NCBI GenBank assembly: GCA_949299535.1
Contig: CASGAQ010000001.1
Span: 67,886-131,885 of the forward strand
From: an uncultured Eubacteriales bacterium
GTDB lineage: Bacteria; Bacillota; Clostridia; Oscillospirales; CAG-272
Reading direction: 5' to 3'
DNA length: 64,000 bases
Shown here in pieces: positions 1-64,000 of the stretch. The notes below the pieces were generated by a model, which was given only the letters and a program-made list of their open reading frames with translations, did no database searches and was not told the DNA's origin. Position 1 is the first letter of the stretch; each line of letters opens with the position of its first letter. The position numbers were made by a program, and so were the translations under genes.

Positions 1-1
1 C

Positions 2-175
2 TTTGGAAGACGCGCCATGGAGAGTCCCGACAATTATGAAGACATAAAAGAAAAATGGAGCCATGGCAACATTTCTGCAAGAGAAGCGGCACGTCTGCTG
101 GGTATCTCTCACACCGGTTTTAAAAAATGGGTGCTACGTGATATGGAAAGTAATATTTCTGCTAAAATTATCTAA
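2..175 (+). CDS. Serine site-specific recombinase, C-terminal end (partial at window edge)
   Basis: The open frame enters from the left edge and ends at TAA 173-175, giving about 57 residues. It contains a GRR-type basic residue pair, a spacer, then a helix-turn-helix of the form W-x2-G-N-I-S-A-R-E-A-A-R-L-L-G-I-S followed by an aromatic/basic recognition helix. This matches the C-terminal DNA-binding HTH of resolvase/invertase-type serine recombinases; the catalytic domain lies outside the window. Its end is only 24 bp from a dyad-symmetric site at 199-226, and a second copy in inverted orientation lies at 326-355. This arrangement suggests that it acts on those sites as a DNA invertase. The family call is good; the partner sites are inferred from position and symmetry. 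Confidence 0.72.
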   Translation, partial: FGRRAMESPDNYEDIKEKWSHGNISAREAARLLGISHTGFKKWVLRDMESNISAKII

Positions 176-198
176 ATAAAGTCTCAATATTCGATGAA

Positions 199-226
199 TG
201 TTAACAAAAGTACACTTTTTTTGACA
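199..226. repeat. Left inverted repeat, candidate recombinase crossover site (IRL)
   Basis: A 20-bp sequence at 203-222 (AACAAAAGTACACTTTTTTT) recurs as an exact reverse complement at 331-350. The 28 bp at 199-226 are themselves an imperfect dyad (11 of 14 positions symmetric) centred between 212 and 213. Serine-recombinase core sites are dyads of about this size cut at a central dinucleotide, so the structure fits a crossover site. The assignment is inference from symmetry and from the adjacent recombinase gene. Confidence 0.7.
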
Positions 227-330
227 GACAAATACATAGAAACCATGACTACCATAAACAGTAAAAAGTAACATAAAAAATATATATCTTATTATATCAC
301 CATTCCGAATCATTGTCAATAATCCATGGA
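223..330. other. Putative invertible DNA segment carrying a promoter
   Basis: These 108 bp lie between perfect 20-bp inverted repeats and are flanked on the left by a serine-recombinase gene and on the right by a capsule gene. The segment holds no ORF of interest but holds a perfect consensus promoter reading leftward (see 291-319). Inversion about the centre at 276.5 would put the -35 near 234-239 and the -10 near 257-262, reading right toward the start codon at 487. In the orientation present here, the promoter points away from the capsule gene and into the recombinase gene as antisense. Confidence 0.65.
291..319 (-). promoter_or_regulatory. Perfect sigma-70/A-type promoter inside the invertible segment
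   Basis: On the minus strand TTGACA (319-314) is followed by exactly 17 bases and TATAAT (296-291). Both hexamers match consensus at every position. No gene lies in this direction in the window except the antisense of the recombinase, so as it stands the promoter has no obvious target. It would drive the Wzz-like gene after inversion. Confidence 0.8.
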
Positions 331-355
331 AAAAAAAGTGTACTTTTGTTTCCAT
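326..355. repeat. Right inverted repeat, candidate recombinase crossover site (IRR)
   Basis: Bases 331-350 are the exact reverse complement of 203-222. The 30 bp at 326-355 form an imperfect dyad in which 13 of 15 half-site positions match (half-site ATGGAAA followed by an A-rich stretch and AAGT). It is a better dyad than the left copy. It marks the right boundary of the putative invertible segment. Confidence 0.7.
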
Positions 356-486
356 GCTACCATAATTAAGAGATGAAATGAATGAAACTATAAGTCACAA
401 AAAGTCACAAAAGTGAAGGGAAAATCTCGCGAAAAAACAATCTAAAACAAGTATTTTGAATATTCAGACAAAGGAAAAGTTTATCC

Positions 487-1185
487 ATGAAATTTACAGA
501 TTTATTAAGTCGAATTTTCGATAAAATTGTAGTAATAATTGTGTCAGTTGTTCTCGGAGCAGTTTTGCTGGGAAATATTGTGGAAACAAATGTTGCCGCG
601 ACATATTATTCTGTTGCAAAGTTATACTTGGTTAGTTCGGATGAAGGAATGTTTTCTATGACGGACTTGCAGGCGGCGGAATATCTGAAAAATGACTACT
701 TGGCGGTCTTTCAAACAAGGGGGTTACATCAAAAAGTTGCTGATGAGATTGAGCTCGATTATACTATTGAGCAACTTAGCGACATGGTTTCTGCCAATAG
801 CATTGATGAAACCCACCTTATTAGCATTACAGTTCGTGCCGAGTCGCCTGAACATGCGGAATTGCTTGCTGATACATATGCTGAGGTAGCATCAGATTTT
901 ATTTTTGAAAAACTTAATGCTCCTAAACCGATTATTTTTGAAAATGCGGTTCCTGCGGTTCGAATTGATACATTGGGTTCCCAAAATAATAATTATATCC
1001 TTGGTGCAGTGGCCGGATTTTTTATATCATGTATATTTATTATTATGTTCAGCGTGTTCGATAATCGTGTATGGACACCTGAAGATGTGCAGGAAACCAT
1101 TCATGCTGAAACAATTGGAATCGTTATGGCTCAAAAGAAAGCACATCCTGTGAGGAGACAGAAAAAATTAATAAAATTCTCGTGA
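487..1185 (+). CDS. Wzz/YveK-type capsular polysaccharide chain-length regulator
   Basis: A 232-residue protein with a membrane segment near residues 14-33 and another near 170-191 enclosing an extracytoplasmic domain. This is the topology of Wzz/CapA/YveK co-polymerases that set polysaccharide chain length with a tyrosine autokinase. The motif after the second segment (FDNRVWTPEDVQ) matches the usual D-N-x-I-x-x-x-E-D-V of the family. An AGGAAAAG Shine-Dalgarno precedes the ATG. No tyrosine kinase or glycosyltransferase follows, so the rest of a normal capsule locus is missing here. Expression probably depends on the orientation of the segment at 223-330. The family call is good; the function in this cell is inferred. 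Confidence 0.75.
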   Translation: MKFTDLLSRIFDKIVVIIVSVVLGAVLLGNIVETNVAATYYSVAKLYLVSSDEGMFSMTDLQAAEYLKNDYLAVFQTRGLHQKVADEIELDYTIEQLSDMVSANSIDETHLISITVRAESPEHAELLADTYAEVASDFIFEKLNAPKPIIFENAVPAVRIDTLGSQNNNYILGAVAGFFISCIFIIMFSVFDNRVWTPEDVQETIHAETIGIVMAQKKAHPVRRQKKLIKFS

Positions 1186-1227
1186 AAAGCATACTTCCGC
1201 AAAGTCAATCAGGAAGAAATATGATGA

Positions 1228-1581
1228 ATACTCTTCCATAAAACGTCTGTCGATGTTCAAATGCAATATAAAAAAGAGATGCGTAAAGAAATAAAACAAG
1301 GGAAAATAATAGCAAAAATCGCCGGAAAACATATTATTGATTTAACAAATGACCATGATAATCATGCAATAAATAAAAAATATCCCTATCTTCTTCCGAA
1401 TCATGGGGAAAAGCAAAGCATATTTGTATATATAAAGGCATTGTTTCAACCATGCGAAGCAGACTTAAAACTTGTTGATATCCCGGATTCGTTATTTTTT
1501 ATATATTATCTCATACATCCAATATATAAAATATGGCGTATAACCCCTTTTTATCATTCAGATTCTATCGAATCACCATAA
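1228..1581 (+). pseudogene. Unrecognised AT-rich ORF, possibly a decayed capsule-locus remnant
   Basis: From 1228 a frame is open to a TAA ending at 1581; the first ATG is at 1261 and would give 106 residues. It has a lysine-rich start (residues 1-25) and a hydrophobic stretch near residues 78-90. No good ribosome-binding site precedes the ATG. A protein-like frame also runs from about 1140 to 1239 in a different phase after the Wzz-like stop, which is what a frameshifted remnant would look like. I do not recognise the family, and it may not be expressed. Confidence 0.3.
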
Positions 1582-1963
1582 TATCATTGTTTGCTCTCTT
1601 CTGTATCTGTTATTTTTGAGCACTTATTGGCACGGATGTTTTCAACGACGTTCATGCCTTTTCTATTGCGCGTCGTGCGACACCGCTTTCTTTCCCGGAA
1701 TTTTGTTAAAATCCGATTTGCGAAGCAAAGCTGTTTTTCAGGTCTGAAAGTCATTTCCGTGTTGTTGTGCAAGAAAAATTGAAGTTGGGAAAAGAGAACC
1801 GCGTGACCGAAGTCATGCCGTACTATACACTGAAAACTGGATTTTTAATTTTTCAGGGGATATTTTTTTTGAAGTGATTTTTATGCTGTTGACAAAAAGA
1901 GTGATAGAGTATAAAATAAATTAAATATCCATTATAAATTAAAATTATTTAAGGAGACAAAAA
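1582..1963. other. Intergenic stretch without a supported gene
   Basis: Short overlapping ORFs on both strands (about 60 codons each, around 1584-1782) have no ribosome-binding site and no recognisable motif. The only feature I can support is the promoter for the downstream esterase at 1889-1917. The region looks like the junction between AT-rich accessory DNA on the left and ordinary chromosomal DNA on the right. Confidence 0.5.
1889..1917 (+). promoter_or_regulatory. Promoter of the esterase gene
   Basis: TTGACA at 1889-1894, a 17-base spacer and TAAAAT at 1912-1917, 46 bp upstream of the ATG at 1964. The Shine-Dalgarno AGGAGAC follows it. Confidence 0.75.
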
Positions 1964-2710
1964 ATGGTAAATGTCGATGTAATGCTCAGATGCGAACAAG
2001 AATATACAGATGAAAAGACGGGCGAAACTTTCACGCTTCCTTACAGAGTTTATTATCCCTCCTCTTATAACGAAAGCGACAGCGCAAAATATCCCTTGCT
2101 CTTTTTCCTTCACGGTCACGGCGAGTGCGGCACGGATAATGAACTTCATATCCGCGTTTTAAATAAAGCAAACAGACTTATCAATATGGTCATGGAGCAG
2201 GATAACTGTATAATCATTGCACCTCAATGCCCCTGCAACGTAAAATATGAATGGGTTCCCGTTAATCATAAATGGGACACGGGTTCCCGCGAACTCACAC
2301 CCGAACCTACAATGGGACTTGCGGCGGCAATGAAGATCCTCGATAAATTCCTTGCCAATGACAAAGTGGACAAGAAACGTGTTTATGCGGCAGGCATATC
2401 CATGGGCGGTTACGGTACATGGGAGCTTATCACACGCAGACCTGAAGTTTTTGCGGCGGCTGTGCCCGTATGCGGTTCGGGCATACCATCAATGGCAGAT
2501 AAACTTGTTGATATAGGCATTTGGGCGTTCCACGGCGAAGAGGACGGCACTGTTCCCGCTCAGGGCACCAGAGATATGGAAAAAGCCATAAAAGAAGCAG
2601 GCGGCACAAAGATGAAAGCTACATACTTCCCCGGAGTCGGTCATGACAGCTGGATTCCCGCATACGAAACAGAAGGACTTATCGAATGGCTTTTTGCACA
2701 GTCTAAATAA
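1964..2710 (+). CDS. Alpha/beta-hydrolase esterase (predicted peptidase/phospholipase-carboxylesterase type)
   Basis: A 248-residue cytoplasmic protein with no signal peptide. The catalytic triad is readable: Ser146 in G-I-S-M-G-G, Asp194 in HGEEDGTVP and His227 in GVGHDSW, with the oxyanion HG motif in FFLHGHGE (residues 47-54). This is the dienelactone hydrolase/feruloyl-esterase-like family of predicted peptidases (COG4099-like). The substrate cannot be read from sequence; short-chain acyl or acetylated-sugar esters are likely. The gene is monocistronic: its own promoter is at 1889-1917 and a terminator follows at 2745-2781. A good AGGAG site fixes the start. Confidence 0.8.
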   Translation: MVNVDVMLRCEQEYTDEKTGETFTLPYRVYYPSSYNESDSAKYPLLFFLHGHGECGTDNELHIRVLNKANRLINMVMEQDNCIIIAPQCPCNVKYEWVPVNHKWDTGSRELTPEPTMGLAAAMKILDKFLANDKVDKKRVYAAGISMGGYGTWELITRRPEVFAAAVPVCGSGIPSMADKLVDIGIWAFHGEEDGTVPAQGTRDMEKAIKEAGGTKMKATYFPGVGHDSWIPAYETEGLIEWLFAQSK

Positions 2711-2744
2711 GACATATCCGATATTTTATATTCGGGATAAGGAC

Positions 2745-2781
2745 GCCGGCAGCTTGCATGACGACAAGCGGCCGGCTTTTT
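2745..2781 (+). terminator. Intrinsic terminator after the esterase gene
   Basis: GCCGGC (2745-2750) with an inner CTTG pairs with CAAG and GCCGGC (2771-2776), followed by TTTTT. Confidence 0.8.
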
Positions 2782-2805
2782 GCATTTTTGGGAGAGAACA
2801 TTTGC

Positions 2806-2834
2806 TTGACAAACCGGTATTTTGAGTATAAAAT
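2806..2834 (+). promoter_or_regulatory. Promoter of the mgtE leader transcript
   Basis: TTGACA 2806-2811, 17-base spacer, TAAAAT 2829-2834. Transcription would start close to an 8-bp hairpin at 2841-2859, leaving a leader of about 210 nt before mgtE. Confidence 0.8.
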
Positions 2835-2884
2835 AAATATATGCGGAAAAATTCCGCATAATAAATAAACAAGAGGTGAAAAAG

Positions 2885-2968
2885 ATGGCTTCCGGTAACG
2901 GGAACGGCAGTACGCATGCCCGAAGTAGATTTTATATTCTGTCTTTTTCGCTGAAAAAGATAAAATAA
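2885..2968 (+). CDS. 27-residue leader peptide (uORF) in the mgtE 5' region
   Basis: ATG at 2885 is preceded by GAGGTG at 2873-2878 with six-base spacing, a better ribosome-binding site than that of mgtE itself. The frame runs 27 codons to TAA 2966-2968. The peptide starts MASGNGNGSTHARSRF and ends in a Lys-rich tail. The stop lies 15 nt before the 5' arm of the stem at 2984-3025, so a ribosome stalled near the end would cover or disturb that stem. The context suggests a regulatory leader peptide for magnesium uptake, similar in principle to the leader ORFs of mgtA/mgtB, but the peptide sequence is not one I can name. Confidence 0.6.
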   Translation: MASGNGNGSTHARSRFYILSFSLKKIK

Positions 2969-2983
2969 GTCCGCTTTGCGCGC

Positions 2984-3033
2984 ATTCGTTTCTGCCTCTT
3001 AAATCTTGAGAGAGGAGAAGCGAATATTTTTTT
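2984..3033 (+). promoter_or_regulatory. mgtE leader stem: intrinsic terminator or SD-sequestering hairpin with an alternative hairpin
   Basis: Bases 2984-2999 pair with 3011-3025 (15 pairs, one bulged G, one G-U) and are followed by an A and seven T's, so the stem can act as an intrinsic terminator. Its 3' arm contains GAGAGGAGAAG, the only Shine-Dalgarno-like run before mgtE, so it can also hide the ribosome-binding site. A competing hairpin, GCGAATA 3020-3026 with TATTCGC 3033-3039, shares six bases with the 3' arm. When only that hairpin forms, the SD is free and sits about 11 nt from the ATG across the hairpin. Confidence 0.6.
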
Positions 3034-3050
3034 ATTCGCAGTGACAAAAA

Positions 3051-4424
3051 ATGGACGAAATTATTGTATTTCATGAACAGATCGAAGCGCTTATAGAAGA
3101 AAAGCGTTTCAAAGAGCTGAAAGAACTGCTTGTACGGGCGAATGCGATAGACGTCGCTGAGGCACTGAACGGTCTTTCGGAAAAAGACCTCATGCTCGCA
3201 TTTCGCCTGCTTGATAAGGATCAGGCGGCTGAAGCGTTTGTCGAAATGGAGCATGACGAGCAGGAAATGCTCATACGCGGCTTTACGGACAAGGAGCTTC
3301 GCGCAGTCGTAGAGGAGCTTGAAGTAGACGATGCGGTAGATATCATAGGAGAAATGCCGGCAAACGTCGTTGCCCGTATAATAAGGAGCGCGGACAGACA
3401 AACGCGCAGTCTTATCAATGAGCTTTTGCTCTATCCCGCAGACAGCGCCGGCGGTATAATGACGCCGGAATATGTTTCGCTCAATCCTGACATGACGGTA
3501 GATCAGGCTTTTGAGAAGATACGCAAAGTAGGGCCGGACAAAGAAACGATCTATACCTGCTATGTAACGGAGAACCGCCGTCTTGAGGGCGTCGTATCGG
3601 TTCGCTCGCTTCTGATAGCGTCAAAAGACACGAAGATACGCGATATCATTGAGGATAACGTTATCTCCGTCAAGACGACTGACGACAAGGAGTTTGTTGC
3701 CGAACAGATACGAAAATACGGCTATCTTGCCATACCCGTTGTAGACGCTGAGGAAAAGCTTGTGGGTATCGTCACATTCGACGACGCTATCAATGTAATC
3801 TCGGAGGAAGCGACCGAGGATATCCAGAAAATGACGGCTATCACGCCTGACGAACATCCGTATCTTCGTTCGAGCGTGTTCAAGATATGGAAACAGCGCG
3901 TGCCGTGGCTCATTTTGCTGATGGTGCTTTCCACCGTAACTTCAAGGATAATCGGCTTTTACGAAGCCGCGCTTTCCGCTTGTATCGTGCTCAGCTCCTT
4001 TATCCCGATGGTAATGGATACCGGCGGCAACGCGGGAAATCAGGCGTCGGTAACGATAATCCGCGGTCTTTCTCTCGGAGAGATAAAGGTGCACGACGCT
4101 TTCAGGATAGTATGGAAGGAGATGCGCGTATCGTTTATCTGCGGTCTTTCGCTCATTCCGGTAACTTTTATTAAAGTTATGTTTTTCGACGGACTTTATA
4201 AAGACGCAGACGGCATTATCATCTCCGCAGTCGTGTCGGTGACTATCTTTTTGACTGTTTGTATCGCAAAGCTCATCGGCGCTCTGCTCCCTATCGTGGC
4301 TAAGACAATAAAGCTTGATCCCGCCGTAATGGCAAGTCCGATTATCACGACTATGGTGGACGCAATAGCTCTTATGGTATATTTTGTTCTGGCTTCGAAT
4401 TTTATCCCTGCGCTTGCCGGCTGA
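3051..4424 (+). CDS. mgtE: MgtE magnesium transporter
   Basis: A 457-residue homodimeric Mg2+ channel of the inner membrane. Residues 1-130 form the acidic alpha-helical N domain, about 135-255 hold the paired CBS domains (MTPEYVSLNPDMTVDQAF begins the first), and about 285-450 carry the membrane domain with the family signature PMVMDTGGNAGNQA. The N and CBS domains normally bind Mg2+ and close the pore, so the protein itself senses cytosolic Mg2+. The ATG at 3051 is chosen because an in-frame stop lies just upstream (3042-3044). Its Shine-Dalgarno is distant unless the leader hairpin forms, which points to control by the leader and uORF at 2885-3039. A terminator follows at 4452-4486. Confidence 0.93.
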   Translation: MDEIIVFHEQIEALIEEKRFKELKELLVRANAIDVAEALNGLSEKDLMLAFRLLDKDQAAEAFVEMEHDEQEMLIRGFTDKELRAVVEELEVDDAVDIIGEMPANVVARIIRSADRQTRSLINELLLYPADSAGGIMTPEYVSLNPDMTVDQAFEKIRKVGPDKETIYTCYVTENRRLEGVVSVRSLLIASKDTKIRDIIEDNVISVKTTDDKEFVAEQIRKYGYLAIPVVDAEEKLVGIVTFDDAINVISEEATEDIQKMTAITPDEHPYLRSSVFKIWKQRVPWLILLMVLSTVTSRIIGFYEAALSACIVLSSFIPMVMDTGGNAGNQASVTIIRGLSLGEIKVHDAFRIVWKEMRVSFICGLSLIPVTFIKVMFFDGLYKDADGIIISAVVSVTIFLTVCIAKLIGALLPIVAKTIKLDPAVMASPIITTMVDAIALMVYFVLASNFIPALAG

Positions 4425-4451
4425 AATATACAATATGATTTAACTCAAACA

Positions 4452-4486
4452 AAAACAGACACCTCTTTTGGAGAGATGTCTGTTTT
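4452..4486. terminator. Bidirectional terminator between mgtE and rsgA
   Basis: AAAACAGACA with CTCT pairs across a TTTG loop to AGAG and TGTCTGTTTT; A-runs and T-runs on both sides make it work for the two converging operons. Confidence 0.85.
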
Positions 4487-5407
4487 TTATTTCCAAGATG
4501 GTATCTTTGCAAGTTCTTCGTACATCGCAAGAAAACTCTCATGCCGCTGTTTTGCGATGTCGCCGCGGTTTACGGCATTGATTATGCCGCAGTCAGTTTC
4601 TTTCGTGTGCGTACAGCCGCGCCAACGGCAATCGCACTTGAATTTTTGAAATTCCGGGAAAGTGTTTTCAAGGTCCTCTTTATGAAAACCCGATATTGCG
4701 GAAAATTCCAATACGGAAAATCCGGGCGTATCTGCTACGAAAACCGTTTCATCTTCCGCAAGAGAGATGGGAAAAAGTTCTACTGTTCTTGTGGTCTGCT
4801 TGCCGCGGCTTATTTTTTCCGAAAGCGCGCCCGTCTTGAGCGTGAGAGAGGGGAAAAGCGCGTTCATCAGCGATGATTTGCCGACTCCTGAAGCGCCGGC
4901 GAAAGCGTATATCCTGCCGTTTCCGCCGCGATAGATGAAATCCTTTACGGCGTCCGTGCCCTCGCCGTGTTCTGATGAGGTCACGAATACGCTTAAACCT
5001 GCCTTTTTGTAAATTTCCTCATATTCAAAGGCGAGCTTTTCGGAAAGGTCTTTTTTTGTAATGACGACGGCGGCGTTTATATTTGCCGCCTGAGCGATGG
5101 AGAGCAGCTTGTCCACGCAGAGCAGATTAGGCTCCGGAGAGGTGGGTGCAAACGATACGAAAAGCATATCAAGATTTGCTACCGGCGGACGCAGGAGCGA
5201 ATTTTTTCTTTCGCATATTTTGTTGATTTCGAAAGAATCCTTTTCGCGGCGCAGTAATACCGTGTCTCCGGCAATCGGAGATGTTTTTTCGTATCTGAAA
5301 GCTCCTTTGGCACGCGCGCGGACTGTTTCCCCGTCAGTCTTGCGAACGGTGTAGAGTCCGCCTACGCAGGAGATTATTATGCCGTATAACTCATTTTTTT
5401 CTGTCAT
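4487..5407 (-). CDS. rsgA: Ribosome small-subunit-dependent GTPase RsgA
   Basis: A 306-residue circularly permuted GTPase that checks late 30S assembly. An N-terminal OB-fold spans about residues 5-65. The G motifs follow in permuted order: G4 TKKD 117-120, G1 GASGVGKSS 171-179, then G3 DTPG 226-229. The C-terminal zinc site uses Cys258/260, Cys265, His267 and Cys273. The start at 5407 is chosen because it overlaps the stop of the kinase gene as ATGA, indicating translational coupling; a longer frame upstream would run inside prkC. It is the last gene of the minus-strand operon, ending at the terminator 4452-4486. Linkage to prkC matches B. subtilis, where PrkC phosphorylates this GTPase (CpgA). 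Confidence 0.94.
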   Translation of the reverse strand: MTEKNELYGIIISCVGGLYTVRKTDGETVRARAKGAFRYEKTSPIAGDTVLLRREKDSFEINKICERKNSLLRPPVANLDMLFVSFAPTSPEPNLLCVDKLLSIAQAANINAAVVITKKDLSEKLAFEYEEIYKKAGLSVFVTSSEHGEGTDAVKDFIYRGGNGRIYAFAGASGVGKSSLMNALFPSLTLKTGALSEKISRGKQTTRTVELFPISLAEDETVFVADTPGFSVLEFSAISGFHKEDLENTFPEFQKFKCDCRWRGCTHTKETDCGIINAVNRGDIAKQRHESFLAMYEELAKIPSWK

Positions 5408-7113
5408 AGGACGACCTGTTTTAAATATATAAGAAGTGTTTGTGTTTTGTCTGGATAAGCTTGTGAAAAGAAGAGTATATCGCTTGCTGTACTCGTGTCT
5501 GAAAGCGTGACGTAAAGCAGGAGCATACATGTCACCGCGACGAGAAGTATCAATATGATAAATAACAAAAGGTTTGAATTTTGTTTGCTCTGATAGTTGT
5601 TTCGCCGCTGTGTATGGGCGGAGCGGCTTGCCTGAGATACGCCGTTGTTTTTTGGTGCGGCTTTTGTTTGTCTTTGATGTGAAGAAGCTTGGCTCATAGA
5701 TGACGTTACTCTTGAGCGGCGCTTTCTTTCTTCCTCTATAAGTACCTTGTTAGACACAGGTCTATGCATTTGTGAGAGAGGAATGGTGCGGTTTGATAAT
5801 GCTGTATTCGGCGGGTGATACTGGTAACGGCTGTTTTGAGCGGGAGATTGCTGCCACGCTCTTGCCTGTTGAGGCTGGCTCTGCCGTGATTGCTGAGGCT
5901 GGCTCTGCCGTGATTGCTGAGGCTGGCTCTGTCTTGCCTGCTGAGGCTGGCTCTGCCGTGATTGCTGAGGCTGGCTCTGTCTTGCCTGCTGAGGCTGGCT
6001 CTGCCGTGATTGCTGAGGCTGGCTCTGTCTTGCCTGTTGAGGCTGACTCTGCCGTGATTGCTGAGGCTGACTTTGCCGTGATTGCTGAGGCTGACTTTGC
6101 GTCTGTTGCTGTGACTGTGACTGCAAAGGCGTTCTTTCACTGTGCTCTCTGCGGTCGTTTTCGCTGAGGGCAAAGTCGAACTCAGATGTATCGCGGTGCG
6201 GCCGCGATGTTTTTTTCAGCACCGTTTCGCTTGTAGGCGTGCGCGGAACCGGTTTGGGTTGGAGAAACACTGTGTTTGGATCGAGTTTAAGACGGCGCAG
6301 ATGGCGCAGCATTTGAGCCGCGCTTTGGTATCTGTTCTGCGGATTTTTCTCCATGGCGCAGAGGATTATCTGCTCAAGTCCGCGCGGTATCGTCGGATTG
6401 AGCTTTGTCGGCGGCGTCGGAGCGTCGTGTATATGCTTGAATATAACGGCTATGGGCGTGTCCGCGGTAAAGGGAAGCTTGCCCGTTACCATTTCGTAGA
6501 GCATTATTCCGAGCGAATAGATATCGCTTCTCGCGTCTATCTTGCGGCTTCCCGCCTGCTCCGGTGAGATGTAATATACGGTGCCTATGGCTTTATCAAC
6601 GAGCGTGAGTGATTCAGACTTCGGGATTTTTGCGATCCCGAAATCCGTAACCCGTATTTTGCCGCCCTGCATTATCATTATGTTTTGCGGTTTTATGTCG
6701 CGGTGAACAACGCCTTTTGTATGCGCGTGGTCGAGCGCGAGCAATATCTGCTCCGTAAATTCGACGGCTTCGCGCCATTCGAGCGGAAGCTTATAATTCA
6801 TGTATTTTCGCAACGTTATTCCGTTTATGTACTCCATTACGATGTATTTGTGAGGAGTGTTTACAGATATATCATATATTTTTACGATATTCGGGTGACT
6901 TAAAAGCTCCAGAGATTTGGATTCGTTTATAAATCGCTTGACTGCGCGCGAATCGTCGGAAAATTTATCTTTTAACAGCTTTATTGCAACTTTTTTATTG
7001 TATATGATGTCCGTCGCTTCGTAAACGAAAGCCATACCGCCGATTCCGACTATCCGCTCTATCCTGTAACGGCCGTCAAACGTAGTTCCGATATATTGTT
7101 TTGAATCGTCCAT
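5404..7113 (-). CDS. prkC: PrkC-type Ser/Thr protein kinase with Gln/Pro repeat linker, no PASTA domains
   Basis: A 569-residue membrane kinase. The kinase domain (about 12-270) has the glycine loop GIGGMAF 23-29, Lys45 in VAIK, HRD with catalytic Asp139, and DFG 157-159, all intact. Residues 339-418 are ten copies of an 8-residue unit Q-S-Q-P-Q-Q-(S/A)-R encoded by a 24-bp tandem repeat. One membrane segment lies near residues 514-537, followed by an outside tail of only about 32 residues. Firmicute PrkC normally carries several extracellular PASTA domains that sense muropeptides; none is present. It partners with the PP2C phosphatase just upstream and overlaps rsgA downstream. Kinase activity is very likely; the signal sensed is unknown. 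Confidence 0.9.
   Translation of the reverse strand: MDDSKQYIGTTFDGRYRIERIVGIGGMAFVYEATDIIYNKKVAIKLLKDKFSDDSRAVKRFINESKSLELLSHPNIVKIYDISVNTPHKYIVMEYINGITLRKYMNYKLPLEWREAVEFTEQILLALDHAHTKGVVHRDIKPQNIMIMQGGKIRVTDFGIAKIPKSESLTLVDKAIGTVYYISPEQAGSRKIDARSDIYSLGIMLYEMVTGKLPFTADTPIAVIFKHIHDAPTPPTKLNPTIPRGLEQIILCAMEKNPQNRYQSAAQMLRHLRRLKLDPNTVFLQPKPVPRTPTSETVLKKTSRPHRDTSEFDFALSENDRREHSERTPLQSQSQQQTQSQPQQSRQSQPQQSRQSQPQQARQSQPQQSRQSQPQQARQSQPQQSRQSQPQQARQSQPQQSRQSQPQQSRQSQPQQARAWQQSPAQNSRYQYHPPNTALSNRTIPLSQMHRPVSNKVLIEEERKRRSRVTSSMSQASSHQRQTKAAPKNNGVSQASRSAHTQRRNNYQSKQNSNLLLFIILILLVAVTCMLLLYVTLSDTSTASDILFFSQAYPDKTQTLLIYLKQVVL
5860..6099 (-). repeat. 24-bp tandem repeat (10 copies) inside prkC
   Basis: Ten head-to-tail 24-bp units encode Q-S-Q-P-Q-Q-(S/A)-R in the juxtamembrane linker. 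The units differ mainly at the Ser/Ala codon and by silent changes. The period is a multiple of three, so copy-number change by slippage or recombination would keep the frame. Confidence 0.95.
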
Positions 7114-7133
7114 ATTTGCGTACCTTTCGTTTA

Positions 7134-7916
7134 CTAAAATTTAGCCAACAGGACGGTTATATTGTCGCTGCCGCCTGATTTGTTGGCGAATGAAACGAGC
7201 GATTCGGCTTTTTTGAAAAGCTCTTGCTCCGGTGTCGGGCGTATTTTTTCACGGCTTTGGAAAAGGAGTTCAAAAAGCATCTCGTCATCAATATAGTTGG
7301 AAAGCCCATCGGTGCACAGAAGTATATATCCGCTGCCCCATTTGCGCAGATTGATATTGAAAAAGTCTACCTCGGTCTTGGAGGCGACGCCGACGGCTCG
7401 CGTGATAACGTTTTTTCTGGGATTGAGTCTTGCTTCCTCCGGCGTTAACTGACCTGTCTGAATCAGAAACTGAACGAGAGAATGGTCGCGCGTTATCTGC
7501 TTGGCCTCGTGCCGCGTGATGATATAAAGGCGACTGTCGCCGATATTTACGATATAGAGCATACCGCGCGAAACTATCGCGCCGACGAGAGTCGTACCCA
7601 TTCCGGCATATTCTTCCGAAGAAAGCGAGAGTCTGTATACTGTCTCGTTGGCGTCTTTCACTGCGGCGATCAGAGTATTTTTTATCTGGTCGTCGCGGAC
7701 GAGAGGATCGTCAGATTTGCAGGGACGAGATGCCACGACGGCGCAGAATCTCTCTATGGCTGTTTTAGAGGCTATTTCGCCCGCTTTGTGACCGCCCATT
7801 CCGTCGCATACGACGAGCAGGAGCGCGTCGTTGTCCCACACGGGAACGGCTTCAAAAGAATCCTGATTTATCTTGCGCCGCATACCTACGTCGCTTTTTC
7901 CGCAGTAGAGCAACAT
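7134..7916 (-). CDS. prpC: PP2C-type protein phosphatase (PrpC/Stp)
   Basis: A 260-residue Mn/Mg-dependent Ser/Thr phosphatase that reverses PrkC phosphorylation in the cytoplasm. The PP2C motifs are in order: KSDVGMRRKINQDS near the N-terminus, VCDGMGGHKAGEIAS (metal-binding Asp-Gly), NIGDSRLY, ITRDHS, LLCTDGLSN and GGSDNITVL at the C-terminus. Length is normal for the bacterial family. It precedes prkC by 20 bp in the same operon, the usual phosphatase-kinase pair. The start has an AAAGGACAG ribosome-binding site. Confidence 0.93.
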   Translation of the reverse strand: MLLYCGKSDVGMRRKINQDSFEAVPVWDNDALLLVVCDGMGGHKAGEIASKTAIERFCAVVASRPCKSDDPLVRDDQIKNTLIAAVKDANETVYRLSLSSEEYAGMGTTLVGAIVSRGMLYIVNIGDSRLYIITRHEAKQITRDHSLVQFLIQTGQLTPEEARLNPRKNVITRAVGVASKTEVDFFNINLRKWGSGYILLCTDGLSNYIDDEMLFELLFQSREKIRPTPEQELFKKAESLVSFANKSGGSDNITVLLAKF

Positions 7917-8003
7917 ATATTCTGTCCTTTCGGTGGAAGTTATTCGGCTTTTTCTGCAAGGAAGAAAAGTGCCGCAAAAAGAGCCTTGGCTATAATAAAA
8001 TTA

Positions 8004-9056
8004 TCAAGTTGCTTGATTTTGTGCGCTTTTGGCGCGGAGCTGACCGCAGGAGGCGTCTATGTCTGAGCCGAGATGGCGGCGCACTGTCGCAACGATATGA
8101 TTTTTTTCGAGGATTGCTGCAAATTTTGCAATATCAGCTTTGTCGCTTGGAGTAAATCCGCGTTCTTTTACCGCGTTTACGGGAATGAGATTTACATGTA
8201 TCGGCATGGAGGAGCAGTATTTGCGAAGCACGGCGGAAAGCTCTCGTGCGGCTTGCTCAGTCGCGTTTTTGCCGCTGATGAGCGTATATTCAAACGAGAT
8301 ACGTCTGCCTGTTGAGGCAAAATAGTCGCGGCAGGCTGTGAGCAGAGCTTCTATATTCCAACGTTTGTTAACGGGCATAAGCGCGGAGCGCGTCTCGTCG
8401 TTTGAGGCGTGCAGTGAAACAGAAAGCGTTATGGGAAGCCCTTCTTTTGCAAGGTCGTATATTCTCGGCACGATACCGCAGGTGGAGAGCGAGATGTGAC
8501 GAAGTCCGATGTTAAGACCTTTTTCCTCGTTTACCAATCGCAAAAATTTTACCACATTGTCGTAGTTGTCAAGCGGCTCTCCGATACCCATTAGCACGAC
8601 GCCGTCAATGCGTTCGCCCAAGTCTTTTCCGCTTTGAATGACCTGAGAGAGCAGTTCCGACGGCAAAAGCTTTCTCGATATGCCGCCGAGGGTGGAGGCG
8701 CAGAACGCACAGCCCATCGCGCAGCCCGCCTCGGAGGAGATGCAGATAGTATTGCCGTAATGATATTTCATAACGACGCTTTCTATCTTTTCACCGTCGT
8801 ACATTTCGTAGAGGTATTTTACAGTGCCGTCCTTTGAGGTGAGCTTCTGCACCTGCTTTGCAGAGGCGATAAAAGCGGTATTTTCAAGCTTTTCGATAAG
8901 TTTTTTCGGGATATTCGTCATTTCTGCGAAAGTTGCCGCGCCGCGCATGAGAAACGTATATATCTGGTCTGCGCGGTATCTCGGCTCGCCGAGGGAGATA
9001 ATAAACTCCTGAAGTTCAGCCGGCGTAAGGCTTAAAATATCTGTCTTGTTTTCCAT
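8004..9056 (-). CDS. rlmN: Dual-specificity 23S rRNA/tRNA adenine-C2 methyltransferase RlmN
   Basis: A 350-residue radical-SAM enzyme that methylates A2503 of 23S rRNA and A37 of some tRNAs. The 4Fe-4S motif C-x3-C-x2-C is Cys112, Cys116, Cys119 in EAGCAMGCAFCAS. The SAM-binding GIGEPLDNYDN and the C-terminal DIDASCGQLR, with the methyl-carrying cysteine near residue 337, are both present. Length is typical. It sits between rsmB and prpC as in B. subtilis. The ATG at 9056 has only a distant GAGAGG upstream, so initiation may be modest. Confidence 0.95.
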   Translation of the reverse strand: MENKTDILSLTPAELQEFIISLGEPRYRADQIYTFLMRGAATFAEMTNIPKKLIEKLENTAFIASAKQVQKLTSKDGTVKYLYEMYDGEKIESVVMKYHYGNTICISSEAGCAMGCAFCASTLGGISRKLLPSELLSQVIQSGKDLGERIDGVVLMGIGEPLDNYDNVVKFLRLVNEEKGLNIGLRHISLSTCGIVPRIYDLAKEGLPITLSVSLHASNDETRSALMPVNKRWNIEALLTACRDYFASTGRRISFEYTLISGKNATEQAARELSAVLRKYCSSMPIHVNLIPVNAVKERGFTPSDKADIAKFAAILEKNHIVATVRRHLGSDIDASCGQLRAKSAQNQAT

Positions 9057-9116
9057 AAGCTTTAAGATTTTTCCTCTCTCCGCCCCGATTTGCGTATGCA
9101 GAACGAAGGGATAAGT

Positions 9117-10430
9117 TTAATTTTTCCGAAGTTTGGCTATAAAAAATCCGTTTGTGCGGTGGATATGAGGGAAAAGCTCCGTCATTCCGTCCGATTTTAT
9201 CGTTCCGACTTCGAATGGAACGAGTGAGAAATCCTTGTTTTCTTCAAGGAAGCTGTTTACTATGTCGTAATTTTCTTTGCGGCAGAGCGTACATGTCGAA
9301 TAGACGAGCACGCCGCCTTTTTTCAGGTGAGAGGCGCTCTTCCTGAGTATATTTGCCTGTATTTGCGGCAGGCGCTCTATATCCTCCGGCTTTTTTCGCT
9401 TGATATCGGGTTTTTGTGATATTACGCCGAGGCCGGAGCAGGGAACGTCGCAGAGTATACGGTCGTACAGAGTATCGCTCTCGTCCTCTTTTGCGGCGTC
9501 GCGCTGAGAGATATGGATTATCGATATCCCGAGGCTTTCGGCTCCGCGCTCTATAAGCGAGAGCTTATTTTTATGCAGGTCGCATGAGCGGATACTGCCT
9601 TCGTTATTCATCAGCATGGCTGAGCCGAAGCTTTTTCCGCCGGGGCAGGCGCAGGCGTCGAGTATAGTTTCGCCCGGCTTTGCGCCCAGAACTTCTACGC
9701 ATATCTGCGAGGCTTCATTCTGAACGAAAAACTCTCCCTCAAATGGTTGAAGCGCGGAGTAAGGCGTGCCTCCTGCAAGCAGAAGTCCGTGCGGCGAATT
9801 TTTCGTCGGACGAGAAGCTATTCCTGCTTCGGCAAGACGTTTTGCCAGAGTGTTTCGCGTTGTCTTGAGCGTGTTTACTCTGAGCGTGAGCGGAGGAACC
9901 TTGTTAAATTCCTCAAAGATAAACTCTGTCTGCTCCATGCCGTGATCTTCGCAGAAAAGGCGGCAGAGCCATTCGGGCATTGAATATTTTACTGAGATAT
10001 GCTTTATCGGCTCTTTTTTCTTGTCCGGCAGGGAGATTTTATCCTTTTGCCTGATAAACGAGCGCAGGACGGCATTTATAAAACCGTCGCTGTTTTTCCT
10101 CGCCCAAAAGCGCTTTGCAAGCGCGACGCTTTCGTTTACCGCGGCGGAATCGGGGACTTTGTCCATATAGATGAGCTGGTAAAGTCCCATGCGGAGAATT
10201 ACGCGCACGTTTGCGTCTATTTCCTCTATGGGGCGCGCAGAGAGCGCGCAGATATAGTAATCGAGCGTTACGTAGCGCTCTATGACTCCGTAGAAAAGAG
10301 CGGTGCAGAAAGCGCGGTCCACGCCTTCAAGACCGTATTTTTTTATTGTCGCGTCCAGCTCTATGTTGGAGTAAGAAGCGTTGTTCTCCTGCCGCAGCAG
10401 AGCTGTGTAAGCCGCTTCGCGTGCGTTCAT
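9117..10430 (-). CDS. rsmB: 16S rRNA m5C967 methyltransferase RsmB (Sun)
   Basis: A 437-residue protein with an N-terminal NusB-like RNA-binding domain (about 1-135) and a C-terminal Rossmann methyltransferase. SAM and catalytic motifs are visible: DACACPGGKS, CDVPCSGLGV with the catalytic PC, and VYSTCTL with the second cysteine. It methylates C967 of 16S rRNA. I chose the ATG at 10430 because AGAGGAAAC sits right in front of it; a TTG at 10445 in the same frame lacks a site. It follows fmt with a gap of 18 bp. Confidence 0.93.
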   Translation of the reverse strand: MNAREAAYTALLRQENNASYSNIELDATIKKYGLEGVDRAFCTALFYGVIERYVTLDYYICALSARPIEEIDANVRVILRMGLYQLIYMDKVPDSAAVNESVALAKRFWARKNSDGFINAVLRSFIRQKDKISLPDKKKEPIKHISVKYSMPEWLCRLFCEDHGMEQTEFIFEEFNKVPPLTLRVNTLKTTRNTLAKRLAEAGIASRPTKNSPHGLLLAGGTPYSALQPFEGEFFVQNEASQICVEVLGAKPGETILDACACPGGKSFGSAMLMNNEGSIRSCDLHKNKLSLIERGAESLGISIIHISQRDAAKEDESDTLYDRILCDVPCSGLGVISQKPDIKRKKPEDIERLPQIQANILRKSASHLKKGGVLVYSTCTLCRKENYDIVNSFLEENKDFSLVPFEVGTIKSDGMTELFPHIHRTNGFFIAKLRKN

Positions 10431-10448
10431 TTTGTTTCCTCTCAAAAA

Positions 10449-11393
10449 CTAAAATTCAAATCTGTCGCCTTCTGCGATACCGCGTCCGCGAACAAAATCG
10501 CCTGCGGACATTTCTTTTTTGCCTTCGGGGATAAGGCGCTCTATCTCAAGCACGCCGTTTCCGGTTGCGACGGCTATCTTGCCCTCGCCTTTGGCGTTTA
10601 CGGAAATTACGGTGCCTGCGTCCTTTTCATCTCCGCCGTCCAAGGCGGATGCGCGAGTGATTTTGATGTTTTTGCCGTTTATGCGGGAGAACGCGTACGG
10701 CGCGGGGGCAAGCGCGCGTATCATATTTTTGATTTCTTTTGCGCTCTTTGAAAAATCTATGCGGCAGTCCTCTTTTTCTATTTTTTCGGCATATGAGGAG
10801 AGCGAATCGTTCTGTTTTACGCGGGGCGAGGGAGCGCCGTTTTCTATTTTTTCAAGTTCTTCCGTCATCATCTGAGCGCCGAGCACGGCAAGTGCATTTT
10901 CTATCTCGCCTTTGTTCTCGTTTTCGAAAGAGAGAGCCTTGCGCGCGAGCATATCGCCTGTGTCAAGTCCCTTTTCCATATACATGATTGTAACTCCAAG
11001 CTCTGTCTTGCCGTCCATGATAGCGCGCGCTATGGGAGCGGCTCCTCTGTATTCGGGCAGGTAGGAGGCGTGGATATTAAGACAGCCGTATTTCGGATAG
11101 TTCAGCACATATTCCGGCAGTATCTTGCCGTAAGCCGCGACGACTATCACATCCGGAGCGAGGGATAAGAGGTTGTCTTTAAAATTTTCCTCTTTAAGGT
11201 TCTGCGGCTGGAATACAGGCAGACCGAGCTTTATCGCCGCTGTCTTTACGGGAGATGGTGTGAGCGCGTGTCCTCGGTTTTTGGGCGCGTCAACTCTTGT
11301 GACAACGCCGACGATATCGTTTTTGTATTTGTCGTGAAGCGCCTGAAGTGCCGTTACGGCAAAATCGGGCGTGCCCATAAAAAGTATCTTCAT
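10449..11393 (-). CDS. fmt: Methionyl-tRNA formyltransferase
   Basis: A 314-residue enzyme that formylates initiator Met-tRNA using 10-formyl-THF. The N-terminal formyltransferase fold begins FMGTPDFAV. The catalytic region NIHASYLPEYRGAAPI holds the Asn-His pair and the variant of the SLLP folate loop, and the conserved Asp lies in GLDTGDML. A C-terminal OB-like domain follows from about residue 205. The start overlaps the def stop by one base (TGATG), so the two are translationally coupled, as usual for genes that add and remove the formyl group. Confidence 0.95.
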   Translation of the reverse strand: MKILFMGTPDFAVTALQALHDKYKNDIVGVVTRVDAPKNRGHALTPSPVKTAAIKLGLPVFQPQNLKEENFKDNLLSLAPDVIVVAAYGKILPEYVLNYPKYGCLNIHASYLPEYRGAAPIARAIMDGKTELGVTIMYMEKGLDTGDMLARKALSFENENKGEIENALAVLGAQMMTEELEKIENGAPSPRVKQNDSLSSYAEKIEKEDCRIDFSKSAKEIKNMIRALAPAPYAFSRINGKNIKITRASALDGGDEKDAGTVISVNAKGEGKIAVATGNGVLEIERLIPEGKKEMSAGDFVRGRGIAEGDRFEF

Positions 11394-11881
11394 CAGTCGT
11401 CGCTCTCCATATATTCTTCGTATTCCTCATCGGTGAGCATTCTGTCAGCTACGTCGGGATAGAGTATGCCGTCGAGATGCCCTATCTCGTGGCAGAAGCA
11501 GCGAGCCAAAAGTCCCGTGCCTTCGTATACTCGCTCCGTTCCGCTTCTGTCAAGAGCTTTTACTTTTACATAGTCGGGGCGGGTAACAATACCTGTTCTG
11601 CCGGGCAGTGAAAGACAGCCTTCGTAACCTGTCTGGCTTCCGCTCTGCTCGATTATTTCGGGGTTGATAAGCTCTAAAACTTCGTCCGGTTCGACTTCAA
11701 TAACGACTATGCGGCGCAGAACGCCCACCTGAGGGCCGGCAAGACCGACGCCGTTTGCGTGACGCATCGTTTCGAGCATATCGTCAAGCAGGGTGAGAGT
11801 TCTTTTTGTTATTTCGTCCACTTTGCGGCATTTTTTCCGCAGGGTGGGGTCCGAGTTTTTGAGTATTTTCAATTTTGCCAT
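11393..11881 (-). CDS. def: Peptide deformylase
   Basis: A 162-residue Fe2+ hydrolase that removes the N-formyl group from new proteins. Motif 1 GLAGPQVG (46-53), motif 2 EGCLS with metal ligand Cys89, and motif 3 H-E-I-G-H with His131, Glu132 and His135 are all readable. The fourth residue of motif 3 is Gly where the family usually has Asp; the metal ligands and catalytic Glu are intact, so activity should be kept. It sits between priA and fmt, coupled to fmt by a TGATG overlap. Confidence 0.94.
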   Translation of the reverse strand: MAKLKILKNSDPTLRKKCRKVDEITKRTLTLLDDMLETMRHANGVGLAGPQVGVLRRIVVIEVEPDEVLELINPEIIEQSGSQTGYEGCLSLPGRTGIVTRPDYVKVKALDRSGTERVYEGTGLLARCFCHEIGHLDGILYPDVADRMLTDEEYEEYMESDD

Positions 11882-11960
11882 GAGTGTTCTCCTTTTGCCG
11901 CCGCTTATGCGCCGTTTTGCGCGGCGGCGAGTATTTATTCTTTTTGAAAGTGAGATATTT

Positions 11961-14402
11961 TTACATATCGGACGGATTTATGTCAGCCGATATGGTGATC
12001 TTTCCTTTTGCCGTCTTTCCGAATTGCTTTAAAAGGCGCGAAAAGAGTTCGCGCGAGCGATTGCCGTTTTTGTGCTTGACGATGATCTGTTTGCGGAATT
12101 TGCCGCCTATCTTGTATATCGGAGCGTCAAACGGACCGAAGATTATCAGCGGGATATCGGCAAATTCCGTTTTTTGCAAGCGGCGAAGCTCATCGGCAAA
12201 TTTTCCGATAAACTCTGAAAGAGGCGCTTCTTCCGCAGAGGAAAAAGCGAAAAGCGCGATGTCGCAGAACGGAGGAAAAATGAAATTTTTTCGTATCGCT
12301 ATTTCACTTTCGTAAAATTTTTCATAATCGAGCGAGGCGGAAAGGGTGAGCGTTTCGTTTTCGGGATTGCGCGTCTGAACGAGCGCTCTGCCCGGAAATT
12401 CTCCTCTGCCTGCCCTGCCTATAACCTGTGTGATGACGGAAAAAGTCTTCTCGCCCGAGCGGTAGTCGTTCATAAAGAGCGAGTTGTCGGCATTGACGAC
12501 GCCGACTAGCGTTACGCGCGGAAAATTATGTCCTTTTGTGACCATCTGCGTACCGACGAGGATATCGGCTTTTCCGTCGCGGAAATCGGCAAGTATCTTG
12601 TCCTGTGCGAATTTCGTTCTTGTGGAATCGGCGTCAAGGCGAAGCACGCGCGCTTCAGGAAAGCGCACGGCAAGTTCTTCCTCTATCTTTTGCGTGCCGG
12701 AGCCGCCGCCCGACATATGTTCGCTTCCGCAGTAGGGGCAGAGCGTGGGCGCAGGTTCTCTGTGACCGCAATAGTGGCATTGCAGATAGCTTTTTCCGCT
12801 TTTTTTGTATATATGATATGTAAGCGTCACGGAACAGTTGGGGCACGTCACAGCTTTTCCGCAGGCGCGGCAGGAAAAATAGCTGTTGTATCCGCGGCGG
12901 TTGAGAAACAGAACGGACTGAAATCCGTGTTCGAGGTTAGCCTCTATTTCGCAGGCAAGCTCGCGGCCTATGTTTTCCTCTGCGGCGTCGACCGCGTTTT
13001 CTCTCATGTCGGAGATAAATACGTTGGGCATCTTTGCTTTTCCGTAGCGCGAGGAGAGCGTTATAAGCGAATATGTTCCGTTTTTGGCGCGGTAATATGT
13101 TTCCACACTCGGAGTCGCGCTTGCAAGAAGCATGAGCGCACCGTTTTCCGCGCACAGAAACCTTGCGACGTCGCGCGCATGGTATTTGGGGGACATATCG
13201 GATTTGTAAGTGTGTTCCTGTTCCTCGTCGATTACGACAAGTCCGAGGTTTTCTATCGGTGCGAAAAGCGCGGAGCGTGTGCCGAGAACAACATCTGCCT
13301 CGCCGCGCCGGATACGCTTGAATGTATCGGCTTTTTCTCCTTCGGAGAGCGCGGAATGAATGACTGCAAGACGTTTTTTGAACTTTCCCGCAAAAAGCGA
13401 AACGGACTGCCATGTAAGCGCTATTTCAGGTACGAGCACGATGGCTCGCTTTCCGCTTTTCACGATATGCTCGCATAAGGATATGATAACGCTTGTTTTG
13501 CCTGAACCTGTGACTCCGTGCAAAAGCGCGGCGTGGGGTTTGCCGTCGCAGAGAGCGACGAGCTTTTCTTTAGCCGCCGCCTGTTCCGCAGAGAGCGATA
13601 TCTCCGTGTCAGGCGCGTCGATATTTTTGTAAGGATCGCGCAGAAACTCGTGACGTTCCAGACGAATAAGTCCTTTTTTCTCCAGAGCCGAAATATGCGA
13701 CGGTTTAAATCCGTCAGCAAGAAGCGTTTTTTTGTCTATAATACCGTATTCAGCAACGGCGGCATAGAGGGCTGAGTGCGCGGCTGGCGTTCGAGGCTTT
13801 TCCAGAACGGAAAGGTCGGGGTGTTCCGCCGGCATGACGAATGTGACGCTCGCGCCGTCGGAAACAGAGGCGCGCGTCGTCTTTTCGAGTGCGCCTTCAC
13901 GGCACAGCCGCAAAAGAGCTTGCGCGGATATTCCGGTATCCGCGATGAGCTTTTCCCGTGACATGGCGCCGTTTTCGGCGATATAAGCTATTGCCGCGGC
14001 GTAGCGCTTTGTATACGGCGTTTCTTCGTAACCGCTGCATACGGCGAAATATTCGCTCGTCTGAGGGATAAGGTCCGACGGAACCAGACGCTTGACAGCG
14101 TCCCCGAAAGAACAGAATGTGCGCCCGCAGAGAAAATCGGCAAGGCGCATCATTTTTTGCGTGAGGCGTATCTCCCCGCCGCAGGTTTTGAAGACCGGTT
14201 TAAGGTTTTCGATATTATCCGTGAGTCCCGTGCTTGTTGCGACGGCGGCGAGCTTTTTGTTTCCCGCACCGAACGGAACGATAAGAAAGTCTCCCGCACA
14301 AATTTCGGTGAGAACTTCCGGGACATAATAGGTGTATTCGGAATCAAGATAGTAAGGCACATCTATTATCCGAACGCCCACGGTTTTTACGCAAGTCTCC
14401 AT
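11961..14402 (-). CDS. priA: Primosomal protein N' (PriA helicase)
   Basis: An 813-residue 3'-5' DNA helicase that restarts stalled replication forks. The N-terminal 3'BD domain covers about residues 1-110. The helicase core has Walker A GVTGSGKTS near 295, a DEEQEH box and conserved VTKGHNFPRVTLVGV. The inserted zinc-binding region carries CRACGKAVTCPNC, CHYCGH and CPYCG, supplying eight cysteines for two zinc ions. Length is normal. It starts three bases after the rpoZ stop. In B. subtilis coaBC lies between rpoZ and priA; here it is absent. Confidence 0.96.
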   Translation of the reverse strand: METCVKTVGVRIIDVPYYLDSEYTYYVPEVLTEICAGDFLIVPFGAGNKKLAAVATSTGLTDNIENLKPVFKTCGGEIRLTQKMMRLADFLCGRTFCSFGDAVKRLVPSDLIPQTSEYFAVCSGYEETPYTKRYAAAIAYIAENGAMSREKLIADTGISAQALLRLCREGALEKTTRASVSDGASVTFVMPAEHPDLSVLEKPRTPAAHSALYAAVAEYGIIDKKTLLADGFKPSHISALEKKGLIRLERHEFLRDPYKNIDAPDTEISLSAEQAAAKEKLVALCDGKPHAALLHGVTGSGKTSVIISLCEHIVKSGKRAIVLVPEIALTWQSVSLFAGKFKKRLAVIHSALSEGEKADTFKRIRRGEADVVLGTRSALFAPIENLGLVVIDEEQEHTYKSDMSPKYHARDVARFLCAENGALMLLASATPSVETYYRAKNGTYSLITLSSRYGKAKMPNVFISDMRENAVDAAEENIGRELACEIEANLEHGFQSVLFLNRRGYNSYFSCRACGKAVTCPNCSVTLTYHIYKKSGKSYLQCHYCGHREPAPTLCPYCGSEHMSGGGSGTQKIEEELAVRFPEARVLRLDADSTRTKFAQDKILADFRDGKADILVGTQMVTKGHNFPRVTLVGVVNADNSLFMNDYRSGEKTFSVITQVIGRAGRGEFPGRALVQTRNPENETLTLSASLDYEKFYESEIAIRKNFIFPPFCDIALFAFSSAEEAPLSEFIGKFADELRRLQKTEFADIPLIIFGPFDAPIYKIGGKFRKQIIVKHKNGNRSRELFSRLLKQFGKTAKGKITISADINPSDM

Positions 14403-14405
14403 ATG

Positions 14406-14738
14406 TCAGAGCGTTATCTCGCCGGACGCTTCTGCCGCAACGCTATCGTTTTCCGTTTCGCCTTCCGCCGTCTCGGCGGGAACGATGATCTCATATTCGC
14501 CCGTCGCAAGAGCCTGAACGGCGTTTTCGACGGCTTTTTTGTCACGGATATTTCCTTTTATGAGAGAGGCGAGGCTCTTGTCTGTTTCGCCTGTGCGGAT
14601 CATGTTTTCCGCTTTTTCACGCTGTTCGCAGTATTCGTCTGTTATAGCGCGAGCAACTTTTGACGTTGCGATAACGAGTTCATAGCGGTTTATTTCTCCT
14701 CCGTGTGTGAGCTGGTCTATTGACGGTTTTATCATCAT
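14406..14738 (-). CDS. rpoZ: RNA polymerase omega subunit
   Basis: A 110-residue omega subunit that helps beta' fold and assemble. It starts MMIKPSIDQL and carries the conserved NRYELVIATSKVARAI helix (about residues 18-33). The C-terminal 35 residues are acidic and variable, as expected. GGAGGTACC precedes the ATG at 14738 by eight bases. It lies between gmk and priA in the operon. Confidence 0.93.
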   Translation of the reverse strand: MMIKPSIDQLTHGGEINRYELVIATSKVARAITDEYCEQREKAENMIRTGETDKSLASLIKGNIRDKKAVENAVQALATGEYEIIVPAETAEGETENDSVAAEASGEITL

Positions 14739-14829
14739 GGTGAGGTACCTCCGAAAAATATAAGTGGATTTTTTTATATAATATCAAATTAATATCAAAA
14801 AATTATCAGTGTTAGCAGTATTTATAAGC

Positions 14830-15432
14830 TCAAATGAATTTTTGTTTCAGATGAGCGTTGCGGAAGGCACGCATTTTTTCAGCTTCCGCTATGGTGCGGA
14901 TATCCTGCGCCGCCTTTTCGCTTTTGCCGTCATCGTTGATAACGACGTAATCGTATTTGTCGAGTAACGTGACTTCTCGTCTGGCTTCACTCATTCGTTT
15001 TGCGACGATATCTGCGCTTTCCGTACCTCTGCCGGAGAGTCTTGCTTCAAGCGTCTGAATGTCCGGCGCGAGAATGAGTATAAGTATTGCCTGAGGCATT
15101 TTTTCTCGTATCTGCAAAGCGCCTTTAGTTTCTATTTCGAGTATTACGTTTTTGCCTTCTGCAAGAGCGTCTTCCACCGCGCTTTTGGGAGTACCGTAGA
15201 GGTTGCCGACATATTCGGCGTGTTCGAGCATATCTCCGGCGGCTATTCCGGCTTCAAAATCCTCGCGGGATATGAAATAATAATTTACGCCGTGTTCTTC
15301 GCCGGGGCGCGGAGCGCGCGTGGTGGCTGATACGGAATAAAAAAATTCTCCTGTTTCAAGCAAATGCTTTATGACTGTGCCTTTGCCTGTTCCGGCAGGC
15401 CCTGAAATTACAAAAAGAAGACCTTTTTCCAT
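14830..15432 (-). CDS. gmk: Guanylate kinase
   Basis: A 200-residue enzyme that makes GDP from GMP and ATP. The P-loop is GPAGTGKGT (residues 9-17), a small variant of the usual GPSGVGKGT. The GMP-binding region ATTRAPRPGE-x-G-V-x-Y-x-F and the lid follow normally. The start at 15432 is set by GGAGGAATAAC; the frame extends further upstream only into remA. Just four bases separate it from the remA stop. Confidence 0.95.
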   Translation of the reverse strand: MEKGLLFVISGPAGTGKGTVIKHLLETGEFFYSVSATTRAPRPGEEHGVNYYFISREDFEAGIAAGDMLEHAEYVGNLYGTPKSAVEDALAEGKNVILEIETKGALQIREKMPQAILILILAPDIQTLEARLSGRGTESADIVAKRMSEARREVTLLDKYDYVVINDDGKSEKAAQDIRTIAEAEKMRAFRNAHLKQKFI

Positions 15433-15436
15433 AATG

Positions 15437-15706
15437 TTATTCCTCCGAATCGACTGTTTCGTCGTCATCGCTCTGGCCGTTGAGGCGCACTGCTATCGTT
15501 TCCGGCTGTATCGCGGAAAGAATAACGTGGTCTGAATCCGTGACGATAACGGAACGGGTGCGTCTGCCGCATGAAACGTCTATGACTCTTCCTGTGTCCT
15601 TCGCGTCCTGTATAAGACGCTTTATCGGTGCTGAATCGGGACTTACGAGAGTTACGACTCTGTGAGAGGCAACCATGTTGCCGAAGCCGATGTTTATGAA
15701 TTTCAT
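15437..15706 (-). CDS. remA: RemA/DUF370 family DNA-binding regulator
   Basis: An 89-residue protein of the extracellular-matrix regulator RemA family, beginning [10 protein letters not shown] and containing [10 protein letters not shown] and a conserved [13 protein letters not shown]. In B. subtilis RemA forms rings that bend DNA and activates matrix and osmoprotection operons. The position between yicC and gmk is the same as in B. subtilis (ylzA). The C-terminal ten residues are acidic and variable. Confidence 0.92.
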
Positions 15707-15727
15707 AAAAATTACCTTTCACAAAAT

Positions 15728-16612
15728 TTATTCTATGTTTTGTATCTGTTCGCGTATTTTTTCAAGCTCGGATTTCATTTCTACTACAATGCGCGCAATC
15801 TCCGTGTCGCACGCTTTGGAGCCTATCGTATTTGTCTCTCTGTTCATTTCCTGAAGCAGAAAATCAAGCTTTCTTCCTACCGGCTCAGTCGATTCAAGCA
15901 TTGAGTCGAACGCCTCGAAGTGAGAGGAAAGACGTACCGTTTCCTCGTCCACCGCTATCTTGTCCGCAAATACGGCACATTCTGTTATGAGCTTGCTTTC
16001 GTCAAGCTGTACGGCGCCGCCGATGATGGCGTTTATGCGCTCTTTCATCTTCTCATACTGATTCAGAGTGTCCGCACGGGAAAGCGGAGGTATCTTTTCC
16101 GCAAGTTCCTTTACTTTTGCTTTTTTCTCCGCGATATCGCGTTTGAGATTTTCGCCCTCGCGGTTTCTCGCTTCGATAAAAGCGTCAAGCGCCGTGTCGA
16201 GAACGGGAAGCAGAGCTTGCCATTCCGCCTCGGTATCCTCTTGGGCGCGCTTTAATGCAAAGATATCGCGGTTCTGCGCCACGCGCATGGTGGTTATGTC
16301 GCAGGGCAGTTCAAATTCTTCGGAAAGGCGCTTGAGCGCGTCTATATAGCTTTTGGCGTATGTTTTGTCTATGTCGACTTCGATTCCTGCGGTATCGGTG
16401 ACGTCTATGGTTATGTAAACATCTACCTTGCCGCGGGATATGCCGCGTTCGGATATGTGTTTTTTTACATTTTCTTCGAGAAAAGCGAAAACGCGCGGCA
16501 ATTTTACCTGACAGTCAAAGAATCTGTTGTTTACGGATTTTATCTCCACAATAATGTCGCGTCCGGGAGCTTTTCCGGTCGCGCGGCCGAATGCCGTCAT
16601 GCTTCTTATCAT
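15728..16612 (-). CDS. yicC: YicC/YloC family endoribonuclease
   Basis: A 294-residue protein starting MIRSMTAFGRA, the family hallmark, and ending with the conserved GRKLDFLLQEMNRETNTIGSK block. Family members are endoribonucleases with a C-terminal DUF1732 domain. The ATG at 16612 is preceded by AAAGG; a TTG nine bases upstream is less likely. It is the first gene of the 12-gene minus-strand operon, behind the promoter at 16720-16749. Confidence 0.92.
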   Translation of the reverse strand: MIRSMTAFGRATGKAPGRDIIVEIKSVNNRFFDCQVKLPRVFAFLEENVKKHISERGISRGKVDVYITIDVTDTAGIEVDIDKTYAKSYIDALKRLSEEFELPCDITTMRVAQNRDIFALKRAQEDTEAEWQALLPVLDTALDAFIEARNREGENLKRDIAEKKAKVKELAEKIPPLSRADTLNQYEKMKERINAIIGGAVQLDESKLITECAVFADKIAVDEETVRLSSHFEAFDSMLESTEPVGRKLDFLLQEMNRETNTIGSKACDTEIARIVVEMKSELEKIREQIQNIE

Positions 16613-16719
16613 AAAAATCAAGCCTTTCAGAAACGTATAAAACGGGCGAATGTCCGCGTTTTATCATTGGTGCGTTCAAATAAATTCAGTATTATCCGTT
16701 TAAATGAGTATATAAATAT

Positions 16720-16749
16720 ATTATATATTATTTCTCGCACTGTTGTCAA
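16720..16749 (-). promoter_or_regulatory. Promoter of the yicC-to-rsgA operon
   Basis: On the minus strand TTGACA (16749-16744), an 18-base spacer, and TATAAT (16725-16720), about 108 bp before the yicC ATG. A second TTGACA begins about 13 bp further upstream. Confidence 0.7.
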
Positions 16750-16813
16750 CCGCAGCTGTCAACTTTAATTATATAATTATGTAAAAAAGCGAAAAAACGG
16801 CGTTGGTGCGGAC

Positions 16814-17389
16814 TTAGCGCATACGCAGAAATTCTTCACGAAGCAGAGCATATATCTTAATTGTTCGGTATTCGTTTTTAATAAACATACTTTTTCGCAG
16901 TGTTGCTTCGTGGCGCATTCCGCACCGTACGGCAACTCTCTCGCTTGCCGTGTTTCCTTCCATTATACGCACATATATGCGGTTGAGGTCAAGCTCGATA
17001 AAGCCGAACTCCATCACGCGGAAAAGAGCTTCCGAGGCGATACCGCGCCCCCAATACGAGGGATTTAGAACGTATCCGACTTCCGCCGAGTTGTTTTCCT
17101 TATCTATGTAAGAGAAGCCGCAGGTTCCTATCATTTTCCCGTTTTCGGCGAGAGTGAGCGCCCAATCGAAGAAAGTTCCCGCGGAATACTGCGACTGGAT
17201 AAAGCGAAGATAACTTCGTGTAAATTTTTTGCTTATATGCGGCTCCCAAAGCAGATACCTTGTGACAGCGGGATTTTGCGCGTATTCGAACATATCCTCG
17301 TCGTCGGAGGGAAGCATCTTTCTGAATACGAGCCGTTTTGAGGTTATTGTCGGGAGTTTTTTCAGCGCCCAAAGATTCGATCTATCCAT
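16814..17389 (-). CDS. RimJ/RimL-type GNAT N-acetyltransferase
   Basis: A 191-residue GNAT acetyltransferase. The acetyl-CoA binding loop is in YVLNPSYWGRGIASEAL (Q/R-x-x-G-x-A type), preceded by GTCGFSYIDKENNSAEVGY and followed by LNRIYVRIMEGNTASERVAVRCGMR, typical of the RimJ/L group that acetylates protein N-termini or small amines. The substrate is unknown. I chose the ATG at 17389 on its AGAGG site; the longer frame upstream covers the promoter. It is a single-gene unit. Confidence 0.82.
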   Translation of the reverse strand: MDRSNLWALKKLPTITSKRLVFRKMLPSDDEDMFEYAQNPAVTRYLLWEPHISKKFTRSYLRFIQSQYSAGTFFDWALTLAENGKMIGTCGFSYIDKENNSAEVGYVLNPSYWGRGIASEALFRVMEFGFIELDLNRIYVRIMEGNTASERVAVRCGMRHEATLRKSMFIKNEYRTIKIYALLREEFLRMR

Positions 17390-17509
17390 AAAAACAGCCT
17401 CTTTGTAAAAAACTTTGAGTATATAATATTTGCGGCGGGCAAAAAATAATCGCGTGTGGAAAGAGAAAAAGTTTTGCGGTATTCGCGGCGAAACGTTTCT
17501 CATGATATT

Positions 17510-17538
17510 ATTATACTTCAAATCTTGCGCGGATTCAA
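17510..17538 (-). promoter_or_regulatory. Promoter of the GNAT gene
   Basis: Minus strand TTGAAT (17538-17533), 17-base spacer, TATAAT (17515-17510). Confidence 0.65.
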
Positions 17539-17645
17539 GAAAATAAAGGCATGTTTACACGAAATAAACCTTGGGTTCATGCATTTGTAACAAAATGGCG
17601 GTATTATAAAAACAGTGTTGAAAAACAAATAAAGGAGTGATTTTT

Positions 17646-19004
17646 ATGTTGTCTTTTGACGATCAAAATCAAAACGGCTACAATAACGGCAGCAACGGGG
17701 ATAATAACGGTTACAATAATGGTGACAATAACGGCTATAATAACAATGGCTACAATAACGGCGGCGATCAGGGCGGTCCGCATAAGGGACGTTCTCCGAA
17801 AAAAGGACTTATACCTGCGATACTTTTGTGTGTCGTAGTAATTGCGGCGACTCTTATGATAGGATATACGTTGGGCGGAGGCAGGTTTTCCTTCGGCACC
17901 GGTACGGCGGGCACCTCGGGCACAACGCAGGCAACAGGCGGCGCCGACGGCACGAGCGATAATACAGATAATACCTCGGCGAGCACGTCAAAAGAAACTG
18001 CTCCGTCCGTTACGGGTTCGGAATCTGTATCTCCCGACGGCGAGATAGAGACGGTCGCAGAGCGCTGCCTTAACGCAAGCGTGCTTATAAAAGTAACCAC
18101 AGACAGCGGTTCAGGCTCCGGTTCGGGCGTAATATATACGACGGACGGATATATCATCACAAACTATCACGTTGTCGGCGCAGACGCGCAGAGCGTTAAG
18201 GTTACGCTCTATTCAGGCGAGGAATACGACGCGAAGTTTATCTACGGCGACGAAAGTCTTGATATATCGGTTATAAAAATAGATAAAAACGACTGCACGG
18301 CGGCGCAGATATGCAGCGAACCGCTCAATTACGGCGAACAGGTCATAGTTATCGGCAATGCTTTGGGCAACGGCTTCACGCTCACAAGCGGATATGTCAG
18401 CGCTCCCGAAAGAGAAGTTACTTTTTCAAGCACATATGAAACGATGACGCTCGTGCAGATAGACGCGGCGGTAAACAACGGAAATTCCGGCGGCGGTCTT
18501 TTCAACACGGCAGGACAGTTGGTAGGTATAGTAAACGCGAAACTTTCGGGAACGACGTCTTCCGGCGCCTCCATAGACAATATCGGCTTTGCCATTCCCA
18601 TGTCTACTGTAACGCGCTGCATAAACGACCTTCGTGAATACGGGTATGTTACGGGTGTTGCTCGTCTCGGCGTAACGGTGCAGAACTATGTTGAGCTGAA
18701 CGGTTACAGATATACCGGCTTGAGCGTTATAAACAGCCTTGTTCCCGACGGCAGCGCGGCTTTGGCGGGACTCAAGAATGGCGATATCATATATGCGATA
18801 AACGGGCAGACGATAGATTCGTTCAGCACCCTCAAGCAGATGCTTACGGCATATTCCGTCGGAGATACGATAAAACTCACGGTTTACCGCCCAAATGAAA
18901 ACGCTTCCAATACGAGCAATATAAACTTCTATCTGAGAAACTGCGAAGAGGTTACGGTAGATCTTACGTTCGTGGAATTTAATCCGAATGTGGAAGCCGA
19001 ATAA
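17646..19004 (+). CDS. HtrA/DegP-like membrane-anchored serine protease with Asn-Gly-Tyr repeat N-terminus
   Basis: A 452-residue envelope quality-control protease. Residues 10-40 are an N/G/Y/D repeat on the cytoplasmic side. A membrane anchor lies at about 54-77, then a Ser/Thr/Gly linker to about 130. The trypsin-like domain carries the triad His175 (NYHVVG), Asp206 (SLDISVI) and Ser281 (GNSGGG). One PDZ domain follows from about 345 to 435. The ATG at 17646 has AGGAGTG in front; an in-frame GTG at 17637 overlaps that site and is unlikely. A terminator follows at 19059-19087. The domain order is standard for Firmicute HtrA; the N-terminal repeat is not. Confidence 0.92.
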   Translation: MLSFDDQNQNGYNNGSNGDNNGYNNGDNNGYNNNGYNNGGDQGGPHKGRSPKKGLIPAILLCVVVIAATLMIGYTLGGGRFSFGTGTAGTSGTTQATGGADGTSDNTDNTSASTSKETAPSVTGSESVSPDGEIETVAERCLNASVLIKVTTDSGSGSGSGVIYTTDGYIITNYHVVGADAQSVKVTLYSGEEYDAKFIYGDESLDISVIKIDKNDCTAAQICSEPLNYGEQVIVIGNALGNGFTLTSGYVSAPEREVTFSSTYETMTLVQIDAAVNNGNSGGGLFNTAGQLVGIVNAKLSGTTSSGASIDNIGFAIPMSTVTRCINDLREYGYVTGVARLGVTVQNYVELNGYRYTGLSVINSLVPDGSAALAGLKNGDIIYAINGQTIDSFSTLKQMLTAYSVGDTIKLTVYRPNENASNTSNINFYLRNCEEVTVDLTFVEFNPNVEAE

Positions 19005-19058
19005 AAACGCTTACTCCTTAATAAAATAATATATAGAATCCGCTTATGCCAAAGCGGG

Positions 19059-19087
19059 AAAAAACGCCGTATGTACGGCGTTTTTTC
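19059..19087. terminator. Terminator after htrA-like gene
   Basis: CGCCGT and ACGGCG pair across ATGT, with AAAAA before and TTTTTT after, so it can serve both converging genes. Confidence 0.8.
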
Positions 19088-19117
19088 TTTGCGGTTATTT
19101 TTATTCGGTCATATGCG

Positions 19118-19762
19118 TCACTTTAAAAGCTTCAGTTTTTCAGCGTCGAGCAAAAGGCGCGTTTCCATATTCTCGCAGCAGAAAAATTCGCGCGCGCAGC
19201 CGCATTTTTTGCATGATATGCGGACTTTGCCCATGTCGTTCTCCACGAGAAAATTTCCTTCGCCCATGCCGCAGTCGCACTCTATCTTCTTTTCTTCGCA
19301 AAGGTCGCCGAGAACGAAAAGTATCATATCGCGGATATGCTCGTCGTTGTAAAGACGCTCTTCGTCGGAGCTGTTTTCCTCATATATCCTTGCAAGCTCA
19401 GTTTCGTCTATAAGCTCGGAAAGCTCTTTGTCAGCCTTTTCAAGCGCTTTGAGCACTTCTCCCTTTGACCCTGCAAAGCAGATATCCGCTCCCGCATAGG
19501 AGCAAGGGAAAGTGAATATATCCCTGCTTAATATCAGGCTCTTTGATATAACGAAGCGGTGGGGGTTCGCGCAGAAAAGGCACGGAACGCTTATCTCCAC
19601 CTTGTCGTCTTTTTCTTTTTTGACGGTCAGCTCGCTGCCTCTGCAGCCGCATTTGAGCTTTATCATATCACCCGAAAGAGCAAAGACTCCCGTCACGCTT
19701 ATTACGTCTTTTCCGCAGGCGGGACAGCGGTAAGCTATTGTAGATTCCCGGGGTTTGAGCAT
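19118..19762 (-). CDS. CpXC-type zinc-ribbon protein of unknown function
   Basis: A 214-residue soluble protein with repeated cysteine pairs: CPAC (14-17), KCGC (about 38-40), PCLFC (about 61-64) and, near the C-terminus, CDCG and CKKCGC. This pattern fits several treble-clef or zinc-ribbon knuckles around a helical acidic middle section. I recognise the CpXC-like style but not a known function. It begins one base inside the stop of the OGG-type glycosylase (TAATG), so the two are translationally coupled. That coupling suggests a DNA-related or nucleic-acid-binding role, but this is only context. Confidence 0.65.
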   Translation of the reverse strand: MLKPRESTIAYRCPACGKDVISVTGVFALSGDMIKLKCGCRGSELTVKKEKDDKVEISVPCLFCANPHRFVISKSLILSRDIFTFPCSYAGADICFAGSKGEVLKALEKADKELSELIDETELARIYEENSSDEERLYNDEHIRDMILFVLGDLCEEKKIECDCGMGEGNFLVENDMGKVRISCKKCGCAREFFCCENMETRLLLDAEKLKLLK

Positions 19763-20670
19763 TATTTTTCGTCTTCCTTTCCGCCGCTTTTTGCAGCTAT
19801 GTACCTTTCATGGTAAAATAAGTATTGCTGAGCAACGCCCGCGTACGCACCGAGAGCGCCGAGGTCTATCCCATTCGGATAATATTTTTCCAATACGCGT
19901 TTTATCCAGACGTCGACCGGGAAAAATTCGAGCTTGTGAAATCCGAAAAGAAGCGTACAGTCCGCAACTTTTTTGCCTACTCCGCATATCTGCATAAGCT
20001 CTTTTTCCGCGTCGGACGCGCAGGAACTTTCCACGCGCGCAAAATCTACTTCTCCGTCTATGTATTTTTTCGCCGCGTCGAGCAGATAGCGGGTGCGGAA
20101 GCCCATTTTGAACGGTGCAAGTCCCGTTTCTCCCGCTTTTATTATTGCTTCCGCCGTCGGGAAGGCGTAGTGCGTTTTTCCGTCGAAGCCGACGAACGCT
20201 TCTCCGAGACCTGCCGATATATTCTCTATTATCTTTTTGATACGAGGAATATTGTTGTTTTGCGAGATGATAAACGACGCCAAAGCCTCCCATGGCTCCT
20301 GACGCAGTATGCGTATGCCGTCGGCGACGTTCATCGCCTCATAGATGATGTCGTCGTAAGCGCCGAAATGCTCTCCTATATCGGAGCGTATGCTTTCGTA
20401 GTCCTCGTCAAGACCGAGAAAAGCGGCAAAAATATCTTCGTATTCCTTTTCCGACACGCCGATAAGCTTTATATTCGTTCCGTCTTGCTCTATTCGTATA
20501 AATCTGCCGAACGCAACGCCTTCGACGCCGCCGTCTTTTGCGTTGAATCTGAAGCATTGACCGCAGTCGAACGTTTGAGAGGCGGAAAAATACGGTACAT
20601 CCGAAAGAACGACAAAATCCGCGCCGTCCTCCGTCTTGCCGCAGGAGGAAAGATATGAAGTTTTTTTCAT
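19762..20670 (-). CDS. 8-oxoguanine DNA glycosylase/AP lyase (OGG1 type)
   Basis: A 302-residue bifunctional glycosylase. The N-terminal OGG domain contains FDCGQCFRF. The helix-hairpin-helix is ICGVGKKVADC with the Schiff-base lysine at about Lys234, and the catalytic Asp is Asp253 in FPVDVWIKR. ISQNNNIPRIK also matches OGG1. It removes 8-oxoG paired with C and nicks the strand. It is first in a two-gene unit with the CpXC protein. OGG1-type enzymes occur in some Clostridia instead of the MutM type. Confidence 0.92.
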   Translation of the reverse strand: MKKTSYLSSCGKTEDGADFVVLSDVPYFSASQTFDCGQCFRFNAKDGGVEGVAFGRFIRIEQDGTNIKLIGVSEKEYEDIFAAFLGLDEDYESIRSDIGEHFGAYDDIIYEAMNVADGIRILRQEPWEALASFIISQNNNIPRIKKIIENISAGLGEAFVGFDGKTHYAFPTAEAIIKAGETGLAPFKMGFRTRYLLDAAKKYIDGEVDFARVESSCASDAEKELMQICGVGKKVADCTLLFGFHKLEFFPVDVWIKRVLEKYYPNGIDLGALGAYAGVAQQYLFYHERYIAAKSGGKEDEK

Positions 20671-20806
20671 GGTAACTCCTTGCTCCGGAGCGCGCTCCGG
20701 CCTCGTTGTTTGATATCGTTATTTATAAAATATTATGCTTTATTTCGCATGATTTGTCAATAGACGAGAGCGAGAGAACAACTTTGTGATTTGAAGCAAG
20801 AAAAAG

Positions 20807-20835
20807 TTGACTTTCGTCGCGGCAAGTGGTAATAT
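20807..20835 (+). promoter_or_regulatory. Promoter of the EEP-family gene
   Basis: TTGACT 20807-20812, 17-base spacer, TAATAT 20830-20835; the gene starts 117 bp downstream behind AAAGGAGC. Confidence 0.65.
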
Positions 20836-20952
20836 AAACTATAATATAATATTTAGGTATTTGAACGGAAAGCGCAACATATCGATTTCAGAAGATCTTG
20901 CTCAGGCAACGGTCGGCTTTCCTAACTTTCCTAAACTGAAAGGAGCAAAGAA

Positions 20953-21768
20953 ATGAAACTCAGAATAATGACTTACAATATCGCGGGCGGGCGCGATTAT
21001 GGCTGCGTACAGTGGCCTCCCAAATACAATTCCGCGGCGTGCGCCGGCGTTATAAAGGAAGTTTCTCCGGACATTATCGGACTTAACGAAGTTGATTTCA
21101 ATCATCCGCGCAGCGGAAACGTGAATCTTGCGGCAGAGGTGGCAAGACATACCGGTATTCCGTATGAAAGCCGCTTTGCCAGAGCTTTGGCTTTGGGCAG
21201 ACCGGGCAACCGCGGAGACTACGGCAATGCAATTCTTTCAAAATATCCGATTCTCTTGTCCGAAGTGATAACCGTTCCCGACCCCGAAGACAAGTCTGAG
21301 GACACTTATTATGAAACACGCTGCGTCTTCCGCAACGTTATTCTCGTCGAAGAAGGAAAAGAAATTGAAGTGGTTGTAACTCATTTCGGTCTTGCAAAGA
21401 CTGAGAGAGCGGAAACTATGAAGATTCTCACAAAACTTATAAAGGAAAGAACACGTCCTCTCGTCGTGATGGGAGATTTCAACGTAAACGGCACATTTGC
21501 AGATCCCGAATTGAACACGATAGGAGAAATAAAGGGGCTTTACGAGCTTATGAACGATTCTTTTTCCGCCTGCAAAGATCCTGAGAACACGCACACTTTT
21601 CCGTCGCGTTTCGATATACCCAATATCAGCGAAAAAGACAAAAACGGCGGTAAAGGAATACGCATAGATTATATATTTCTTTCCGAAGAGTTCAAACCAT
21701 TGAATTCGGAAGTTCCGTATTCCTCGGCTTCCGACCATCTGCCTTATTTTACAGACGTGGAGTTCTGA
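20953..21768 (+). CDS. Endonuclease/exonuclease/phosphatase-family hydrolase
   Basis: A 271-residue cytoplasmic protein with the EEP fold motifs in order: MTYNIAGGR at the start, LNEVDF with the metal-binding Glu, THFGL, VMGDFNVN with the Asp-x-Asn pair and SASDHLPYF with the terminal Asp-His. EEP members cleave phosphoester bonds in nucleic acids, lipids or nucleotides; the substrate cannot be set from sequence. There is no signal peptide. It is followed after 19 bp by the DUF6062 gene and likely cotranscribed. Confidence 0.8.
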   Translation: MKLRIMTYNIAGGRDYGCVQWPPKYNSAACAGVIKEVSPDIIGLNEVDFNHPRSGNVNLAAEVARHTGIPYESRFARALALGRPGNRGDYGNAILSKYPILLSEVITVPDPEDKSEDTYYETRCVFRNVILVEEGKEIEVVVTHFGLAKTERAETMKILTKLIKERTRPLVVMGDFNVNGTFADPELNTIGEIKGLYELMNDSFSACKDPENTHTFPSRFDIPNISEKDKNGGKGIRIDYIFLSEEFKPLNSEVPYSSASDHLPYFTDVEF

Positions 21769-21787
21769 GAAAGCAAAGGAGCATAAA

Positions 21788-22492
21788 ATGCCGGAAACCA
21801 TATACACCATACCCATAAATGAAGCGTTTGACAAGACAGCCGAAAGCGAATCCGCCTGCTGTCCGTTCTGCGAACTTTACGATATGCTCGAACGCAACGC
21901 CGTGGACGCAGTTCTGGGCGCGGCTATGATGGAGCCGGACGTCAGGATAGAAACGAATAAGCTCGGCTTTTGCCGCGGTCATTTCAATAAGATGTATGAA
22001 AAGGGCAACAGGCTCGGACTTGCTCTTATTTTGGAAAGCCATATCTCCGAGGTAAACGACAGAATATTTAAAAAGCCGCTTTTCGATACGAAGGGCGAAA
22101 AATCCGAGGACGCCATAGAGAAGCTTTCGCATACATGCTATCTTTGCTCAAAGATAGCCGGCTCTCTTTCGAAAATGTTTTCCAATACGATATATATTTG
22201 GGAAACGGATGAGGAATTTAGGCGAAAGTTCAAAAAACAGCGCTGTTTCTGTCTGCCTCACTACAAAAAGCTTTTGGAATACGGCAGGTCGGGACTCGGC
22301 AAAAAGGATTTTGCGGATTTTTTCGAAACGGCGAAGAGCATAGAGAAAAATTATATAAATTCTCTGGGCGAGGACGTGAGCTGGTTCTGCAAGAAATTCG
22401 ATTACCGCTATGACAGCGAGCCTTGGGGCAACGCAAAAGACTCCGTTCCGCGCGCGCTCGATTTTCTGGCAGGCGGCAAAACGGAAAAATAA
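21788..22492 (+). CDS. DUF6062-type cysteine-rich protein
   Basis: A 234-residue soluble protein with four spaced cysteine clusters: CCPFC, FCRGHF, CYLC and CFCLPHYKK. The C-x2-C and C-x2-H pattern repeated twice suggests two metal-binding centres. It is found in Clostridia as an uncharacterised family; I know no function. It is cotranscribed with the EEP-family gene upstream and precedes pfkA, with an AAAGGAGC site. Confidence 0.7.
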   Translation: MPETIYTIPINEAFDKTAESESACCPFCELYDMLERNAVDAVLGAAMMEPDVRIETNKLGFCRGHFNKMYEKGNRLGLALILESHISEVNDRIFKKPLFDTKGEKSEDAIEKLSHTCYLCSKIAGSLSKMFSNTIYIWETDEEFRRKFKKQRCFCLPHYKKLLEYGRSGLGKKDFADFFETAKSIEKNYINSLGEDVSWFCKKFDYRYDSEPWGNAKDSVPRALDFLAGGKTEK

Positions 22493-22560
22493 TTATCAAA
22501 TAAAAAGCGAAAACTAAATATAAAAAACAAAGAATTAAAAAATTTGAAGGTGATCAATTT

Positions 22561-23622
22561 ATGAAGAAACTCAGAAAGATAGGTATTCTCACATCAGGCG
22601 GCGACGCTCCCGGTATGAACGCGTTTATTCGCGCGGCTGCACGCACGGCTCTTGCAAACGAGATTGAAGCATACGGCGTTATGGAAGGATATGCGGGACT
22701 TCTCGCCGGAAACTTCAAGAAGATATCTTCTCCAACGGACGTTTCCAACATTATTTCAAAATCCGGTACGGTTCTTTATTCCGCTCGCTGCAAGGAATTT
22801 GAACAGCTTGAATATCAGAAAAAAGCCGCTCAGATCTGCCGCGACAACGAGATTGACGGCATGATCGTCTGCGGCGGCGACGGCACATTTATGGGCGCTA
22901 CAAAGCTTTCCGCACAGGGCATACCCACCGTCGGCGTTCCCGGAACTATTGACGCGGACATCACTTCCACAGACTACACCATAGGTTTTGACACAGCGAT
23001 GAACACAGTTCTTGAAATGGTAGACAAGCTCCGCGACACCTGCGAATCCCACGCAAGATGCAACGTCGTAGAAGTAATGGGCAGAAATGCCGGTCACATC
23101 GCTTTGCGTACAGGTATTGCCGTAGGCGCTTCCGCTGTAGCGATCCCCGAGATTCCCTTTGACGAAGCGGGCGCTATCGAAAATATCAAAAAACAGCGCG
23201 CCATGGGCAAGAGGGGAATAATAGTTATTGTTTCCGAAGGACTTCCCAACTACGCGGAAAAACTTGCTTCAACGATAGAAAAGGAGACAGGAATTATCAC
23301 CAGATTCTGCCGTCTTGCGCATGTACAGCGCGGCGGTTCGCCCTCTCTTGAGGACCGTCTTACTGCTTCTGAAATGGGAGTTGCCGCAACGGAAAGCCTT
23401 ATCGCAGGAAAATCCGATGTTGTTATATGCAAGAACGACGGCAAGATATGCGATATCGATATCATGAAAGCGCTCACTCTCGATAAACTCTATAAAGGCA
23501 AACTTTCCAAAGAGGAGATAGACGTCATTTCCGCGGAAGACCGCGTATGGATGGACGCAAGATGCAAAGAACTCAGAAGCCGCATAGAGGAATATTATCG
23601 TATAGCTAATCTCATCAAATAA
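22561..23622 (+). CDS. pfkA: ATP-dependent 6-phosphofructokinase
   Basis: A 353-residue glycolytic enzyme that phosphorylates fructose 6-phosphate. GILTSGGDAPGMN opens the protein; the ATP-type glycine is in GGDGT (Gly108), and PGTID with Gly128 and catalytic Asp131 also points to ATP rather than pyrophosphate (which would show GGDDS and PKTID). The TIDND motif reads TIDAD here. MGRNAGHIA and HVQRGGSPS are standard. It is longer than the 320-residue bacterial norm by a C-terminal extension of about 30 residues. Confidence 0.93.
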   Translation: MKKLRKIGILTSGGDAPGMNAFIRAAARTALANEIEAYGVMEGYAGLLAGNFKKISSPTDVSNIISKSGTVLYSARCKEFEQLEYQKKAAQICRDNEIDGMIVCGGDGTFMGATKLSAQGIPTVGVPGTIDADITSTDYTIGFDTAMNTVLEMVDKLRDTCESHARCNVVEVMGRNAGHIALRTGIAVGASAVAIPEIPFDEAGAIENIKKQRAMGKRGIIVIVSEGLPNYAEKLASTIEKETGIITRFCRLAHVQRGGSPSLEDRLTASEMGVAATESLIAGKSDVVICKNDGKICDIDIMKALTLDKLYKGKLSKEEIDVISAEDRVWMDARCKELRSRIEEYYRIANLIK

Positions 23623-23627
23623 AAATC

Positions 23628-23680
23628 CGTCTATTTGAAATATCAAATAGACGAGGGGCAGGGAAACCATGCCCCTCCTG
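23628..23680 (+). terminator. Two hairpins after pfkA
   Basis: An 11-bp stem (CGTCTATTTGA with its complement, 23628-23653) is followed by AGGGGCA/TGCCCCT (23654-23676) and TTTT. The pair could end pfkA transcription, although the U-run is short. Confidence 0.5.
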
Positions 23681-23699
23681 TTTTATACATAAAGATAAC

Positions 23700-23987
23700 A
23701 TGGAATATATATTTGAAATTATATTGGATTTTGTGCTGGATATCGGTATTGAGGCCAGCAAGAGCAAAAGAGTGCCGAATTGGGCAAGATATTTGTTGAT
23801 TGCAATAATATCGTTGTTTTTTATTGCCGTTATAGGGCTTATAATTTTTGGGGGCGTTTTTTTGCTAAAAGACAGTGTCATTGCGGGATCCTTTTTGATA
23901 CTGTTCGGCGTATGTCTGTTTATAATATGCATTGTAAAATTTGTAAAAACGTATTTGAAAGTGTCTGACGCAACAGATAAAAAATAA
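23700..23987 (+). CDS. Small membrane protein, unrecognised
   Basis: A 95-residue ORF with two hydrophobic segments (about 29-52 and 56-80) and a Lys/Asp-rich C-terminus. The ribosome-binding site is weak (AAAG, seven bases before the ATG). It is bracketed by the hairpins after pfkA and by the strong terminator at 24011-24052. I do not recognise a family; it may be a genuine small membrane protein. Confidence 0.5.
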   Translation: MEYIFEIILDFVLDIGIEASKSKRVPNWARYLLIAIISLFFIAVIGLIIFGGVFLLKDSVIAGSFLILFGVCLFIICIVKFVKTYLKVSDATDKK

Positions 23988-24010
23988 AAACTCGTTCCGC
24001 TGCCGCGAAT

Positions 24011-24052
24011 AAAATCCCCCTGTTTGACTGCTGTCAAACAGGGGGATTTTTT
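24011..24052. terminator. Strong bidirectional terminator
   Basis: An 18-bp perfect stem (AAAATCCCCCTGTTTGAC and its complement) with a four-base loop and flanking A and T runs, between two converging genes. Confidence 0.9.
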
Positions 24053-24089
24053 CGATTATGCATTTGCCGTTACAGGCGGCAAGCGGTTT

Positions 24090-25370
24090 TTAATACATAA
24101 AATCCATTATGTCAAGACCGAGCATGGGCATGAGCCTTGTTATTATGAGACGGTGGCGCATATACGGGTGATAGCGCATGGCGTCCTCCAACAATTCGCG
24201 TCCTACGTGGACTTCTTCGGGCGTTATCGCCGCGCCTGCAGCTTTCATAAGAGATGTAAGGTATTCGTCCTCGGGCAGCGTTTCGAGTATTATTTTTCTT
24301 ATCTGTCCCCAGCATTGCTTCAGTTTTTCAGGCGATACTTCGTCGGTGACGGTCGGCGTGTTCATGCGCCTTATATCCGGATGCATACGCTCGTCGTACT
24401 TCGAATATACTTTGTCCCAGTCCGTTTTGTCGCAAGTCGGCTCTATTTCCGTGACCTGTTCGGCAAGGCGGCGGTACGCGCGGTTGAGTAAGACTGTTAT
24501 CACGCCTACTTTTTTGCCGTGGAACTCAGGCCATATGCCGCGGTTTACTTTGTAGCACTCGAGGTAATGGGAAACAACGTGTTCCGCGCCTGAGGCGGGG
24601 CGCGAACAGCCGGCAAGCTTCATCGCCAGTCCCGTGAGGACGAGAGATTCCATAACGGCGCCTGCCGCTTCCTCGTCGTTTTCGCATATCTTGTCCGCAA
24701 GAGAGGTTATCTTTTTTAGCGCATCTCTTGTTATATCGGCTATTTTTTCGCAGTAGTATTCGCCTATGAGAATATTTGATATCTTCCATTCGGCAAGACC
24801 GATATATTTTGCGACCATATCTCCGAAGCCTGAGGCTTTAAGCTCTGCAGGAGCCGCTGCAAGAACTTTGGTGTCGCCTATTATCACGAGCGGCTGTTCC
24901 GCCTGCCATGATTCCTTGAAATTGTTTTTGATTATAGGGGCTGTGTCGGAGGCAAAGCCGTCCATGCTGGGTGCCGTTGCGAAAATACAGAATTTTTTGC
25001 CTGTTCTGTATGCAGTCACGCGGCAGATGTCGTTGAGCGAGCCTGTACCCACGGAGATTATACCGTCCACATCGGACGAAAGCGCGAGAAGCTCTTCCAC
25101 CTCCTCTGCGCGCGCGTAGATGAGATTGTCGTATATCTGTTCTTTTACTGTAAAGCCGGAGGCGGAAAGGCTTTCGCGGATACCCTTTGCGGCGGCGATG
25201 GTGTTTTGGTCTGCCACGAGAAGCAGTCTGTCTTCAAAGCCGTTGCCGCGCAGTATATTGCCGGTGTCTTTGGTTATACCGCTTCCTATCTCTATCGCTT
25301 TTGTGAAAAAAGTGTGTTTTTTTCCGCAGGAACAGTTTTTTGTGTTTTCCAGAATTTTGTTAAGATCCAT
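24090..25370 (-). CDS. sn-glycerol-1-phosphate dehydrogenase (AraM/EgsA type)
   Basis: A 426-residue NAD(P)H-linked reductase of dihydroxyacetone phosphate. The nucleotide-binding GTGSLNDICR, the metal-site region APSMDGFASDTAPI and SRPASGAEH are typical of the AraM family, with metal ligands Asp and two His (GAEH and the later WPEFHG). In B. subtilis AraM makes sn-glycerol-1-phosphate, the archaeal-type backbone used for heptaprenylglyceryl lipids. The gene is alone on the minus strand. The N-terminal CSCGKKH is a small cysteine motif common in clostridial homologues. Confidence 0.85.
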   Translation of the reverse strand: MDLNKILENTKNCSCGKKHTFFTKAIEIGSGITKDTGNILRGNGFEDRLLLVADQNTIAAAKGIRESLSASGFTVKEQIYDNLIYARAEEVEELLALSSDVDGIISVGTGSLNDICRVTAYRTGKKFCIFATAPSMDGFASDTAPIIKNNFKESWQAEQPLVIIGDTKVLAAAPAELKASGFGDMVAKYIGLAEWKISNILIGEYYCEKIADITRDALKKITSLADKICENDEEAAGAVMESLVLTGLAMKLAGCSRPASGAEHVVSHYLECYKVNRGIWPEFHGKKVGVITVLLNRAYRRLAEQVTEIEPTCDKTDWDKVYSKYDERMHPDIRRMNTPTVTDEVSPEKLKQCWGQIRKIILETLPEDEYLTSLMKAAGAAITPEEVHVGRELLEDAMRYHPYMRHRLIITRLMPMLGLDIMDFMY

Positions 25371-25643
25371 ATTGGTTTCCTTACTTGTTACAGGAGATCT
25401 ATCCTAACGATTAGATGATTATATATAATGAAGTATAAATAAAAAACATGTATTTGTCAAGCATAGTGCATAAAAAAACAGCGGCTGATATAAATGATTA
25501 TGTATAATTTGTAAAGCTTTTTCGTTTTGAGGTTTTGCATATGTAATTTTTAATTATTTTTAAATGCTATTGTGTTTTTGCTTCTTATGTGGTAAAATAC
25601 AGAAAAGTTTTAAAGCGTTTGTTTTTTGTTTAAGGAGGACATT
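25371..25643 (+). promoter_or_regulatory. Divergent intergenic region with a candidate promoter for the CPBP gene
   Basis: AT-rich. Near its right end TTGTGT, a 17-base spacer and TAAAAT (about 25570-25600) could serve the CPBP gene, whose AAGGAGG lies just before 25644. No structured leader is obvious. Confidence 0.4.
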
Positions 25644-26495
25644 ATGGTTTCTCGTGCCAAACGAACTTCCGAAAATATGGCGGTCGCGCTTTTTGCAGGG
25701 ATAATAATCCATCTGCTGTATTCGCTCGCGTCTGACAGCGCATTCAACGATACGGCTGTCGGTATTGTCATTTCTTTGGTATACGCGGTACTGTTACAGC
25801 TTGTGCCCGCGGGAGTGTTTGTCGGTATGCAAAAGCTGTCCGGATACGACAGGATAAGGGTGGAAAAACAGCCGTCGCAATCAGTTCGCAACAATGTGCT
25901 TCTTTCCGTCGCCGCTTTTTCTCTGATATTTATTTGCGGCATAATCTATTCCGCCGCTTTTCCCTCTGCCGTTACTTACAAAAACGAAAGTTTGGTTTCA
26001 GGTCTGCTCTTTATAATCAGATCGGCGGTGATACCCGCCGTTTTGGAAGAATTTCTTTACAGACATATCTTCTGCCGTGAGCTGACTGTTTACGGAAACG
26101 TTTTTGCTATCATCGGCTCTTCTTTACTGTTTGCGCTCGTTCACTATTCATATTACACTTTCCCTTATGCGTTTGTCTGCGGTCTTATTTTGGGATTTGT
26201 TTATATAAAGACCGGCTCCGTCAAATATACTGTCGGAATACATTTTATGAACAATTTCTGCTCGTATATTTTCAGCCTCTTTTCATCGGAGCTGTTATAC
26301 GGCGATTATATAAGGATTGTCGTTATAGCCGCCGTGCTTTTCATGATGCTTGCGCTGATGGCTCTGCGTATGCTGCCGCCCGATATTCGCAATAAATTTC
26401 CGTCAAAGGAATACGGCAACGTGCCTTCCTCTGTGTTCCTGACATTTCCCATGGGCATTTTTATCGTCTGCGCGGTGATACTTAATTTCCTATGA
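25644..26495 (+). CDS. CPBP-family intramembrane metalloprotease
   Basis: A 283-residue membrane protein with about eight hydrophobic segments. The glutamate motif EEFLYR (Glu135, Glu136, Arg140), His167 in FALVHYSY and His200 in GIHFMNN form the CPBP (CaaX/Abi) active site. Family members process prenylated peptides, bacteriocins or membrane proteins; the substrate here is unknown. AAGGAGG fixes the ATG at 25644 rather than a TTG upstream. The stop overlaps the tadA start as ATGA. Confidence 0.85.
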   Translation: MVSRAKRTSENMAVALFAGIIIHLLYSLASDSAFNDTAVGIVISLVYAVLLQLVPAGVFVGMQKLSGYDRIRVEKQPSQSVRNNVLLSVAAFSLIFICGIIYSAAFPSAVTYKNESLVSGLLFIIRSAVIPAVLEEFLYRHIFCRELTVYGNVFAIIGSSLLFALVHYSYYTFPYAFVCGLILGFVYIKTGSVKYTVGIHFMNNFCSYIFSLFSSELLYGDYIRIVVIAAVLFMMLALMALRMLPPDIRNKFPSKEYGNVPSSVFLTFPMGIFIVCAVILNFL

Positions 26496-27007
26496 GCATA
26501 GTAAAAGAAGATATGGAATTTTTTATGGGGCTTGCCATAGAGGAGGCTGAGAAGTCGCTTGCCCTGACTGAGGTGCCGGTGGGCGCCGTCGTCGTATGTG
26601 ACGGAGAGGTCATCGCCTCGGCGCACAATACGCGCGAGACGGAAAAGAACGCCGTTCATCATGCGGAAATACTCGCCATATCAGCTGCCTGCCAAAAGCT
26701 GGGCGGCTGGCGACTGCATAAATGCGACATTTATGTGACTTTGGAGCCGTGCCCGATGTGCGCCGGCGCCATAGTAAATTCCAGAATAAAGCGCGTGATA
26801 TTCGGAGCGCGTGATACGAAGGCGGGAGCTTTCGGCTCGGTGCTTGATATGAACTCATTTCCCTTGAACCATAAGCCGGAGATAATATCCGGAGTAAGGC
26901 AGGAGGAATGTGCGAATATGCTCTCGGAGTTCTTCCGCGAGCTTCGCCTTATAAGGAAAAATAATTCCGACAAAAAAATCAAATATTCCTCAGACAAAGA
27001 GGATTAA
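26492..27007 (+). CDS. tadA: tRNA-specific adenosine deaminase TadA
   Basis: A 171-residue zinc deaminase that turns A34 of tRNA-Arg(ACG) into inosine. The zinc/catalytic motifs are HAEI with His57 and Glu59 and PCPMCAGA with Cys87 and Cys90. VPVGAVVV and GARDTKAGAFGS are also typical. The start overlaps the CPBP stop by four bases. The C-terminus has about 20 extra lysine-rich residues. Confidence 0.93.
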   Translation: MSIVKEDMEFFMGLAIEEAEKSLALTEVPVGAVVVCDGEVIASAHNTRETEKNAVHHAEILAISAACQKLGGWRLHKCDIYVTLEPCPMCAGAIVNSRIKRVIFGARDTKAGAFGSVLDMNSFPLNHKPEIISGVRQEECANMLSEFFRELRLIRKNNSDKKIKYSSDKED

Positions 27008-27065
27008 TTTGTATAAACTTGAATAAATTCGCAAAAAACAGACGCAAAAATGACTTAAAATGCAT

Positions 27066-27094
27066 TTGACTTTTATGTTATACTGTGCTATACT
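27066..27094 (+). promoter_or_regulatory. Promoter of the DUF3048 lipoprotein gene
   Basis: TTGACT 27066-27071, 17-base spacer, TATACT 27089-27094. Between it and the gene, CTTCCTT (about 27115) and AAGGAAG (about 27158) can pair, giving the leader a long imperfect hairpin. Confidence 0.7.
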
Positions 27095-27213
27095 TGTCTT
27101 GCGAATAAAAAAATCTTCCTTTATCGTTTAACTGCTTTTTTCGTACGGTAAAGGACAAGGAAGTTTTCGTTGCCGAAAGTGCTAACGAAATAAAAACATA
27201 AGGAGTGAAAAAA

Positions 27214-28503
27214 ATGAAAAAAGAACTCAGAAGAATTGCCCTCATTTTTGCTGTTTTGTTCGTGTTTATGACGACAAGCCTGTTTTTGTTGTCATGCGGC
27301 GGCGAAGGTTCGTCGACAACCACAAAGAACCCGCTCATCCCCAATATCAGCAGCACCGGCACCGTTTCCACAGAATCTACTTCCGCCACATCGTCCGGTA
27401 CGGCAAACACAGACAATACAACGTCTGTTCCCGTTGATCCCGGCGAAGGAAATTACATAAATCCTCTTACCGGACTTAAGACAACATACAACTCTTCCTC
27501 CAAACGTCCTGTTGCCATCGTAGTGGACAACGTAGGCGTTGCTCTTGATCACCAGTCGGGGCTTAACCAGGCGGACGTGCTTTATGAAGCTCTCGTTGCT
27601 CCCGGCATTACGCGTTTTCTCATGGTAGTTTCCGACTATACTGACCTTCAGGACGTATGTAACGTACGTTCCGCAAGAGTTTATCACATCGACCTTGCGG
27701 CAAACCATAACGCTGTCCTTGTTGCTCACAACGGCGAAACATGGAACGATTTCGTTTCCGTTGCATCTCAGCGTCTGGGCGGCGGCTGGAACGCAGCTTT
27801 GGGAAAAAACACATTCGGCTATGTGAATACAAAAGAAGAATACGCTTTCGGTACAAAAGAGGGTGGTCAGAAATACGGAACCATCAAATACTATACAGGC
27901 TCCTATGATTCCGGACGCACAGACCTTCAGTACGATACAATCATAACTTCAAGGGCACTTCTTGCAACGCTTCAATCCCAAACGAGCCGCTTCAACCTCT
28001 CTGGCAACACTCACATCGGATCTACGACTCTCTCTCTCAAATTTATCGCGGCAGGCACTTCCAAAAATATGGACGGCGCTTCAAGCGCTTCCAATGTGAG
28101 ACTCAACTTCACTATGAACAACTATGCCGGCGACAAGAACGTTTCCTATTCTTACCAAGACGGCAAATACTACCGTTATCAGGACAACGTAGCTCACGTT
28201 GATTCCGTTACAAATGAACAGCTCTCCTGCACGAACCTTATCACTCTCTTTACCGACGTTCAGAACAACAAGAGCGGCCTTTCCGAAGATCCCAACGTAA
28301 CGACGATGAGAACGACAGGTACGGGTACAGGCTACTACTTCCACGGCGGCAAGTGCATAAAAATCAACTGGAGCAAATCTACATGGGATTCCGCTCTCAT
28401 TCTCACGACGGAAGACGGTCAGGAGCTCACACTTGCTTGCGGCAACACTCATATTGCGTATCTTAACAACACGGATATTTCTGAGTCTGTAAGCTTCAAC
28501 TGA
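27214..28503 (+). CDS. DUF3048-domain lipoprotein (YerB-like)
   Basis: A 429-residue exported lipoprotein. The signal peptide ends with the lipobox LLSC and Cys28 is the lipidation site. A Ser/Thr-rich linker to about residue 75 precedes the two DUF3048 halves, recognisable by RPVAIVVDNVGVALDHQSGLNQADVLYEALV and NVRSARVYHIDLA. B. subtilis YerB is the best-known relative; the function is not settled. The ATG at 27214 has AGGAG eight bases upstream; a GTG at 27205 abuts that site and is unlikely. Confidence 0.85.
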   Translation: MKKELRRIALIFAVLFVFMTTSLFLLSCGGEGSSTTTKNPLIPNISSTGTVSTESTSATSSGTANTDNTTSVPVDPGEGNYINPLTGLKTTYNSSSKRPVAIVVDNVGVALDHQSGLNQADVLYEALVAPGITRFLMVVSDYTDLQDVCNVRSARVYHIDLAANHNAVLVAHNGETWNDFVSVASQRLGGGWNAALGKNTFGYVNTKEEYAFGTKEGGQKYGTIKYYTGSYDSGRTDLQYDTIITSRALLATLQSQTSRFNLSGNTHIGSTTLSLKFIAAGTSKNMDGASSASNVRLNFTMNNYAGDKNVSYSYQDGKYYRYQDNVAHVDSVTNEQLSCTNLITLFTDVQNNKSGLSEDPNVTTMRTTGTGTGYYFHGGKCIKINWSKSTWDSALILTTEDGQELTLACGNTHIAYLNNTDISESVSFN

Positions 28504-28532
28504 AAAATAAAATAACGGAACAACGAAACCAA

Positions 28533-28575
28533 AAAAGGCGTCTTGTCTGCAAAAGCGGATAAGACACCTTTTTCT
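28533..28575 (+). terminator. Terminator after the DUF3048 gene
   Basis: AAAGGcGTCTTGTC pairs with GATAAGACaCCTTT across a ten-base loop and is followed by a long T-rich run. Confidence 0.75.
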
Positions 28576-28686
28576 TTTTTTCATTGCACTGTCTTTTTTC
28601 TTTGCTTTTCAAGCAATAATATGATAGAATATCATTGTAATATTTTTATAGATACCGCAGACTCAACATTTCGGAGGAATATTTTT

Positions 28687-31212
28687 ATGAAAAAGCTTCT
28701 CGCCGTCGACGGAAATTCAATACTCAACCGTGCGTTTTACGGCGTGCGTCCGCTTTCCACCGCGGACGGACTGCCGACTAACGCCATATACGGCATGATA
28801 AATATAATCGACCGACACTTTCGTGAACTTCAGCCGGAGTATTTCGCTGTCGCGTTCGATATGAGGGCGCCGACGTTCCGCCACAAGGCATATTCGGAGT
28901 ATAAAGCCAACCGTCACGGAATGCCGGAGGAGCTTGCCGTTCAGCGCCCGTATGCGGTAGAGTGTATGTCGGCGCTCGGCGCACGCTGTATAGAGAAAGA
29001 GGGTTTTGAAGCCGACGATATACTCGGCACTCTTGCGGCTATGGGAGAAGCGGAGGGAGATACTCAGGTCTATATACTTACCGGCGACCGCGATTCGCTC
29101 CAGCTCATAAGCGATAAGACGAGCGTTATACTCGCAACAAATGCGGAGCCGTTGTTTTTTGATACGGAGGCTTTCAAGGAAAAATACGGTATACTTCCTA
29201 CGCAGTATGTCGATGTAAAGGCGCTTATGGGCGACTCGTCGGACAATATTCCGGGCGTTAAGGGAATAGGAGAAAAGACGGCGTTAAAGCTCATATCCGA
29301 ATACGGAAGCCTTGACGGTCTGTACGACGGTATAGAGGAAAAAAAGATAGCTCCTGCGGCAAAAGCAAAAATGATAGACGGAAAGGATTCGGCTTATATG
29401 TCGCGTTTTCTTGCCGCAATAAAATGCGATGTGGAACTCGAAATCGGAATGGACGATATCGCGTTCAAAGGCTTTGACGTGGATAAGCTTCATGAACTTT
29501 TTGTGCGCCTTGAATTTACGAAGTTCATAAAAAAATTCGGAGTTGAGCAAGGCGGCGGTTTCCGAACCGCGGAACCGCGGGACGTGTGCTTTGAACGCGC
29601 TGACGGCGGCGCGGGACTTATGGATAAAGAAAAGAGATATTCGGCGGCGTTCGATTTTGAAAGCGACCGCGTCTGCTTCTGCGACGGCGCGCGTGTTTTT
29701 TCCGACGATATATCATCGGCGCTCCCGTACCTTTCCGACAAAGAGAGGAATATTGTCGTACATGACGCCAAAGCGCTTTACCATGAGCTTTCACGCCGCG
29801 GCTTCGATTTTGCTTCCTGCCGCGACGACGTCATGCTTATGGGATATGTCGCCGCAGTCAGCGAAAATGATTTTTCACTTGATAAGATGACGTCGCGGCT
29901 CTACGGCAAGACCGCTTTGGACTGCGAAGAAAAAGCGTTTTATATATATAAGCTGTACGAAGACCTCTTGCGCGAGCTTGAAGCGAGCGGACAGCGAGAG
30001 TTGTATGAAAAGATAGAGTTTCCCTTGGCACGCGTGCTGTTCGGCATGGAAAAAGAAGGATTCTATGTCAACACGAAAGAGCTTCGGGAGTTTTCCGCAA
30101 AGTTGTCTGCAATGATAGATGAGCACGGCGAGAGGATATATATGTTTGCGGGAGAAAGCTTCAATATAAACTCGCCCAAGCAGCTCGGACATATACTTTT
30201 CGACGTGCTGGGACTTCCCGCCGTTAAAAAAACGAAAAGAGGATATTCGACCGACGCGGAGGTCATGGAAAAACTGCGTCCTTACCACCCTATCATAGGA
30301 GAGATACTCGAATACCGCAAAGTGGCAAAACTGAAAAGCACATACGCGGACGGACTTCTTGCGGCGGCGGATGAATGCGGCAGAGTACACACCTCGTTTA
30401 AGCAGGCTCTTACTGCAACGGGCAGACTTTCTTCAACGGAGCCGAATCTTCAGAATATCCCCATCAAAACGGAACTGGGACGCGAAATGCGTAAATTTTT
30501 TGCTGCTGGAAAAGATGGATATATGCTTATTGACGCGGACTATTCTCAAATCGAGCTGCGTCTTCTTGCGGCAATCTCGGGCGATGAGGCGATGATAGGC
30601 GCGTTTTCTCGCGGAGAGGATATCCATACGGCGACTGCAATGAAGATTTTCGGAGTGAAAGCGGATGAAGTTACCGTTGAGCTGAGAAAAAGAGCGAAAG
30701 CGATAAATTTCGGTATAGTTTACGGTATGGGAGCGTTTTCTCTTGCGGGAGATCTTAATATATCTCTTGCGGCGGCGAAAGAATATATTTCGGGATATAT
30801 GAAAAATTATCCCATGGTAAAAAAATATCTTTCCGATATTGTGGATCAGGCGAAAAAAGACGGATTTGTAACGACTCTTCTCGGCAGGAGACGATATATA
30901 AAAGAGCTTTCTTCCAAGAAAAAAACAGAGGTCGCATTCGGCGAGCGCGTTGCGATGAACAGCCCCATACAGGGAAGCGCGGCGGATATAATCAAGCTTG
31001 CTATGGTCAATATCGAAAAGAGACTGCGGGATAACGGGTTTGATGCAAAAATCATTATGCAGGTACATGACGAGCTTATAATAGAATCAAACGAAAACTG
31101 CTGCGAGCAGGTGCGCGAACTGCTCGTGTCGGAGATGGAGAATGCCGTTGCGCTTCCGGTAAAGCTTGCCGCGGAAGTTGGCGTCGGAAAAACATGGTTT
31201 GACGCAAAATAA
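28687..31212 (+). CDS. polA: DNA polymerase I
   Basis: An 841-residue repair and lagging-strand polymerase. Residues 1-290 are the 5'-3' exonuclease (LLAVDGNSILNRAFYG, GDSSDNIPGVKGIGEKTA). About 310-450 occupy the place of the 3'-5' exonuclease but are short and keep only a DFE-like trace, with HDAK where an Asn-x3-Asp is needed, so proofreading is probably lost. The polymerase has motif A DADYSQIELR, motif B KRAKAINFGIVYGMG and motif C QVHDEL. GGAGG before 28687 fixes the start; a longer in-frame extension lies over the upstream terminator and is rejected. Confidence 0.96.
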   Translation: MKKLLAVDGNSILNRAFYGVRPLSTADGLPTNAIYGMINIIDRHFRELQPEYFAVAFDMRAPTFRHKAYSEYKANRHGMPEELAVQRPYAVECMSALGARCIEKEGFEADDILGTLAAMGEAEGDTQVYILTGDRDSLQLISDKTSVILATNAEPLFFDTEAFKEKYGILPTQYVDVKALMGDSSDNIPGVKGIGEKTALKLISEYGSLDGLYDGIEEKKIAPAAKAKMIDGKDSAYMSRFLAAIKCDVELEIGMDDIAFKGFDVDKLHELFVRLEFTKFIKKFGVEQGGGFRTAEPRDVCFERADGGAGLMDKEKRYSAAFDFESDRVCFCDGARVFSDDISSALPYLSDKERNIVVHDAKALYHELSRRGFDFASCRDDVMLMGYVAAVSENDFSLDKMTSRLYGKTALDCEEKAFYIYKLYEDLLRELEASGQRELYEKIEFPLARVLFGMEKEGFYVNTKELREFSAKLSAMIDEHGERIYMFAGESFNINSPKQLGHILFDVLGLPAVKKTKRGYSTDAEVMEKLRPYHPIIGEILEYRKVAKLKSTYADGLLAAADECGRVHTSFKQALTATGRLSSTEPNLQNIPIKTELGREMRKFFAAGKDGYMLIDADYSQIELRLLAAISGDEAMIGAFSRGEDIHTATAMKIFGVKADEVTVELRKRAKAINFGIVYGMGAFSLAGDLNISLAAAKEYISGYMKNYPMVKKYLSDIVDQAKKDGFVTTLLGRRRYIKELSSKKKTEVAFGERVAMNSPIQGSAADIIKLAMVNIEKRLRDNGFDAKIIMQVHDELIIESNENCCEQVRELLVSEMENAVALPVKLAAEVGVGKTWFDAK

Positions 31213-31351
31213 GGCATAAAACGACAAAAAAAGAAAAACACTAAAGTCAGACGGAAAAAACGAGAAAAGGAGCTGCTTTTGCAAGACGGGATATTCCGCA
31301 TGCAAAGCTCGCTCTGACCTCGCTGTTTTCCCTCGAAACGGAGGTGTTTTT

Positions 31352-31879
31352 TTGCTTAAAAACGATAATGATAAAAAATACGCCGTGTTTGCGTCCGTGC
31401 TTGCCTTGATACTTTTGACTCTTGTTTCGTGCGGAAGGCAAATGCAGGCGGAAAAATTGACCGGAGGGGCGCATGATGTCGCTTTTCGCATATATAAGGC
31501 GGCGGGAGAGGACAGCTCTGGCGTGTACGAGGAGGCGCTGAACACGGAGAACTCGTATATCTTCGGGATAGCGGAAGATGATCTGTTAAACGATGTGGAG
31601 GAAGCCTCGGTGTTTCGTCCCTCTGCGCTTGCAGGCGGCAGAGCGCTGTGTGTTATAGTTGCCAAGGATGAAACGGCGGCGGAACGACTTTACTCCAAGC
31701 TGTACGAGGAGTATGACTGGGCGCCGTGCGACCCCGCAGACAGCATGGCTTTTATGAGGTTCGGAAGATATGTCGTAACGGTAAAAGATGAGCATGAACA
31801 GACCGCAAAACTCTGCCGAGCATTTTCCGCCGTTTCGGACGGCGGAGCGGTAGTCAGATTTTCCGAGAATCCCATGTAG
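31352..31879 (+). CDS. DUF4358-like lipoprotein
   Basis: A 175-residue lipoprotein with lipobox LVSC (Cys27). The body contains NSYIFGIAEDDL, GRALCVIVAKDETAAERLYSKLYEEYDW and FGRYVVTVKD, resembling clostridial DUF4358 proteins, whose role is unknown. It starts with TTG: GGAGG lies about eight bases before TTG 31352 and no in-frame ATG occurs before the signal peptide. It follows polA by 139 bp. Confidence 0.65.
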   Translation: MLKNDNDKKYAVFASVLALILLTLVSCGRQMQAEKLTGGAHDVAFRIYKAAGEDSSGVYEEALNTENSYIFGIAEDDLLNDVEEASVFRPSALAGGRALCVIVAKDETAAERLYSKLYEEYDWAPCDPADSMAFMRFGRYVVTVKDEHEQTAKLCRAFSAVSDGGAVVRFSENPM

Positions 31880-31939
31880 TTTTTTTCGGCGGAAAGTATG
31901 TTAAAATATATCTTTTCATCGGAAATATGCGGCGTTTTC

Positions 31940-31968
31940 TTGAAATAAGAGGCGTTTTATGATAAAAT
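31940..31968 (+). promoter_or_regulatory. Promoter of the AraC-type regulator
   Basis: TTGAAA 31940-31945, 17-base spacer, TAAAAT 31963-31968. About 165 bp of leader follow, with G/C-rich inverted repeats near 32000-32020. Confidence 0.6.
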
Positions 31969-32133
31969 AACAAAAAGCAGATTCGAAACGGCGCGCGCCG
32001 GATTTATTTTCGGCGGCGCGGTTTTCGCTTTTGGACGGTATTCGGTATAAAAATATACGGCGTTTTGCTTTTCCTACGGAAACGGATATCATCTCCGAAT
32101 CAATATAAATAAAAAGAAAAGGCGATTGGGGCC

Positions 32134-32964
32134 ATGAATATAAGCGAAGTAAAACCCGAAAATAATATAAGCGTAAAGTATGCCTGCGCGGGAAAGACCG
32201 AGTACGAGAGCGGAAAAGAATTTTCCGGCGTGAAGCTTCCGTTCGAGATGTTCGTTGCCGCCGAAAACGGCGCTGCAAATGTATATATCGGTGATAACAG
32301 CTTTTTGCTTGGCGAGGGCGAGGCTGTCCTTATCCCGTGCGACACGGAATACCGTATAGAGGCCAAAGAGAAAAGCTCCTTATTTTATATGGGATTTGAA
32401 GCGCGCATATTTACTGTGCTCCGCATATTTTCTCTTTTTGATTATCCCTTGTTTTACGGCAGGGAAAGCGGTATATTCGGTATATGCTCCGAAATTGCCG
32501 AAATGAGAGATGAAAACGCTTTTACAAGCACTCGTCTTGAGAACGCGCTGAGGACTGTTTCTCTTATCCATTCCGCCGTATATGCCGTCGCGCAAAAGAG
32601 CCTGACTCTTGAAAAGGCAAATGCCGTGATGAACGGATTTTCCTCTCTTTCGGACGTGCTTTCTTACGTAGGCGCTCATCTTTCCGACGGCATAATGCAG
32701 GAAACGCTTGCGGGGATAGCGGGACTTTCTCCCGACTCTTTTTACCGCGAGTTCAAAAAAGTTCTCGGCGTATCCCCCAAAGACTACATAATCTCAGAGC
32801 GTCTGCGCCGAGCGAGAGCCATGCTTGTGCTTACTGAATTTTCCGTCGGAGAAGTTTCCTCTTTGGTCGGATATGACAACCAGTTCTATTTCAGCGGACT
32901 TTTCAGCAAAAAATACGGTGTTTCTCCCACGGGATATAAAAAAAGCACCGCGAAGATAATCTGA
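32134..32964 (+). CDS. AraC-family transcriptional regulator
   Basis: A 276-residue regulator. The N-terminal half (about 1-110) is a cupin-like sensor domain (GEGEAVLIPCDTEYRIEA). The C-terminal 100 residues are the double HTH: LAGIAGLSPDSFYREFKKVLGVSPKDYI, then VSSLVGYDNQFYFSGLFSKKYGVSPTGYKK, the standard AraC signature. The ligand is unknown. No polysaccharide or sugar operon is adjacent, so its target is not obvious. The start has GGGG with weak complementarity. Confidence 0.85.
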   Translation: MNISEVKPENNISVKYACAGKTEYESGKEFSGVKLPFEMFVAAENGAANVYIGDNSFLLGEGEAVLIPCDTEYRIEAKEKSSLFYMGFEARIFTVLRIFSLFDYPLFYGRESGIFGICSEIAEMRDENAFTSTRLENALRTVSLIHSAVYAVAQKSLTLEKANAVMNGFSSLSDVLSYVGAHLSDGIMQETLAGIAGLSPDSFYREFKKVLGVSPKDYIISERLRRARAMLVLTEFSVGEVSSLVGYDNQFYFSGLFSKKYGVSPTGYKKSTAKII

Positions 32965-32998
32965 ATCGGAAGCCGACAAATAATGTCGCATTTTATAC

Positions 32999-33027
32999 TT
33001 GACAAAGCAACGCATTGCGGATATAAT
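32999..33027 (+). promoter_or_regulatory. Perfect consensus promoter of the folT-folC operon
   Basis: TTGACA 32999-33004, 17-base spacer, TATAAT 33022-33027. Confidence 0.85.
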
Positions 33028-33062
33028 GTGTTATATCGTTGAAAAACGATAAAAAATATTAC

Positions 33063-33161
33063 AGAAGAGTAAAAACACGGGCGTCAAGTGCCGTCGGGAC
33101 GGGGAGTTGCCGGGCGGACGAAAGCGAAAACGCTGCGGTCCGCGTTTTGCATCCCGCTTCG
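33063..33161 (+). ncRNA. Tetrahydrofolate (THF) riboswitch
   Basis: The leader has the conserved blocks of the THF-I riboswitch in order: AGAGTA near the start, GCGTCAAGTGCC, GGGACGGGGAGTTGCC, GGACGAA, GCGGTCCGC and TGCATCCCGCTTC. The last block closes a pseudoknot with ACGGGG. The gene that follows is a folate-type ECF S component, the standard target. Binding of reduced folate should favour the expression-platform stem at 33245-33291. Confidence 0.9.
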
Positions 33162-33244
33162 TACGGCACAAGGACGAATAGATAAAACAGCCGTTTTGTG
33201 AGTGAGCGGATATTTTCGCATCGCTCAATGATATATCGGCTTTC

Positions 33245-33291
33245 ATTCCTCCTTTCCTTGCCATATGCAGCAGGGGAAGGAGGAATTTTTT
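33245..33291 (+). terminator. THF-riboswitch expression platform: terminator that also holds the folT Shine-Dalgarno
   Basis: ATTCCTCC TTTCC (33245-33258) pairs with GGAAGGAGGAAT (33274-33285), followed by seven T's. The 3' arm is the ribosome-binding site of folT, eight bases before the ATG, so the stem can stop both transcription and translation. Confidence 0.8.
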
Positions 33292-33292
33292 T

Positions 33293-33877
33293 ATGAATGA
33301 ACAACAAAAAGAAAAAAACACGCAGAAAAACATCAAAGTAGCCGTTTTCGGCAGTATTCGGATAATGGCGGTGTCCGCGCTTCTCGCGGCGGCGTCTATC
33401 GTACTGGGCAAGTACCTTGCGATAAATCCCACGTCTTTTATCCGAATAAGCTTTGAGAATCTGCCTATTTTGATGGCGGGAATATTTTTCGGACCTCTGG
33501 CGGGCGGTATCGTCGGGGCGGTGGCTGACATTATAGGCTGTTTCCTTGTGGGTTATTCCATAAATCCCGTTATTACACTCGGCGCGGTTCTTGTCGGTGT
33601 GACGTCGGGGCTCATATCCATGCTCATGTTCCGCCGTCACAGGGAATGGAGGGCAACGCCTCGTATTTTTATCCCGGTGATGAGCGCTCATATCATCGGC
33701 TCCATGATAGTAAAATCAATAGGCATGGCAATATTTTTCAACACGCCCGTTGAAACGCTTTTGTGGCGCGTGCCGCTCTATATAGTCGTGGGCGCTTTGG
33801 AAGGTTACATCATCATGCTTTTGTTAAAAAACAAAAGCTTTGTCGGTATGATAGACCGTATAGCAAACAGAAAATAA
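33293..33877 (+). CDS. folT: FolT, folate-specific ECF transporter S component
   Basis: A 194-residue membrane protein with about six hydrophobic segments. RISFENLPILMAGIFFGPLAGG followed by ADIIG is the hallmark of FolT-type S components that bind folates and dock on the shared EcfAA'T module, which is not in this window. It is the first gene after the THF riboswitch and sits 51 bp before folC, consistent with folate salvage followed by polyglutamylation. Confidence 0.9.
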   Translation: MNEQQKEKNTQKNIKVAVFGSIRIMAVSALLAAASIVLGKYLAINPTSFIRISFENLPILMAGIFFGPLAGGIVGAVADIIGCFLVGYSINPVITLGAVLVGVTSGLISMLMFRRHREWRATPRIFIPVMSAHIIGSMIVKSIGMAIFFNTPVETLLWRVPLYIVVGALEGYIIMLLLKNKSFVGMIDRIANRK

Positions 33878-33928
33878 AAAATTAAGAAGTAATTACAAAA
33901 AACAATAAACTGATAAGAAGGTAAAAAA

Positions 33929-35272
33929 ATGACGTATGACGAAGCTCTTGAATATATACATTCCGTCTGCTGGAAGGGAAGCCGCCCCGGGCTTTCCCGA
34001 ATAACGGAGCTTACCGGTCTGCTCGGCAATCCACAGGACTCTCTGCGTTTTATCCATGTGGCAGGCACCAACGGAAAAGGCTCCGTAAGCGCAATGACAG
34101 CCGGCGTGCTCTCTGCGGCGGGATACAAAACGGGACTTTTCACATCTCCTTTCATAGTCCGCTTCAACGAGCGTATGCAGATAGACGGTCATGATATTTC
34201 CGACGAGGAGTTGGCTCAGATAACGGAATATGTCCGCCCTTATGCGGACAGCATGGCGGATTCTCCTACGGAGTTCGAACTTATAACGGCGATAGCTTTT
34301 GTTTACTTCAAGAGAAACAACTGCGACTACGTTGTGCTGGAAGTCGGCATGGGAGGACGGTTGGATTCCACAAATATCATAAAGGCTCCGTCTGTTGCCG
34401 TTTCGGTGATCACCGGTATTGCGATGGATCACACGGCCTTTTTGGGCGATACCCCCGAAAAAATAGCCGCCGAAAAAGCAGGTATCATCAAAGAAGGCGT
34501 TCCCGTCGTGTTCGGCGGCGCGCATATTCCCGTCGGAGCCGAAGAAGGCAAATGTGAGGTCGATCCCGTATCATGCGCCGCGGTGATACGCTCCCGCGCA
34601 GAAGAGATGAATGCGCCTTATATCGAAGCGGATTATCGCCGCCTTTCAAATTTAAAGACGGATATCTTCGGCGCAGATTTTGATTTTGAAGATATAAAAG
34701 GACTTCATATCCCTCTTGCCGGCGTATATCAGCCGTATAACGCCGCAACGGTGCTGACGGTATTCGAAACGCTCAAGCGCTCAGGCGTAAAGATTTCCGA
34801 AGACGCTTTGCGCCGCGGTCTTGCCGGCGTAAAATGGCCCGGAAGATTTGAAATACTCTGCCGCGAGCCGATGATAATTTCTGACGGCGGTCATAATCCG
34901 GAGGGCATAGATGCGGCTGTCGCAAGCATCAAGGCATATTTCGGAAAGGAAAAAGTATACCTTCTCTCAGGAGTCATGGCGGATAAAGATTACTCTCACA
35001 TGGTAAGCAGAATGAGTGAGGTTGCGTGCCGCGTATTTACGGTACGCCCCGACAATCCTCGTGCGCTGTCTTCCGAAGAATACGCAAAAGTTTTTGCGGA
35101 AGCGGGAGTTATGTCCGAAGGTTTTTCCTCCGTTAAAGAAGCTGTTTTTGCCGCTGCGGACGCTTGCGTGCGCGATGGCAGGGCGCTTGTCTGCCTCGGT
35201 TCGCTCTATATGTACGGCGATGTTCGAAACGCCGTTCTTGCATACAAAGCCGAACACGAAAAAAAAGACTGA
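33929..35272 (+). CDS. folC: Folylpolyglutamate synthase/dihydrofolate synthase
   Basis: A 447-residue Mur-ligase-fold enzyme that adds glutamates to reduced folates and traps them in the cell. The P-loop AGTNGKGS is at residues 45-52; the ligase motif KTGLFTSPFIVRFNERM, GGRLDSTN and GMAMDHTAFLG-like block (GIAMDHTAFLGDT) follow, and SDGGHNPEG is near 325. It is second in the folT operon under the THF riboswitch and is followed by a terminator at 35281-35320. Confidence 0.95.
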   Translation: MTYDEALEYIHSVCWKGSRPGLSRITELTGLLGNPQDSLRFIHVAGTNGKGSVSAMTAGVLSAAGYKTGLFTSPFIVRFNERMQIDGHDISDEELAQITEYVRPYADSMADSPTEFELITAIAFVYFKRNNCDYVVLEVGMGGRLDSTNIIKAPSVAVSVITGIAMDHTAFLGDTPEKIAAEKAGIIKEGVPVVFGGAHIPVGAEEGKCEVDPVSCAAVIRSRAEEMNAPYIEADYRRLSNLKTDIFGADFDFEDIKGLHIPLAGVYQPYNAATVLTVFETLKRSGVKISEDALRRGLAGVKWPGRFEILCREPMIISDGGHNPEGIDAAVASIKAYFGKEKVYLLSGVMADKDYSHMVSRMSEVACRVFTVRPDNPRALSSEEYAKVFAEAGVMSEGFSSVKEAVFAAADACVRDGRALVCLGSLYMYGDVRNAVLAYKAEHEKKD

Positions 35273-35280
35273 ACATAATA

Positions 35281-35320
35281 CCCTTGCGGGAATTGCCCGC
35301 AAGGGTTTGCTGCTTTTTTT
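35281..35320 (+). terminator. Terminator after folC
   Basis: CCCTTGCGGG pairs with CCCGCAAGGG, followed by TTTGCTGC and seven T's. Confidence 0.8.
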
Positions 35321-35352
35321 GAATAAAAATTCATAAATATGCAGAAATATTA

Positions 35353-35381
35353 TTGAAAATCTGAGAATGCCGTGATATAAT
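35353..35381 (+). promoter_or_regulatory. Promoter of the histidine operon
   Basis: TTGAAA 35353-35358, 17-base spacer, TATAAT 35376-35381. Only about 60 nt separate it from hisZ, too short for a T-box or a full attenuator. Confidence 0.75.
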
Positions 35382-35447
35382 ATATAATTATTATATTACG
35401 GAAGTCTATATGACACGAAAAATTCAGATTTGGAAAGAGATGAAACG

Positions 35448-36545
35448 ATGAGAATATTCACAGAGAGCGAAGAAATCATATACAAGCTCCGCGAAATTTA
35501 CGAAAAATACGGCTACCGCCGCTTCAAAATGAGCAAATTCGAAGAATATTCCTTTTACATGGAATACAAGAATTTTTTGACGACGCAGAATATAATCTCC
35601 TTCAACGACCTTGACGGCAGTCTGCTCGCGCTCAAACCCGACATAACGCTTTCGATTGCGAAAAACGCTCATGACGGTGAAAACTCGCGCGTTTATTACA
35701 ATGAAAATGTATATCGAGTATCGCGCAGTATCCATGAGTACAAAGAGATACCTCAGGTAGGCGTAGAGTATATAGGATACGTCGACAAATACGCCGAATG
35801 TGAAATGGTTCTGCTTGCGGAAAAGAGCATGGAAACTCTCGGCGGCAGATATGCGCTTGATCTCTCGCATATGGGATTTGTCAGAGCGGTACTTTCTCAT
35901 TACGGACTTCCCGGTCTTGAAAGTGCGGAGGTGCTTGAAAAGCTGGGCAAAAAGGACGCCGACGGAATAAAGGCAGTATGCATTTCCGCAGGTCTTGATG
36001 AAAAAGCCGCGCAAAGCATTGTTTCTCTTGCCGAAATAAGCGGAGATTTTCTCTCGGCTTTTGAAAAAGCCAAGGCGCTCGCCGTCTGTGAAGAAGCCGA
36101 AAAAGCGCTCGAAGAGCTTGCTGATATATATGGCTTTGTTCGTTCCGTTGACAAGGCGGAGCATTTGAACCTCGATTTTTCCATCGTGAACGATATGAGT
36201 TATTATAACGGTCTTGTTTTCCAAGGCTATCTTGACGGAGTTCCAAAGAGTGTGCTTTCCGGCGGAAGATATGACAAACTTCTCGAAAAATTGGGCAAAA
36301 AGAGCGGCGCCTGCGGATTTGCGCTGTATCTTGACCTTATCGAGCTTTACCGCGAAAACGCCGAGGGCTTTGACGCCGATATCGTCATAATTTATGACGA
36401 CGGAGCGGACGCAGTCTCGCTTGAAAAAGCGGCGGATTTCTACCGTGGGAACGATTTCCGCGTTCTTGTGACAAAAAAAGGTTCGCCTGTTCCCAAGGCG
36501 AAAAAGATAATCGAATTTGACGGCTCCAAGGAGGTGCTTGTATGA
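35448..36545 (+). CDS. hisZ: ATP phosphoribosyltransferase regulatory subunit HisZ
   Basis: A 365-residue histidyl-tRNA-synthetase-like protein without tRNA charging. It pairs with the short HisG to form the active, histidine-inhibited hetero-octamer. The class II aaRS-like motif LKPDITLSIAKN with the following VYRVSR is readable; the middle includes YYNGLVFQGYL. The ATG at 35448 has AAAGAG upstream; a TTG frame extension is unlikely. It overlaps hisG by four bases. The presence of hisZ agrees with the 210-residue short HisG. Confidence 0.92.
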   Translation: MRIFTESEEIIYKLREIYEKYGYRRFKMSKFEEYSFYMEYKNFLTTQNIISFNDLDGSLLALKPDITLSIAKNAHDGENSRVYYNENVYRVSRSIHEYKEIPQVGVEYIGYVDKYAECEMVLLAEKSMETLGGRYALDLSHMGFVRAVLSHYGLPGLESAEVLEKLGKKDADGIKAVCISAGLDEKAAQSIVSLAEISGDFLSAFEKAKALAVCEEAEKALEELADIYGFVRSVDKAEHLNLDFSIVNDMSYYNGLVFQGYLDGVPKSVLSGGRYDKLLEKLGKKSGACGFALYLDLIELYRENAEGFDADIVIIYDDGADAVSLEKAADFYRGNDFRVLVTKKGSPVPKAKKIIEFDGSKEVLV

Positions 36546-37174
36546 AAGATATGCTCAATGTAGCGCTGCCCAAAGGCAGACTCGGAGAAAAAGCGTATAA
36601 AATGTTTGAGCAGGCAGGCTTTGAATGTCCGTCCATTCTCGAAAACAACCGCAAACTCATATTTGAAAATGAAGAAAAAGGCGTGCGCTTTTTCTGGGTA
36701 AAACCATCTGACGTTGCCATATACGTCGAACACGGCGCGGCAGATGTCGGCGTTGTGGGAAAGGACATACTGCTTGAGTATGAACCTGACGTTTTCGACC
36801 TTTGCGACCTCGGTATAGGCAAATGCCGTGTGGCTGTCGCCGGAAAAAAGGATTTTCACGATACGCTTGACCGCTCTCTTAAAGTGGCGACGAAATTTGT
36901 GAATATCACAAAGAATTATTATTCCTCTCAGGGCAGGAATATTGAAATATTCAAGCTCAACGGCTCCATAGAGCTTGCTCCGATACTCGGTATGACAGAC
37001 GTTATCGTTGATATCGTGGAAACGGGAACGACTCTCAAGGAGAACAATCTTGACGTTATTGCGGAGATAATGCCGATATCCGCACATCTTATAGCAAATA
37101 AGGCAAGCTTCCGCTTTAAATCTGATAAAATTGAAGTTTTAAAACGCTCGCTTTCACGGAGGGACGAAAAATGA
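36542..37174 (+). CDS. hisG: ATP phosphoribosyltransferase, short form
   Basis: A 210-residue first enzyme of histidine synthesis, joining ATP and PRPP. It lacks the C-terminal regulatory domain of the long form, as expected beside hisZ. ALPKGRLGEKA opens the protein and the PRPP loop is DIVETGTTLKENNL. ATGA overlaps tie it to hisZ and hisD. Confidence 0.95.
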   Translation: MKDMLNVALPKGRLGEKAYKMFEQAGFECPSILENNRKLIFENEEKGVRFFWVKPSDVAIYVEHGAADVGVVGKDILLEYEPDVFDLCDLGIGKCRVAVAGKKDFHDTLDRSLKVATKFVNITKNYYSSQGRNIEIFKLNGSIELAPILGMTDVIVDIVETGTTLKENNLDVIAEIMPISAHLIANKASFRFKSDKIEVLKRSLSRRDEK

Positions 37175-38454
37175 TAAAGATTTACAAAGACGCTGCTCTT
37201 TCGACAGAAGATATAATGTCGCGTGACACGGAAACTTTCGACGCTTCCGCAATCGTAAAGGAGATAATCGAAAATGTGTGCAAAAACGGCGACAAGGCTC
37301 TTTTCGAATACTGTGAAAAATTCGACGGCGGCGCGCCGGACTCTCTGCTCGTTTCCGCGGAGGAGGTCGACGCCGCTTTTGAGCAGATCCCCGCAGAGCT
37401 TCTCGACGCCATGACAAAAGCGCGCGATAATATCCGCGCTTTCCATGAAAAGCAAGTAAGAAACGGCTTTATCATCAGCGAAAAAGACGGCGTTGTGCTC
37501 GGACAGAAGATTACCCCGATTGAAAAAGTGGGACTTTATGTTCCGGGCGGCACGGCAAGCTATCCTTCCACCGTGCTTATGGACGCCATACCTGCAAAAA
37601 TTGCGGGCTGCGGCGAGATAGTTATAACTACACCTGCCAAAAACGGCGTTGTAAGTCCCGCGATACTCGCGGCTGCAAAGATTGCGGGCGTGGACAAGAT
37701 ATATAAAATAGGCGGCGCCGGCGCCGTTGCCGCACTTGCATACGGTACGCAGACAGTCGGCAAAGTTGACAAAATAGTGGGACCGGGCAATGTTTTTGTA
37801 GCGGAAGCAAAAAGACAGGTATTCGGCATTGTCGGAATAGACATGATAGCAGGGCCTTCGGAAATACTTATTATCGCAGACGGCAAGGCGAATCCTCGCT
37901 TTGTTGCGGCGGACATGCTCTCTCAGGCGGAGCATGATAAGCTTGCAACGGCGGTTCTCGTGACCGACAGCGCGGAACTCGCCGAAAAGGTCAGCGAGGA
38001 ACTTGAAAAACAGATACCCGAACTTCCCAGAGCGGAGATAGCGCGCGCTTCTATCGACAATCACGGCAAGATAATCGTAAGAGAAAATCTTGATACGGTG
38101 ATAGAAACGGCAAACGAGATAGCTCCCGAACATCTTGAGGTTTGTGTAGACGCGCCTTTCGACCTGCTTCCCAAGATAAAAAATGCAGGCTCCGTTTTCC
38201 TTGGCAGAAACTGTCCGGAAGCGCTGGGCGATTACTTTGCAGGCCCCAATCATACGCTTCCCACGTCAGGCACGGCGCGTTTCTCAAGTCCCCTTTCAGT
38301 AGATGATTTTATCAAAAAATCTTCTTTTATATATTACACAAAAGACGCGCTCGGAAAAGTCGCGGATAAGATAGACTGCTTTGCAAAACACGAAGGACTT
38401 CACGCTCATGCAAAGAGCGCGACAATTCGTTTTGAAGAGGAACCTGCAAAATGA
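37171..38454 (+). CDS. hisD: Histidinol dehydrogenase
   Basis: A 427-residue zinc enzyme that oxidises histidinol to histidine in two NAD-dependent steps. GLYVPGGTASYPSTVLMD, GPGNVFVAEAKRQVFG and AGPSEILIIAD are family signatures. Zn and catalytic residues occur in QAEHD and in APEHLE; GPNHTLPTSGTARF is near the C-terminus. Overlaps its neighbours by ATGA on both sides. Confidence 0.96.
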   Translation: MIKIYKDAALSTEDIMSRDTETFDASAIVKEIIENVCKNGDKALFEYCEKFDGGAPDSLLVSAEEVDAAFEQIPAELLDAMTKARDNIRAFHEKQVRNGFIISEKDGVVLGQKITPIEKVGLYVPGGTASYPSTVLMDAIPAKIAGCGEIVITTPAKNGVVSPAILAAAKIAGVDKIYKIGGAGAVAALAYGTQTVGKVDKIVGPGNVFVAEAKRQVFGIVGIDMIAGPSEILIIADGKANPRFVAADMLSQAEHDKLATAVLVTDSAELAEKVSEELEKQIPELPRAEIARASIDNHGKIIVRENLDTVIETANEIAPEHLEVCVDAPFDLLPKIKNAGSVFLGRNCPEALGDYFAGPNHTLPTSGTARFSSPLSVDDFIKKSSFIYYTKDALGKVADKIDCFAKHEGLHAHAKSATIRFEEEPAK

Positions 38455-39503
38455 AAAGTTATATGGTATCCCGTTATGCGTCGCTTGACGCATACACTCC
38501 CGGCGAGCAGCCGCAGGACATGGAGTATATAAAACTCAACACAAACGAATCTCCCTTTCCGCCGTCTCCGAAAGTGACGGCGGCGATAAGCGGAGAGGAA
38601 ATAGAAAAATTAAAGCTTTATTCCGACCCGGAGGGCAAGGAGCTGCGCGATGCTGTTGCAAAATATTTCGGATTCAAGCGTGAGAACGTGCTTTTAGGCA
38701 ATGGCTCGGACGAGATACTTGCTTTCGCGTTTTTTGCCTTCTGTGCCGGGGAAGAGTGTATTTTCCCCGATATAAGCTATGGATTTTATCCTGTCTATGC
38801 CCAGCTCGTGGGGGCAAATGCTACGGAAGCGCCGCTTGATGAAAATTTTTCAGTTGATGTAAACGATTATATCGGAGCGAGCAAAACGGTAATTATAGCA
38901 AATCCCAATGCTCCCACAGGTAAGGCTCTGCCGTTGAGCGATATCGAAAAGATAGTCGCTTCAAATCCCGACAACGTGGTGCTTATTGACGAAGCATACG
39001 TTGATTTCGGCGGCGAGAGCGCGATTTCGCTTGTGCATAAATATGAAAATCTCATAGTATGCCGCACTTTTTCAAAATCGCGTTCTCTTGCGGGCGCCCG
39101 TCTTGGCTTTGCCGTTGCGAGCGAGGGACTTATCGCCGACATGAACAGAGTAAAATATTCGCTCAATCCGTATAACATAAACCGCCTGACGCTTCTTGCG
39201 GGAAAAGCGAGTATTGAGGACGATGAATATTTCCTTAAAAACGTAAAACAGATAATCGATAACCGCAAATATACGGTGTCCGAACTCGAAAAGCGCGGAT
39301 TTGACGTGCTTCCGTCTTCGGCGAACTTCGTTTTTGCAAAAAAGAACGGAAAAAGCGGACTTGATCTTTACCTTGAACTTAAAAAAAGGGGTGTGCTTAT
39401 AAGACGCTTCGGAAAAGACAGAATAAAAGACTATCTGCGTATCACCATAGGCACAAAGACGCAGATGTGCAAATTCTTCGAAAAACTCGATGAAATAATT
39501 TGA
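38451..39503 (+). CDS. hisC: Histidinol-phosphate aminotransferase
   Basis: A 350-residue PLP enzyme of fold type I. The motifs are KLNTNESPFPPSP near the start, NPNAPTGKAL, DEAYVDFGGES and RTFSKSRSLAGARLG with the Schiff-base Lys209. It converts imidazole acetol-phosphate to histidinol-phosphate. Starts by ATGA overlap with hisD. Confidence 0.95.
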   Translation: MKSYMVSRYASLDAYTPGEQPQDMEYIKLNTNESPFPPSPKVTAAISGEEIEKLKLYSDPEGKELRDAVAKYFGFKRENVLLGNGSDEILAFAFFAFCAGEECIFPDISYGFYPVYAQLVGANATEAPLDENFSVDVNDYIGASKTVIIANPNAPTGKALPLSDIEKIVASNPDNVVLIDEAYVDFGGESAISLVHKYENLIVCRTFSKSRSLAGARLGFAVASEGLIADMNRVKYSLNPYNINRLTLLAGKASIEDDEYFLKNVKQIIDNRKYTVSELEKRGFDVLPSSANFVFAKKNGKSGLDLYLELKKRGVLIRRFGKDRIKDYLRITIGTKTQMCKFFEKLDEII

Positions 39504-39517
39504 CGGGGAGGCAGGAT

Positions 39518-40105
39518 ATGTCAGAAAACGTTATGAAAATAGAAAGAAAGACCGCTGAAACGGATATTTCGCTTTCCTTTTCGCTTTACGGTGCGGGCAG
39601 GCATGAAATAGACACGGGGTGTGGATTTCTTGACCATATGCTCACGCTGTTTACCGTACACGGAGGATTTGACCTTTCGGTAAAATGTGCCGGAGACGTG
39701 AAGGTGGATTATCATCACTCGGCAGAAGACATAGGCATTTGCTTGGGAGATGCGTTCGGACGCGCGCTCGGAGATTGCCGCGGTATTGCCAGATACGGAG
39801 ATATCACCCTCCCCATGGACGAAACCCTTGTTCTTGCCGCGGCAGATGTTTCGGGCAGGGGCGTGCTTGCTTTCGATTTAGGAGAGCTTTGCGAAAAAGT
39901 CGGGGATTTCGACACGGAGCTTGTGAAAGAATTTTTCACGGCGTTTGTGCGCCGCTCCGGCGTGACGCTCCATATAAAAGCGTTTTACGGTGAAAATACT
40001 CACCACAAAATAGAAGCCGCCTTCAAGGCGACGGCGCGTGCCTTGGCAAAAGCGGCTGCCAAAGACGGTACGGATAAGATACCGTCGAGTAAGGGTGTAA
40101 TTTGA
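39518..40105 (+). CDS. hisB: Imidazoleglycerol-phosphate dehydratase
   Basis: A 195-residue monofunctional Mn dehydratase without a phosphatase domain. DTGCGFLDHMLTLFTVHGGFDL, DYHHSAEDIGI and the C-terminal ENTHHKIEAAFKA metal-ligand motifs are intact. The ATG at 39518 is preceded by GGGGAGG, 14 bp after the hisC stop; the in-frame TTG at 39500 lies in hisC and is rejected. Confidence 0.95.
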   Translation: MSENVMKIERKTAETDISLSFSLYGAGRHEIDTGCGFLDHMLTLFTVHGGFDLSVKCAGDVKVDYHHSAEDIGICLGDAFGRALGDCRGIARYGDITLPMDETLVLAAADVSGRGVLAFDLGELCEKVGDFDTELVKEFFTAFVRRSGVTLHIKAFYGENTHHKIEAAFKATARALAKAAAKDGTDKIPSSKGVI

Positions 40106-40178
40106 TAAAAAACAAACTTGAAGCAAAAATAAAATCAAGGCTCGCTTTTTTGCGGAAAAGCGACGGAAAGCGACTGAT

Positions 40179-40793
40179 ATGATAGGAATTGTTGATTACG
40201 GCGTGGGAAATATATTTTCCCTTTGTTCATCGTTTGAAAAAATAGGCTTTGACGCAAAACTCTTGCGCGAGCCTGAAAAGCTTGCCGAGTGCGAGCGCAT
40301 AATCCTGCCCGGAGTCGGCGCGTTCGGCGACGCAAGAGAAAAACTGCGTTCTTCCGGCATGGAGGAGTCTCTTTTGAATGAGGTGAAAAAAGGCAAACCA
40401 ATGCTGGGGATATGCTTGGGAATGCAGCTGCTTTTTGAAAAGAGCTTTGAGTTCGGCGAATACGACGGACTCGGTCTTGTAAAGGGCAGTATACGACCGA
40501 TAACTGATGTGATTCCGAAAGATTTTGCCGTTCCGCATATCGGCTGGAACGCGCTTGATTTTTCCGATGACGAGCTTTTCAAGTATATTAAAAAAGGCGA
40601 TTTTGTATATTTTGTCCACTCGTTCTACGGCGCGGATTGCGAAGAGAGCGTTATTGCGACAACGGAATACGGCGCAAAACTTACTGCCGCCGTAAGAAAC
40701 GGCAATGTCGCGGGCGTGCAGTTTCACCCCGAAAAGAGCGGCGAAGTCGGACTTGCCATTCTGCGAGCGTTCTGCGAGATGAAAGGAGATTAA
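40179..40793 (+). CDS. hisH: Imidazole glycerol-phosphate synthase glutaminase subunit HisH
   Basis: A 204-residue class I glutamine amidotransferase. The nucleophile is Cys79 in GICLGMQLLF, with His in GVQFHPEKSG and the Glu two residues later. It feeds ammonia to HisF. It follows hisB after 73 bp, the widest gap in the first part of the operon. Confidence 0.95.
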   Translation: MIGIVDYGVGNIFSLCSSFEKIGFDAKLLREPEKLAECERIILPGVGAFGDAREKLRSSGMEESLLNEVKKGKPMLGICLGMQLLFEKSFEFGEYDGLGLVKGSIRPITDVIPKDFAVPHIGWNALDFSDDELFKYIKKGDFVYFVHSFYGADCEESVIATTEYGAKLTAAVRNGNVAGVQFHPEKSGEVGLAILRAFCEMKGD

Positions 40794-40798
40794 ATGCC

Positions 40799-41515
40799 AT
40801 GATAATACTTCCTGCGATAGACCTTCGCGGCGGCAAGGCAGTACGCCTTCTGCGCGGAGAATACGACAACATGACTGTTTATGCTGAAAATCCCGTGAGC
40901 GTTGCGGTTTCCTTTGCAGAAAAGGGCGCGAAGAACCTTCATGTCGTTGACCTTGACGGCGCTCTTTCCGGAAACACGGACAATTTCGATATGATAAAGG
41001 AACTCATCGGCACATCGGGACTTGCCGTTGAGGTCGGCGGCGGCATACGCGACGAGGCAAGAGTGTATTCTTACCTTGATATGGGAGCCGAGCGCGTTAT
41101 ACTCGGCACTGCGGCGGCGGAAAATCCCGCTTTTGCAGAACAGATGGCGAAGAAATACGGCGCTCATATTGCCGTTGGCGCTGACATAAAGGACGGAGAG
41201 ATAGCGACGCACGGCTGGACTAAAAAAACGGGTACGAGTGCTGAAACCTTCTTCCGCATGATGGAGGATATGGGCGTTCAAACAGTTATATGTACTGATG
41301 TTTCCCGCGACGGCGCTCTCATGGGCACTAATATGGAGCTTTACAGAAATCTTTCTGAAAAATTCAAAATAAACATCATAGCTTCAGGCGGTATTACTGC
41401 ACTTGACGAGGTTTTTGAACTTGCCGGAATGAAATTGTTCGGCGCCATACTCGGAAAAGCGATATACAACGGCAATATCGACCTTGCCGAAGCAGTAAAG
41501 GCGGAAAAGATATGA
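40799..41515 (+). CDS. hisA: ProFAR isomerase HisA
   Basis: A 238-residue TIM barrel that isomerises ProFAR to PRFAR. Catalytic Asp8 lies in IILPAIDLRGG and the second acid in TDVSRDGALMG. The ATG at 40799 follows AAAGGAG and lies five bases after the hisH stop; an ORF extending upstream lies over hisH in another frame. Overlaps hisF by ATGA. Confidence 0.94.
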   Translation: MIILPAIDLRGGKAVRLLRGEYDNMTVYAENPVSVAVSFAEKGAKNLHVVDLDGALSGNTDNFDMIKELIGTSGLAVEVGGGIRDEARVYSYLDMGAERVILGTAAAENPAFAEQMAKKYGAHIAVGADIKDGEIATHGWTKKTGTSAETFFRMMEDMGVQTVICTDVSRDGALMGTNMELYRNLSEKFKINIIASGGITALDEVFELAGMKLFGAILGKAIYNGNIDLAEAVKAEKI

Positions 41516-42270
41516 TAACAAAGAGAATTATTCCCTGCCTTGACGTTAAAGACGGCAGGGTGGTAAAAGGCGTTAAATTTCAAGGACTTGCGGACGTTTC
41601 TTCTCCTGTCACGCTTGCCGAATATTACAGCAAAAGCGGTGCTGATGAGCTTGTATTTTACGACATAACCGCTTCCGCCGAGGGACGCGGCATATTTACG
41701 GATATACTGTGCAAGACAGCAAAAACGGTGTTTATACCGCTTACCGTCGGTGGCGGAATAAATACGCTTGCGGATTTTGAGCGCGTGCTGGGAAGCGGCG
41801 CGGATAAGGTGAGCGTAAACTCCGGAGCGATAAGAAACCCCGGTATCATAGAGGAAGCCGCAAAGCGGTACGGCAGCCAATGTGTAGTGCTTTCGGCTGA
41901 TATCTCCCTGATAGACGGCAAGTATACGGTGTTTGCGCGCGGCGGCAGAGAAAATACCGGTATTGAAGCTATTGAATGGATACGCGCAGGCGTAGAGCGC
42001 GGCGCCGGAGAAATAGTTGTAAACAGCATAGATACGGACGGAGTAAAAAAAGGATTTGATCTTCCCATGCTGGACGCTGTCTGCAAGGCGGTCAACGTTC
42101 CGGTCATAGCTTCCGGCGGAGCCGGCAAAAAAGATGATTTTACGGAGCTTTTCAAAAAAGTTCCGGAAATATCGGCAGGGCTTGCCGCGTCTGTATTCCA
42201 TTTCGGAGAGATAGAGATAGCGAATCTTAAAAAGACTTTGTTTGCCGAAGGCATAAACATAAGAATATAA
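41512..42270 (+). CDS. hisF: Imidazole glycerol-phosphate synthase cyclase subunit HisF
   Basis: A 252-residue TIM barrel that closes the imidazole ring with ammonia from His[19 protein letters not shown] holds catalytic Asp11; the second acid is in [13 protein letters not shown]. Standard length. Confidence 0.95.
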
Positions 42271-42338
42271 ACAGTAATATAATATTAAAGCGAACGTTTT
42301 CGCGAGTTCATTCGCGCGGCGGTCAAAAGGAGAAAAAG

Positions 42339-42989
42339 ATGACAGACATATCCAAACTCAAATTTGATGAGAACGGACTTATTCCCGCGATAGTAGTGGA
42401 TTTCTACACTCGCGAGGTGCTGACTCTCGCATATATGAACAGAGAGAGCCTTGAGATAACGATGAAAGAGGGCAGAACCTGCTTTTGGTCGCGTTCAAGA
42501 CAGAAACTCTGGAGAAAGGGCGAGGAAAGCGGAAACGTTCAGCACGTCGTTGAGATAAAAGCCGACTGCGACTGCGACGCTCTCACAGTCGTCGTAAAAA
42601 AAGAAGGTCCCGCTTGCCATCTCGGCACGGAATCCTGTTTCTGTGATGAAATTTTCACGGCAGAGGGAGAGAACGATTTTACGATAGAGGGTTTGGTAAA
42701 GCTTATAGAGGGCAGAAAGACAAATCCTCAGGAAGGCTCCTACACAACGTATCTCTTTGAAAAGGGCATAGACAAGATACTTAAAAAAGTCGGTGAAGAA
42801 TCTACGGAAGTCATAGTTGCCGGCAAAGGCGGCGACAAAAAAGAAACGATATATGAAATAGCCGATCTTATGTATCATGTTATTGTTCTTATGATAGAGA
42901 TGGGTATTTCTTCCAAGGAGATTATAAACGAACTTGCGTCCAGACACGTTATTGATCATAAAGTCAAACAGGAGAAAATGACAAAATGA
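42339..42989 (+). CDS. hisIE: Bifunctional phosphoribosyl-AMP cyclohydrolase / phosphoribosyl-ATP pyrophosphatase HisIE
   Basis: A 216-residue fusion. Residues 1-115 are HisI, with [20 protein letters not shown] and the zinc ligands DCDCDALT and the later Cys in GPACH. Residues about 125-210 are HisE ([23 protein letters not shown]). It catalyses steps 2 and 3. It is followed by an ATGA overlap with the phosphatase gene. Confidence 0.95.
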
Positions 42990-43810
42990 GCTTTAAATCA
43001 AATCTTCATATGCACTCGTTTTTCAGTGACGGAAAATCCTCCGCGGAGGAATACGCTGCCGAAGCCGAAAGGCAGGGATATGTTTCCATAGGTCTTTCCG
43101 AACACAGCTTTACGGACTTTGACGATTCTTTCTGCATGAGCAGAGAAAACCGCGAAAAATATTTTGCAGCCATGCCTTCTCTCAAAGAAAAATATGCAGG
43201 CAAACTGGAAATATACATGGGTACGGAGTTCGACGTTTTTTCGGACGTGAAAGCGGAGGAGCTTGAAAAGTACGATTACGTCATAGGCGCGTGCCATTAT
43301 GTCGATGTCGGCGGCGAAAAGCGAGGCGTAGACCATCTTGAGTCCGTTGCGGCGGAGACAATCGAGAAGTATTTCGGCGGCGACGCTTATGCGTACTGCA
43401 AAAAATATTTTTACTCGCTCGAGCGTCTTGCGGATATTTCCGAGGTCGATATCATCGCGCATTTTGATCTTGTTGCAAAATTCAACGAGGGAGACAAATA
43501 TTTCAGCGAAAATCACCCGCGTTACGTAATGCCGGCGCTTGTGGCGCTTGAACGCCTTTCGGCGGCAGGCAAGATAATAGAGGTGAATACAGGAGCTATC
43601 TCGCGCGGATACCGCACTGTTCCTTATCCCTGCGAACTGTTTCTTTCCTCGCTTTATGAGATGGGCGGCAAGATAACTTTTTCAAGCGACGCTCACAAAA
43701 CTGAAAACATGGGATATGGATTCGACGGGGCGATAAAACTCGCAAAGGATTGCGGCTTTAAGAGCGCATACATGCTCAAGGGCGGCAGATTTGAAGAGGT
43801 TGAAATATAA
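42986..43810 (+). CDS. hisJ: PHP-family histidinol-phosphatase
   Basis: A 274-residue metal-dependent phosphatase of the PHP superfamily, completing the pathway. Metal ligands are readable in [43 protein letters not shown] and the terminal [11 protein letters not shown]. Translationally coupled to hisIE. A hairpin at 43839-43857 follows the stop. Confidence 0.9.
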
Positions 43811-43838
43811 AAACTTTTTAAGCAGATGAATCAAAAAA

Positions 43839-43857
43839 GGCTCGCAAAAGGCGAGCC
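43839..43857 (+). terminator. Hairpin at the end of the histidine operon
   Basis: GGCTCGC pairs with GCGAGCC across five bases; the U-run after it is weak, so it may act as a 3' stabiliser as well as a terminator. Confidence 0.55.
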
Positions 43858-44170
43858 TCAGTTTGCTGACAAAGGTAATGGGTGGGCAAAATGACGGAAA
43901 GTGTTCGTCCGCCTTTTTCAAAAGGCGGCGCGGTTGAGGGCGCGTAACCCTCATCGCCGACCGCAGTCGGCGAAATTCCCTTTCGGCGATAAAAACGGTT
44001 TCCTCACGATTTGTATTCATCTTATATGAAGTGCCCGATGGAGACTATTGAGTTTTCAAAAAATCAACTTTTTATTTTTTTTAGGCTTGTATTTTCAAAT
44101 CAAATGTAGTATATTTAATAAAAAATTAGGACTATAACGGACTCCGAAAAGATTCAGTAAGGAGATTTTT
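43858..44170. other. Intergenic region with palindromes, no gene
   Basis: No ORF with a ribosome-binding site is seen. It has short inverted repeats, for example GAGGG/CCCTC around 43934-43953 and TCGCCGAC/GTCGGCGA around 43955-43974, the latter being the kind of palindrome seen in dispersed intergenic repeats. The last 40 bp hold the ribosome-binding site of the broken SGNH gene. Confidence 0.45.
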
Positions 44171-45164
44171 ATGCTTGCAAATACTGCCTATCGATTGAAC
44201 AAGAAGAAAAAACTCACCGTCGGCTTTTTGGGAGGATCAAATACAGAGGGAGCGGGAGCTACATCTTGGGACAACACCTCATGGCGCGGACTTGTAACCG
44301 CGGAACTATCCTGAAGCCGAGATAAAAGCCGTAAACGCCGCAGTCGGCGGAACAGGTTCCGACCTTGCTCTTTATCGTTTGGAACACGACCTTTTAAAAT
44401 ATGAGCCGAATCTTGTTTTTATTGAATTTGCCACCAATGACTTGGCGCTTTCCCATAAAGAACAGTACAGCTTTTATGAGAGTTGTCTGCGCCGAATATT
44501 GCAGCACGATCCCACAACGGAGATTGTCTGCGTTTTTGTTGCGACAAAGGCAACGGAAGAAAAACTTTTAAAATTCGGAGAATTCAGCACCCGTGTTGCC
44601 GAGAGCGTGCTTGCATATCATTACGGGCTTGACATGATCGATCCGGGCGAAAATTTCCGACGTGCCGTTGCTCTATCCGGAGGAGACTGGATGAAATACA
44701 CCACGGACGAAACGCACCCCAACGACGAGGGATATCTTATTTATGCCGCCGCTATGAAAAAGGCTCTTACAAGGCTTCTTGCCGAAGTTCCCGTGGATTT
44801 GACCGAAAAAACTATCCCTGCGCCTTATATGGGCGAAGAAAATATCACTTACGGAAATTTTGTGGAAGTGCGCGATATAATCGACGGCGTAAACGGCTGG
44901 AATGTTATAGACAAACCGTTCAAAAAACGTTTTCCGTATTATGTAAGTGCAGACGGCGTAGGAAGCGAGATGAATTTTGAATTTGACGGCTCTACTTTTG
45001 GAATTTATTGGATAATGGATAACGAAAGCGGGATTTTGGAAGTTACTCTTGACGGAAAGGAAACAAAATATATCTCCGCTTGGGACGAATACTGCAAGAG
45101 TTTCAGCCGTGCCGGATATGTTTTTCCGTTTAAACAAATATTGATATATCGTGTTTTTTTGTGA
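44171..45164 (+). pseudogene. SGNH/GDSL-type hydrolase, frameshifted and truncated
   Basis: ATG 44171 behind GGAG opens a frame with the SGNH block I LTVGFLGGSNTEGAG, but it meets TGA at 44312-44314 after 47 codons. The protein continues in another phase from about 44307 (YPEAEIKAVNAAVGGTGSD), which contains block II Gly, block III FIEFATND and block V DETHPNDEGY with the catalytic Asp and His. Several residues expected between the two parts are missing, so a small deletion is likely. The C-terminus also stops abruptly at 45164, right where the next gene's promoter begins. It is almost surely inactive. Confidence 0.75.
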
Positions 45165-45170
45165 TATAAT
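45141..45170 (+). promoter_or_regulatory. Promoter of the XRE-type regulator
   Basis: TTGATA 45141-45146, 18-base spacer, TATAAT 45165-45170, overlapping the end of the broken SGNH gene. Confidence 0.6.
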
Positions 45171-45192
45171 TATCCTGAAATGGGGTGATGAA

Positions 45193-45798
45193 ATGTATAT
45201 AAGTTATTCGGGATTATGGAAAGTTTTGATATCCAAAAACATGACAAAATCCGATTTGAAGGAGTTGACGGGTTTAAGTGCAAGGGTGATTGCCAAACTG
45301 TCCAAAAACGAAACCGTTACGACTGATACGATTGCCCGTATATGCGACGCTCTGCAATGCAATGTAGGGGATATTATGGAGTGTGTCGAAGAAGACCGAA
45401 TGTCGCTTTATGAAGCTTACCTTAAATTCGGCAAGACAATTGACGAAAGCGACTTTTACAAAACCGTTGCCTTTTCGAAAAACGGTCGGAAATATATTGT
45501 TTATGTAACAAAATTTACGGCTACTAAAGCTACACACATCGACTGCCGTGAAAACGGTACGATATATTGGACACAGCTGTATATGTTTGGCGGAGTGGGC
45601 GGACCGTCCCGAGTGGAAAATATTCTGCTGAAACCGCAAGGACAGAAGGACGCCGTTGTGATTGTTCTTATAAAGGGGAAGCCGGGAATCATAAAAGGGA
45701 TTGACAGCGGACATTTCGTGTCATCGAGAGGTGTGTGTAAAAACGACACGGATGTTTATGTCATGTCCGAAAGCGCGTTCAAATTATTTGAGCCTTAA
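45193..45798 (+). CDS. XRE-family HTH protein with an unrecognised C-terminal domain
   Basis: A 201-residue protein. Residues 1-68 are a Cro/cI-type HTH (SGLWKVLISKNMTKSDL, then LTGLSARVIAKLSKNETVTTDTIARICDALQCNVGDI). The remaining 130 residues contain KNGRKYIVYVTKFTAT, a Gly-rich GGVGG turn, and KDAVVIVLIKGKPG, and look like a compact alpha/beta or beta domain that I do not recognise. The ATG at 45193 is preceded by GGGGTG. It has its own promoter and lies next to a degraded gene, which fits a small accessory locus. Confidence 0.72.
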   Translation: MYISYSGLWKVLISKNMTKSDLKELTGLSARVIAKLSKNETVTTDTIARICDALQCNVGDIMECVEEDRMSLYEAYLKFGKTIDESDFYKTVAFSKNGRKYIVYVTKFTATKATHIDCRENGTIYWTQLYMFGGVGGPSRVENILLKPQGQKDAVVIVLIKGKPGIIKGIDSGHFVSSRGVCKNDTDVYVMSESAFKLFEP

Positions 45799-45928
45799 AG
45801 AGAAAAGACGCATATCATCAAAAGAATAAATGAATACTGATTTCAAAAAGCGGCAAGACCTGTAAAATTAGTCAATGCCGTTTTCCGAGATGTCAAATTT
45901 AATAAGGCGGTTTTATAAAAAAGAAAAC

Positions 45929-45966
45929 AAAAATCACAGAAGTGTTGTTCCTCCGTGATTTTTTAT
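45929..45966. terminator. Bidirectional terminator between the XRE gene and the ECF gene
   Basis: AAAAATCACaGAaG pairs with CtCcGTGATTTTTT across a loop; two mismatches. Confidence 0.6.
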
Positions 45967-46014
45967 ATGCAGGTATTTGTGAATCATGGTCTTAATGAGT
46001 TTTAGGTGAAATCA

Positions 46015-46584
46015 TTATTTTTCCGCATTTGATTTCATGTCCGGAATAAGACCGGCTTTTCGCATCGCAAAAAATATGACGGGAACGAGTATTATCTGCA
46101 AAATGATTCCAGGAACGGCATTTACGAACGCTCCTGCCCAGAAAGCCGAGAGCGTGAAGCCGGTGTCGCGTATGCCTGATATAAGAAAGCTTACAAGTCC
46201 CCAAACGATTCTGCCGGATATCATGGAGCCGATGAGCGAAACATATACAAACGGAGCTTTTTTGGGAAGCAGCATATAAAAAAGTCCGGCGCAGGCTCCG
46301 TATACAGCAAGCTCAGCCGACATGGGCAGAGCGCGCCAGAGCGTAGGAGCCTGAAATATCATAAATCTCAAAAGAGGAGCAACGGCGCCTACCGCCGCTC
46401 CGTATGGCGCTCCGCACACGAATCCGCACAAAAGTATCGGAAGATGCATGGGGCATAGCATATTTCCTATCTCGGGTATTTGTCCCGTCAGAAACGGCAG
46501 GACGAGCGCGATGGCGAGAAACATTGCGGAGTACGAAAGTTTTTTTATGATAAAAGAGTTGCGTGAAAAAGTTGTTTTTTCCAT
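46015..46584 (-). CDS. ECF transporter S component, substrate unknown
   Basis: A 189-residue membrane protein with about six hydrophobic segments. MLCPMHLPILLCGFVCGAPYGAAVG and APLLRF are typical of a large clostridial branch of ECF S components; its vitamin is not certain. It needs the shared EcfAA'T module, not encoded here. It has a perfect promoter and a 160-nt leader with a terminator/antiterminator pair (46605-46658), which argues that a cofactor or amino-acid signal controls it. Confidence 0.78.
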   Translation of the reverse strand: MEKTTFSRNSFIIKKLSYSAMFLAIALVLPFLTGQIPEIGNMLCPMHLPILLCGFVCGAPYGAAVGAVAPLLRFMIFQAPTLWRALPMSAELAVYGACAGLFYMLLPKKAPFVYVSLIGSMISGRIVWGLVSFLISGIRDTGFTLSAFWAGAFVNAVPGIILQIILVPVIFFAMRKAGLIPDMKSNAEK

Positions 46585-46604
46585 AAGTGATTCCTTTTAA
46601 AAGA

Positions 46605-46658
46605 CAAAAATAAAGGTATCGTTTTCCCTTGTGGGAAAGCGATACCTTCGAAGTATCG
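46605..46658 (-). promoter_or_regulatory. Terminator/antiterminator in the leader of the ECF gene
   Basis: On the minus strand CGATAC (46658-46653) can pair with GTATCG (46645-46640), or the latter can instead form the stem AAGGTATCG...CGATACCTT (46648-46612) with an inner TTTCCC/GGGAAA, followed by TTTATTTTTG. The two folds exclude each other, the usual form of an attenuator. Upstream lie hairpins UGCGGC/GCCGUA and GGAC/GUCC (about 46701-46736). No known aptamer is recognised. Confidence 0.65.
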
Positions 46659-46748
46659 TGATGATAAAAATATATTGGATTTTTATGCCGATGAGAAAAG
46701 GACTTGTGTCCTTATTATACGGCTTCGTGCCGCACATATCTTGTATAA

Positions 46749-46777
46749 ATTATACACTGAAAATGCGGATATGTCAA
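46749..46777 (-). promoter_or_regulatory. Perfect consensus promoter of the ECF gene
   Basis: Minus strand TTGACA (46777-46772), 17-base spacer, TATAAT (46754-46749). Confidence 0.85.
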
Positions 46778-46824
46778 GCAAAAATCCTGCTACATTGTTT
46801 TTTTCTCGCGGCGAGAAGTTTTAT

Positions 46825-48060
46825 TTATTGAAATTCCTCGGTAAAGCCGCCGTTTTTGAATATCGGAATTTTCTTTCCGTCTTTGTATCCGACAATGCTC
46901 ATGTCCTCTGCGCCTATCATGAAGTCGACATGGACGTTGCTTTCGTTTATGCCAAGCTCGCGGCACTCGTCAAGGGTGCGATGTACATAATCGTCGACCG
47001 TATCGATATAGCCTCTGCCCAAAGCGAGATGACAGTTTGCGTTTTCATCGAAAAGCGTGTTGTAGAAAAGTATGCCCATGCGAGCGATGGGATTGTTCTG
47101 CGGAACGAGAGCCGCTTCTCCGAGCATTCCCGCGCCCTCATCGGTTTCGATTATCGATTTGAGCAGTTCGTGACCGACTTCCGCGTGATAGTCGACGGCT
47201 TTTCCGTTTTCAAACGTGATGTAGAATTTGTCGATTATCTGCCCGTTGTGCGAAAGCGGCATTGTAGATACAACTTTTCCTTCGGTGCCGGACGCCGCGG
47301 GGCTTATGAATATTTCCTCCGTCGGAAGATTCGGATTGAAGAATCTGCCTGTTTTCGTGTATTCTCCGCCGCCGCACCAATGAGTCTGCGGTATAAGACG
47401 GACGCGGAGGTCTGTGCCGTTCTGACTCTTATATTCGAGATAGTCGAACTTGTATTTGTTGAGCTTTTCACATCTTGACGCTATCTTTTCGTTGTGGGCT
47501 TTCCACTCTTGAATAGGGTCTGTGTCTTCGCGTACCATAACGCTTTCGAATATGCCGTGCAGGAGTTTTTCGTAAGCGTCATTTTCGCTGTCACCGGGGA
47601 ATACGGCTTTTGCCCATGCCGCCGACGGAAACGCCGCGATGACCCATTTCTCCATACCTTCTATCGTATCGAGATATTTTTTGAATTTTGCGTATGTGCA
47701 GGCGCGCACCGCATTGAATTTTTTAATGTCTATTCCCTCAAGGGAGTCCGGTGCGTCGCTTATTATATGTATTCGCGTGGGAAGCTTTTTTGTTCTTTCG
47801 CGCATTTTTGCCGTTTGCCATGACGGTATCTTTTTGAGCGTTCTGAGCGTTTGGTATTCGTAGCGAAGTTTTTCCGTTTCGCTGCAGCTCCATTCCATTC
47901 TGACCTCAGCCGCGCCGGCAAGATAACATTCTTTTGCAAGGAGTGCGGCGAATTTGTGTATTTCAGCCGCCGCGTAGATGACGACGCTCTCTCCTTTTTC
48001 GATGTTTGCGCCGACTCTCGCTATAAGGCGCGCATATTTTTCTGTAAGCTGTTCGTTCAT
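46825..48060 (-). CDS. M29-family aminopeptidase (AmpS/PepS type)
   Basis: A 411-residue cytoplasmic metallo-aminopeptidase with two metal ions. The block SGTEGKVVSTMPLSHNGQIIDKFYITFENGKAVD and the metal-ligand regions GMLGEAALVP, NCHLALGRGY and SNVHVDFMIGAEDMSIVG are typical of thermophilic-type aminopeptidases. It trims peptides from the N-terminus. It overlaps the DUF896 gene by four bases and ends a minus-strand unit that includes the cyclophilin. Confidence 0.9.
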   Translation of the reverse strand: MNEQLTEKYARLIARVGANIEKGESVVIYAAAEIHKFAALLAKECYLAGAAEVRMEWSCSETEKLRYEYQTLRTLKKIPSWQTAKMRERTKKLPTRIHIISDAPDSLEGIDIKKFNAVRACTYAKFKKYLDTIEGMEKWVIAAFPSAAWAKAVFPGDSENDAYEKLLHGIFESVMVREDTDPIQEWKAHNEKIASRCEKLNKYKFDYLEYKSQNGTDLRVRLIPQTHWCGGGEYTKTGRFFNPNLPTEEIFISPAASGTEGKVVSTMPLSHNGQIIDKFYITFENGKAVDYHAEVGHELLKSIIETDEGAGMLGEAALVPQNNPIARMGILFYNTLFDENANCHLALGRGYIDTVDDYVHRTLDECRELGINESNVHVDFMIGAEDMSIVGYKDGKKIPIFKNGGFTEEFQ

Positions 48061-48260
48061 TTCTTTCCCTTTTTGTGATCTATGACGTTTCCGTTTTCAT
48101 CAACAAACGTCGTATTTTCAAGCTGAAGTTCAAAATTTCTGCGGAACGCCGCGCGAAATTCGTCGCGCAGTTTTGCCTGTTCAAGCTTTTCCGCGTCGGT
48201 AAGACCTACCGTTTTGGACTTTCTGGCAAGGAAATTGATTCTGTCTGTAAGCTCGCTCAT
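48057..48260 (-). CDS. DUF896 family protein (YnzC-like)
   Basis: A 67-residue helical protein with the family pattern RINFLARKSKTVGLTDAE and LRDEFRAAFR. The role is unknown; homologues are linked with SOS or sporulation genes. It is coupled to the aminopeptidase by an ATGA overlap and lies 3 bp after the cyclophilin stop. Confidence 0.88.
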   Translation of the reverse strand: MSELTDRINFLARKSKTVGLTDAEKLEQAKLRDEFRAAFRRNFELQLENTTFVDENGNVIDHKKGKK

Positions 48261-48263
48261 TTT

Positions 48264-48740
48264 TCAATCCTCTATTGTAACGGATATCATCTTCTGCTCT
48301 GTAAGAGGTTTGTCGCTGAAGTTCGTTTTAACGCCTGCTATTCTGTCCAGAGTGTCAAAACCGTCAGTCATCTTGCCGAAAGCGGCGTACTGACCGTCGA
48401 GATGAGGCGCGTCGGCGTGCATGATGAAGAACTGAGAGCCTGCGGAATCAGGGGCATATGCGCGAGCCATGGATATTACGCCGCGGGTGTGTTTTAAGTC
48501 GTTTGCAACACCGTTTGCTGCAAATTCGCCTTTTATCGTGTGACCGGGACCGCCCATGCCGGTGCCTGTCGGGTCGCCGCCCTGTATCATGAATCCGGCG
48601 ATAACGCGGTGGAATATAAGACCGTTGTAAAATCCTTTTTTCGCAAGGTCTGTGAAGTTTTTAACTGTTATGGGAGCCTTTTCGGGGTAGAGTTCGAGCG
48701 TCATTTTGCCGCCGTTTTCCATTTCTATGATAGCTTTCAT
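48264..48740 (-). CDS. ppiB: Cyclophilin-type peptidyl-prolyl isomerase
   Basis: A 158-residue cytoplasmic PPIase. FHRVIAGFMIQGGDPTGTGMGGPGHTI, GVISMARA, SAGSQFFIMHADAPHLDGQYAAFGK include the catalytic Arg and the Gln-Phe-Phe core. It speeds proline cis-trans isomerisation. First gene of the unit with DUF896 and the M29 peptidase. Confidence 0.94.
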   Translation of the reverse strand: MKAIIEMENGGKMTLELYPEKAPITVKNFTDLAKKGFYNGLIFHRVIAGFMIQGGDPTGTGMGGPGHTIKGEFAANGVANDLKHTRGVISMARAYAPDSAGSQFFIMHADAPHLDGQYAAFGKMTDGFDTLDRIAGVKTNFSDKPLTEQKMISVTIED

Positions 48741-48796
48741 TTTATTCTGCCTTTCTTTTATACAAAAATTTCTTAATCTAATATAGTCTAATATAT

Positions 48797-49393
48797 TTAT
48801 TTTACCATTTTCTTATCACGAATACAATCTTTTTTTATCACAGTGAAGGCAAAAATATACGCGCAGAAGAAAAGAAGTGCAAAATTTGCTCCGCTGTAAA
48901 AGAGAACGTAGACGGATATCACCCAAGCCGCAAAAAGGCAGACGACGGAAAATGCGTATAAAACACGCTCTGCGGCGTTTACCCCGAAAAAATATGAAAC
49001 GAGCGCGCGCAGTATCCTCCAGCCGTCGAAAGAGGGAAAAGGGAGAAGGTTGAGTATCCCCAAAAAAGCCGAGAAAAGAAAAACTTCCGTTCCGAAAGAG
49101 CCGGCGCGGAAAAATCCGAACGCGGCGTAAAGAAGGCTTGCGGCAGGTCCGCACAGCGCGACTAAAGCTTCCTCGCCGTATGTTCTCGGCGCGGAAAAAC
49201 CGAGAACGACACCGAACGGCGTTATCCGCACGCTTTGCGTTTTTTCACCGCAGAGCAGCGCGGCTATAAGATGAGCCGCCTCATGCACGAAAACAGAGGA
49301 AAAAATCGATATTCTCGCCGTTTTTTCGCAAACGAAAAGCAGAAGAAAAAGACCTGCCGGCGCAAGAGGTTCTATGTAAAAACGAGGTTTCAT
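48797..49393 (-). CDS. SpoIVFB-like M50 intramembrane metalloprotease
   Basis: A 198-residue membrane protein. The zinc site is HEAAH (His37, Glu38, His41) in the first helices and the third ligand is in NLLPFPSFDGWRIL (Asp123). The order and size match SpoIVFB-type site-2 proteases. In spore formers SpoIVFB cleaves pro-sigma K, but there is no SpoIVFA beside it, so the substrate is open. ATG 49393 has GGAG just upstream. Confidence 0.82.
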   Translation of the reverse strand: MKPRFYIEPLAPAGLFLLLFVCEKTARISIFSSVFVHEAAHLIAALLCGEKTQSVRITPFGVVLGFSAPRTYGEEALVALCGPAASLLYAAFGFFRAGSFGTEVFLFSAFLGILNLLPFPSFDGWRILRALVSYFFGVNAAERVLYAFSVVCLFAAWVISVYVLFYSGANFALLFFCAYIFAFTVIKKDCIRDKKMVK

Positions 49394-49480
49394 CAACGCT
49401 CCTGTTCTCCGCTTCAGCGGGAATTAAAATGCTTGTAAATCATAAAATAATTATAAAAATATATTCGCGGAAGAAAAGTT

Positions 49481-50563
49481 TTAAGACTTTTCCTCCGCGA
49501 AAATTATATTTTTGGCGATGACTACAGTTATGGGCAGGAATATAACCCCCATAATTCCGAAAAAAGTGTATCCCGCATATACCGTGGCAAGAGATACAAG
49601 CGGATGTACGCCGAGATTTTTCCCCATTATTTTAGGCTCGCTGAACTGGCGCACGACGGTGACTATGCCGTACAGCACCGCGATCCCTATGCCGAGCCGA
49701 AAATCTCCGCTCAGAAATCCGTACACGGAATACGGTACCAGCACCGTTCCGCTTCCGAACACGGGGAGAATATCCACGAAAGCCGTGATCACGGCGAGAA
49801 GCAGAGCGTATTTTACCCCGATTATAAGAAAACCTATTGTAAGTTCGGTTGCCGTCATAAGAAAAATGATTATATTTGACCGCATATATCTGCCGACGGC
49901 TGAGAGCGAGGCGCGTTTTACCCGTGACAGCGCGGAAAGCGGACCTCCGGAGAGATTTCGCGCGGCAAAATCTCGCATATCGTCAAAACCGAGACAAAAA
50001 TAAATACACGAAAGCACCATAGCGGCGAGAAAAAACAGTATTTTGGGAATACCGGAAAAAATATGACCGACTAAAGCGGGTATTTTTGTCGTTATGTCGG
50101 AAACAATATTTTTGACGGAAACGCTTATCATTTCGGAGAGCTGCTTTCGAAAGTTTACGGTCGCCTCATGCGCTCCCGGAAATACGTCTGCCAAGAAATC
50201 GTCAAGCTTTTGCGAGATGTCGAGCGTATCCGCCATTATCTCTTCTTTATTTTCCAATATTCCCCGTGCAAAAGCGGAAAGCTCGCTTATAAGTTTGGAA
50301 ACGCATATGCAGACGAACAGCGCGCAAGCTCCCAGAAGCAGAAGTCCCAGAAGAACAGAGAAAAAATTTTTGGAAAATCCGGTCTTTTCTGATAAGTATG
50401 CCGCAGGACGGCGAACGGCGCAGGAGATAAAAAACGATATCAGAAACGGGAGCAGAACGGGAAAAGCATATTTGAAAAGCAGATAAACGCTTACAAGCAA
50501 GAGGATAATGTAGAAAACAATACAAAATATCTTTTTATACGGTTCTTTCGGCAGAAACTCCAT
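49481..50563 (-). CDS. YtvI-like AI-2E-family membrane protein
   Basis: A 360-residue protein with about eight hydrophobic segments in the PerM/AI-2E layout: two early segments, a soluble loop (about 75-150), then paired C-terminal ones with DILPVFGSGTVLVP and QFSEPKIMGKNLGVHPLVSL. The closest group is the sporulation protein YtvI, whose transport substrate is unknown. GGAGGG fixes ATG 50563; an upstream in-frame start is rejected because it precedes the ribosome-binding site. Confidence 0.82.
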   Translation of the reverse strand: MEFLPKEPYKKIFCIVFYIILLLVSVYLLFKYAFPVLLPFLISFFISCAVRRPAAYLSEKTGFSKNFFSVLLGLLLLGACALFVCICVSKLISELSAFARGILENKEEIMADTLDISQKLDDFLADVFPGAHEATVNFRKQLSEMISVSVKNIVSDITTKIPALVGHIFSGIPKILFFLAAMVLSCIYFCLGFDDMRDFAARNLSGGPLSALSRVKRASLSAVGRYMRSNIIIFLMTATELTIGFLIIGVKYALLLAVITAFVDILPVFGSGTVLVPYSVYGFLSGDFRLGIGIAVLYGIVTVVRQFSEPKIMGKNLGVHPLVSLATVYAGYTFFGIMGVIFLPITVVIAKNIIFAEEKS

Positions 50564-50610
50564 TTTCCCTCCGAACATGTTTATAAAAATTGAACATTTT
50601 TGCGTTTCCG

Positions 50611-50639
50611 TTGACAAATTTGATTATTTATGATATTAT
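50611..50639 (+). promoter_or_regulatory. Promoter of the BspA-type lipoprotein
   Basis: TTGACA 50611-50616, 17-base spacer, TATTAT 50634-50639. Confidence 0.65.
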
Positions 50640-50688
50640 TTATAATATGTATAAACAGGTTTTTTTATTCGGAGGATTTTGATAAATT

Positions 50689-51423
50689 ATGAAAAAAGTT
50701 ATTTCTCTGCTTTTGGCTACGACATGCCTTGTACTTGCTATTTCTTCCTGCGGAGGGAATCCGGTCATTACAACGGGTAACTCTGCAACGACAGACGCAA
50801 GCGGCGGAACTTCATCAACCATAACGGACCCTGCCATCGACCACAGCCTTAAACCCGGCACTATCGAGTTTGAGCCAGTAACATCTTCCACCGATAATGC
50901 CATAGCGATAGAAGAATATAAAGAGAATATCAAAAACCTTATCATAGGCGACACATATACCCACACCGACGGCACGGTATATACTGTTTACAGCGTTGGT
51001 ATCGGTCCTGGCTATAAGGTTTGCAGAGAATACGATTACAGCCTTGAATCTCTCGTGGTAAGAGGCGGAAAAACAAAGAAGATCGAAAGCTATTCTTTCC
51101 AGAACTCAACAAATCTTGTTTCCGTTACCCTGGGAGAGGGCGTTGAGAGTATCGGCGATCTTGCTTTCTTCGGCTGCGGCAATCTTGAAACTCTTTCTCT
51201 TCCTTCTACTCTCACGACGATCGGCGGCAGCGCGTTCCAGGGCGCGAGCAGTCTTACCGAGGTAGTTATTCCTTCAAGCGTTACAAGCATAGGAAATTCT
51301 GCTTTTGCCGGTTGCACTTCTCTTACAAAAGTAACTCTTCCTTCCCGTTTCAACGACCAGGCTATGCTCAAGGATATTTTCCTTTCCAACTATAAGAATA
51401 TCCAGTTTGTTTTCGTAGACTGA
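50689..51423 (+). CDS. BspA-type leucine-rich-repeat lipoprotein
   Basis: A 244-residue exported lipoprotein with lipobox AISSC (Cys21), a Ser/Thr-rich linker to about residue 65, and three LRR_5 repeats from about 130 to 230 (IGDLAFFGCGNLETLSLPSTL and two like it). Such repeats mediate surface binding in gut bacteria; the partner is unknown. A GGAGG site lies 13 bases before the ATG. Confidence 0.85.
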   Translation: MKKVISLLLATTCLVLAISSCGGNPVITTGNSATTDASGGTSSTITDPAIDHSLKPGTIEFEPVTSSTDNAIAIEEYKENIKNLIIGDTYTHTDGTVYTVYSVGIGPGYKVCREYDYSLESLVVRGGKTKKIESYSFQNSTNLVSVTLGEGVESIGDLAFFGCGNLETLSLPSTLTTIGGSAFQGASSLTEVVIPSSVTSIGNSAFAGCTSLTKVTLPSRFNDQAMLKDIFLSNYKNIQFVFVD

Positions 51424-51497
51424 TATAAAATATTTTGAATTATCAAAAACGACCGCTCTTTCATACAATGATAAAAAAGTATGGGGGAGTGGTTTTT

Positions 51498-52802
51498 TTG
51501 AATATATACACGGTAAAACAAGGAGATACTCTTTATTCGATATCAAGGGAATTTGGAGTTCCGGCGGGGCTTATTGCTATCTGGAACTCCATTCCCGCGC
51601 CGTATGAGCTTGTCGTGGGGCAGAGCCTGCTGATTCTGACTCCGAGTTCAATGTATACCGTCAAAGAGGGAGACACATATGATTCTATAGCGCGAAGCAC
51701 GAATACGAGCAAAATAGAGATATTTGCGAACAATCCGAATCTTCTGGGCGGAATGGCTCCGCTTTATGCCGGGCAGACTGTCGTCATATCTTTTGCGGAA
51801 ACTCCGCAGGAAAGCGTCATTATGAACGGGTACGCATATCCGTATATAGAAACGCAGACGCTGTACTATGTTTTGCCTTATCTGAGCAATCTCATTCCGT
51901 TTACATATGGCTTCACTCCGCAGGGAGCGCTTGTTCCGCTTGACGATGAAAAACTGATATCCGCCGCCCAAAACGGCAGGACAGGCGCTCTTATGCATCT
52001 TTCCACGCTGACGGAGAACGGCACTTTTTCTTCAGAGCGCGCGGTAGAGCTTTTTTCATCTCCTGCGGCTATGGATACGCTTGCGCGCAATGTGCTTGAG
52101 ACGATACGGGAAAAGGGATACCGCGGCCTTGACATAGATTTCGAATTTATACCGGGGACGTCCGCCGCGGATTATGCTTCTTTTATAAGGCAGCTGCGTC
52201 TTATGCTCAATCCCGAAGGGTATGAGGTAATAGCCGCGCTGGCACCGAAAACGAGCGATACTCAGCCGGGCGTGCTTTATGAGGGACATGATTATGCACT
52301 GATCGGCGAGGCGGCGAACGCAGTTCTCATAATGACGTATGAATGGGGATATATATACGGGCATCCGATGGCGGTAGCTCCCATAAGTGCGGTGCGGGAT
52401 GTTCTTGATTACGCTGTGAGCAGGATACCGCCCGAGAAGATATACATGGGACTTCCGAATTACGCTTATGACTGGATATTGCCGTATAAGCAGGGGTACA
52501 GCCGCGCGGCTCTTATCGGAAATGATGAGGCGGTGGATATTGCGCGGCGTTTCGGCGCGGAGATAAAATTCGATGAAGCTTCACAAACTCCATATTTTTA
52601 TTATAGTGACGGCGGCGCTCAGCATGAGGTATGGTTTGAAGATGTCAGGAGTATGAATGAAAAATTCGCTCTTATAAAGGAATACGGCTTTGCGGGAGGC
52701 GGGTATTGGAACATGATGAGAAGGTTTAATCAGGGATTTCTTTTGCAGAATGTGACTTTTTCGCTCATTCGCCCGAATTTGCAGAGGGGAAACGACAGTT
52801 GA
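51498..52802 (+). CDS. LysM-GH18 glycosidase (SleL/YaaH-like spore-cortex lytic type)
   Basis: A 434-residue protein with two LysM domains (about 2-47 and 50-98) for peptidoglycan binding and a GH18 barrel (about 105-430). The GH18 catalytic motif DxxDxDxE reads LDIDFEF with Asp212, Asp214 and the acid Glu216. SleL/YaaH proteins act as N-acetylglucosaminidases on spore cortex and lack a signal peptide, as here. The start is TTG 51498: GGGGGAG lies eight bases before it. A GTG and an ATG further upstream in frame are possible alternatives. Confidence 0.85.
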   Translation: MNIYTVKQGDTLYSISREFGVPAGLIAIWNSIPAPYELVVGQSLLILTPSSMYTVKEGDTYDSIARSTNTSKIEIFANNPNLLGGMAPLYAGQTVVISFAETPQESVIMNGYAYPYIETQTLYYVLPYLSNLIPFTYGFTPQGALVPLDDEKLISAAQNGRTGALMHLSTLTENGTFSSERAVELFSSPAAMDTLARNVLETIREKGYRGLDIDFEFIPGTSAADYASFIRQLRLMLNPEGYEVIAALAPKTSDTQPGVLYEGHDYALIGEAANAVLIMTYEWGYIYGHPMAVAPISAVRDVLDYAVSRIPPEKIYMGLPNYAYDWILPYKQGYSRAALIGNDEAVDIARRFGAEIKFDEASQTPYFYYSDGGAQHEVWFEDVRSMNEKFALIKEYGFAGGGYWNMMRRFNQGFLLQNVTFSLIRPNLQRGNDS

Positions 52803-52826
52803 TATGCCGGCGCGGCGCTAAAAACA

Positions 52827-52865
52827 AAATACCAACGTATGCTTTTTTCATACGTTGGTATTTTT
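52827..52865. terminator. Bidirectional terminator
   Basis: A 15-bp stem (AAATACCAACGTATG and its complement) with A and T runs on both sides between converging genes. Confidence 0.88.
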
Positions 52866-52893
52866 GTGAGTAAGCATTTTTGCACAATATAAT

Positions 52894-53526
52894 CTATTCG
52901 ATATTTTTTATCTTATTCAGGTCAGCGCCGGTTAAAGCTTCAAGATTTGCAAAAATCTTTTCAGGTGACCAATCCCACCATTTCAGTTCCAACAGATATT
53001 CCGTAAGACTGTCATCAAACCGCTTTTTTATTGTTCTGCACGGATTTCCTACGGCGATGCTGTATGCGGGTATGTCGGAAGCCACTACCGAATAGGCTCC
53101 TATCACGGAGCCGTCTCCGATTTGTACTCCGGGCATGACAGTAACATTTTGTCCTATCCAAACATCATTTCCGACTATCGTGTCGCCTTTCAAAGGCAGG
53201 TCTTTAAGATCAGGAACAGAGCTTTCCCAACCTCCGCCCATGATGTTGAACGGATATGTCGAAATACTGTTCATGCGATGGTTTGCGCCGTTCATGATAA
53301 ACTCCACTCCTTTTGCGATGGCGCAGAATTTTCCGATTATCAGCTTATCTCCTATAAAATCATAGTGATGTGTTACATGAGCTTCAAAATTTTCCGAGTT
53401 TTGCGGATCGTCATAATAAGTGTAATCGCCGACGATAATATTCGGGCGTGTTATCGTGTTTTTGATATAGCATATGCTCGGAATATTCTCGTTTGGGTGT
53501 ATTGCGTCAGGGTTCGGTCCAAACAT
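52894..53526 (-). CDS. Vat-family xenobiotic O-acetyltransferase (streptogramin A acetyltransferase-like)
   Basis: A 210-residue left-handed beta-helix acetyltransferase. GPNPDAIHPNENIPSICYIK, YTYYDD, IMNGANHRMNSISTYPFNIMG with the catalytic His, then KGDTIVGNDVWIGQNVTVMPGV and KWWDW line up with Vat enzymes along the whole length from memory. Vat proteins acetylate streptogramin A and give resistance; related CatB-type proteins take other substrates. The gene is alone, with no mobile element beside it, so it may be an intrinsic chromosomal member. Confidence 0.85.
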   Translation of the reverse strand: MFGPNPDAIHPNENIPSICYIKNTITRPNIIVGDYTYYDDPQNSENFEAHVTHHYDFIGDKLIIGKFCAIAKGVEFIMNGANHRMNSISTYPFNIMGGGWESSVPDLKDLPLKGDTIVGNDVWIGQNVTVMPGVQIGDGSVIGAYSVVASDIPAYSIAVGNPCRTIKKRFDDSLTEYLLELKWWDWSPEKIFANLEALTGADLNKIKNIE

Positions 53527-53602
53527 ATTGATATTCCTCCTTTATAAAACATCAAGCCGCAGTATTTGCATTGCTGCTTTTGCTTAATTATATATGATGC
53601 GT

Positions 53603-53638
53603 AAAACAGCGCCAACCGTTCAAGGTCGGCGCTGTTAT
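53603..53638 (-). terminator. Terminator after the EF-G paralogue
   Basis: A near-perfect stem AACAGCGCCgACC/GGTtGGCGCTGTT, followed on the minus strand by TTTTA. Confidence 0.75.
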
Positions 53639-53662
53639 TCATTTTTTCAGTTTTTGTTGTTA

Positions 53663-55738
53663 TCAGGCGCCTGCTCGGTTAGCCTCTGCGATTATCTTCT
53701 GAGATATTGCTTCGGGAACTTCCTCATATCTTTCAAATTCGAAAGTGTATTTGCCGCGTCCCTGCGTTATTGCGCGGAGCTGTGTCGCAAAGTCGTTCAT
53801 TTCCGCAAAAGGAGCTTCCGCTTCAATGACTTGCTCGCCTTTCTTTTCGGTGTGTTCCATGCCGAGAACTCTGCCGCGGCGCTTGTTGATGGCGCTCATT
53901 ATATCTCCGAGCATATCGGAGGGAGCATAGACAAAAAGCTTTCCGAAGGGTTCGAGAATGACGGGTTTCGCCTTGACAAGACCTGATTTGTAGGCCATGT
54001 TTGCTGCTACTTTGAACGCCATTTCAGACGAATCTACGGGATGATATGAGCCGTCGTAGAGGTCGGCTTTAAGACCTATCATCGGGTATCCGGCGAGTAT
54101 GCCCTGCTGCATGGATTCGAGAAGTCCTTTTTCAACGGCGGGATAGAAGTTTTTCGGAACGGTGCCGCCGACGACGGATTGAGTAAATTCAAGTCCTTCT
54201 TTTTCGGGAGCGGAGAATACGATCTTGATATGACCGTACTGACCGTGACCGCCGGACTGCTTTTTATATTTTGCTTCTGTATCCGCTTTGCCTTTTATGG
54301 ATTCGCGGTATGCTATTTTCGGTTTGGAAAGGTCTACGGATACACCGAAGCGGGATTTAAGCCTTGAAACGGTTACGTCAAAATGTATATCTCCCTGACC
54401 GTATATGACTTGTTCCTTCGTTTCGGCATTATTTTCATATTTGAGGGTGAGGTCTTCTTCCAAAAGCTTGGAAATACCGTTTGCGATCTTATCCTCATCG
54501 CCTTTGGATTTCGGCTTTATCGCCATCTGCATGAAGGACTGCGGGAATTGTATCTTTGTATATTTCGGCATCGCAAGCTCTGTGGCGAGCGTATCGTTCG
54601 TATTCGTATTGGAAAGTTTCGCTGTCATACCGATATCGCCGGCGCAAAGCACGTCTACTTCGGTCTGCTTCTTGCCACAAAGCGTGTATATGTGAGCGAG
54701 TTTTTCATATGCGCCCGTTTTGAGATTTACAAGAGTCATATCGCGGCGAAGTTCGCCGGTCATTACCTTGAAGTAAGACATTTTTCCTACAAATGGATCT
54801 GCGACGGTTTTGAATATGAAAGTCGATGTGTTTCCTGCTTCTTTGATACGGAAATCCTTTTCTTCGCCGTCGTTTGTGGTGATTTTTTCGGCGCGGCGTG
54901 AGATGGGACTCGGGAAAGTCTTTACTATCGTATCGAGCAGAAGTCTTATGCCCCAGAGATTTGTCGCTGACACGGAAAGGACGGGAGCTACGGAGCCGGA
55001 GATAAATCCTTTGGCAAGCGCGTCAATCATCTCGTCGTGCGTGAATTTTTCACCTTCAAAGAATTTTTCCATGAGTTCTTCGCTTGTTTCCGCCAGAGAT
55101 TCCGCGAGCATCGCGCCGTATGTTTCAACTTTGCCGGCGTATTGTTCCGGAATGTCGCCTACCTCGCGCTCACCGTTGCTTTTGTAGGTATATTTGCAAA
55201 GATTTATAAGATCTATGATACCTTCGTTTCCGTCGCCTTCGTTTACGGGAATGAAAATGGGGCAGGCGGTGTGACCGAAAGTATCGCGTATCTGTTTGAA
55301 TACTTTTTCAAATTTTACTTCGGGGTCGTCTACTTTGTTTATTATAAAAGCTCTCGGAATATTTGCCTCTGCCGTATAGTCCATGGCGAGTTCCGTGCCG
55401 ACTTCAACACCCGCTTTTCCGTCTACGACAACGAGCGCGGAGGCGGCTACGCGGAGAGCCTCCATTACTTCTCCGGAAAAATCAAAATATCCGGGTGTAT
55501 CCAGAAGATTTATTTTAACATCATTCCACATCATGGAAGCGATGGACATGGATACGGAGAAACCTCTCTTTATGGATTCGGTGTCGTAGTCGAGAACTGT
55601 GTTGCCGTCTTCCACTCTGCCGAGTCTGTCTGTTTGTTTTGATATATAAAGCATTGCCTCGGCAATACTTGTTTTACCTGCTGCGGAATGACCGAGCAGA
55701 CACACGTTTCTTATATCTTTTGCGGGGATTTTAGCCAT
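53663..55738 (-). CDS. Elongation factor G-like GTPase (second-type FusA paralogue)
   Basis: A 691-residue translational GTPase. G1 reads GHSAAGKTS instead of GHVDAGKTT, G3 is DTPGYFDF rather than DTPGHVDF, and the NKVD G4 is intact. Domains II to V follow, with GQGDIHFDV and domain IV KKQSGGHGQYGHIKIVF. These variants are typical of the EF-G-like paralogue widespread in Firmicutes, not of the canonical factor in the rpsL-rpsG-fusA-tuf cluster, which is not in this window. Its job is not known; a role in recycling or stress is possible. Confidence 0.9.
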   Translation of the reverse strand: MAKIPAKDIRNVCLLGHSAAGKTSIAEAMLYISKQTDRLGRVEDGNTVLDYDTESIKRGFSVSMSIASMMWNDVKINLLDTPGYFDFSGEVMEALRVAASALVVVDGKAGVEVGTELAMDYTAEANIPRAFIINKVDDPEVKFEKVFKQIRDTFGHTACPIFIPVNEGDGNEGIIDLINLCKYTYKSNGEREVGDIPEQYAGKVETYGAMLAESLAETSEELMEKFFEGEKFTHDEMIDALAKGFISGSVAPVLSVSATNLWGIRLLLDTIVKTFPSPISRRAEKITTNDGEEKDFRIKEAGNTSTFIFKTVADPFVGKMSYFKVMTGELRRDMTLVNLKTGAYEKLAHIYTLCGKKQTEVDVLCAGDIGMTAKLSNTNTNDTLATELAMPKYTKIQFPQSFMQMAIKPKSKGDEDKIANGISKLLEEDLTLKYENNAETKEQVIYGQGDIHFDVTVSRLKSRFGVSVDLSKPKIAYRESIKGKADTEAKYKKQSGGHGQYGHIKIVFSAPEKEGLEFTQSVVGGTVPKNFYPAVEKGLLESMQQGILAGYPMIGLKADLYDGSYHPVDSSEMAFKVAANMAYKSGLVKAKPVILEPFGKLFVYAPSDMLGDIMSAINKRRGRVLGMEHTEKKGEQVIEAEAPFAEMNDFATQLRAITQGRGKYTFEFERYEEVPEAISQKIIAEANRAGA

Positions 55739-55943
55739 AATTTCAAAGCTCCTTATCTGATAAATACATAGCCGAATCGATATCGGCTGACAATATAATT
55801 ATATAGTAAAATCTCTCACATTACAAGGAAAAAATTGTTTATTTTCTGCAAACAACATAGAAAAATTTTTTGAAGGTTTATGTAATATTTACATAATTCT
55901 ATCATTTTTTTTGCGTAAAACGCGAAAAAGCGCAAAAAATGTA

Positions 55944-55972
55944 TTGACAAGGCTGTTTGCGGAAAGTATAAT
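55944..55972 (+). promoter_or_regulatory. Perfect consensus promoter of the DUF1858 gene
   Basis: TTGACA 55944-55949, 17-base spacer, TATAAT 55967-55972; it may also drive trmK, the Nif3-like gene and cls, which follow. Confidence 0.85.
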
Positions 55973-56013
55973 TATAAATATATATTTCTGTTTTTTACGG
56001 AGGAATTTTAATA

Positions 56014-56211
56014 ATGAAAGTAACGAAAGAATCCATAATCGGCGATGTTCTCGATATGGCGCCCGATACGGCACAATTCTTTTTTGAAATAGGAATGCAT
56101 TGTCTTGGCTGTCCTTCCGCACGCGGAGAGAGCATAGAAATGGCATGCGCCGTTCATGGAACGAACGTCGACGAACTTGTTGAAAAGATCAACGCTTTTC
56201 TTGCAGAATAA
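56014..56211 (+). CDS. DUF1858 domain protein
   Basis: A 65-residue protein with the pattern IGDVLDMAPDTAQFFFEIGMHCLGCPSARGESIE, the DUF1858 (hybrid-cluster-associated disulfide) domain. The C-x2-C pair (CLGC) is probably redox active. It is common as a stand-alone protein in anaerobes; no function is settled. GGAGG precedes the ATG. Confidence 0.88.
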   Translation: MKVTKESIIGDVLDMAPDTAQFFFEIGMHCLGCPSARGESIEMACAVHGTNVDELVEKINAFLAE

Positions 56212-56286
56212 CGATTCAAGAACATGACCGAATCCCCCTTTTCCCGCTTTCGAGAAAAGAGGGATTTCTTTGAAAGGTGAACTATT

Positions 56287-56973
56287 TTGGAAATCTCTTA
56301 CAGACTTCTTGCCGCGGCCGATTTTGTACGCCGCGGCGCATATCTTATCGATGTCGGCACGGATCATGCATATCTGCCGATATATCTGTGCGAAAGCGGC
56401 AAGACGGAGCGCGCGCTCGCCTGCGATGTGAATGACGGACCGTGCGAAAGAGCGCGAAGCAACGTTTCAGCGCACGGACTTTCGGACAAAATAGATGTTA
56501 TGTGTACGGACGGACTCTGCGGTATCTGCTTTACGAACGAGGAAACGGACATAGTTATCGCCGGAATGGGCGGCGCGCTGATTGCGGAGATACTCTCCCG
56601 CGCGGATTTTATAAAGAACGGCAAAGTCCGCCTTATCCTTCAGCCAATGCGGAATGTTCCTGACCTGCGCGAGTATCTGTGTAAAAACGGATTTGAGATA
56701 ATCGGCGAGAAGCTCGCGCGCGAAGATGAGCGCATTTACGAGATAATCTGCGCGGAGTATCGCGGAACATCTTTCCCGTATACGCCGCTGTCTCTCTTGC
56801 TGGGAGAAAAGAATATTGAAAATAAAAAGGAAAACGCGGAGATATTCGCCGCGTTCTGCGACAAAACGGCCGCCGCGCTTATAAAAAAGATTTGCGGTAT
56901 GAAAGCGGGCGGAGCTGACGCTTCATCTGAAGAGACGCTCCTTTCGCTCGTGCTAAAAGAAAAGGAAGTGTGA
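56287..56973 (+). CDS. trmK: tRNA m1A22 methyltransferase TrmK
   Basis: A 228-residue Rossmann methyltransferase. The SAM motif YLIDVGTDHAYLPIYL and the VIAGMGGALIAEIL block are typical of TrmK (YqfN), which methylates N1 of A22 in tRNA. The start is TTG 56287 with AAAGGTG upstream, since no in-frame ATG precedes the SAM motif. It is followed directly by the Nif3-like gene, the B. subtilis yqfN-yqfO order. Confidence 0.9.
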   Translation: MEISYRLLAAADFVRRGAYLIDVGTDHAYLPIYLCESGKTERALACDVNDGPCERARSNVSAHGLSDKIDVMCTDGLCGICFTNEETDIVIAGMGGALIAEILSRADFIKNGKVRLILQPMRNVPDLREYLCKNGFEIIGEKLAREDERIYEIICAEYRGTSFPYTPLSLLLGEKNIENKKENAEIFAAFCDKTAAALIKKICGMKAGGADASSEETLLSLVLKEKEV

Positions 56974-56976
56974 CAT

Positions 56977-57753
56977 ATGGCTAGAGTAAAAGACCTTTAT
57001 GATTATTTGGACGAAAAAATACCGCGCTCGCTTTCCTGCGAATGGGACAACGACGGACTCATGCTCTGCCCGGACGTTTTTGCGAGCGTTACAAAAGTTT
57101 TGCTCGCGCTTGACGCGACGGACGCCGTTGCGGAATATGCCGTGGAAAACGGATTTAATGTCATCGTGACGCATCACCCCATGATATTCAAACCGCTGAC
57201 ATCTCTTTGCGTGACGGATCCCGTGGCGCGCCGCGCTCTGTATCTTGCCAAAAACGGCGTTTCCGTAATGAGTTTTCACACCCGTCTTGACGCTCGCAGC
57301 GGCGGCGTAAATGATATGCTTGCCAGACGTCTGGGGGTTATAGGAACAATTCCGTTCGGTCCTGAGGGCGAGAAGATAGGCAGATTCGGCGTTCTGCCGA
57401 AGTCTGTGGAGTTCCGTATTTTCTGCGGAACAGTATGCGAAGCGCTTAACGCTCATTCCGTCACTGCCATAGGCGACAAAAAAGAGGTGCAGATGATAGC
57501 GCTTCTGGGCGGAAGCGGCAAAGATTTTGTAGAGCCTGCTATAGCCTGCGGAGCTGATGTTCTTGTGACCGGAGAGGTTACATATAATGTTATGCTTGAG
57601 GCGAAAGCCCGCGGACTTTGCGTTATATGCGCCGGACATTACCATACGGAGGTGCCTGTGCTCGACGCTTTGGGCGGCGCCGTGAAAGAAAAATTCAAAG
57701 AACTCAGAATAGAAAAATATCCGAATGATACGGAGGTTTTTGTTGTTATATAA
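56977..57753 (+). CDS. Nif3-like dinuclear-metal-centre protein
   Basis: A 258-residue DUF34/NIF3 protein. Metal ligands lie in VTHHPMIFKPL, SFHTRLDARSGG and GHYHTEVP near the C-terminus. It is shorter than the 370-residue YqfO because the inserted central domain is absent. Likely a metal-dependent hydrolase or metal-insertion aid; the exact role is unknown. It follows trmK by 3 bp and abuts cls. Confidence 0.88.
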   Translation: MARVKDLYDYLDEKIPRSLSCEWDNDGLMLCPDVFASVTKVLLALDATDAVAEYAVENGFNVIVTHHPMIFKPLTSLCVTDPVARRALYLAKNGVSVMSFHTRLDARSGGVNDMLARRLGVIGTIPFGPEGEKIGRFGVLPKSVEFRIFCGTVCEALNAHSVTAIGDKKEVQMIALLGGSGKDFVEPAIACGADVLVTGEVTYNVMLEAKARGLCVICAGHYHTEVPVLDALGGAVKEKFKELRIEKYPNDTEVFVVI

Positions 57754-59286
57754 ATGAGAAAGTTTTTAAGCAAGGTTTTAAACAGAAAAGTTCTTACTAC
57801 CGTTCTAATCGCCATGCAGGTTATATGGTGGGTTGTGATGTTTTCCAGAGCTTCGCGTATCTACCCGAAAATAAACGCTGTTTTCAGCATTATCGGTATC
57901 TTTGTCATTATATATATCATAAACAGGGACAACAATCCTTCATATAAACTGGCGTGGGTATTACCGATAATGGTATTTCCGCTTTTCGGCGTAATTATTT
58001 ACCTTTTATACAGCAATAAGCGTCCGAGCAGATATCTGCGTAAAAAATTCAAAAAATCAAAGGAAGTTCTCATAAAGAGTCTGGAAGGTCAAAATATGAG
58101 GCAGGAAGAAGAGGTAATAGAGCATATGCAGCCACGTGATGCCTCGCGCGCCGGATATCTTCTGCGCTCCGGATACCCTGTTTACAGCGACACTCAGACA
58201 ACTTTCTACCCCTCCGGCGAGGAGCTGCTTCCGAGTATACTTGAAAAGATTTCAAAAGCGGAACGCTTTATATTCCTCGAATATTTTATAATAGAGGAGG
58301 GCGAGGTATGGTCGTCCATACTTAAAGTGCTTGCCGAAAAAGCGAAAGCGGGCGTTGACGTACGCGTTATATATGATGATGTCGGCTCGGTCAGCAAGCT
58401 TCCGACGGGATATAATTTAAAACTTTCTTCAAAGGGAATAAAAAGCGCCGTATTCAATCCGTTTGTGCCTTTTATCAGCGGCGTGATGAACAATCGTGAT
58501 CACCGAAAAATATTGGTCGTCGACGGGCATACTTCGTTTACGGGCGGTATAAATCTTGCCGACGAATATATGAACCTTATCTCTCCGTACGGCTATTGGA
58601 AGGACAGCGCCGTTATGCTGCGCGGTAAGGCTTCTTGGAGCTTTACTTATATGTTTCTGGATATGTGGAACGTCATAACGGGAGCCTCGGAAGATTTCAA
58701 CTCTTACAGGTTTGAAATACAGAGCGGGGAAGCCATTCCGTCAAACGGCTTCGTACAGCCTTTCAGCGACAGTCCGCTGGATGATGAGGCTATCTCTCAA
58801 AGGGTGTATATAGATATCATAACGCAGGCAGAAAAATATGTATATATATGCACGCCGTATCTCAATATTGACGACGAGATGAAAAATGCTCTCTCATTCG
58901 CCGCAAAGCGCGGCGTAGACGTACGCATAATCACGCCCGGCATTCCGGACAAGAAGATAGTATACCGCCTTACGCGCTCGTACTATCCGAGCCTTATTGT
59001 CGCAGGCGTAAAGATATATGAATATACTCCCGGATTCGTTCACGCGAAATCGATCGTCTGCGACGATAAAACGGCTGTTGTCGGAACTATCAATATGGAT
59101 TTCAGAAGTCTTTATCTTCATTTTGAGTGCGGCGTTCTGATGACCGGGACAAGCGCCGTTATAAGCGTGCGCGACGATGCGGTCGAGATGTTCGGCGTAT
59201 GCCGCGAAATAAAGATTCCGTACAAGCGCAATTTGGTGGGAAGAGTATTCGATTCCGTTCTTCGCACTTTTGCTCCGCTGATGTGA
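57754..59286 (+). CDS. cls: Cardiolipin synthase
   Basis: A 510-residue phospholipase-D-family enzyme. Two membrane segments lie in residues 15-90 and the two HKD motifs are DHRKILVVDG (about 248) and VHAKSIVCDD (about 428), each followed by the Gly-x-x-Asn of the family (TGGINLADEY and GTINMDFRSL). It condenses two phosphatidylglycerols. It starts right after the Nif3 stop (TAA then ATG) and ends at a terminator at 59317-59355. Confidence 0.93.
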   Translation: MRKFLSKVLNRKVLTTVLIAMQVIWWVVMFSRASRIYPKINAVFSIIGIFVIIYIINRDNNPSYKLAWVLPIMVFPLFGVIIYLLYSNKRPSRYLRKKFKKSKEVLIKSLEGQNMRQEEEVIEHMQPRDASRAGYLLRSGYPVYSDTQTTFYPSGEELLPSILEKISKAERFIFLEYFIIEEGEVWSSILKVLAEKAKAGVDVRVIYDDVGSVSKLPTGYNLKLSSKGIKSAVFNPFVPFISGVMNNRDHRKILVVDGHTSFTGGINLADEYMNLISPYGYWKDSAVMLRGKASWSFTYMFLDMWNVITGASEDFNSYRFEIQSGEAIPSNGFVQPFSDSPLDDEAISQRVYIDIITQAEKYVYICTPYLNIDDEMKNALSFAAKRGVDVRIITPGIPDKKIVYRLTRSYYPSLIVAGVKIYEYTPGFVHAKSIVCDDKTAVVGTINMDFRSLYLHFECGVLMTGTSAVISVRDDAVEMFGVCREIKIPYKRNLVGRVFDSVLRTFAPLM

Positions 59287-59316
59287 TTTTAAGCTCAATA
59301 TTTATATAATATCAAT

Positions 59317-59355
59317 AAAAAAGCTCTCGGCATTATTAAGACCGAGAGCTTTTTG
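59317..59355. terminator. Bidirectional terminator
   Basis: AAAAGCTCTCGG pairs with CCGAGAGCTTTT, with A and T runs, between cls and the ABC operon. Confidence 0.85.
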
Positions 59356-59382
59356 TTTTGTGATGATTGTTCAAATTTAATT

Positions 59383-60198
59383 TTATCCGAGAAGAGCGCG
59401 GTCGTTTGCAAAATCCGTTCCGCTTGTCTGAGAGAATTTTTCCATGAGCATTTCGACCGTGAGTTTTTTCTTTTCTTCGCCTGCAACGTCGAAGATTATC
59501 CTGCCTTCGTGCATCATTATAAGACGGTTGCCGTGAGTGATGGCGTCTTTCATATTGTGCGTTACCATGAGAGCGGTGAGCTTGTTCTTCTCAATGAGGG
59601 AGTCGGATATCTCCAGCACTTTTGCGGCTGTTTTGGGATCGAGAGCCGCGGTATGCTCGTCCAAAAGGAGGAGTTTCGGCTGTTTGAGCGTAGCCATGAG
59701 GAGCGTGAGCGCCTGTCTTTGACCGCCGGAAAGCAGTCCGACTTTTGTAGTCATTCTATTTTCGAGTCCGAGGCCGAGAGTTGCGACGAGCTCACGGAAC
59801 TGATTGCGCTCCTTTGAGGAGATTGCCCAGCGGAGAGTGCGTCTTTCGCCGCGACGTGCGGCAAGCGCGAGATTTTCTTCTATCTGCATATTTCCCGCTG
59901 TGCCCGTTACGGGGTCTTGGAAAACCCTGCCGATGTACTTTGCGCGTTTGTATTCAGAAAGCTTAGTTATATTTATGCCGTCGACGTAGATAGTACCTTC
60001 GTCTATCGGCCAAACTCCCGCCGTAGCGTTGAGCATAGTGGATTTGCCTGCGCCGTTGCCGCCGATTATCGTTACGAAATCGCCGGGAGCCAGATCAAGG
60101 TCTACGCCGGCAAGCGCGATTTTTTCGTTTACGGTTCCGGGGAAGAATACCTTGCGTACGCCTTTTAATGAGAGCATGGGGTTTTGTGCTTCAGACAT
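59383..60198 (-). CDS. ABC transporter ATPase (TrpZ-like)
   Basis: A 271-residue ATPase. Walker A GGNGAGKST (about 46-54), the signature LLSGGQRQALTLLMATL, Walker B LLLLDEHTAALDP and switch His in THNMKDAITHG are intact. It pairs with the permease whose stop overlaps its start by eight bases. It belongs to the TrpXYZ-type importer group (COG1101-like). The substrate is unknown; tryptophan or tyrosine is known for relatives. Confidence 0.88.
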   Translation of the reverse strand: MSEAQNPMLSLKGVRKVFFPGTVNEKIALAGVDLDLAPGDFVTIIGGNGAGKSTMLNATAGVWPIDEGTIYVDGINITKLSEYKRAKYIGRVFQDPVTGTAGNMQIEENLALAARRGERRTLRWAISSKERNQFRELVATLGLGLENRMTTKVGLLSGGQRQALTLLMATLKQPKLLLLDEHTAALDPKTAAKVLEISDSLIEKNKLTALMVTHNMKDAITHGNRLIMMHEGRIIFDVAGEEKKKLTVEMLMEKFSQTSGTDFANDRALLG

Positions 60199-61153
60199 TT
60201 TCTGTTTCCCCCTTTTTATCTGATTTTTTGCCGCTTGTTTTTTTGATTTTGTTAAGTGCGTTTGTAAGCACCAAAGCGATAACTACGACTATTGCAGTCA
60301 TTATCTTAAGGTCTGTTGTTGGCATGCCGGACCAGATAACTATTGCAACTACAAGACGGTAGACTATGGCGCCGACAACGATTCCCGCAAGTGTAAGGAA
60401 GAAGCTTTTGGTGCGAGAGAAGATAGCTTCGCCTATAATTATGGAGGCAAGACCTATTACTATGGAGCCTATGCCCATATTTACGTCGCTGTAACCCTGA
60501 TACTGGCAGAGGAAAGCTCCGGAAAGAGCGATAAGACCGTTTGAAAGCGCGAGATCCACTATCTTCGTGAAGTCGGTGTCGATACCCTGAGCGCGGCACA
60601 TTTTTTCATTGTTGCCCGTCGCGCGGATTGCAGAGCCAAGTTCGGTGCCGAAGAACCAGTAAAGCGCTCCGATGACCAAAAGGCAGCTCACGATACCTAC
60701 TCCGATGGAAACGGCTGTCTTTGTAAAGCCGCCGTCGAAGAGCGAGTTTAAGAGCGTTCTTATCTTGGAGTATATCGTGCCGTTATTGAATTTGAGCAGA
60801 GAGAGGTTTGCAGTGCCGCTCGTGCCTGTGGCAAAGCTCATAATGTGGATATTGATGGAATAGAGCGATATCATCGTGAGGATACCTGCAAGTATCGGCG
60901 GTATCTTCAGTTTTGTGTGAAGCACGCCTGTAACAAGACCTGCAACGCAGCCGGCAAGAAAGGCAATGAATATCGCCAAAAACGGATTTACGGATTTGTA
61001 TATAAGACAAGCTGTTACGGACGCGCCGAGAGTTATACAACCCTCGCATGTCAGATCGGCAAAATCAAGGACTCTGAACGAAAGATATACGCCGAGCGCG
61101 AGTATCGCCCATATGAGTCCCTGAGTAAGACCGGAGAGCAGAATGTTACCCAT
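60191..61153 (-). CDS. ABC transporter permease (TrpY-like)
   Basis: A 320-residue inner-membrane permease with about nine hydrophobic segments. GSAIRATGNNEKMCRAQGID is the coupling region of the branched-chain/ribose/TrpY type permeases (COG4120-like). It overlaps the ATPase gene by eight bases and lies 105 bp after the binding-protein gene, with a strong hairpin at 61195-61228 between. Confidence 0.88.
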   Translation of the reverse strand: MGNILLSGLTQGLIWAILALGVYLSFRVLDFADLTCEGCITLGASVTACLIYKSVNPFLAIFIAFLAGCVAGLVTGVLHTKLKIPPILAGILTMISLYSINIHIMSFATGTSGTANLSLLKFNNGTIYSKIRTLLNSLFDGGFTKTAVSIGVGIVSCLLVIGALYWFFGTELGSAIRATGNNEKMCRAQGIDTDFTKIVDLALSNGLIALSGAFLCQYQGYSDVNMGIGSIVIGLASIIIGEAIFSRTKSFFLTLAGIVVGAIVYRLVVAIVIWSGMPTTDLKIMTAIVVVIALVLTNALNKIKKTSGKKSDKKGETENV

Positions 61154-61194
61154 AGTTAAAAATTCCTTTCAAAAAATACATGGAGAAATACATG

Positions 61195-61228
61195 GAGAGT
61201 GCTGCGTCTTTTAGGGCGCAGCACTCTC
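61195..61228 (-). other. Intercistronic hairpin between binding protein and permease genes
   Basis: A perfect 12-bp stem (GAGAGTGCTGCG and complement) with a ten-base loop. No U-run follows on the minus strand, so it is more likely a 3' stabiliser or processing site that raises binding-protein mRNA over permease mRNA. Confidence 0.6.
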
Positions 61229-61258
61229 AGAAAACTGTTGTTTTGTTTGACCTGAAGC

Positions 61259-62302
61259 TTATTCGCCTATGTTGAGCGAATGTACCGTAGCGCAGGAATT
61301 TGCAATAACGTTGTCTGTGGGAATATAGATAGCGTCTACGCCGGCTTCGCTGAGAGCGATAAATGCTGCATGGATATCATTTATATCGCCAAGACCTTTT
61401 TCGACGAAATTATATCCTTTTTCGTTGCAGTATTTTTTAGCCATGTTTATCTGGAAAACGGAGTTTGTTTCGGCAGATGTATAGAGAAGTCCTATCGTGA
61501 TGTCTTCAGAGTCGAGTATCTCTGCTATAAGCTCGATCTGTTTTTCAACGGGGTTGATATCGGAAACACCGCATACGTTGCCGCCGGAGACTTCCATAGA
61601 CTGAACAAGGCCTGCGTCAACGGGGTTAGTAACAGCGTTGAAGATAACGGGAATTTTGGATTCTCTTGTAGCTTCTGCCGCAGCCTGAGATGATGATGTT
61701 GCGATAGTATAGATGAGGTCCACGTTTTTGTTTACGAAGTTTTCAGCAATGGTTACATTGTTGGAAGTTTCGTTGCTTGCGTTCTGGTTATCGATAGCGA
61801 CAGTCTTGCCTGCCTGGCTCATACGAACTGATATCTGATCGATAAAGCCTATGTTGCACTGGTCAAGAGCTACATGCTGCGTGAGCTGAAGGATACCGAT
61901 CGTAAAATCAGCGCCGCTTTCTACGATTGCGGACTCAACGCGAGTAACTTCGTTAGAAGATTCGCCGGTCGCGCGGGAAGTGATGGATTCGGGAATTGTA
62001 ATACCTATCTGTTCTGCAACCGCACTATTGACAGTGAGCGCGGGGTTGGGGTCTGTCTGAACGGACATTTTGGAAATATCCGAAATGCCGAGAAGGACGT
62101 CTGCCGCCATATCGCCCGCTTTAACTCCGAGACTGTAATAATCGACGCCGTATGTAGCTACGCCGCATGTGGAGTTCATGCCGCTTTCACCGCATACGAT
62201 GGGGATATTGTAACCTTCTTCGGAGCTGCAAGATGTCATGGAAAGAGTGCCGGCTATAAGTGCCGCTGCGGCGATAAGGCTGAGAAACTTTTTGATTTTC
62301 AT
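61259..62302 (-). CDS. Circularly permuted TrpX-type substrate-binding lipoprotein
   Basis: A 347-residue ABC_sub_bind (COG2984) protein. Signal peptide and lipobox MTSC end at Cys25. Residues 31-112 (NIPIVCGESGM, ATYGVDYYSLGVKAGDMAADVL, ITIPES) match the segment that normally forms the C-terminal quarter. Residues about 132-347 (FTIGILQLTQHVALDQ, NVDLIYTIATSSSQAAAE, AVTNPVDAGLV, GVSDINPVEKQIELI, DAIYIPTDNVIANS) match the normal N-terminal part, and the protein ends exactly where the IPIVCGES segment should follow. A 20-residue linker joins the halves. The order is signal-B-A instead of signal-A-B. The family is certain; the permutation is read directly. GGAG fixes the ATG. Confidence 0.9.
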   Translation of the reverse strand: MKIKKFLSLIAAAALIAGTLSMTSCSSEEGYNIPIVCGESGMNSTCGVATYGVDYYSLGVKAGDMAADVLLGISDISKMSVQTDPNPALTVNSAVAEQIGITIPESITSRATGESSNEVTRVESAIVESGADFTIGILQLTQHVALDQCNIGFIDQISVRMSQAGKTVAIDNQNASNETSNNVTIAENFVNKNVDLIYTIATSSSQAAAEATRESKIPVIFNAVTNPVDAGLVQSMEVSGGNVCGVSDINPVEKQIELIAEILDSEDITIGLLYTSAETNSVFQINMAKKYCNEKGYNFVEKGLGDINDIHAAFIALSEAGVDAIYIPTDNVIANSCATVHSLNIGE

Positions 62303-62335
62303 AGTTGTTCTCCTGCACGTTTTAATAAGATTTCA

Positions 62336-62452
62336 TTATATCTTCGCCGGTAAAAAGCGCGCGCATAAAAAAACAAAAAATCCGTGCAAACTGCACGGAA
62401 GACGATTCGTGAGATCATTCTGTTCTGCGCCGCTTTCATATGCGTCGCTCAT
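62336..62452 (-). CDS. Second small leader ORF (38 codons) crossing the terminator
   Basis: ATG at 62452 overlaps the stop of the first leader ORF as TAATG. The frame MSDAYESGAEQNDLTNRLPC continues through the terminator hairpin (62398-62382) and ends at TAA 62338-62336. It has no separate Shine-Dalgarno, so it would be made by re-initiation. A ribosome moving along it would open the terminator. It may instead be an accidental frame in a conserved RNA. Confidence 0.35.
   Translation of the reverse strand: MSDAYESGAEQNDLTNRLPCSLHGFFVFLCARFLPAKI
62373..62398 (-). terminator. Intrinsic terminator in the leader of the ABC operon
   Basis: Minus strand CCGTGCA-GTT-TGCACGG followed by ATTTTTTGTTTTTTT, 71 bp before the binding-protein ATG and about 230 nt after the promoter. 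Since the promoter lies upstream of it, it must be read through for expression: an attenuator. Confidence 0.8.
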
Positions 62453-62565
62453 TAAAGCCGAAAAGCTTTCAAAATGATAACGGTCGGACCCGCCGCGATC
62501 TGCTCCCACGGAGCTTTTCTCTCATGATAGAAGTCCGCGAAAAAACGAGTGGAACGCACAGACAT
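62452..62565 (-). CDS. First small leader ORF (37 codons) of the ABC operon
   Basis: ATG at 62565 has AGGG four bases upstream. The peptide begins MSVRSTRFFADFYHERKAPW, has a single Trp at codon 20, and ends in a hydrophobic, Arg-containing tail; stop TAA 62454-62452. The RNA also folds: CGGAC pairs with GUCCG and GCUCC-GUG-GGAGC forms a hairpin within it. An overlapping +1 frame gives an 18-residue peptide with six Arg. A tryptophan- or peptide-sensing attenuator is plausible for a TrpXYZ-like operon, but unproven. Confidence 0.4.
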   Translation of the reverse strand: MSVRSTRFFADFYHERKAPWEQIAAGPTVIILKAFRL

Positions 62566-62626
62566 TCGCCCTGCGCGACAATAATGCTTTTTATAATGAA
62601 TATATAATGATATAATTGTGAAATAT

Positions 62627-62655
62627 ATTATACCCTGCGTTCACAAAAAAGTCAA
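62627..62655 (-). promoter_or_regulatory. Promoter of the ABC operon leader
   Basis: Minus strand TTGACT (62655-62650), 17-base spacer, TATAAT (62632-62627). It overlaps the end of the methyltransferase gene and sets a leader of about 320 nt. Confidence 0.75.
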
Positions 62656-63512
62656 GGGTTTTTAATTTTCTTGTAAACAAATAATTCAACGTCTATTTTT
62701 GTGGAAAGTGACGAAAGGGATAAGAGTTTTTCCTTGTCGTTTAGGGATGTGCGGTAAAAATAAGGCGTCATTGCGAAAAGATTTTGAATGTCTTCGCGGC
62801 TTTCAAGAGTTATGTCATATGAGAGCGTTCTTTCTTCCGCAAGCGAGAAAAGACTTGTCGGCAGATCACGGCGGCCCTCGTTTTCATACGCGGAGTCGTA
62901 TATGGCGCGTTTCAATCCCATAAGATGTTCTTTGCCGGCGCCGACGAGAAAAAGCACGCCGCAGTCTTTGAGTACGCGAGCATATTCTTTTTCGGCGCAG
63001 GGAGAGAATATCGTCGTCACCGCGTCCATGCTTTCGGGCTGAACGGGAAGTGAGAACACACTTGCCACTCCGTAAAACGTTCTTTCGTCAAAGCCTTTGC
63101 GCGCCACGGCTTTTGCACCGGTTTTGACGCCTGCTTTCGAAAGGTCGAATCCGTAGACCAAGCGGTCTGTATTTTCCGCCATTTTGTTAGTGTAATATCC
63201 TTCTCCGCAGCCTGCGTCGAGTATTTTTGCAGGTGAGGCGCCTACATACTCGTCAATAAGCGCGTTTATCTGGTCTGCGATCTTGCTGTAATATCCTTTT
63301 GAAAGAAAAGCGTTTCTGGCGCGTATACATTCGTCGCTGTCACCGCCGGCTGCGTGCGATGTGTGCAGATTTATATAACCGTCGGAGGCAAAATCAAAAA
63401 GATGACGGCGCGCGCCGGTGCAGGCGGCGCTTTTTCCGTCCTCGGTCGGCAGAAGAGCTTTGCCGCAGACGGGACACATAAGAGTGTTTTCCATGATTTT
63501 TCCGTTTTTCAT
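62652..63512 (-). CDS. RlmA-type 23S rRNA guanine-N1 methyltransferase
   Basis: A 286-residue protein. The N-terminal zinc knuckle CPVCGKALL with the following ACTGARRHLFDFASDGYINLH and the SAM motif ILDAGCGEGYYTNKMA match RlmA(I)/RlmA(II), which methylate G745 or G748 of 23S rRNA; the latter subgroup confers tylosin resistance. The exact position cannot be told from sequence. Starts at 63512 or 63518 are both possible; AAAGG lies before them. Confidence 0.82.
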   Translation of the reverse strand: MKNGKIMENTLMCPVCGKALLPTEDGKSAACTGARRHLFDFASDGYINLHTSHAAGGDSDECIRARNAFLSKGYYSKIADQINALIDEYVGASPAKILDAGCGEGYYTNKMAENTDRLVYGFDLSKAGVKTGAKAVARKGFDERTFYGVASVFSLPVQPESMDAVTTIFSPCAEKEYARVLKDCGVLFLVGAGKEHLMGLKRAIYDSAYENEGRRDLPTSLFSLAEERTLSYDITLESREDIQNLFAMTPYFYRTSLNDKEKLLSLSSLSTKIDVELFVYKKIKNP

Positions 63513-63639
63513 AATCATTCGACCTTTTATCAATGAGAATTTACCATTATATTTTATCATGGCTGCAACACGCAGTCAAGATACCGTGTTTTTTACGGAC
63601 AGATTCATAAAAATGTGCAGAAAAAATTAGTTCGGTACC

Positions 63640-63668
63640 TTGACATTTTTTGCGAAAGGGTATAGAAT
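63640..63668 (+). promoter_or_regulatory. Promoter of the MarR-type gene
   Basis: TTGACA 63640-63645, 17-base spacer, TAGAAT 63663-63668; GGAAGGAG follows. Confidence 0.75.
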
Positions 63669-63721
63669 CATTGTAGCGCACTAAAGATCTAAATAAAAAA
63701 ACAGCGGGAAGGAGATTTTTT

Positions 63722-64000
63722 ATGAGCGAAAAAGATATATGCTCTGAAAATGAAAATACAGAGCAAAAAACGCGGGTCATATTCCTTATGGAAAGATACG
63801 CGCATTATATTTTTCATCGATTCTTTGAAAAACCCGGCAGAGACCGCGCTTTGCGCGTGCTTTATGAATCCGGCACCATAACACAGAAGGTATTTGCGGA
63901 GAAAATGAATATTCGTCCGTCGTCCTCAAGCGAGATACTTATGAAGATGGAGGGCGAGGGACTTATAACAAGGCTTCCGCATGACGAGGACAAGCGAAAC
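63722..64000 (+). CDS. MarR-family transcriptional regulator (N-terminal part, cut by window edge)
   Basis: A 93-residue N-terminal part with the winged HTH: LRVLYESGTITQKVFAEKMNIRPSSSSEILMKMEGEGLITR followed by LPHDEDKRN, the wing. This is the classic MarR DNA-binding region. The dimerisation C-terminus and any regulated transporter lie to the right of the window. AAGGAGA sits before the ATG. Confidence 0.85.
   Translation, partial: MSEKDICSENENTEQKTRVIFLMERYAHYIFHRFFEKPGRDRALRVLYESGTITQKVFAEKMNIRPSSSSEILMKMEGEGLITRLPHDEDKRN

Follow-up and report, generated by a model that had tools for sequence, protein, structure and literature searches.

Organization of the locus

The window, i.e. the whole stretch of 64,000 nucleotides of DNA that was analyzed, carries an operon on the minus strand encoding a substrate-binding protein (SBP), a permease and an ATPase. 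The features of the locus, with the evidence on which each is based, are the following:

59383..60198 (-): ABC ATPase, 271 aa, same operon (Pfam)
60191..61153 (-): cognate permease, BPD_transp_2, 320 aa (Pfam, E 9e-32)
61259..62302 (-): permuted substrate-binding lipoprotein gene, 347 aa (profile and structure matches, orthologs)
62228..62302 (-): signal peptide and lipobox (MTSC25) to Cys25, residues 1-25 (sequence; orthologs also have such a leader)
61964..62212 (-): block B, residues 31-113, the C-terminal part of ordinary PF04392/TrpX proteins, now in front (second alignment to 6hni, 3lkv and 3lft; tblastn)
61910..61963 (-): linker, residues 114-131, bridging the former C and N termini (spacing in permuted proteins)
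61262..61909 (-): block A, residues 132-347, the N-terminal part of ordinary proteins (Pfam and PDB alignments)
62186..62188 (-): Glu39, equivalent of CD0873 Glu263 (alignment; invariant among permuted proteins)
62138..62140 (-): Tyr55, equivalent of CD0873 Tyr279 (alignment; invariant among permuted proteins)
62303..62655 (-): leader, with a sigma-70-like promoter at 62655-62627 and an intrinsic terminator at 62399-62381 (sequence)
62652..63560 (-): RlmA-like methyltransferase, a syntenic marker outside the transporter (shared with congeners)

The open reading frame, the signal peptide with its lipobox, the order of the blocks and the C-terminal sequence SLNIGE were all present as described in the original prediction. 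Elsewhere in the window, a THF riboswitch aptamer (RF01831, 83.5 bits; 33063-33161, plus strand) was the only Rfam match at the gathering threshold.

The lipoprotein is a circular permutation

The PF04392 (ABC_sub_bind) profile matched the lipoprotein with a whole-protein score of 182 bits, above the gathering cut-off of 25.9, in two stretches of swapped order and not as a single collinear match. The best stretch aligned residues 135-341 to profile positions 2-204 of 293 (E 1.8e-53); the first two thirds of the model thus fall on these residues, and its C-terminal part lies upstream of them. The TrpX profile NF041285 also matched in two stretches, the best being residues 131-341 versus positions 29-235 of 322, with a score of 237.5 bits that lies below the cut-off of 390 for membership of this equivalog family. 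Against solved structures, residues 134-344 aligned to chain positions 25-228 of 6hni (CD0873), 10-208 of 3lkv and 4-209 of 3lft, and residues 25-113 to positions 235-307 (i-Evalue 2.5e-5), 234-300 (1.4e-8) and 206-291 (6.3e-5), respectively. A profile built from permuted proteins gave the same swapped picture against 6hni (second stretch, 9.6e-10), and in tblastn searches of normal genomes the second HSP lay downstream of block A. These swapped two-stretch matches, obtained with Pfam, with NCBIfam and with three solved structures, show that the 347-aa lipoprotein is a genuine, circularly permuted binding protein of the PF04392/TrpX type, as had been claimed from its sequence.

The ends of the permuted chain were examined by comparing spacings. 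Counted from the start of PTDN, 20 residues remain to the end of the window protein and 19-21 in all permuted proteins measured; in normal homologs the Pro of the moved block lies mostly 22 residues from PTDN. The permuted chain therefore stops where the moved block would begin, which bears out the prediction on this point. The linker had been put at 20 residues, a figure that agrees with the block edges used at the time (ca. 18-20 residues) and falls short of the 26-28 residues that separate the profile-defined blocks in 18/18 permuted proteins measured. The notion that the export signal was kept in front of the moved block was also supported.

Predicted structure and position of the cut

AlphaFold2, run with an input alignment of 13 rows that contained permuted sequences only and no normal-order fragments, predicted that the permuted protein forms one intact two-lobed type-I (cluster B) fold (pLDDT 90.4, pTM 0.86, no segment below 50), the outcome anticipated for a genuine permutation. 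In this model (mature numbering), a helix at 307-320 closes the chain and a strand at 10-12 opens the moved block. The cut thereby falls after the last helix and before the strand that follows it, not exactly at the lobe crossover where the new termini had been expected; going by general type-I topology, we take it to lie one strand before the crossover. The top Foldseek matches of the model were CD0873, TrpX and 3lkv, with only about 212-224 columns aligned. Such short alignments are expected for a permuted chain, because Foldseek keeps the chain order. Against Tp0684, a permuted binding protein of another family, more than 420 columns were aligned, with gaps and a poor rmsd.

Origin of the permuted order

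The permuted order was probably made by tandem gene duplication, after which the outer parts were lost. In nine normal-order relatives (L072, L073, L074, L075 and L078-L082), two adjacent SBP genes occupy this operon position; the first step of duplication and trimming thus occurs in relatives, which makes the origin originally proposed plausible. Neither a fused (ABAB) nor a half-trimmed intermediate was found among the relatives inspected. Candidate fused double receptors from the 668-708 open frames proved to be adjacent separate genes or chance long frames (L076/L077). The main alternative, a direct rearrangement within the gene, would fit the absence of a fused intermediate and a linker in which no trace of a second signal peptide is visible. 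We nevertheless consider it unlikely: adjacent tandem copies are common at the same operon position, 4/9 pairs are in frame (about the proportion expected by chance), in the L072 and L074 pairs only one stop codon stands between the frames, and a signal peptide preceding the moved block is what trimming predicts.

In several of the tandem pairs, the first SBP copy carries Asp at the position of CD0873 Glu263. Judging from these sequences, the pairs suggest two ligand specificities feeding one permease.

Operon context and function

The best explanation of the locus, to which we assign a probability of about 0.8, is that it encodes a functional permuted receptor of an ABC importer, with one origin, found in one Clostridia family and having an aromatic ligand, likely Tyr or Phe. 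After the lipid-anchored Cys, the chain would begin with the strand-helix block that closes ordinary CD0873/TrpX proteins; a linker of about 20-28 residues would then join the old termini, and the block that opens ordinary proteins would come last. The receptor would fold as a usual two-lobed type-I (cluster B) protein, close around its ligand, an aromatic amino acid and most likely Tyr or Phe, and deliver it to the adjacent permease and ATPase.

The operon is of the ABC importer type, with a lipobox in the SBP and an adjoining BPD_transp_2 permease and ATPase. The order SBP-permease-ATPase is kept wherever a permuted locus is covered by sufficient sequence, in line with the prediction of a cognate permease and ATPase for the receptor. 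In the tree, permeases from permuted operons form one clade (100/100) that coincides with the permuted SBP clade, and the window permease is 52-74% identical to the other members and 35-50% identical to normal-order permeases. By contrast to this, the ATPases of permuted operons intermix with those of normal operons in the tree. Co-adaptation of the permease to the permuted receptor may underlie the matching clades, although the same tree would also be expected if the operon genes shared one history and the permease evolved fast.

In the four congeners checked, the same methyltransferase (65-71% identity) is followed by a normal-order SBP, a permease and an ATPase; the window holds the permuted operon at this very site. 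On the simplest reading, the permuted operon apparently replaced a normal-order operon in place; the alternative is vertical descent with loss elsewhere. A second operon of the normal-order PF04392 type (SBP, permease, ATPase; L100, G000:C1:155480-156361) is present in the genome of the window, its SBP being about 32-33% identical to the permuted one.

A new role as sensor or adhesin, in which the receptor would have stopped supplying the permease, was also considered. CD0873 itself has also been called an adhesin, the permuted clade is preceded by a long stem branch (0.87), and several genomes also hold a normal paralog. Such a change of role is improbable, given that a permease and an ATPase always adjoin the gene where the contig is complete, that the permease clade matches the permuted receptors, and that, at E 0.001, the query matches nothing else in 7/14 permuted family genomes.

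Ligand of the permuted receptor

The best-scoring solved relative over both blocks is CD0873 (PDB 6HNI/6HNJ/6HNK), a tyrosine-binding, PF04392/COG2984-like lipoprotein of C. difficile, 36-37% identical over block A (Foldseek). CD0873 has the normal block order, and the permuted chain aligns to it only piecewise. In CD0873, Glu263 holds the tyrosine hydroxyl and Tyr279 keeps tryptophan out, which is let in by Gln284 of SP1069 (PMC6816091). The equivalents Glu39 and Tyr55 are invariant across the permuted alignment, and the Val/Ile-Pro backbone site of CD0873 is also kept. The Glu263 and Tyr279 equivalents are found as well in most normal-order relatives and hence do not separate Tyr from other ligands for certain. 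S. pneumoniae SP1069/TrpX (3LFT) and V. cholerae 3LKV belong to the same fold family and also bind an aromatic amino acid; they differ in having the normal order, in binding Trp and Phe, and in carrying Ala at the Glu263 position.

Regulatory leaders provided a second line of evidence. T-box leaders were found at 10/13 permuted loci (E 5e-13 or better), with specifiers, read by eye from alignments and sequences, of UUC in five and UAC in five; no UGG specifier occurred among these 10 leaders. The leaders of the four congeners examined contain a T-box too. The T-boxes, reading Tyr or Phe codons and never Trp, together with the conserved CD0873 Glu and Tyr contacts, make Tyr or Phe the likely ligand of the permuted receptor. 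The label "TrpX-type" of the original prediction is thus apt for the fold family and probably misleading for the ligand. Import of tryptophan, as the TrpX name would have it, finds an argument in NF041285, a tryptophan SBP family, being the sole NCBIfam family matched. The score is, however, far under the cut-off, the T-box specifiers are of the Tyr and Phe type, and the Gln of SP1069 that admits Trp is Tyr in the permuted protein (PMC6816091), leaving the tryptophan reading with only a slight chance.

In the leader of the window itself no T-box was matched with E values as high as 10 admitted, though parts of it look alike by eye. Over 62303-62650 (-), it keeps the terminator and a GGCGGGTCCGACCGTTATC stretch resembling stem II of the T-boxes of relatives, and its UGGN region seems to read ATGATCTCACG, both as judged by eye. 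From these resemblances, the window leader may be a decayed T-box. Beside the permuted locus of L050, positions 3148-3316 (-) matched Vibrio RNA AS7 (RF02819) with 70.6 bits, below the gathering score; the matching segment is probably conserved coding sequence.

Distribution, conservation and single origin

Scanning 84,980 species genomes yielded 13 relatives, all (13/13) in the permuted order and with 60-67% identity. The MAGs that carry them are separate ones, from sheep and deer among other sources, and the L043 copy is disrupted close to the end of a contig. Within the family of the window, the permuted form was found in 14/395 genomes in addition to the window (61-68% identity), one copy (G268) having one stop codon, and all other matches in the family were of normal order and at most 43% identical. 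The L043 / G268 gene lies in a record named Candidatus Colimorpha enterica (Bacteroidota in the NCBI taxonomy); apparently the same 5636-base contig is placed in the family of the window, and either the name or the binning seems to be in error. No permuted form was found outside the family in samples of ca. 390-400 genomes each from the order, the class and the phylum, which contained normal-order forms only; all permuted copies detected thus belong to the family of the window. Viral contigs searched contained no relatives, and plasmids searched gave normal-order partial matches only, with at most 60% coverage among the matches listed.

Removal of duplicates left 19 permuted sequences including that of the window, distinct sequences being counted as distinct species. 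Eighteen other species hence share the identical block order, with 60-69% identity overall, as foreseen if the order is genuine. An assembly artefact or a chimera of two half-genes, for which only the draft state of the genome (37 contigs) speaks, can be dismissed, because order, export signal, linker length and terminus are common to these 18 species in separate, independent assemblies, and the gene lies well inside its contig (129-130 kb of 199 kb). The permuted gene is under purifying selection, with dN/dS of 0.08-0.12 (about 0.1) in the closest pairs.

In a tree of the concatenated blocks (85 rows), the permuted proteins formed one clade (100/100) on the long stem mentioned above, and they again formed one group in trees of block A only and of block B only. 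Grouping of the permuted clade with forms from other families was equally likely (AU p 0.59). The permuted order would have arisen once and then have spread, or stayed patchily, in one Clostridia family together with a diverged permease.

Comparison with a known permuted receptor and significance

The protein is not the first natural case of a permuted transport receptor: Tp0684/TpMglB-2 of T. pallidum (5JX2), a lipoprotein of permuted type-I fold that binds glucose and has relatives among gram-positive bacteria of the gut, was described in 2016 as "Type Ic / cluster Bc" (PMC4990184). Both are natural circular permutations of type-I binding lipoproteins in ABC importers. Tp0684, by contrast, is a sugar receptor of another family, whose C terminus has received the first three strands of the N-lobe, giving a fourth crossover (PMC4990184); here, the last ca. 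85 residues moved to the front. Compared by the description in PMC4990184, the present protein falls outside Type Ic / cluster Bc, its moved block being the C-terminal one. The permuted TrpX-type receptor is an event independent of Tp0684, with a different cut. No paper on a permuted TrpX/CD0873-type protein was found in a literature search that covered few subscription journals.

A more far-reaching reading, tentative and in our estimate slightly short of even odds, is that this second independent type-I permutation, in an aromatic family, co-diverged with a dedicated permease, displaced the normal operon in place, and changed the receptor-permease interface to match an anchor moved beside the hinge. 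If true, the membrane anchor would have left the start of the N-lobe and would now sit beside the hinge on the other lobe. Transport receptors have rarely undergone circular permutation in nature, with one earlier case in the literature searched; the second concerns another family, another cut, about 19 species and a distinct permease clade. It allows the direct question of whether the moved anchored terminus and the hinge connections matter for docking to the permease, for which the natural normal-order operon of the congeners, at the same site, is a ready-made control.
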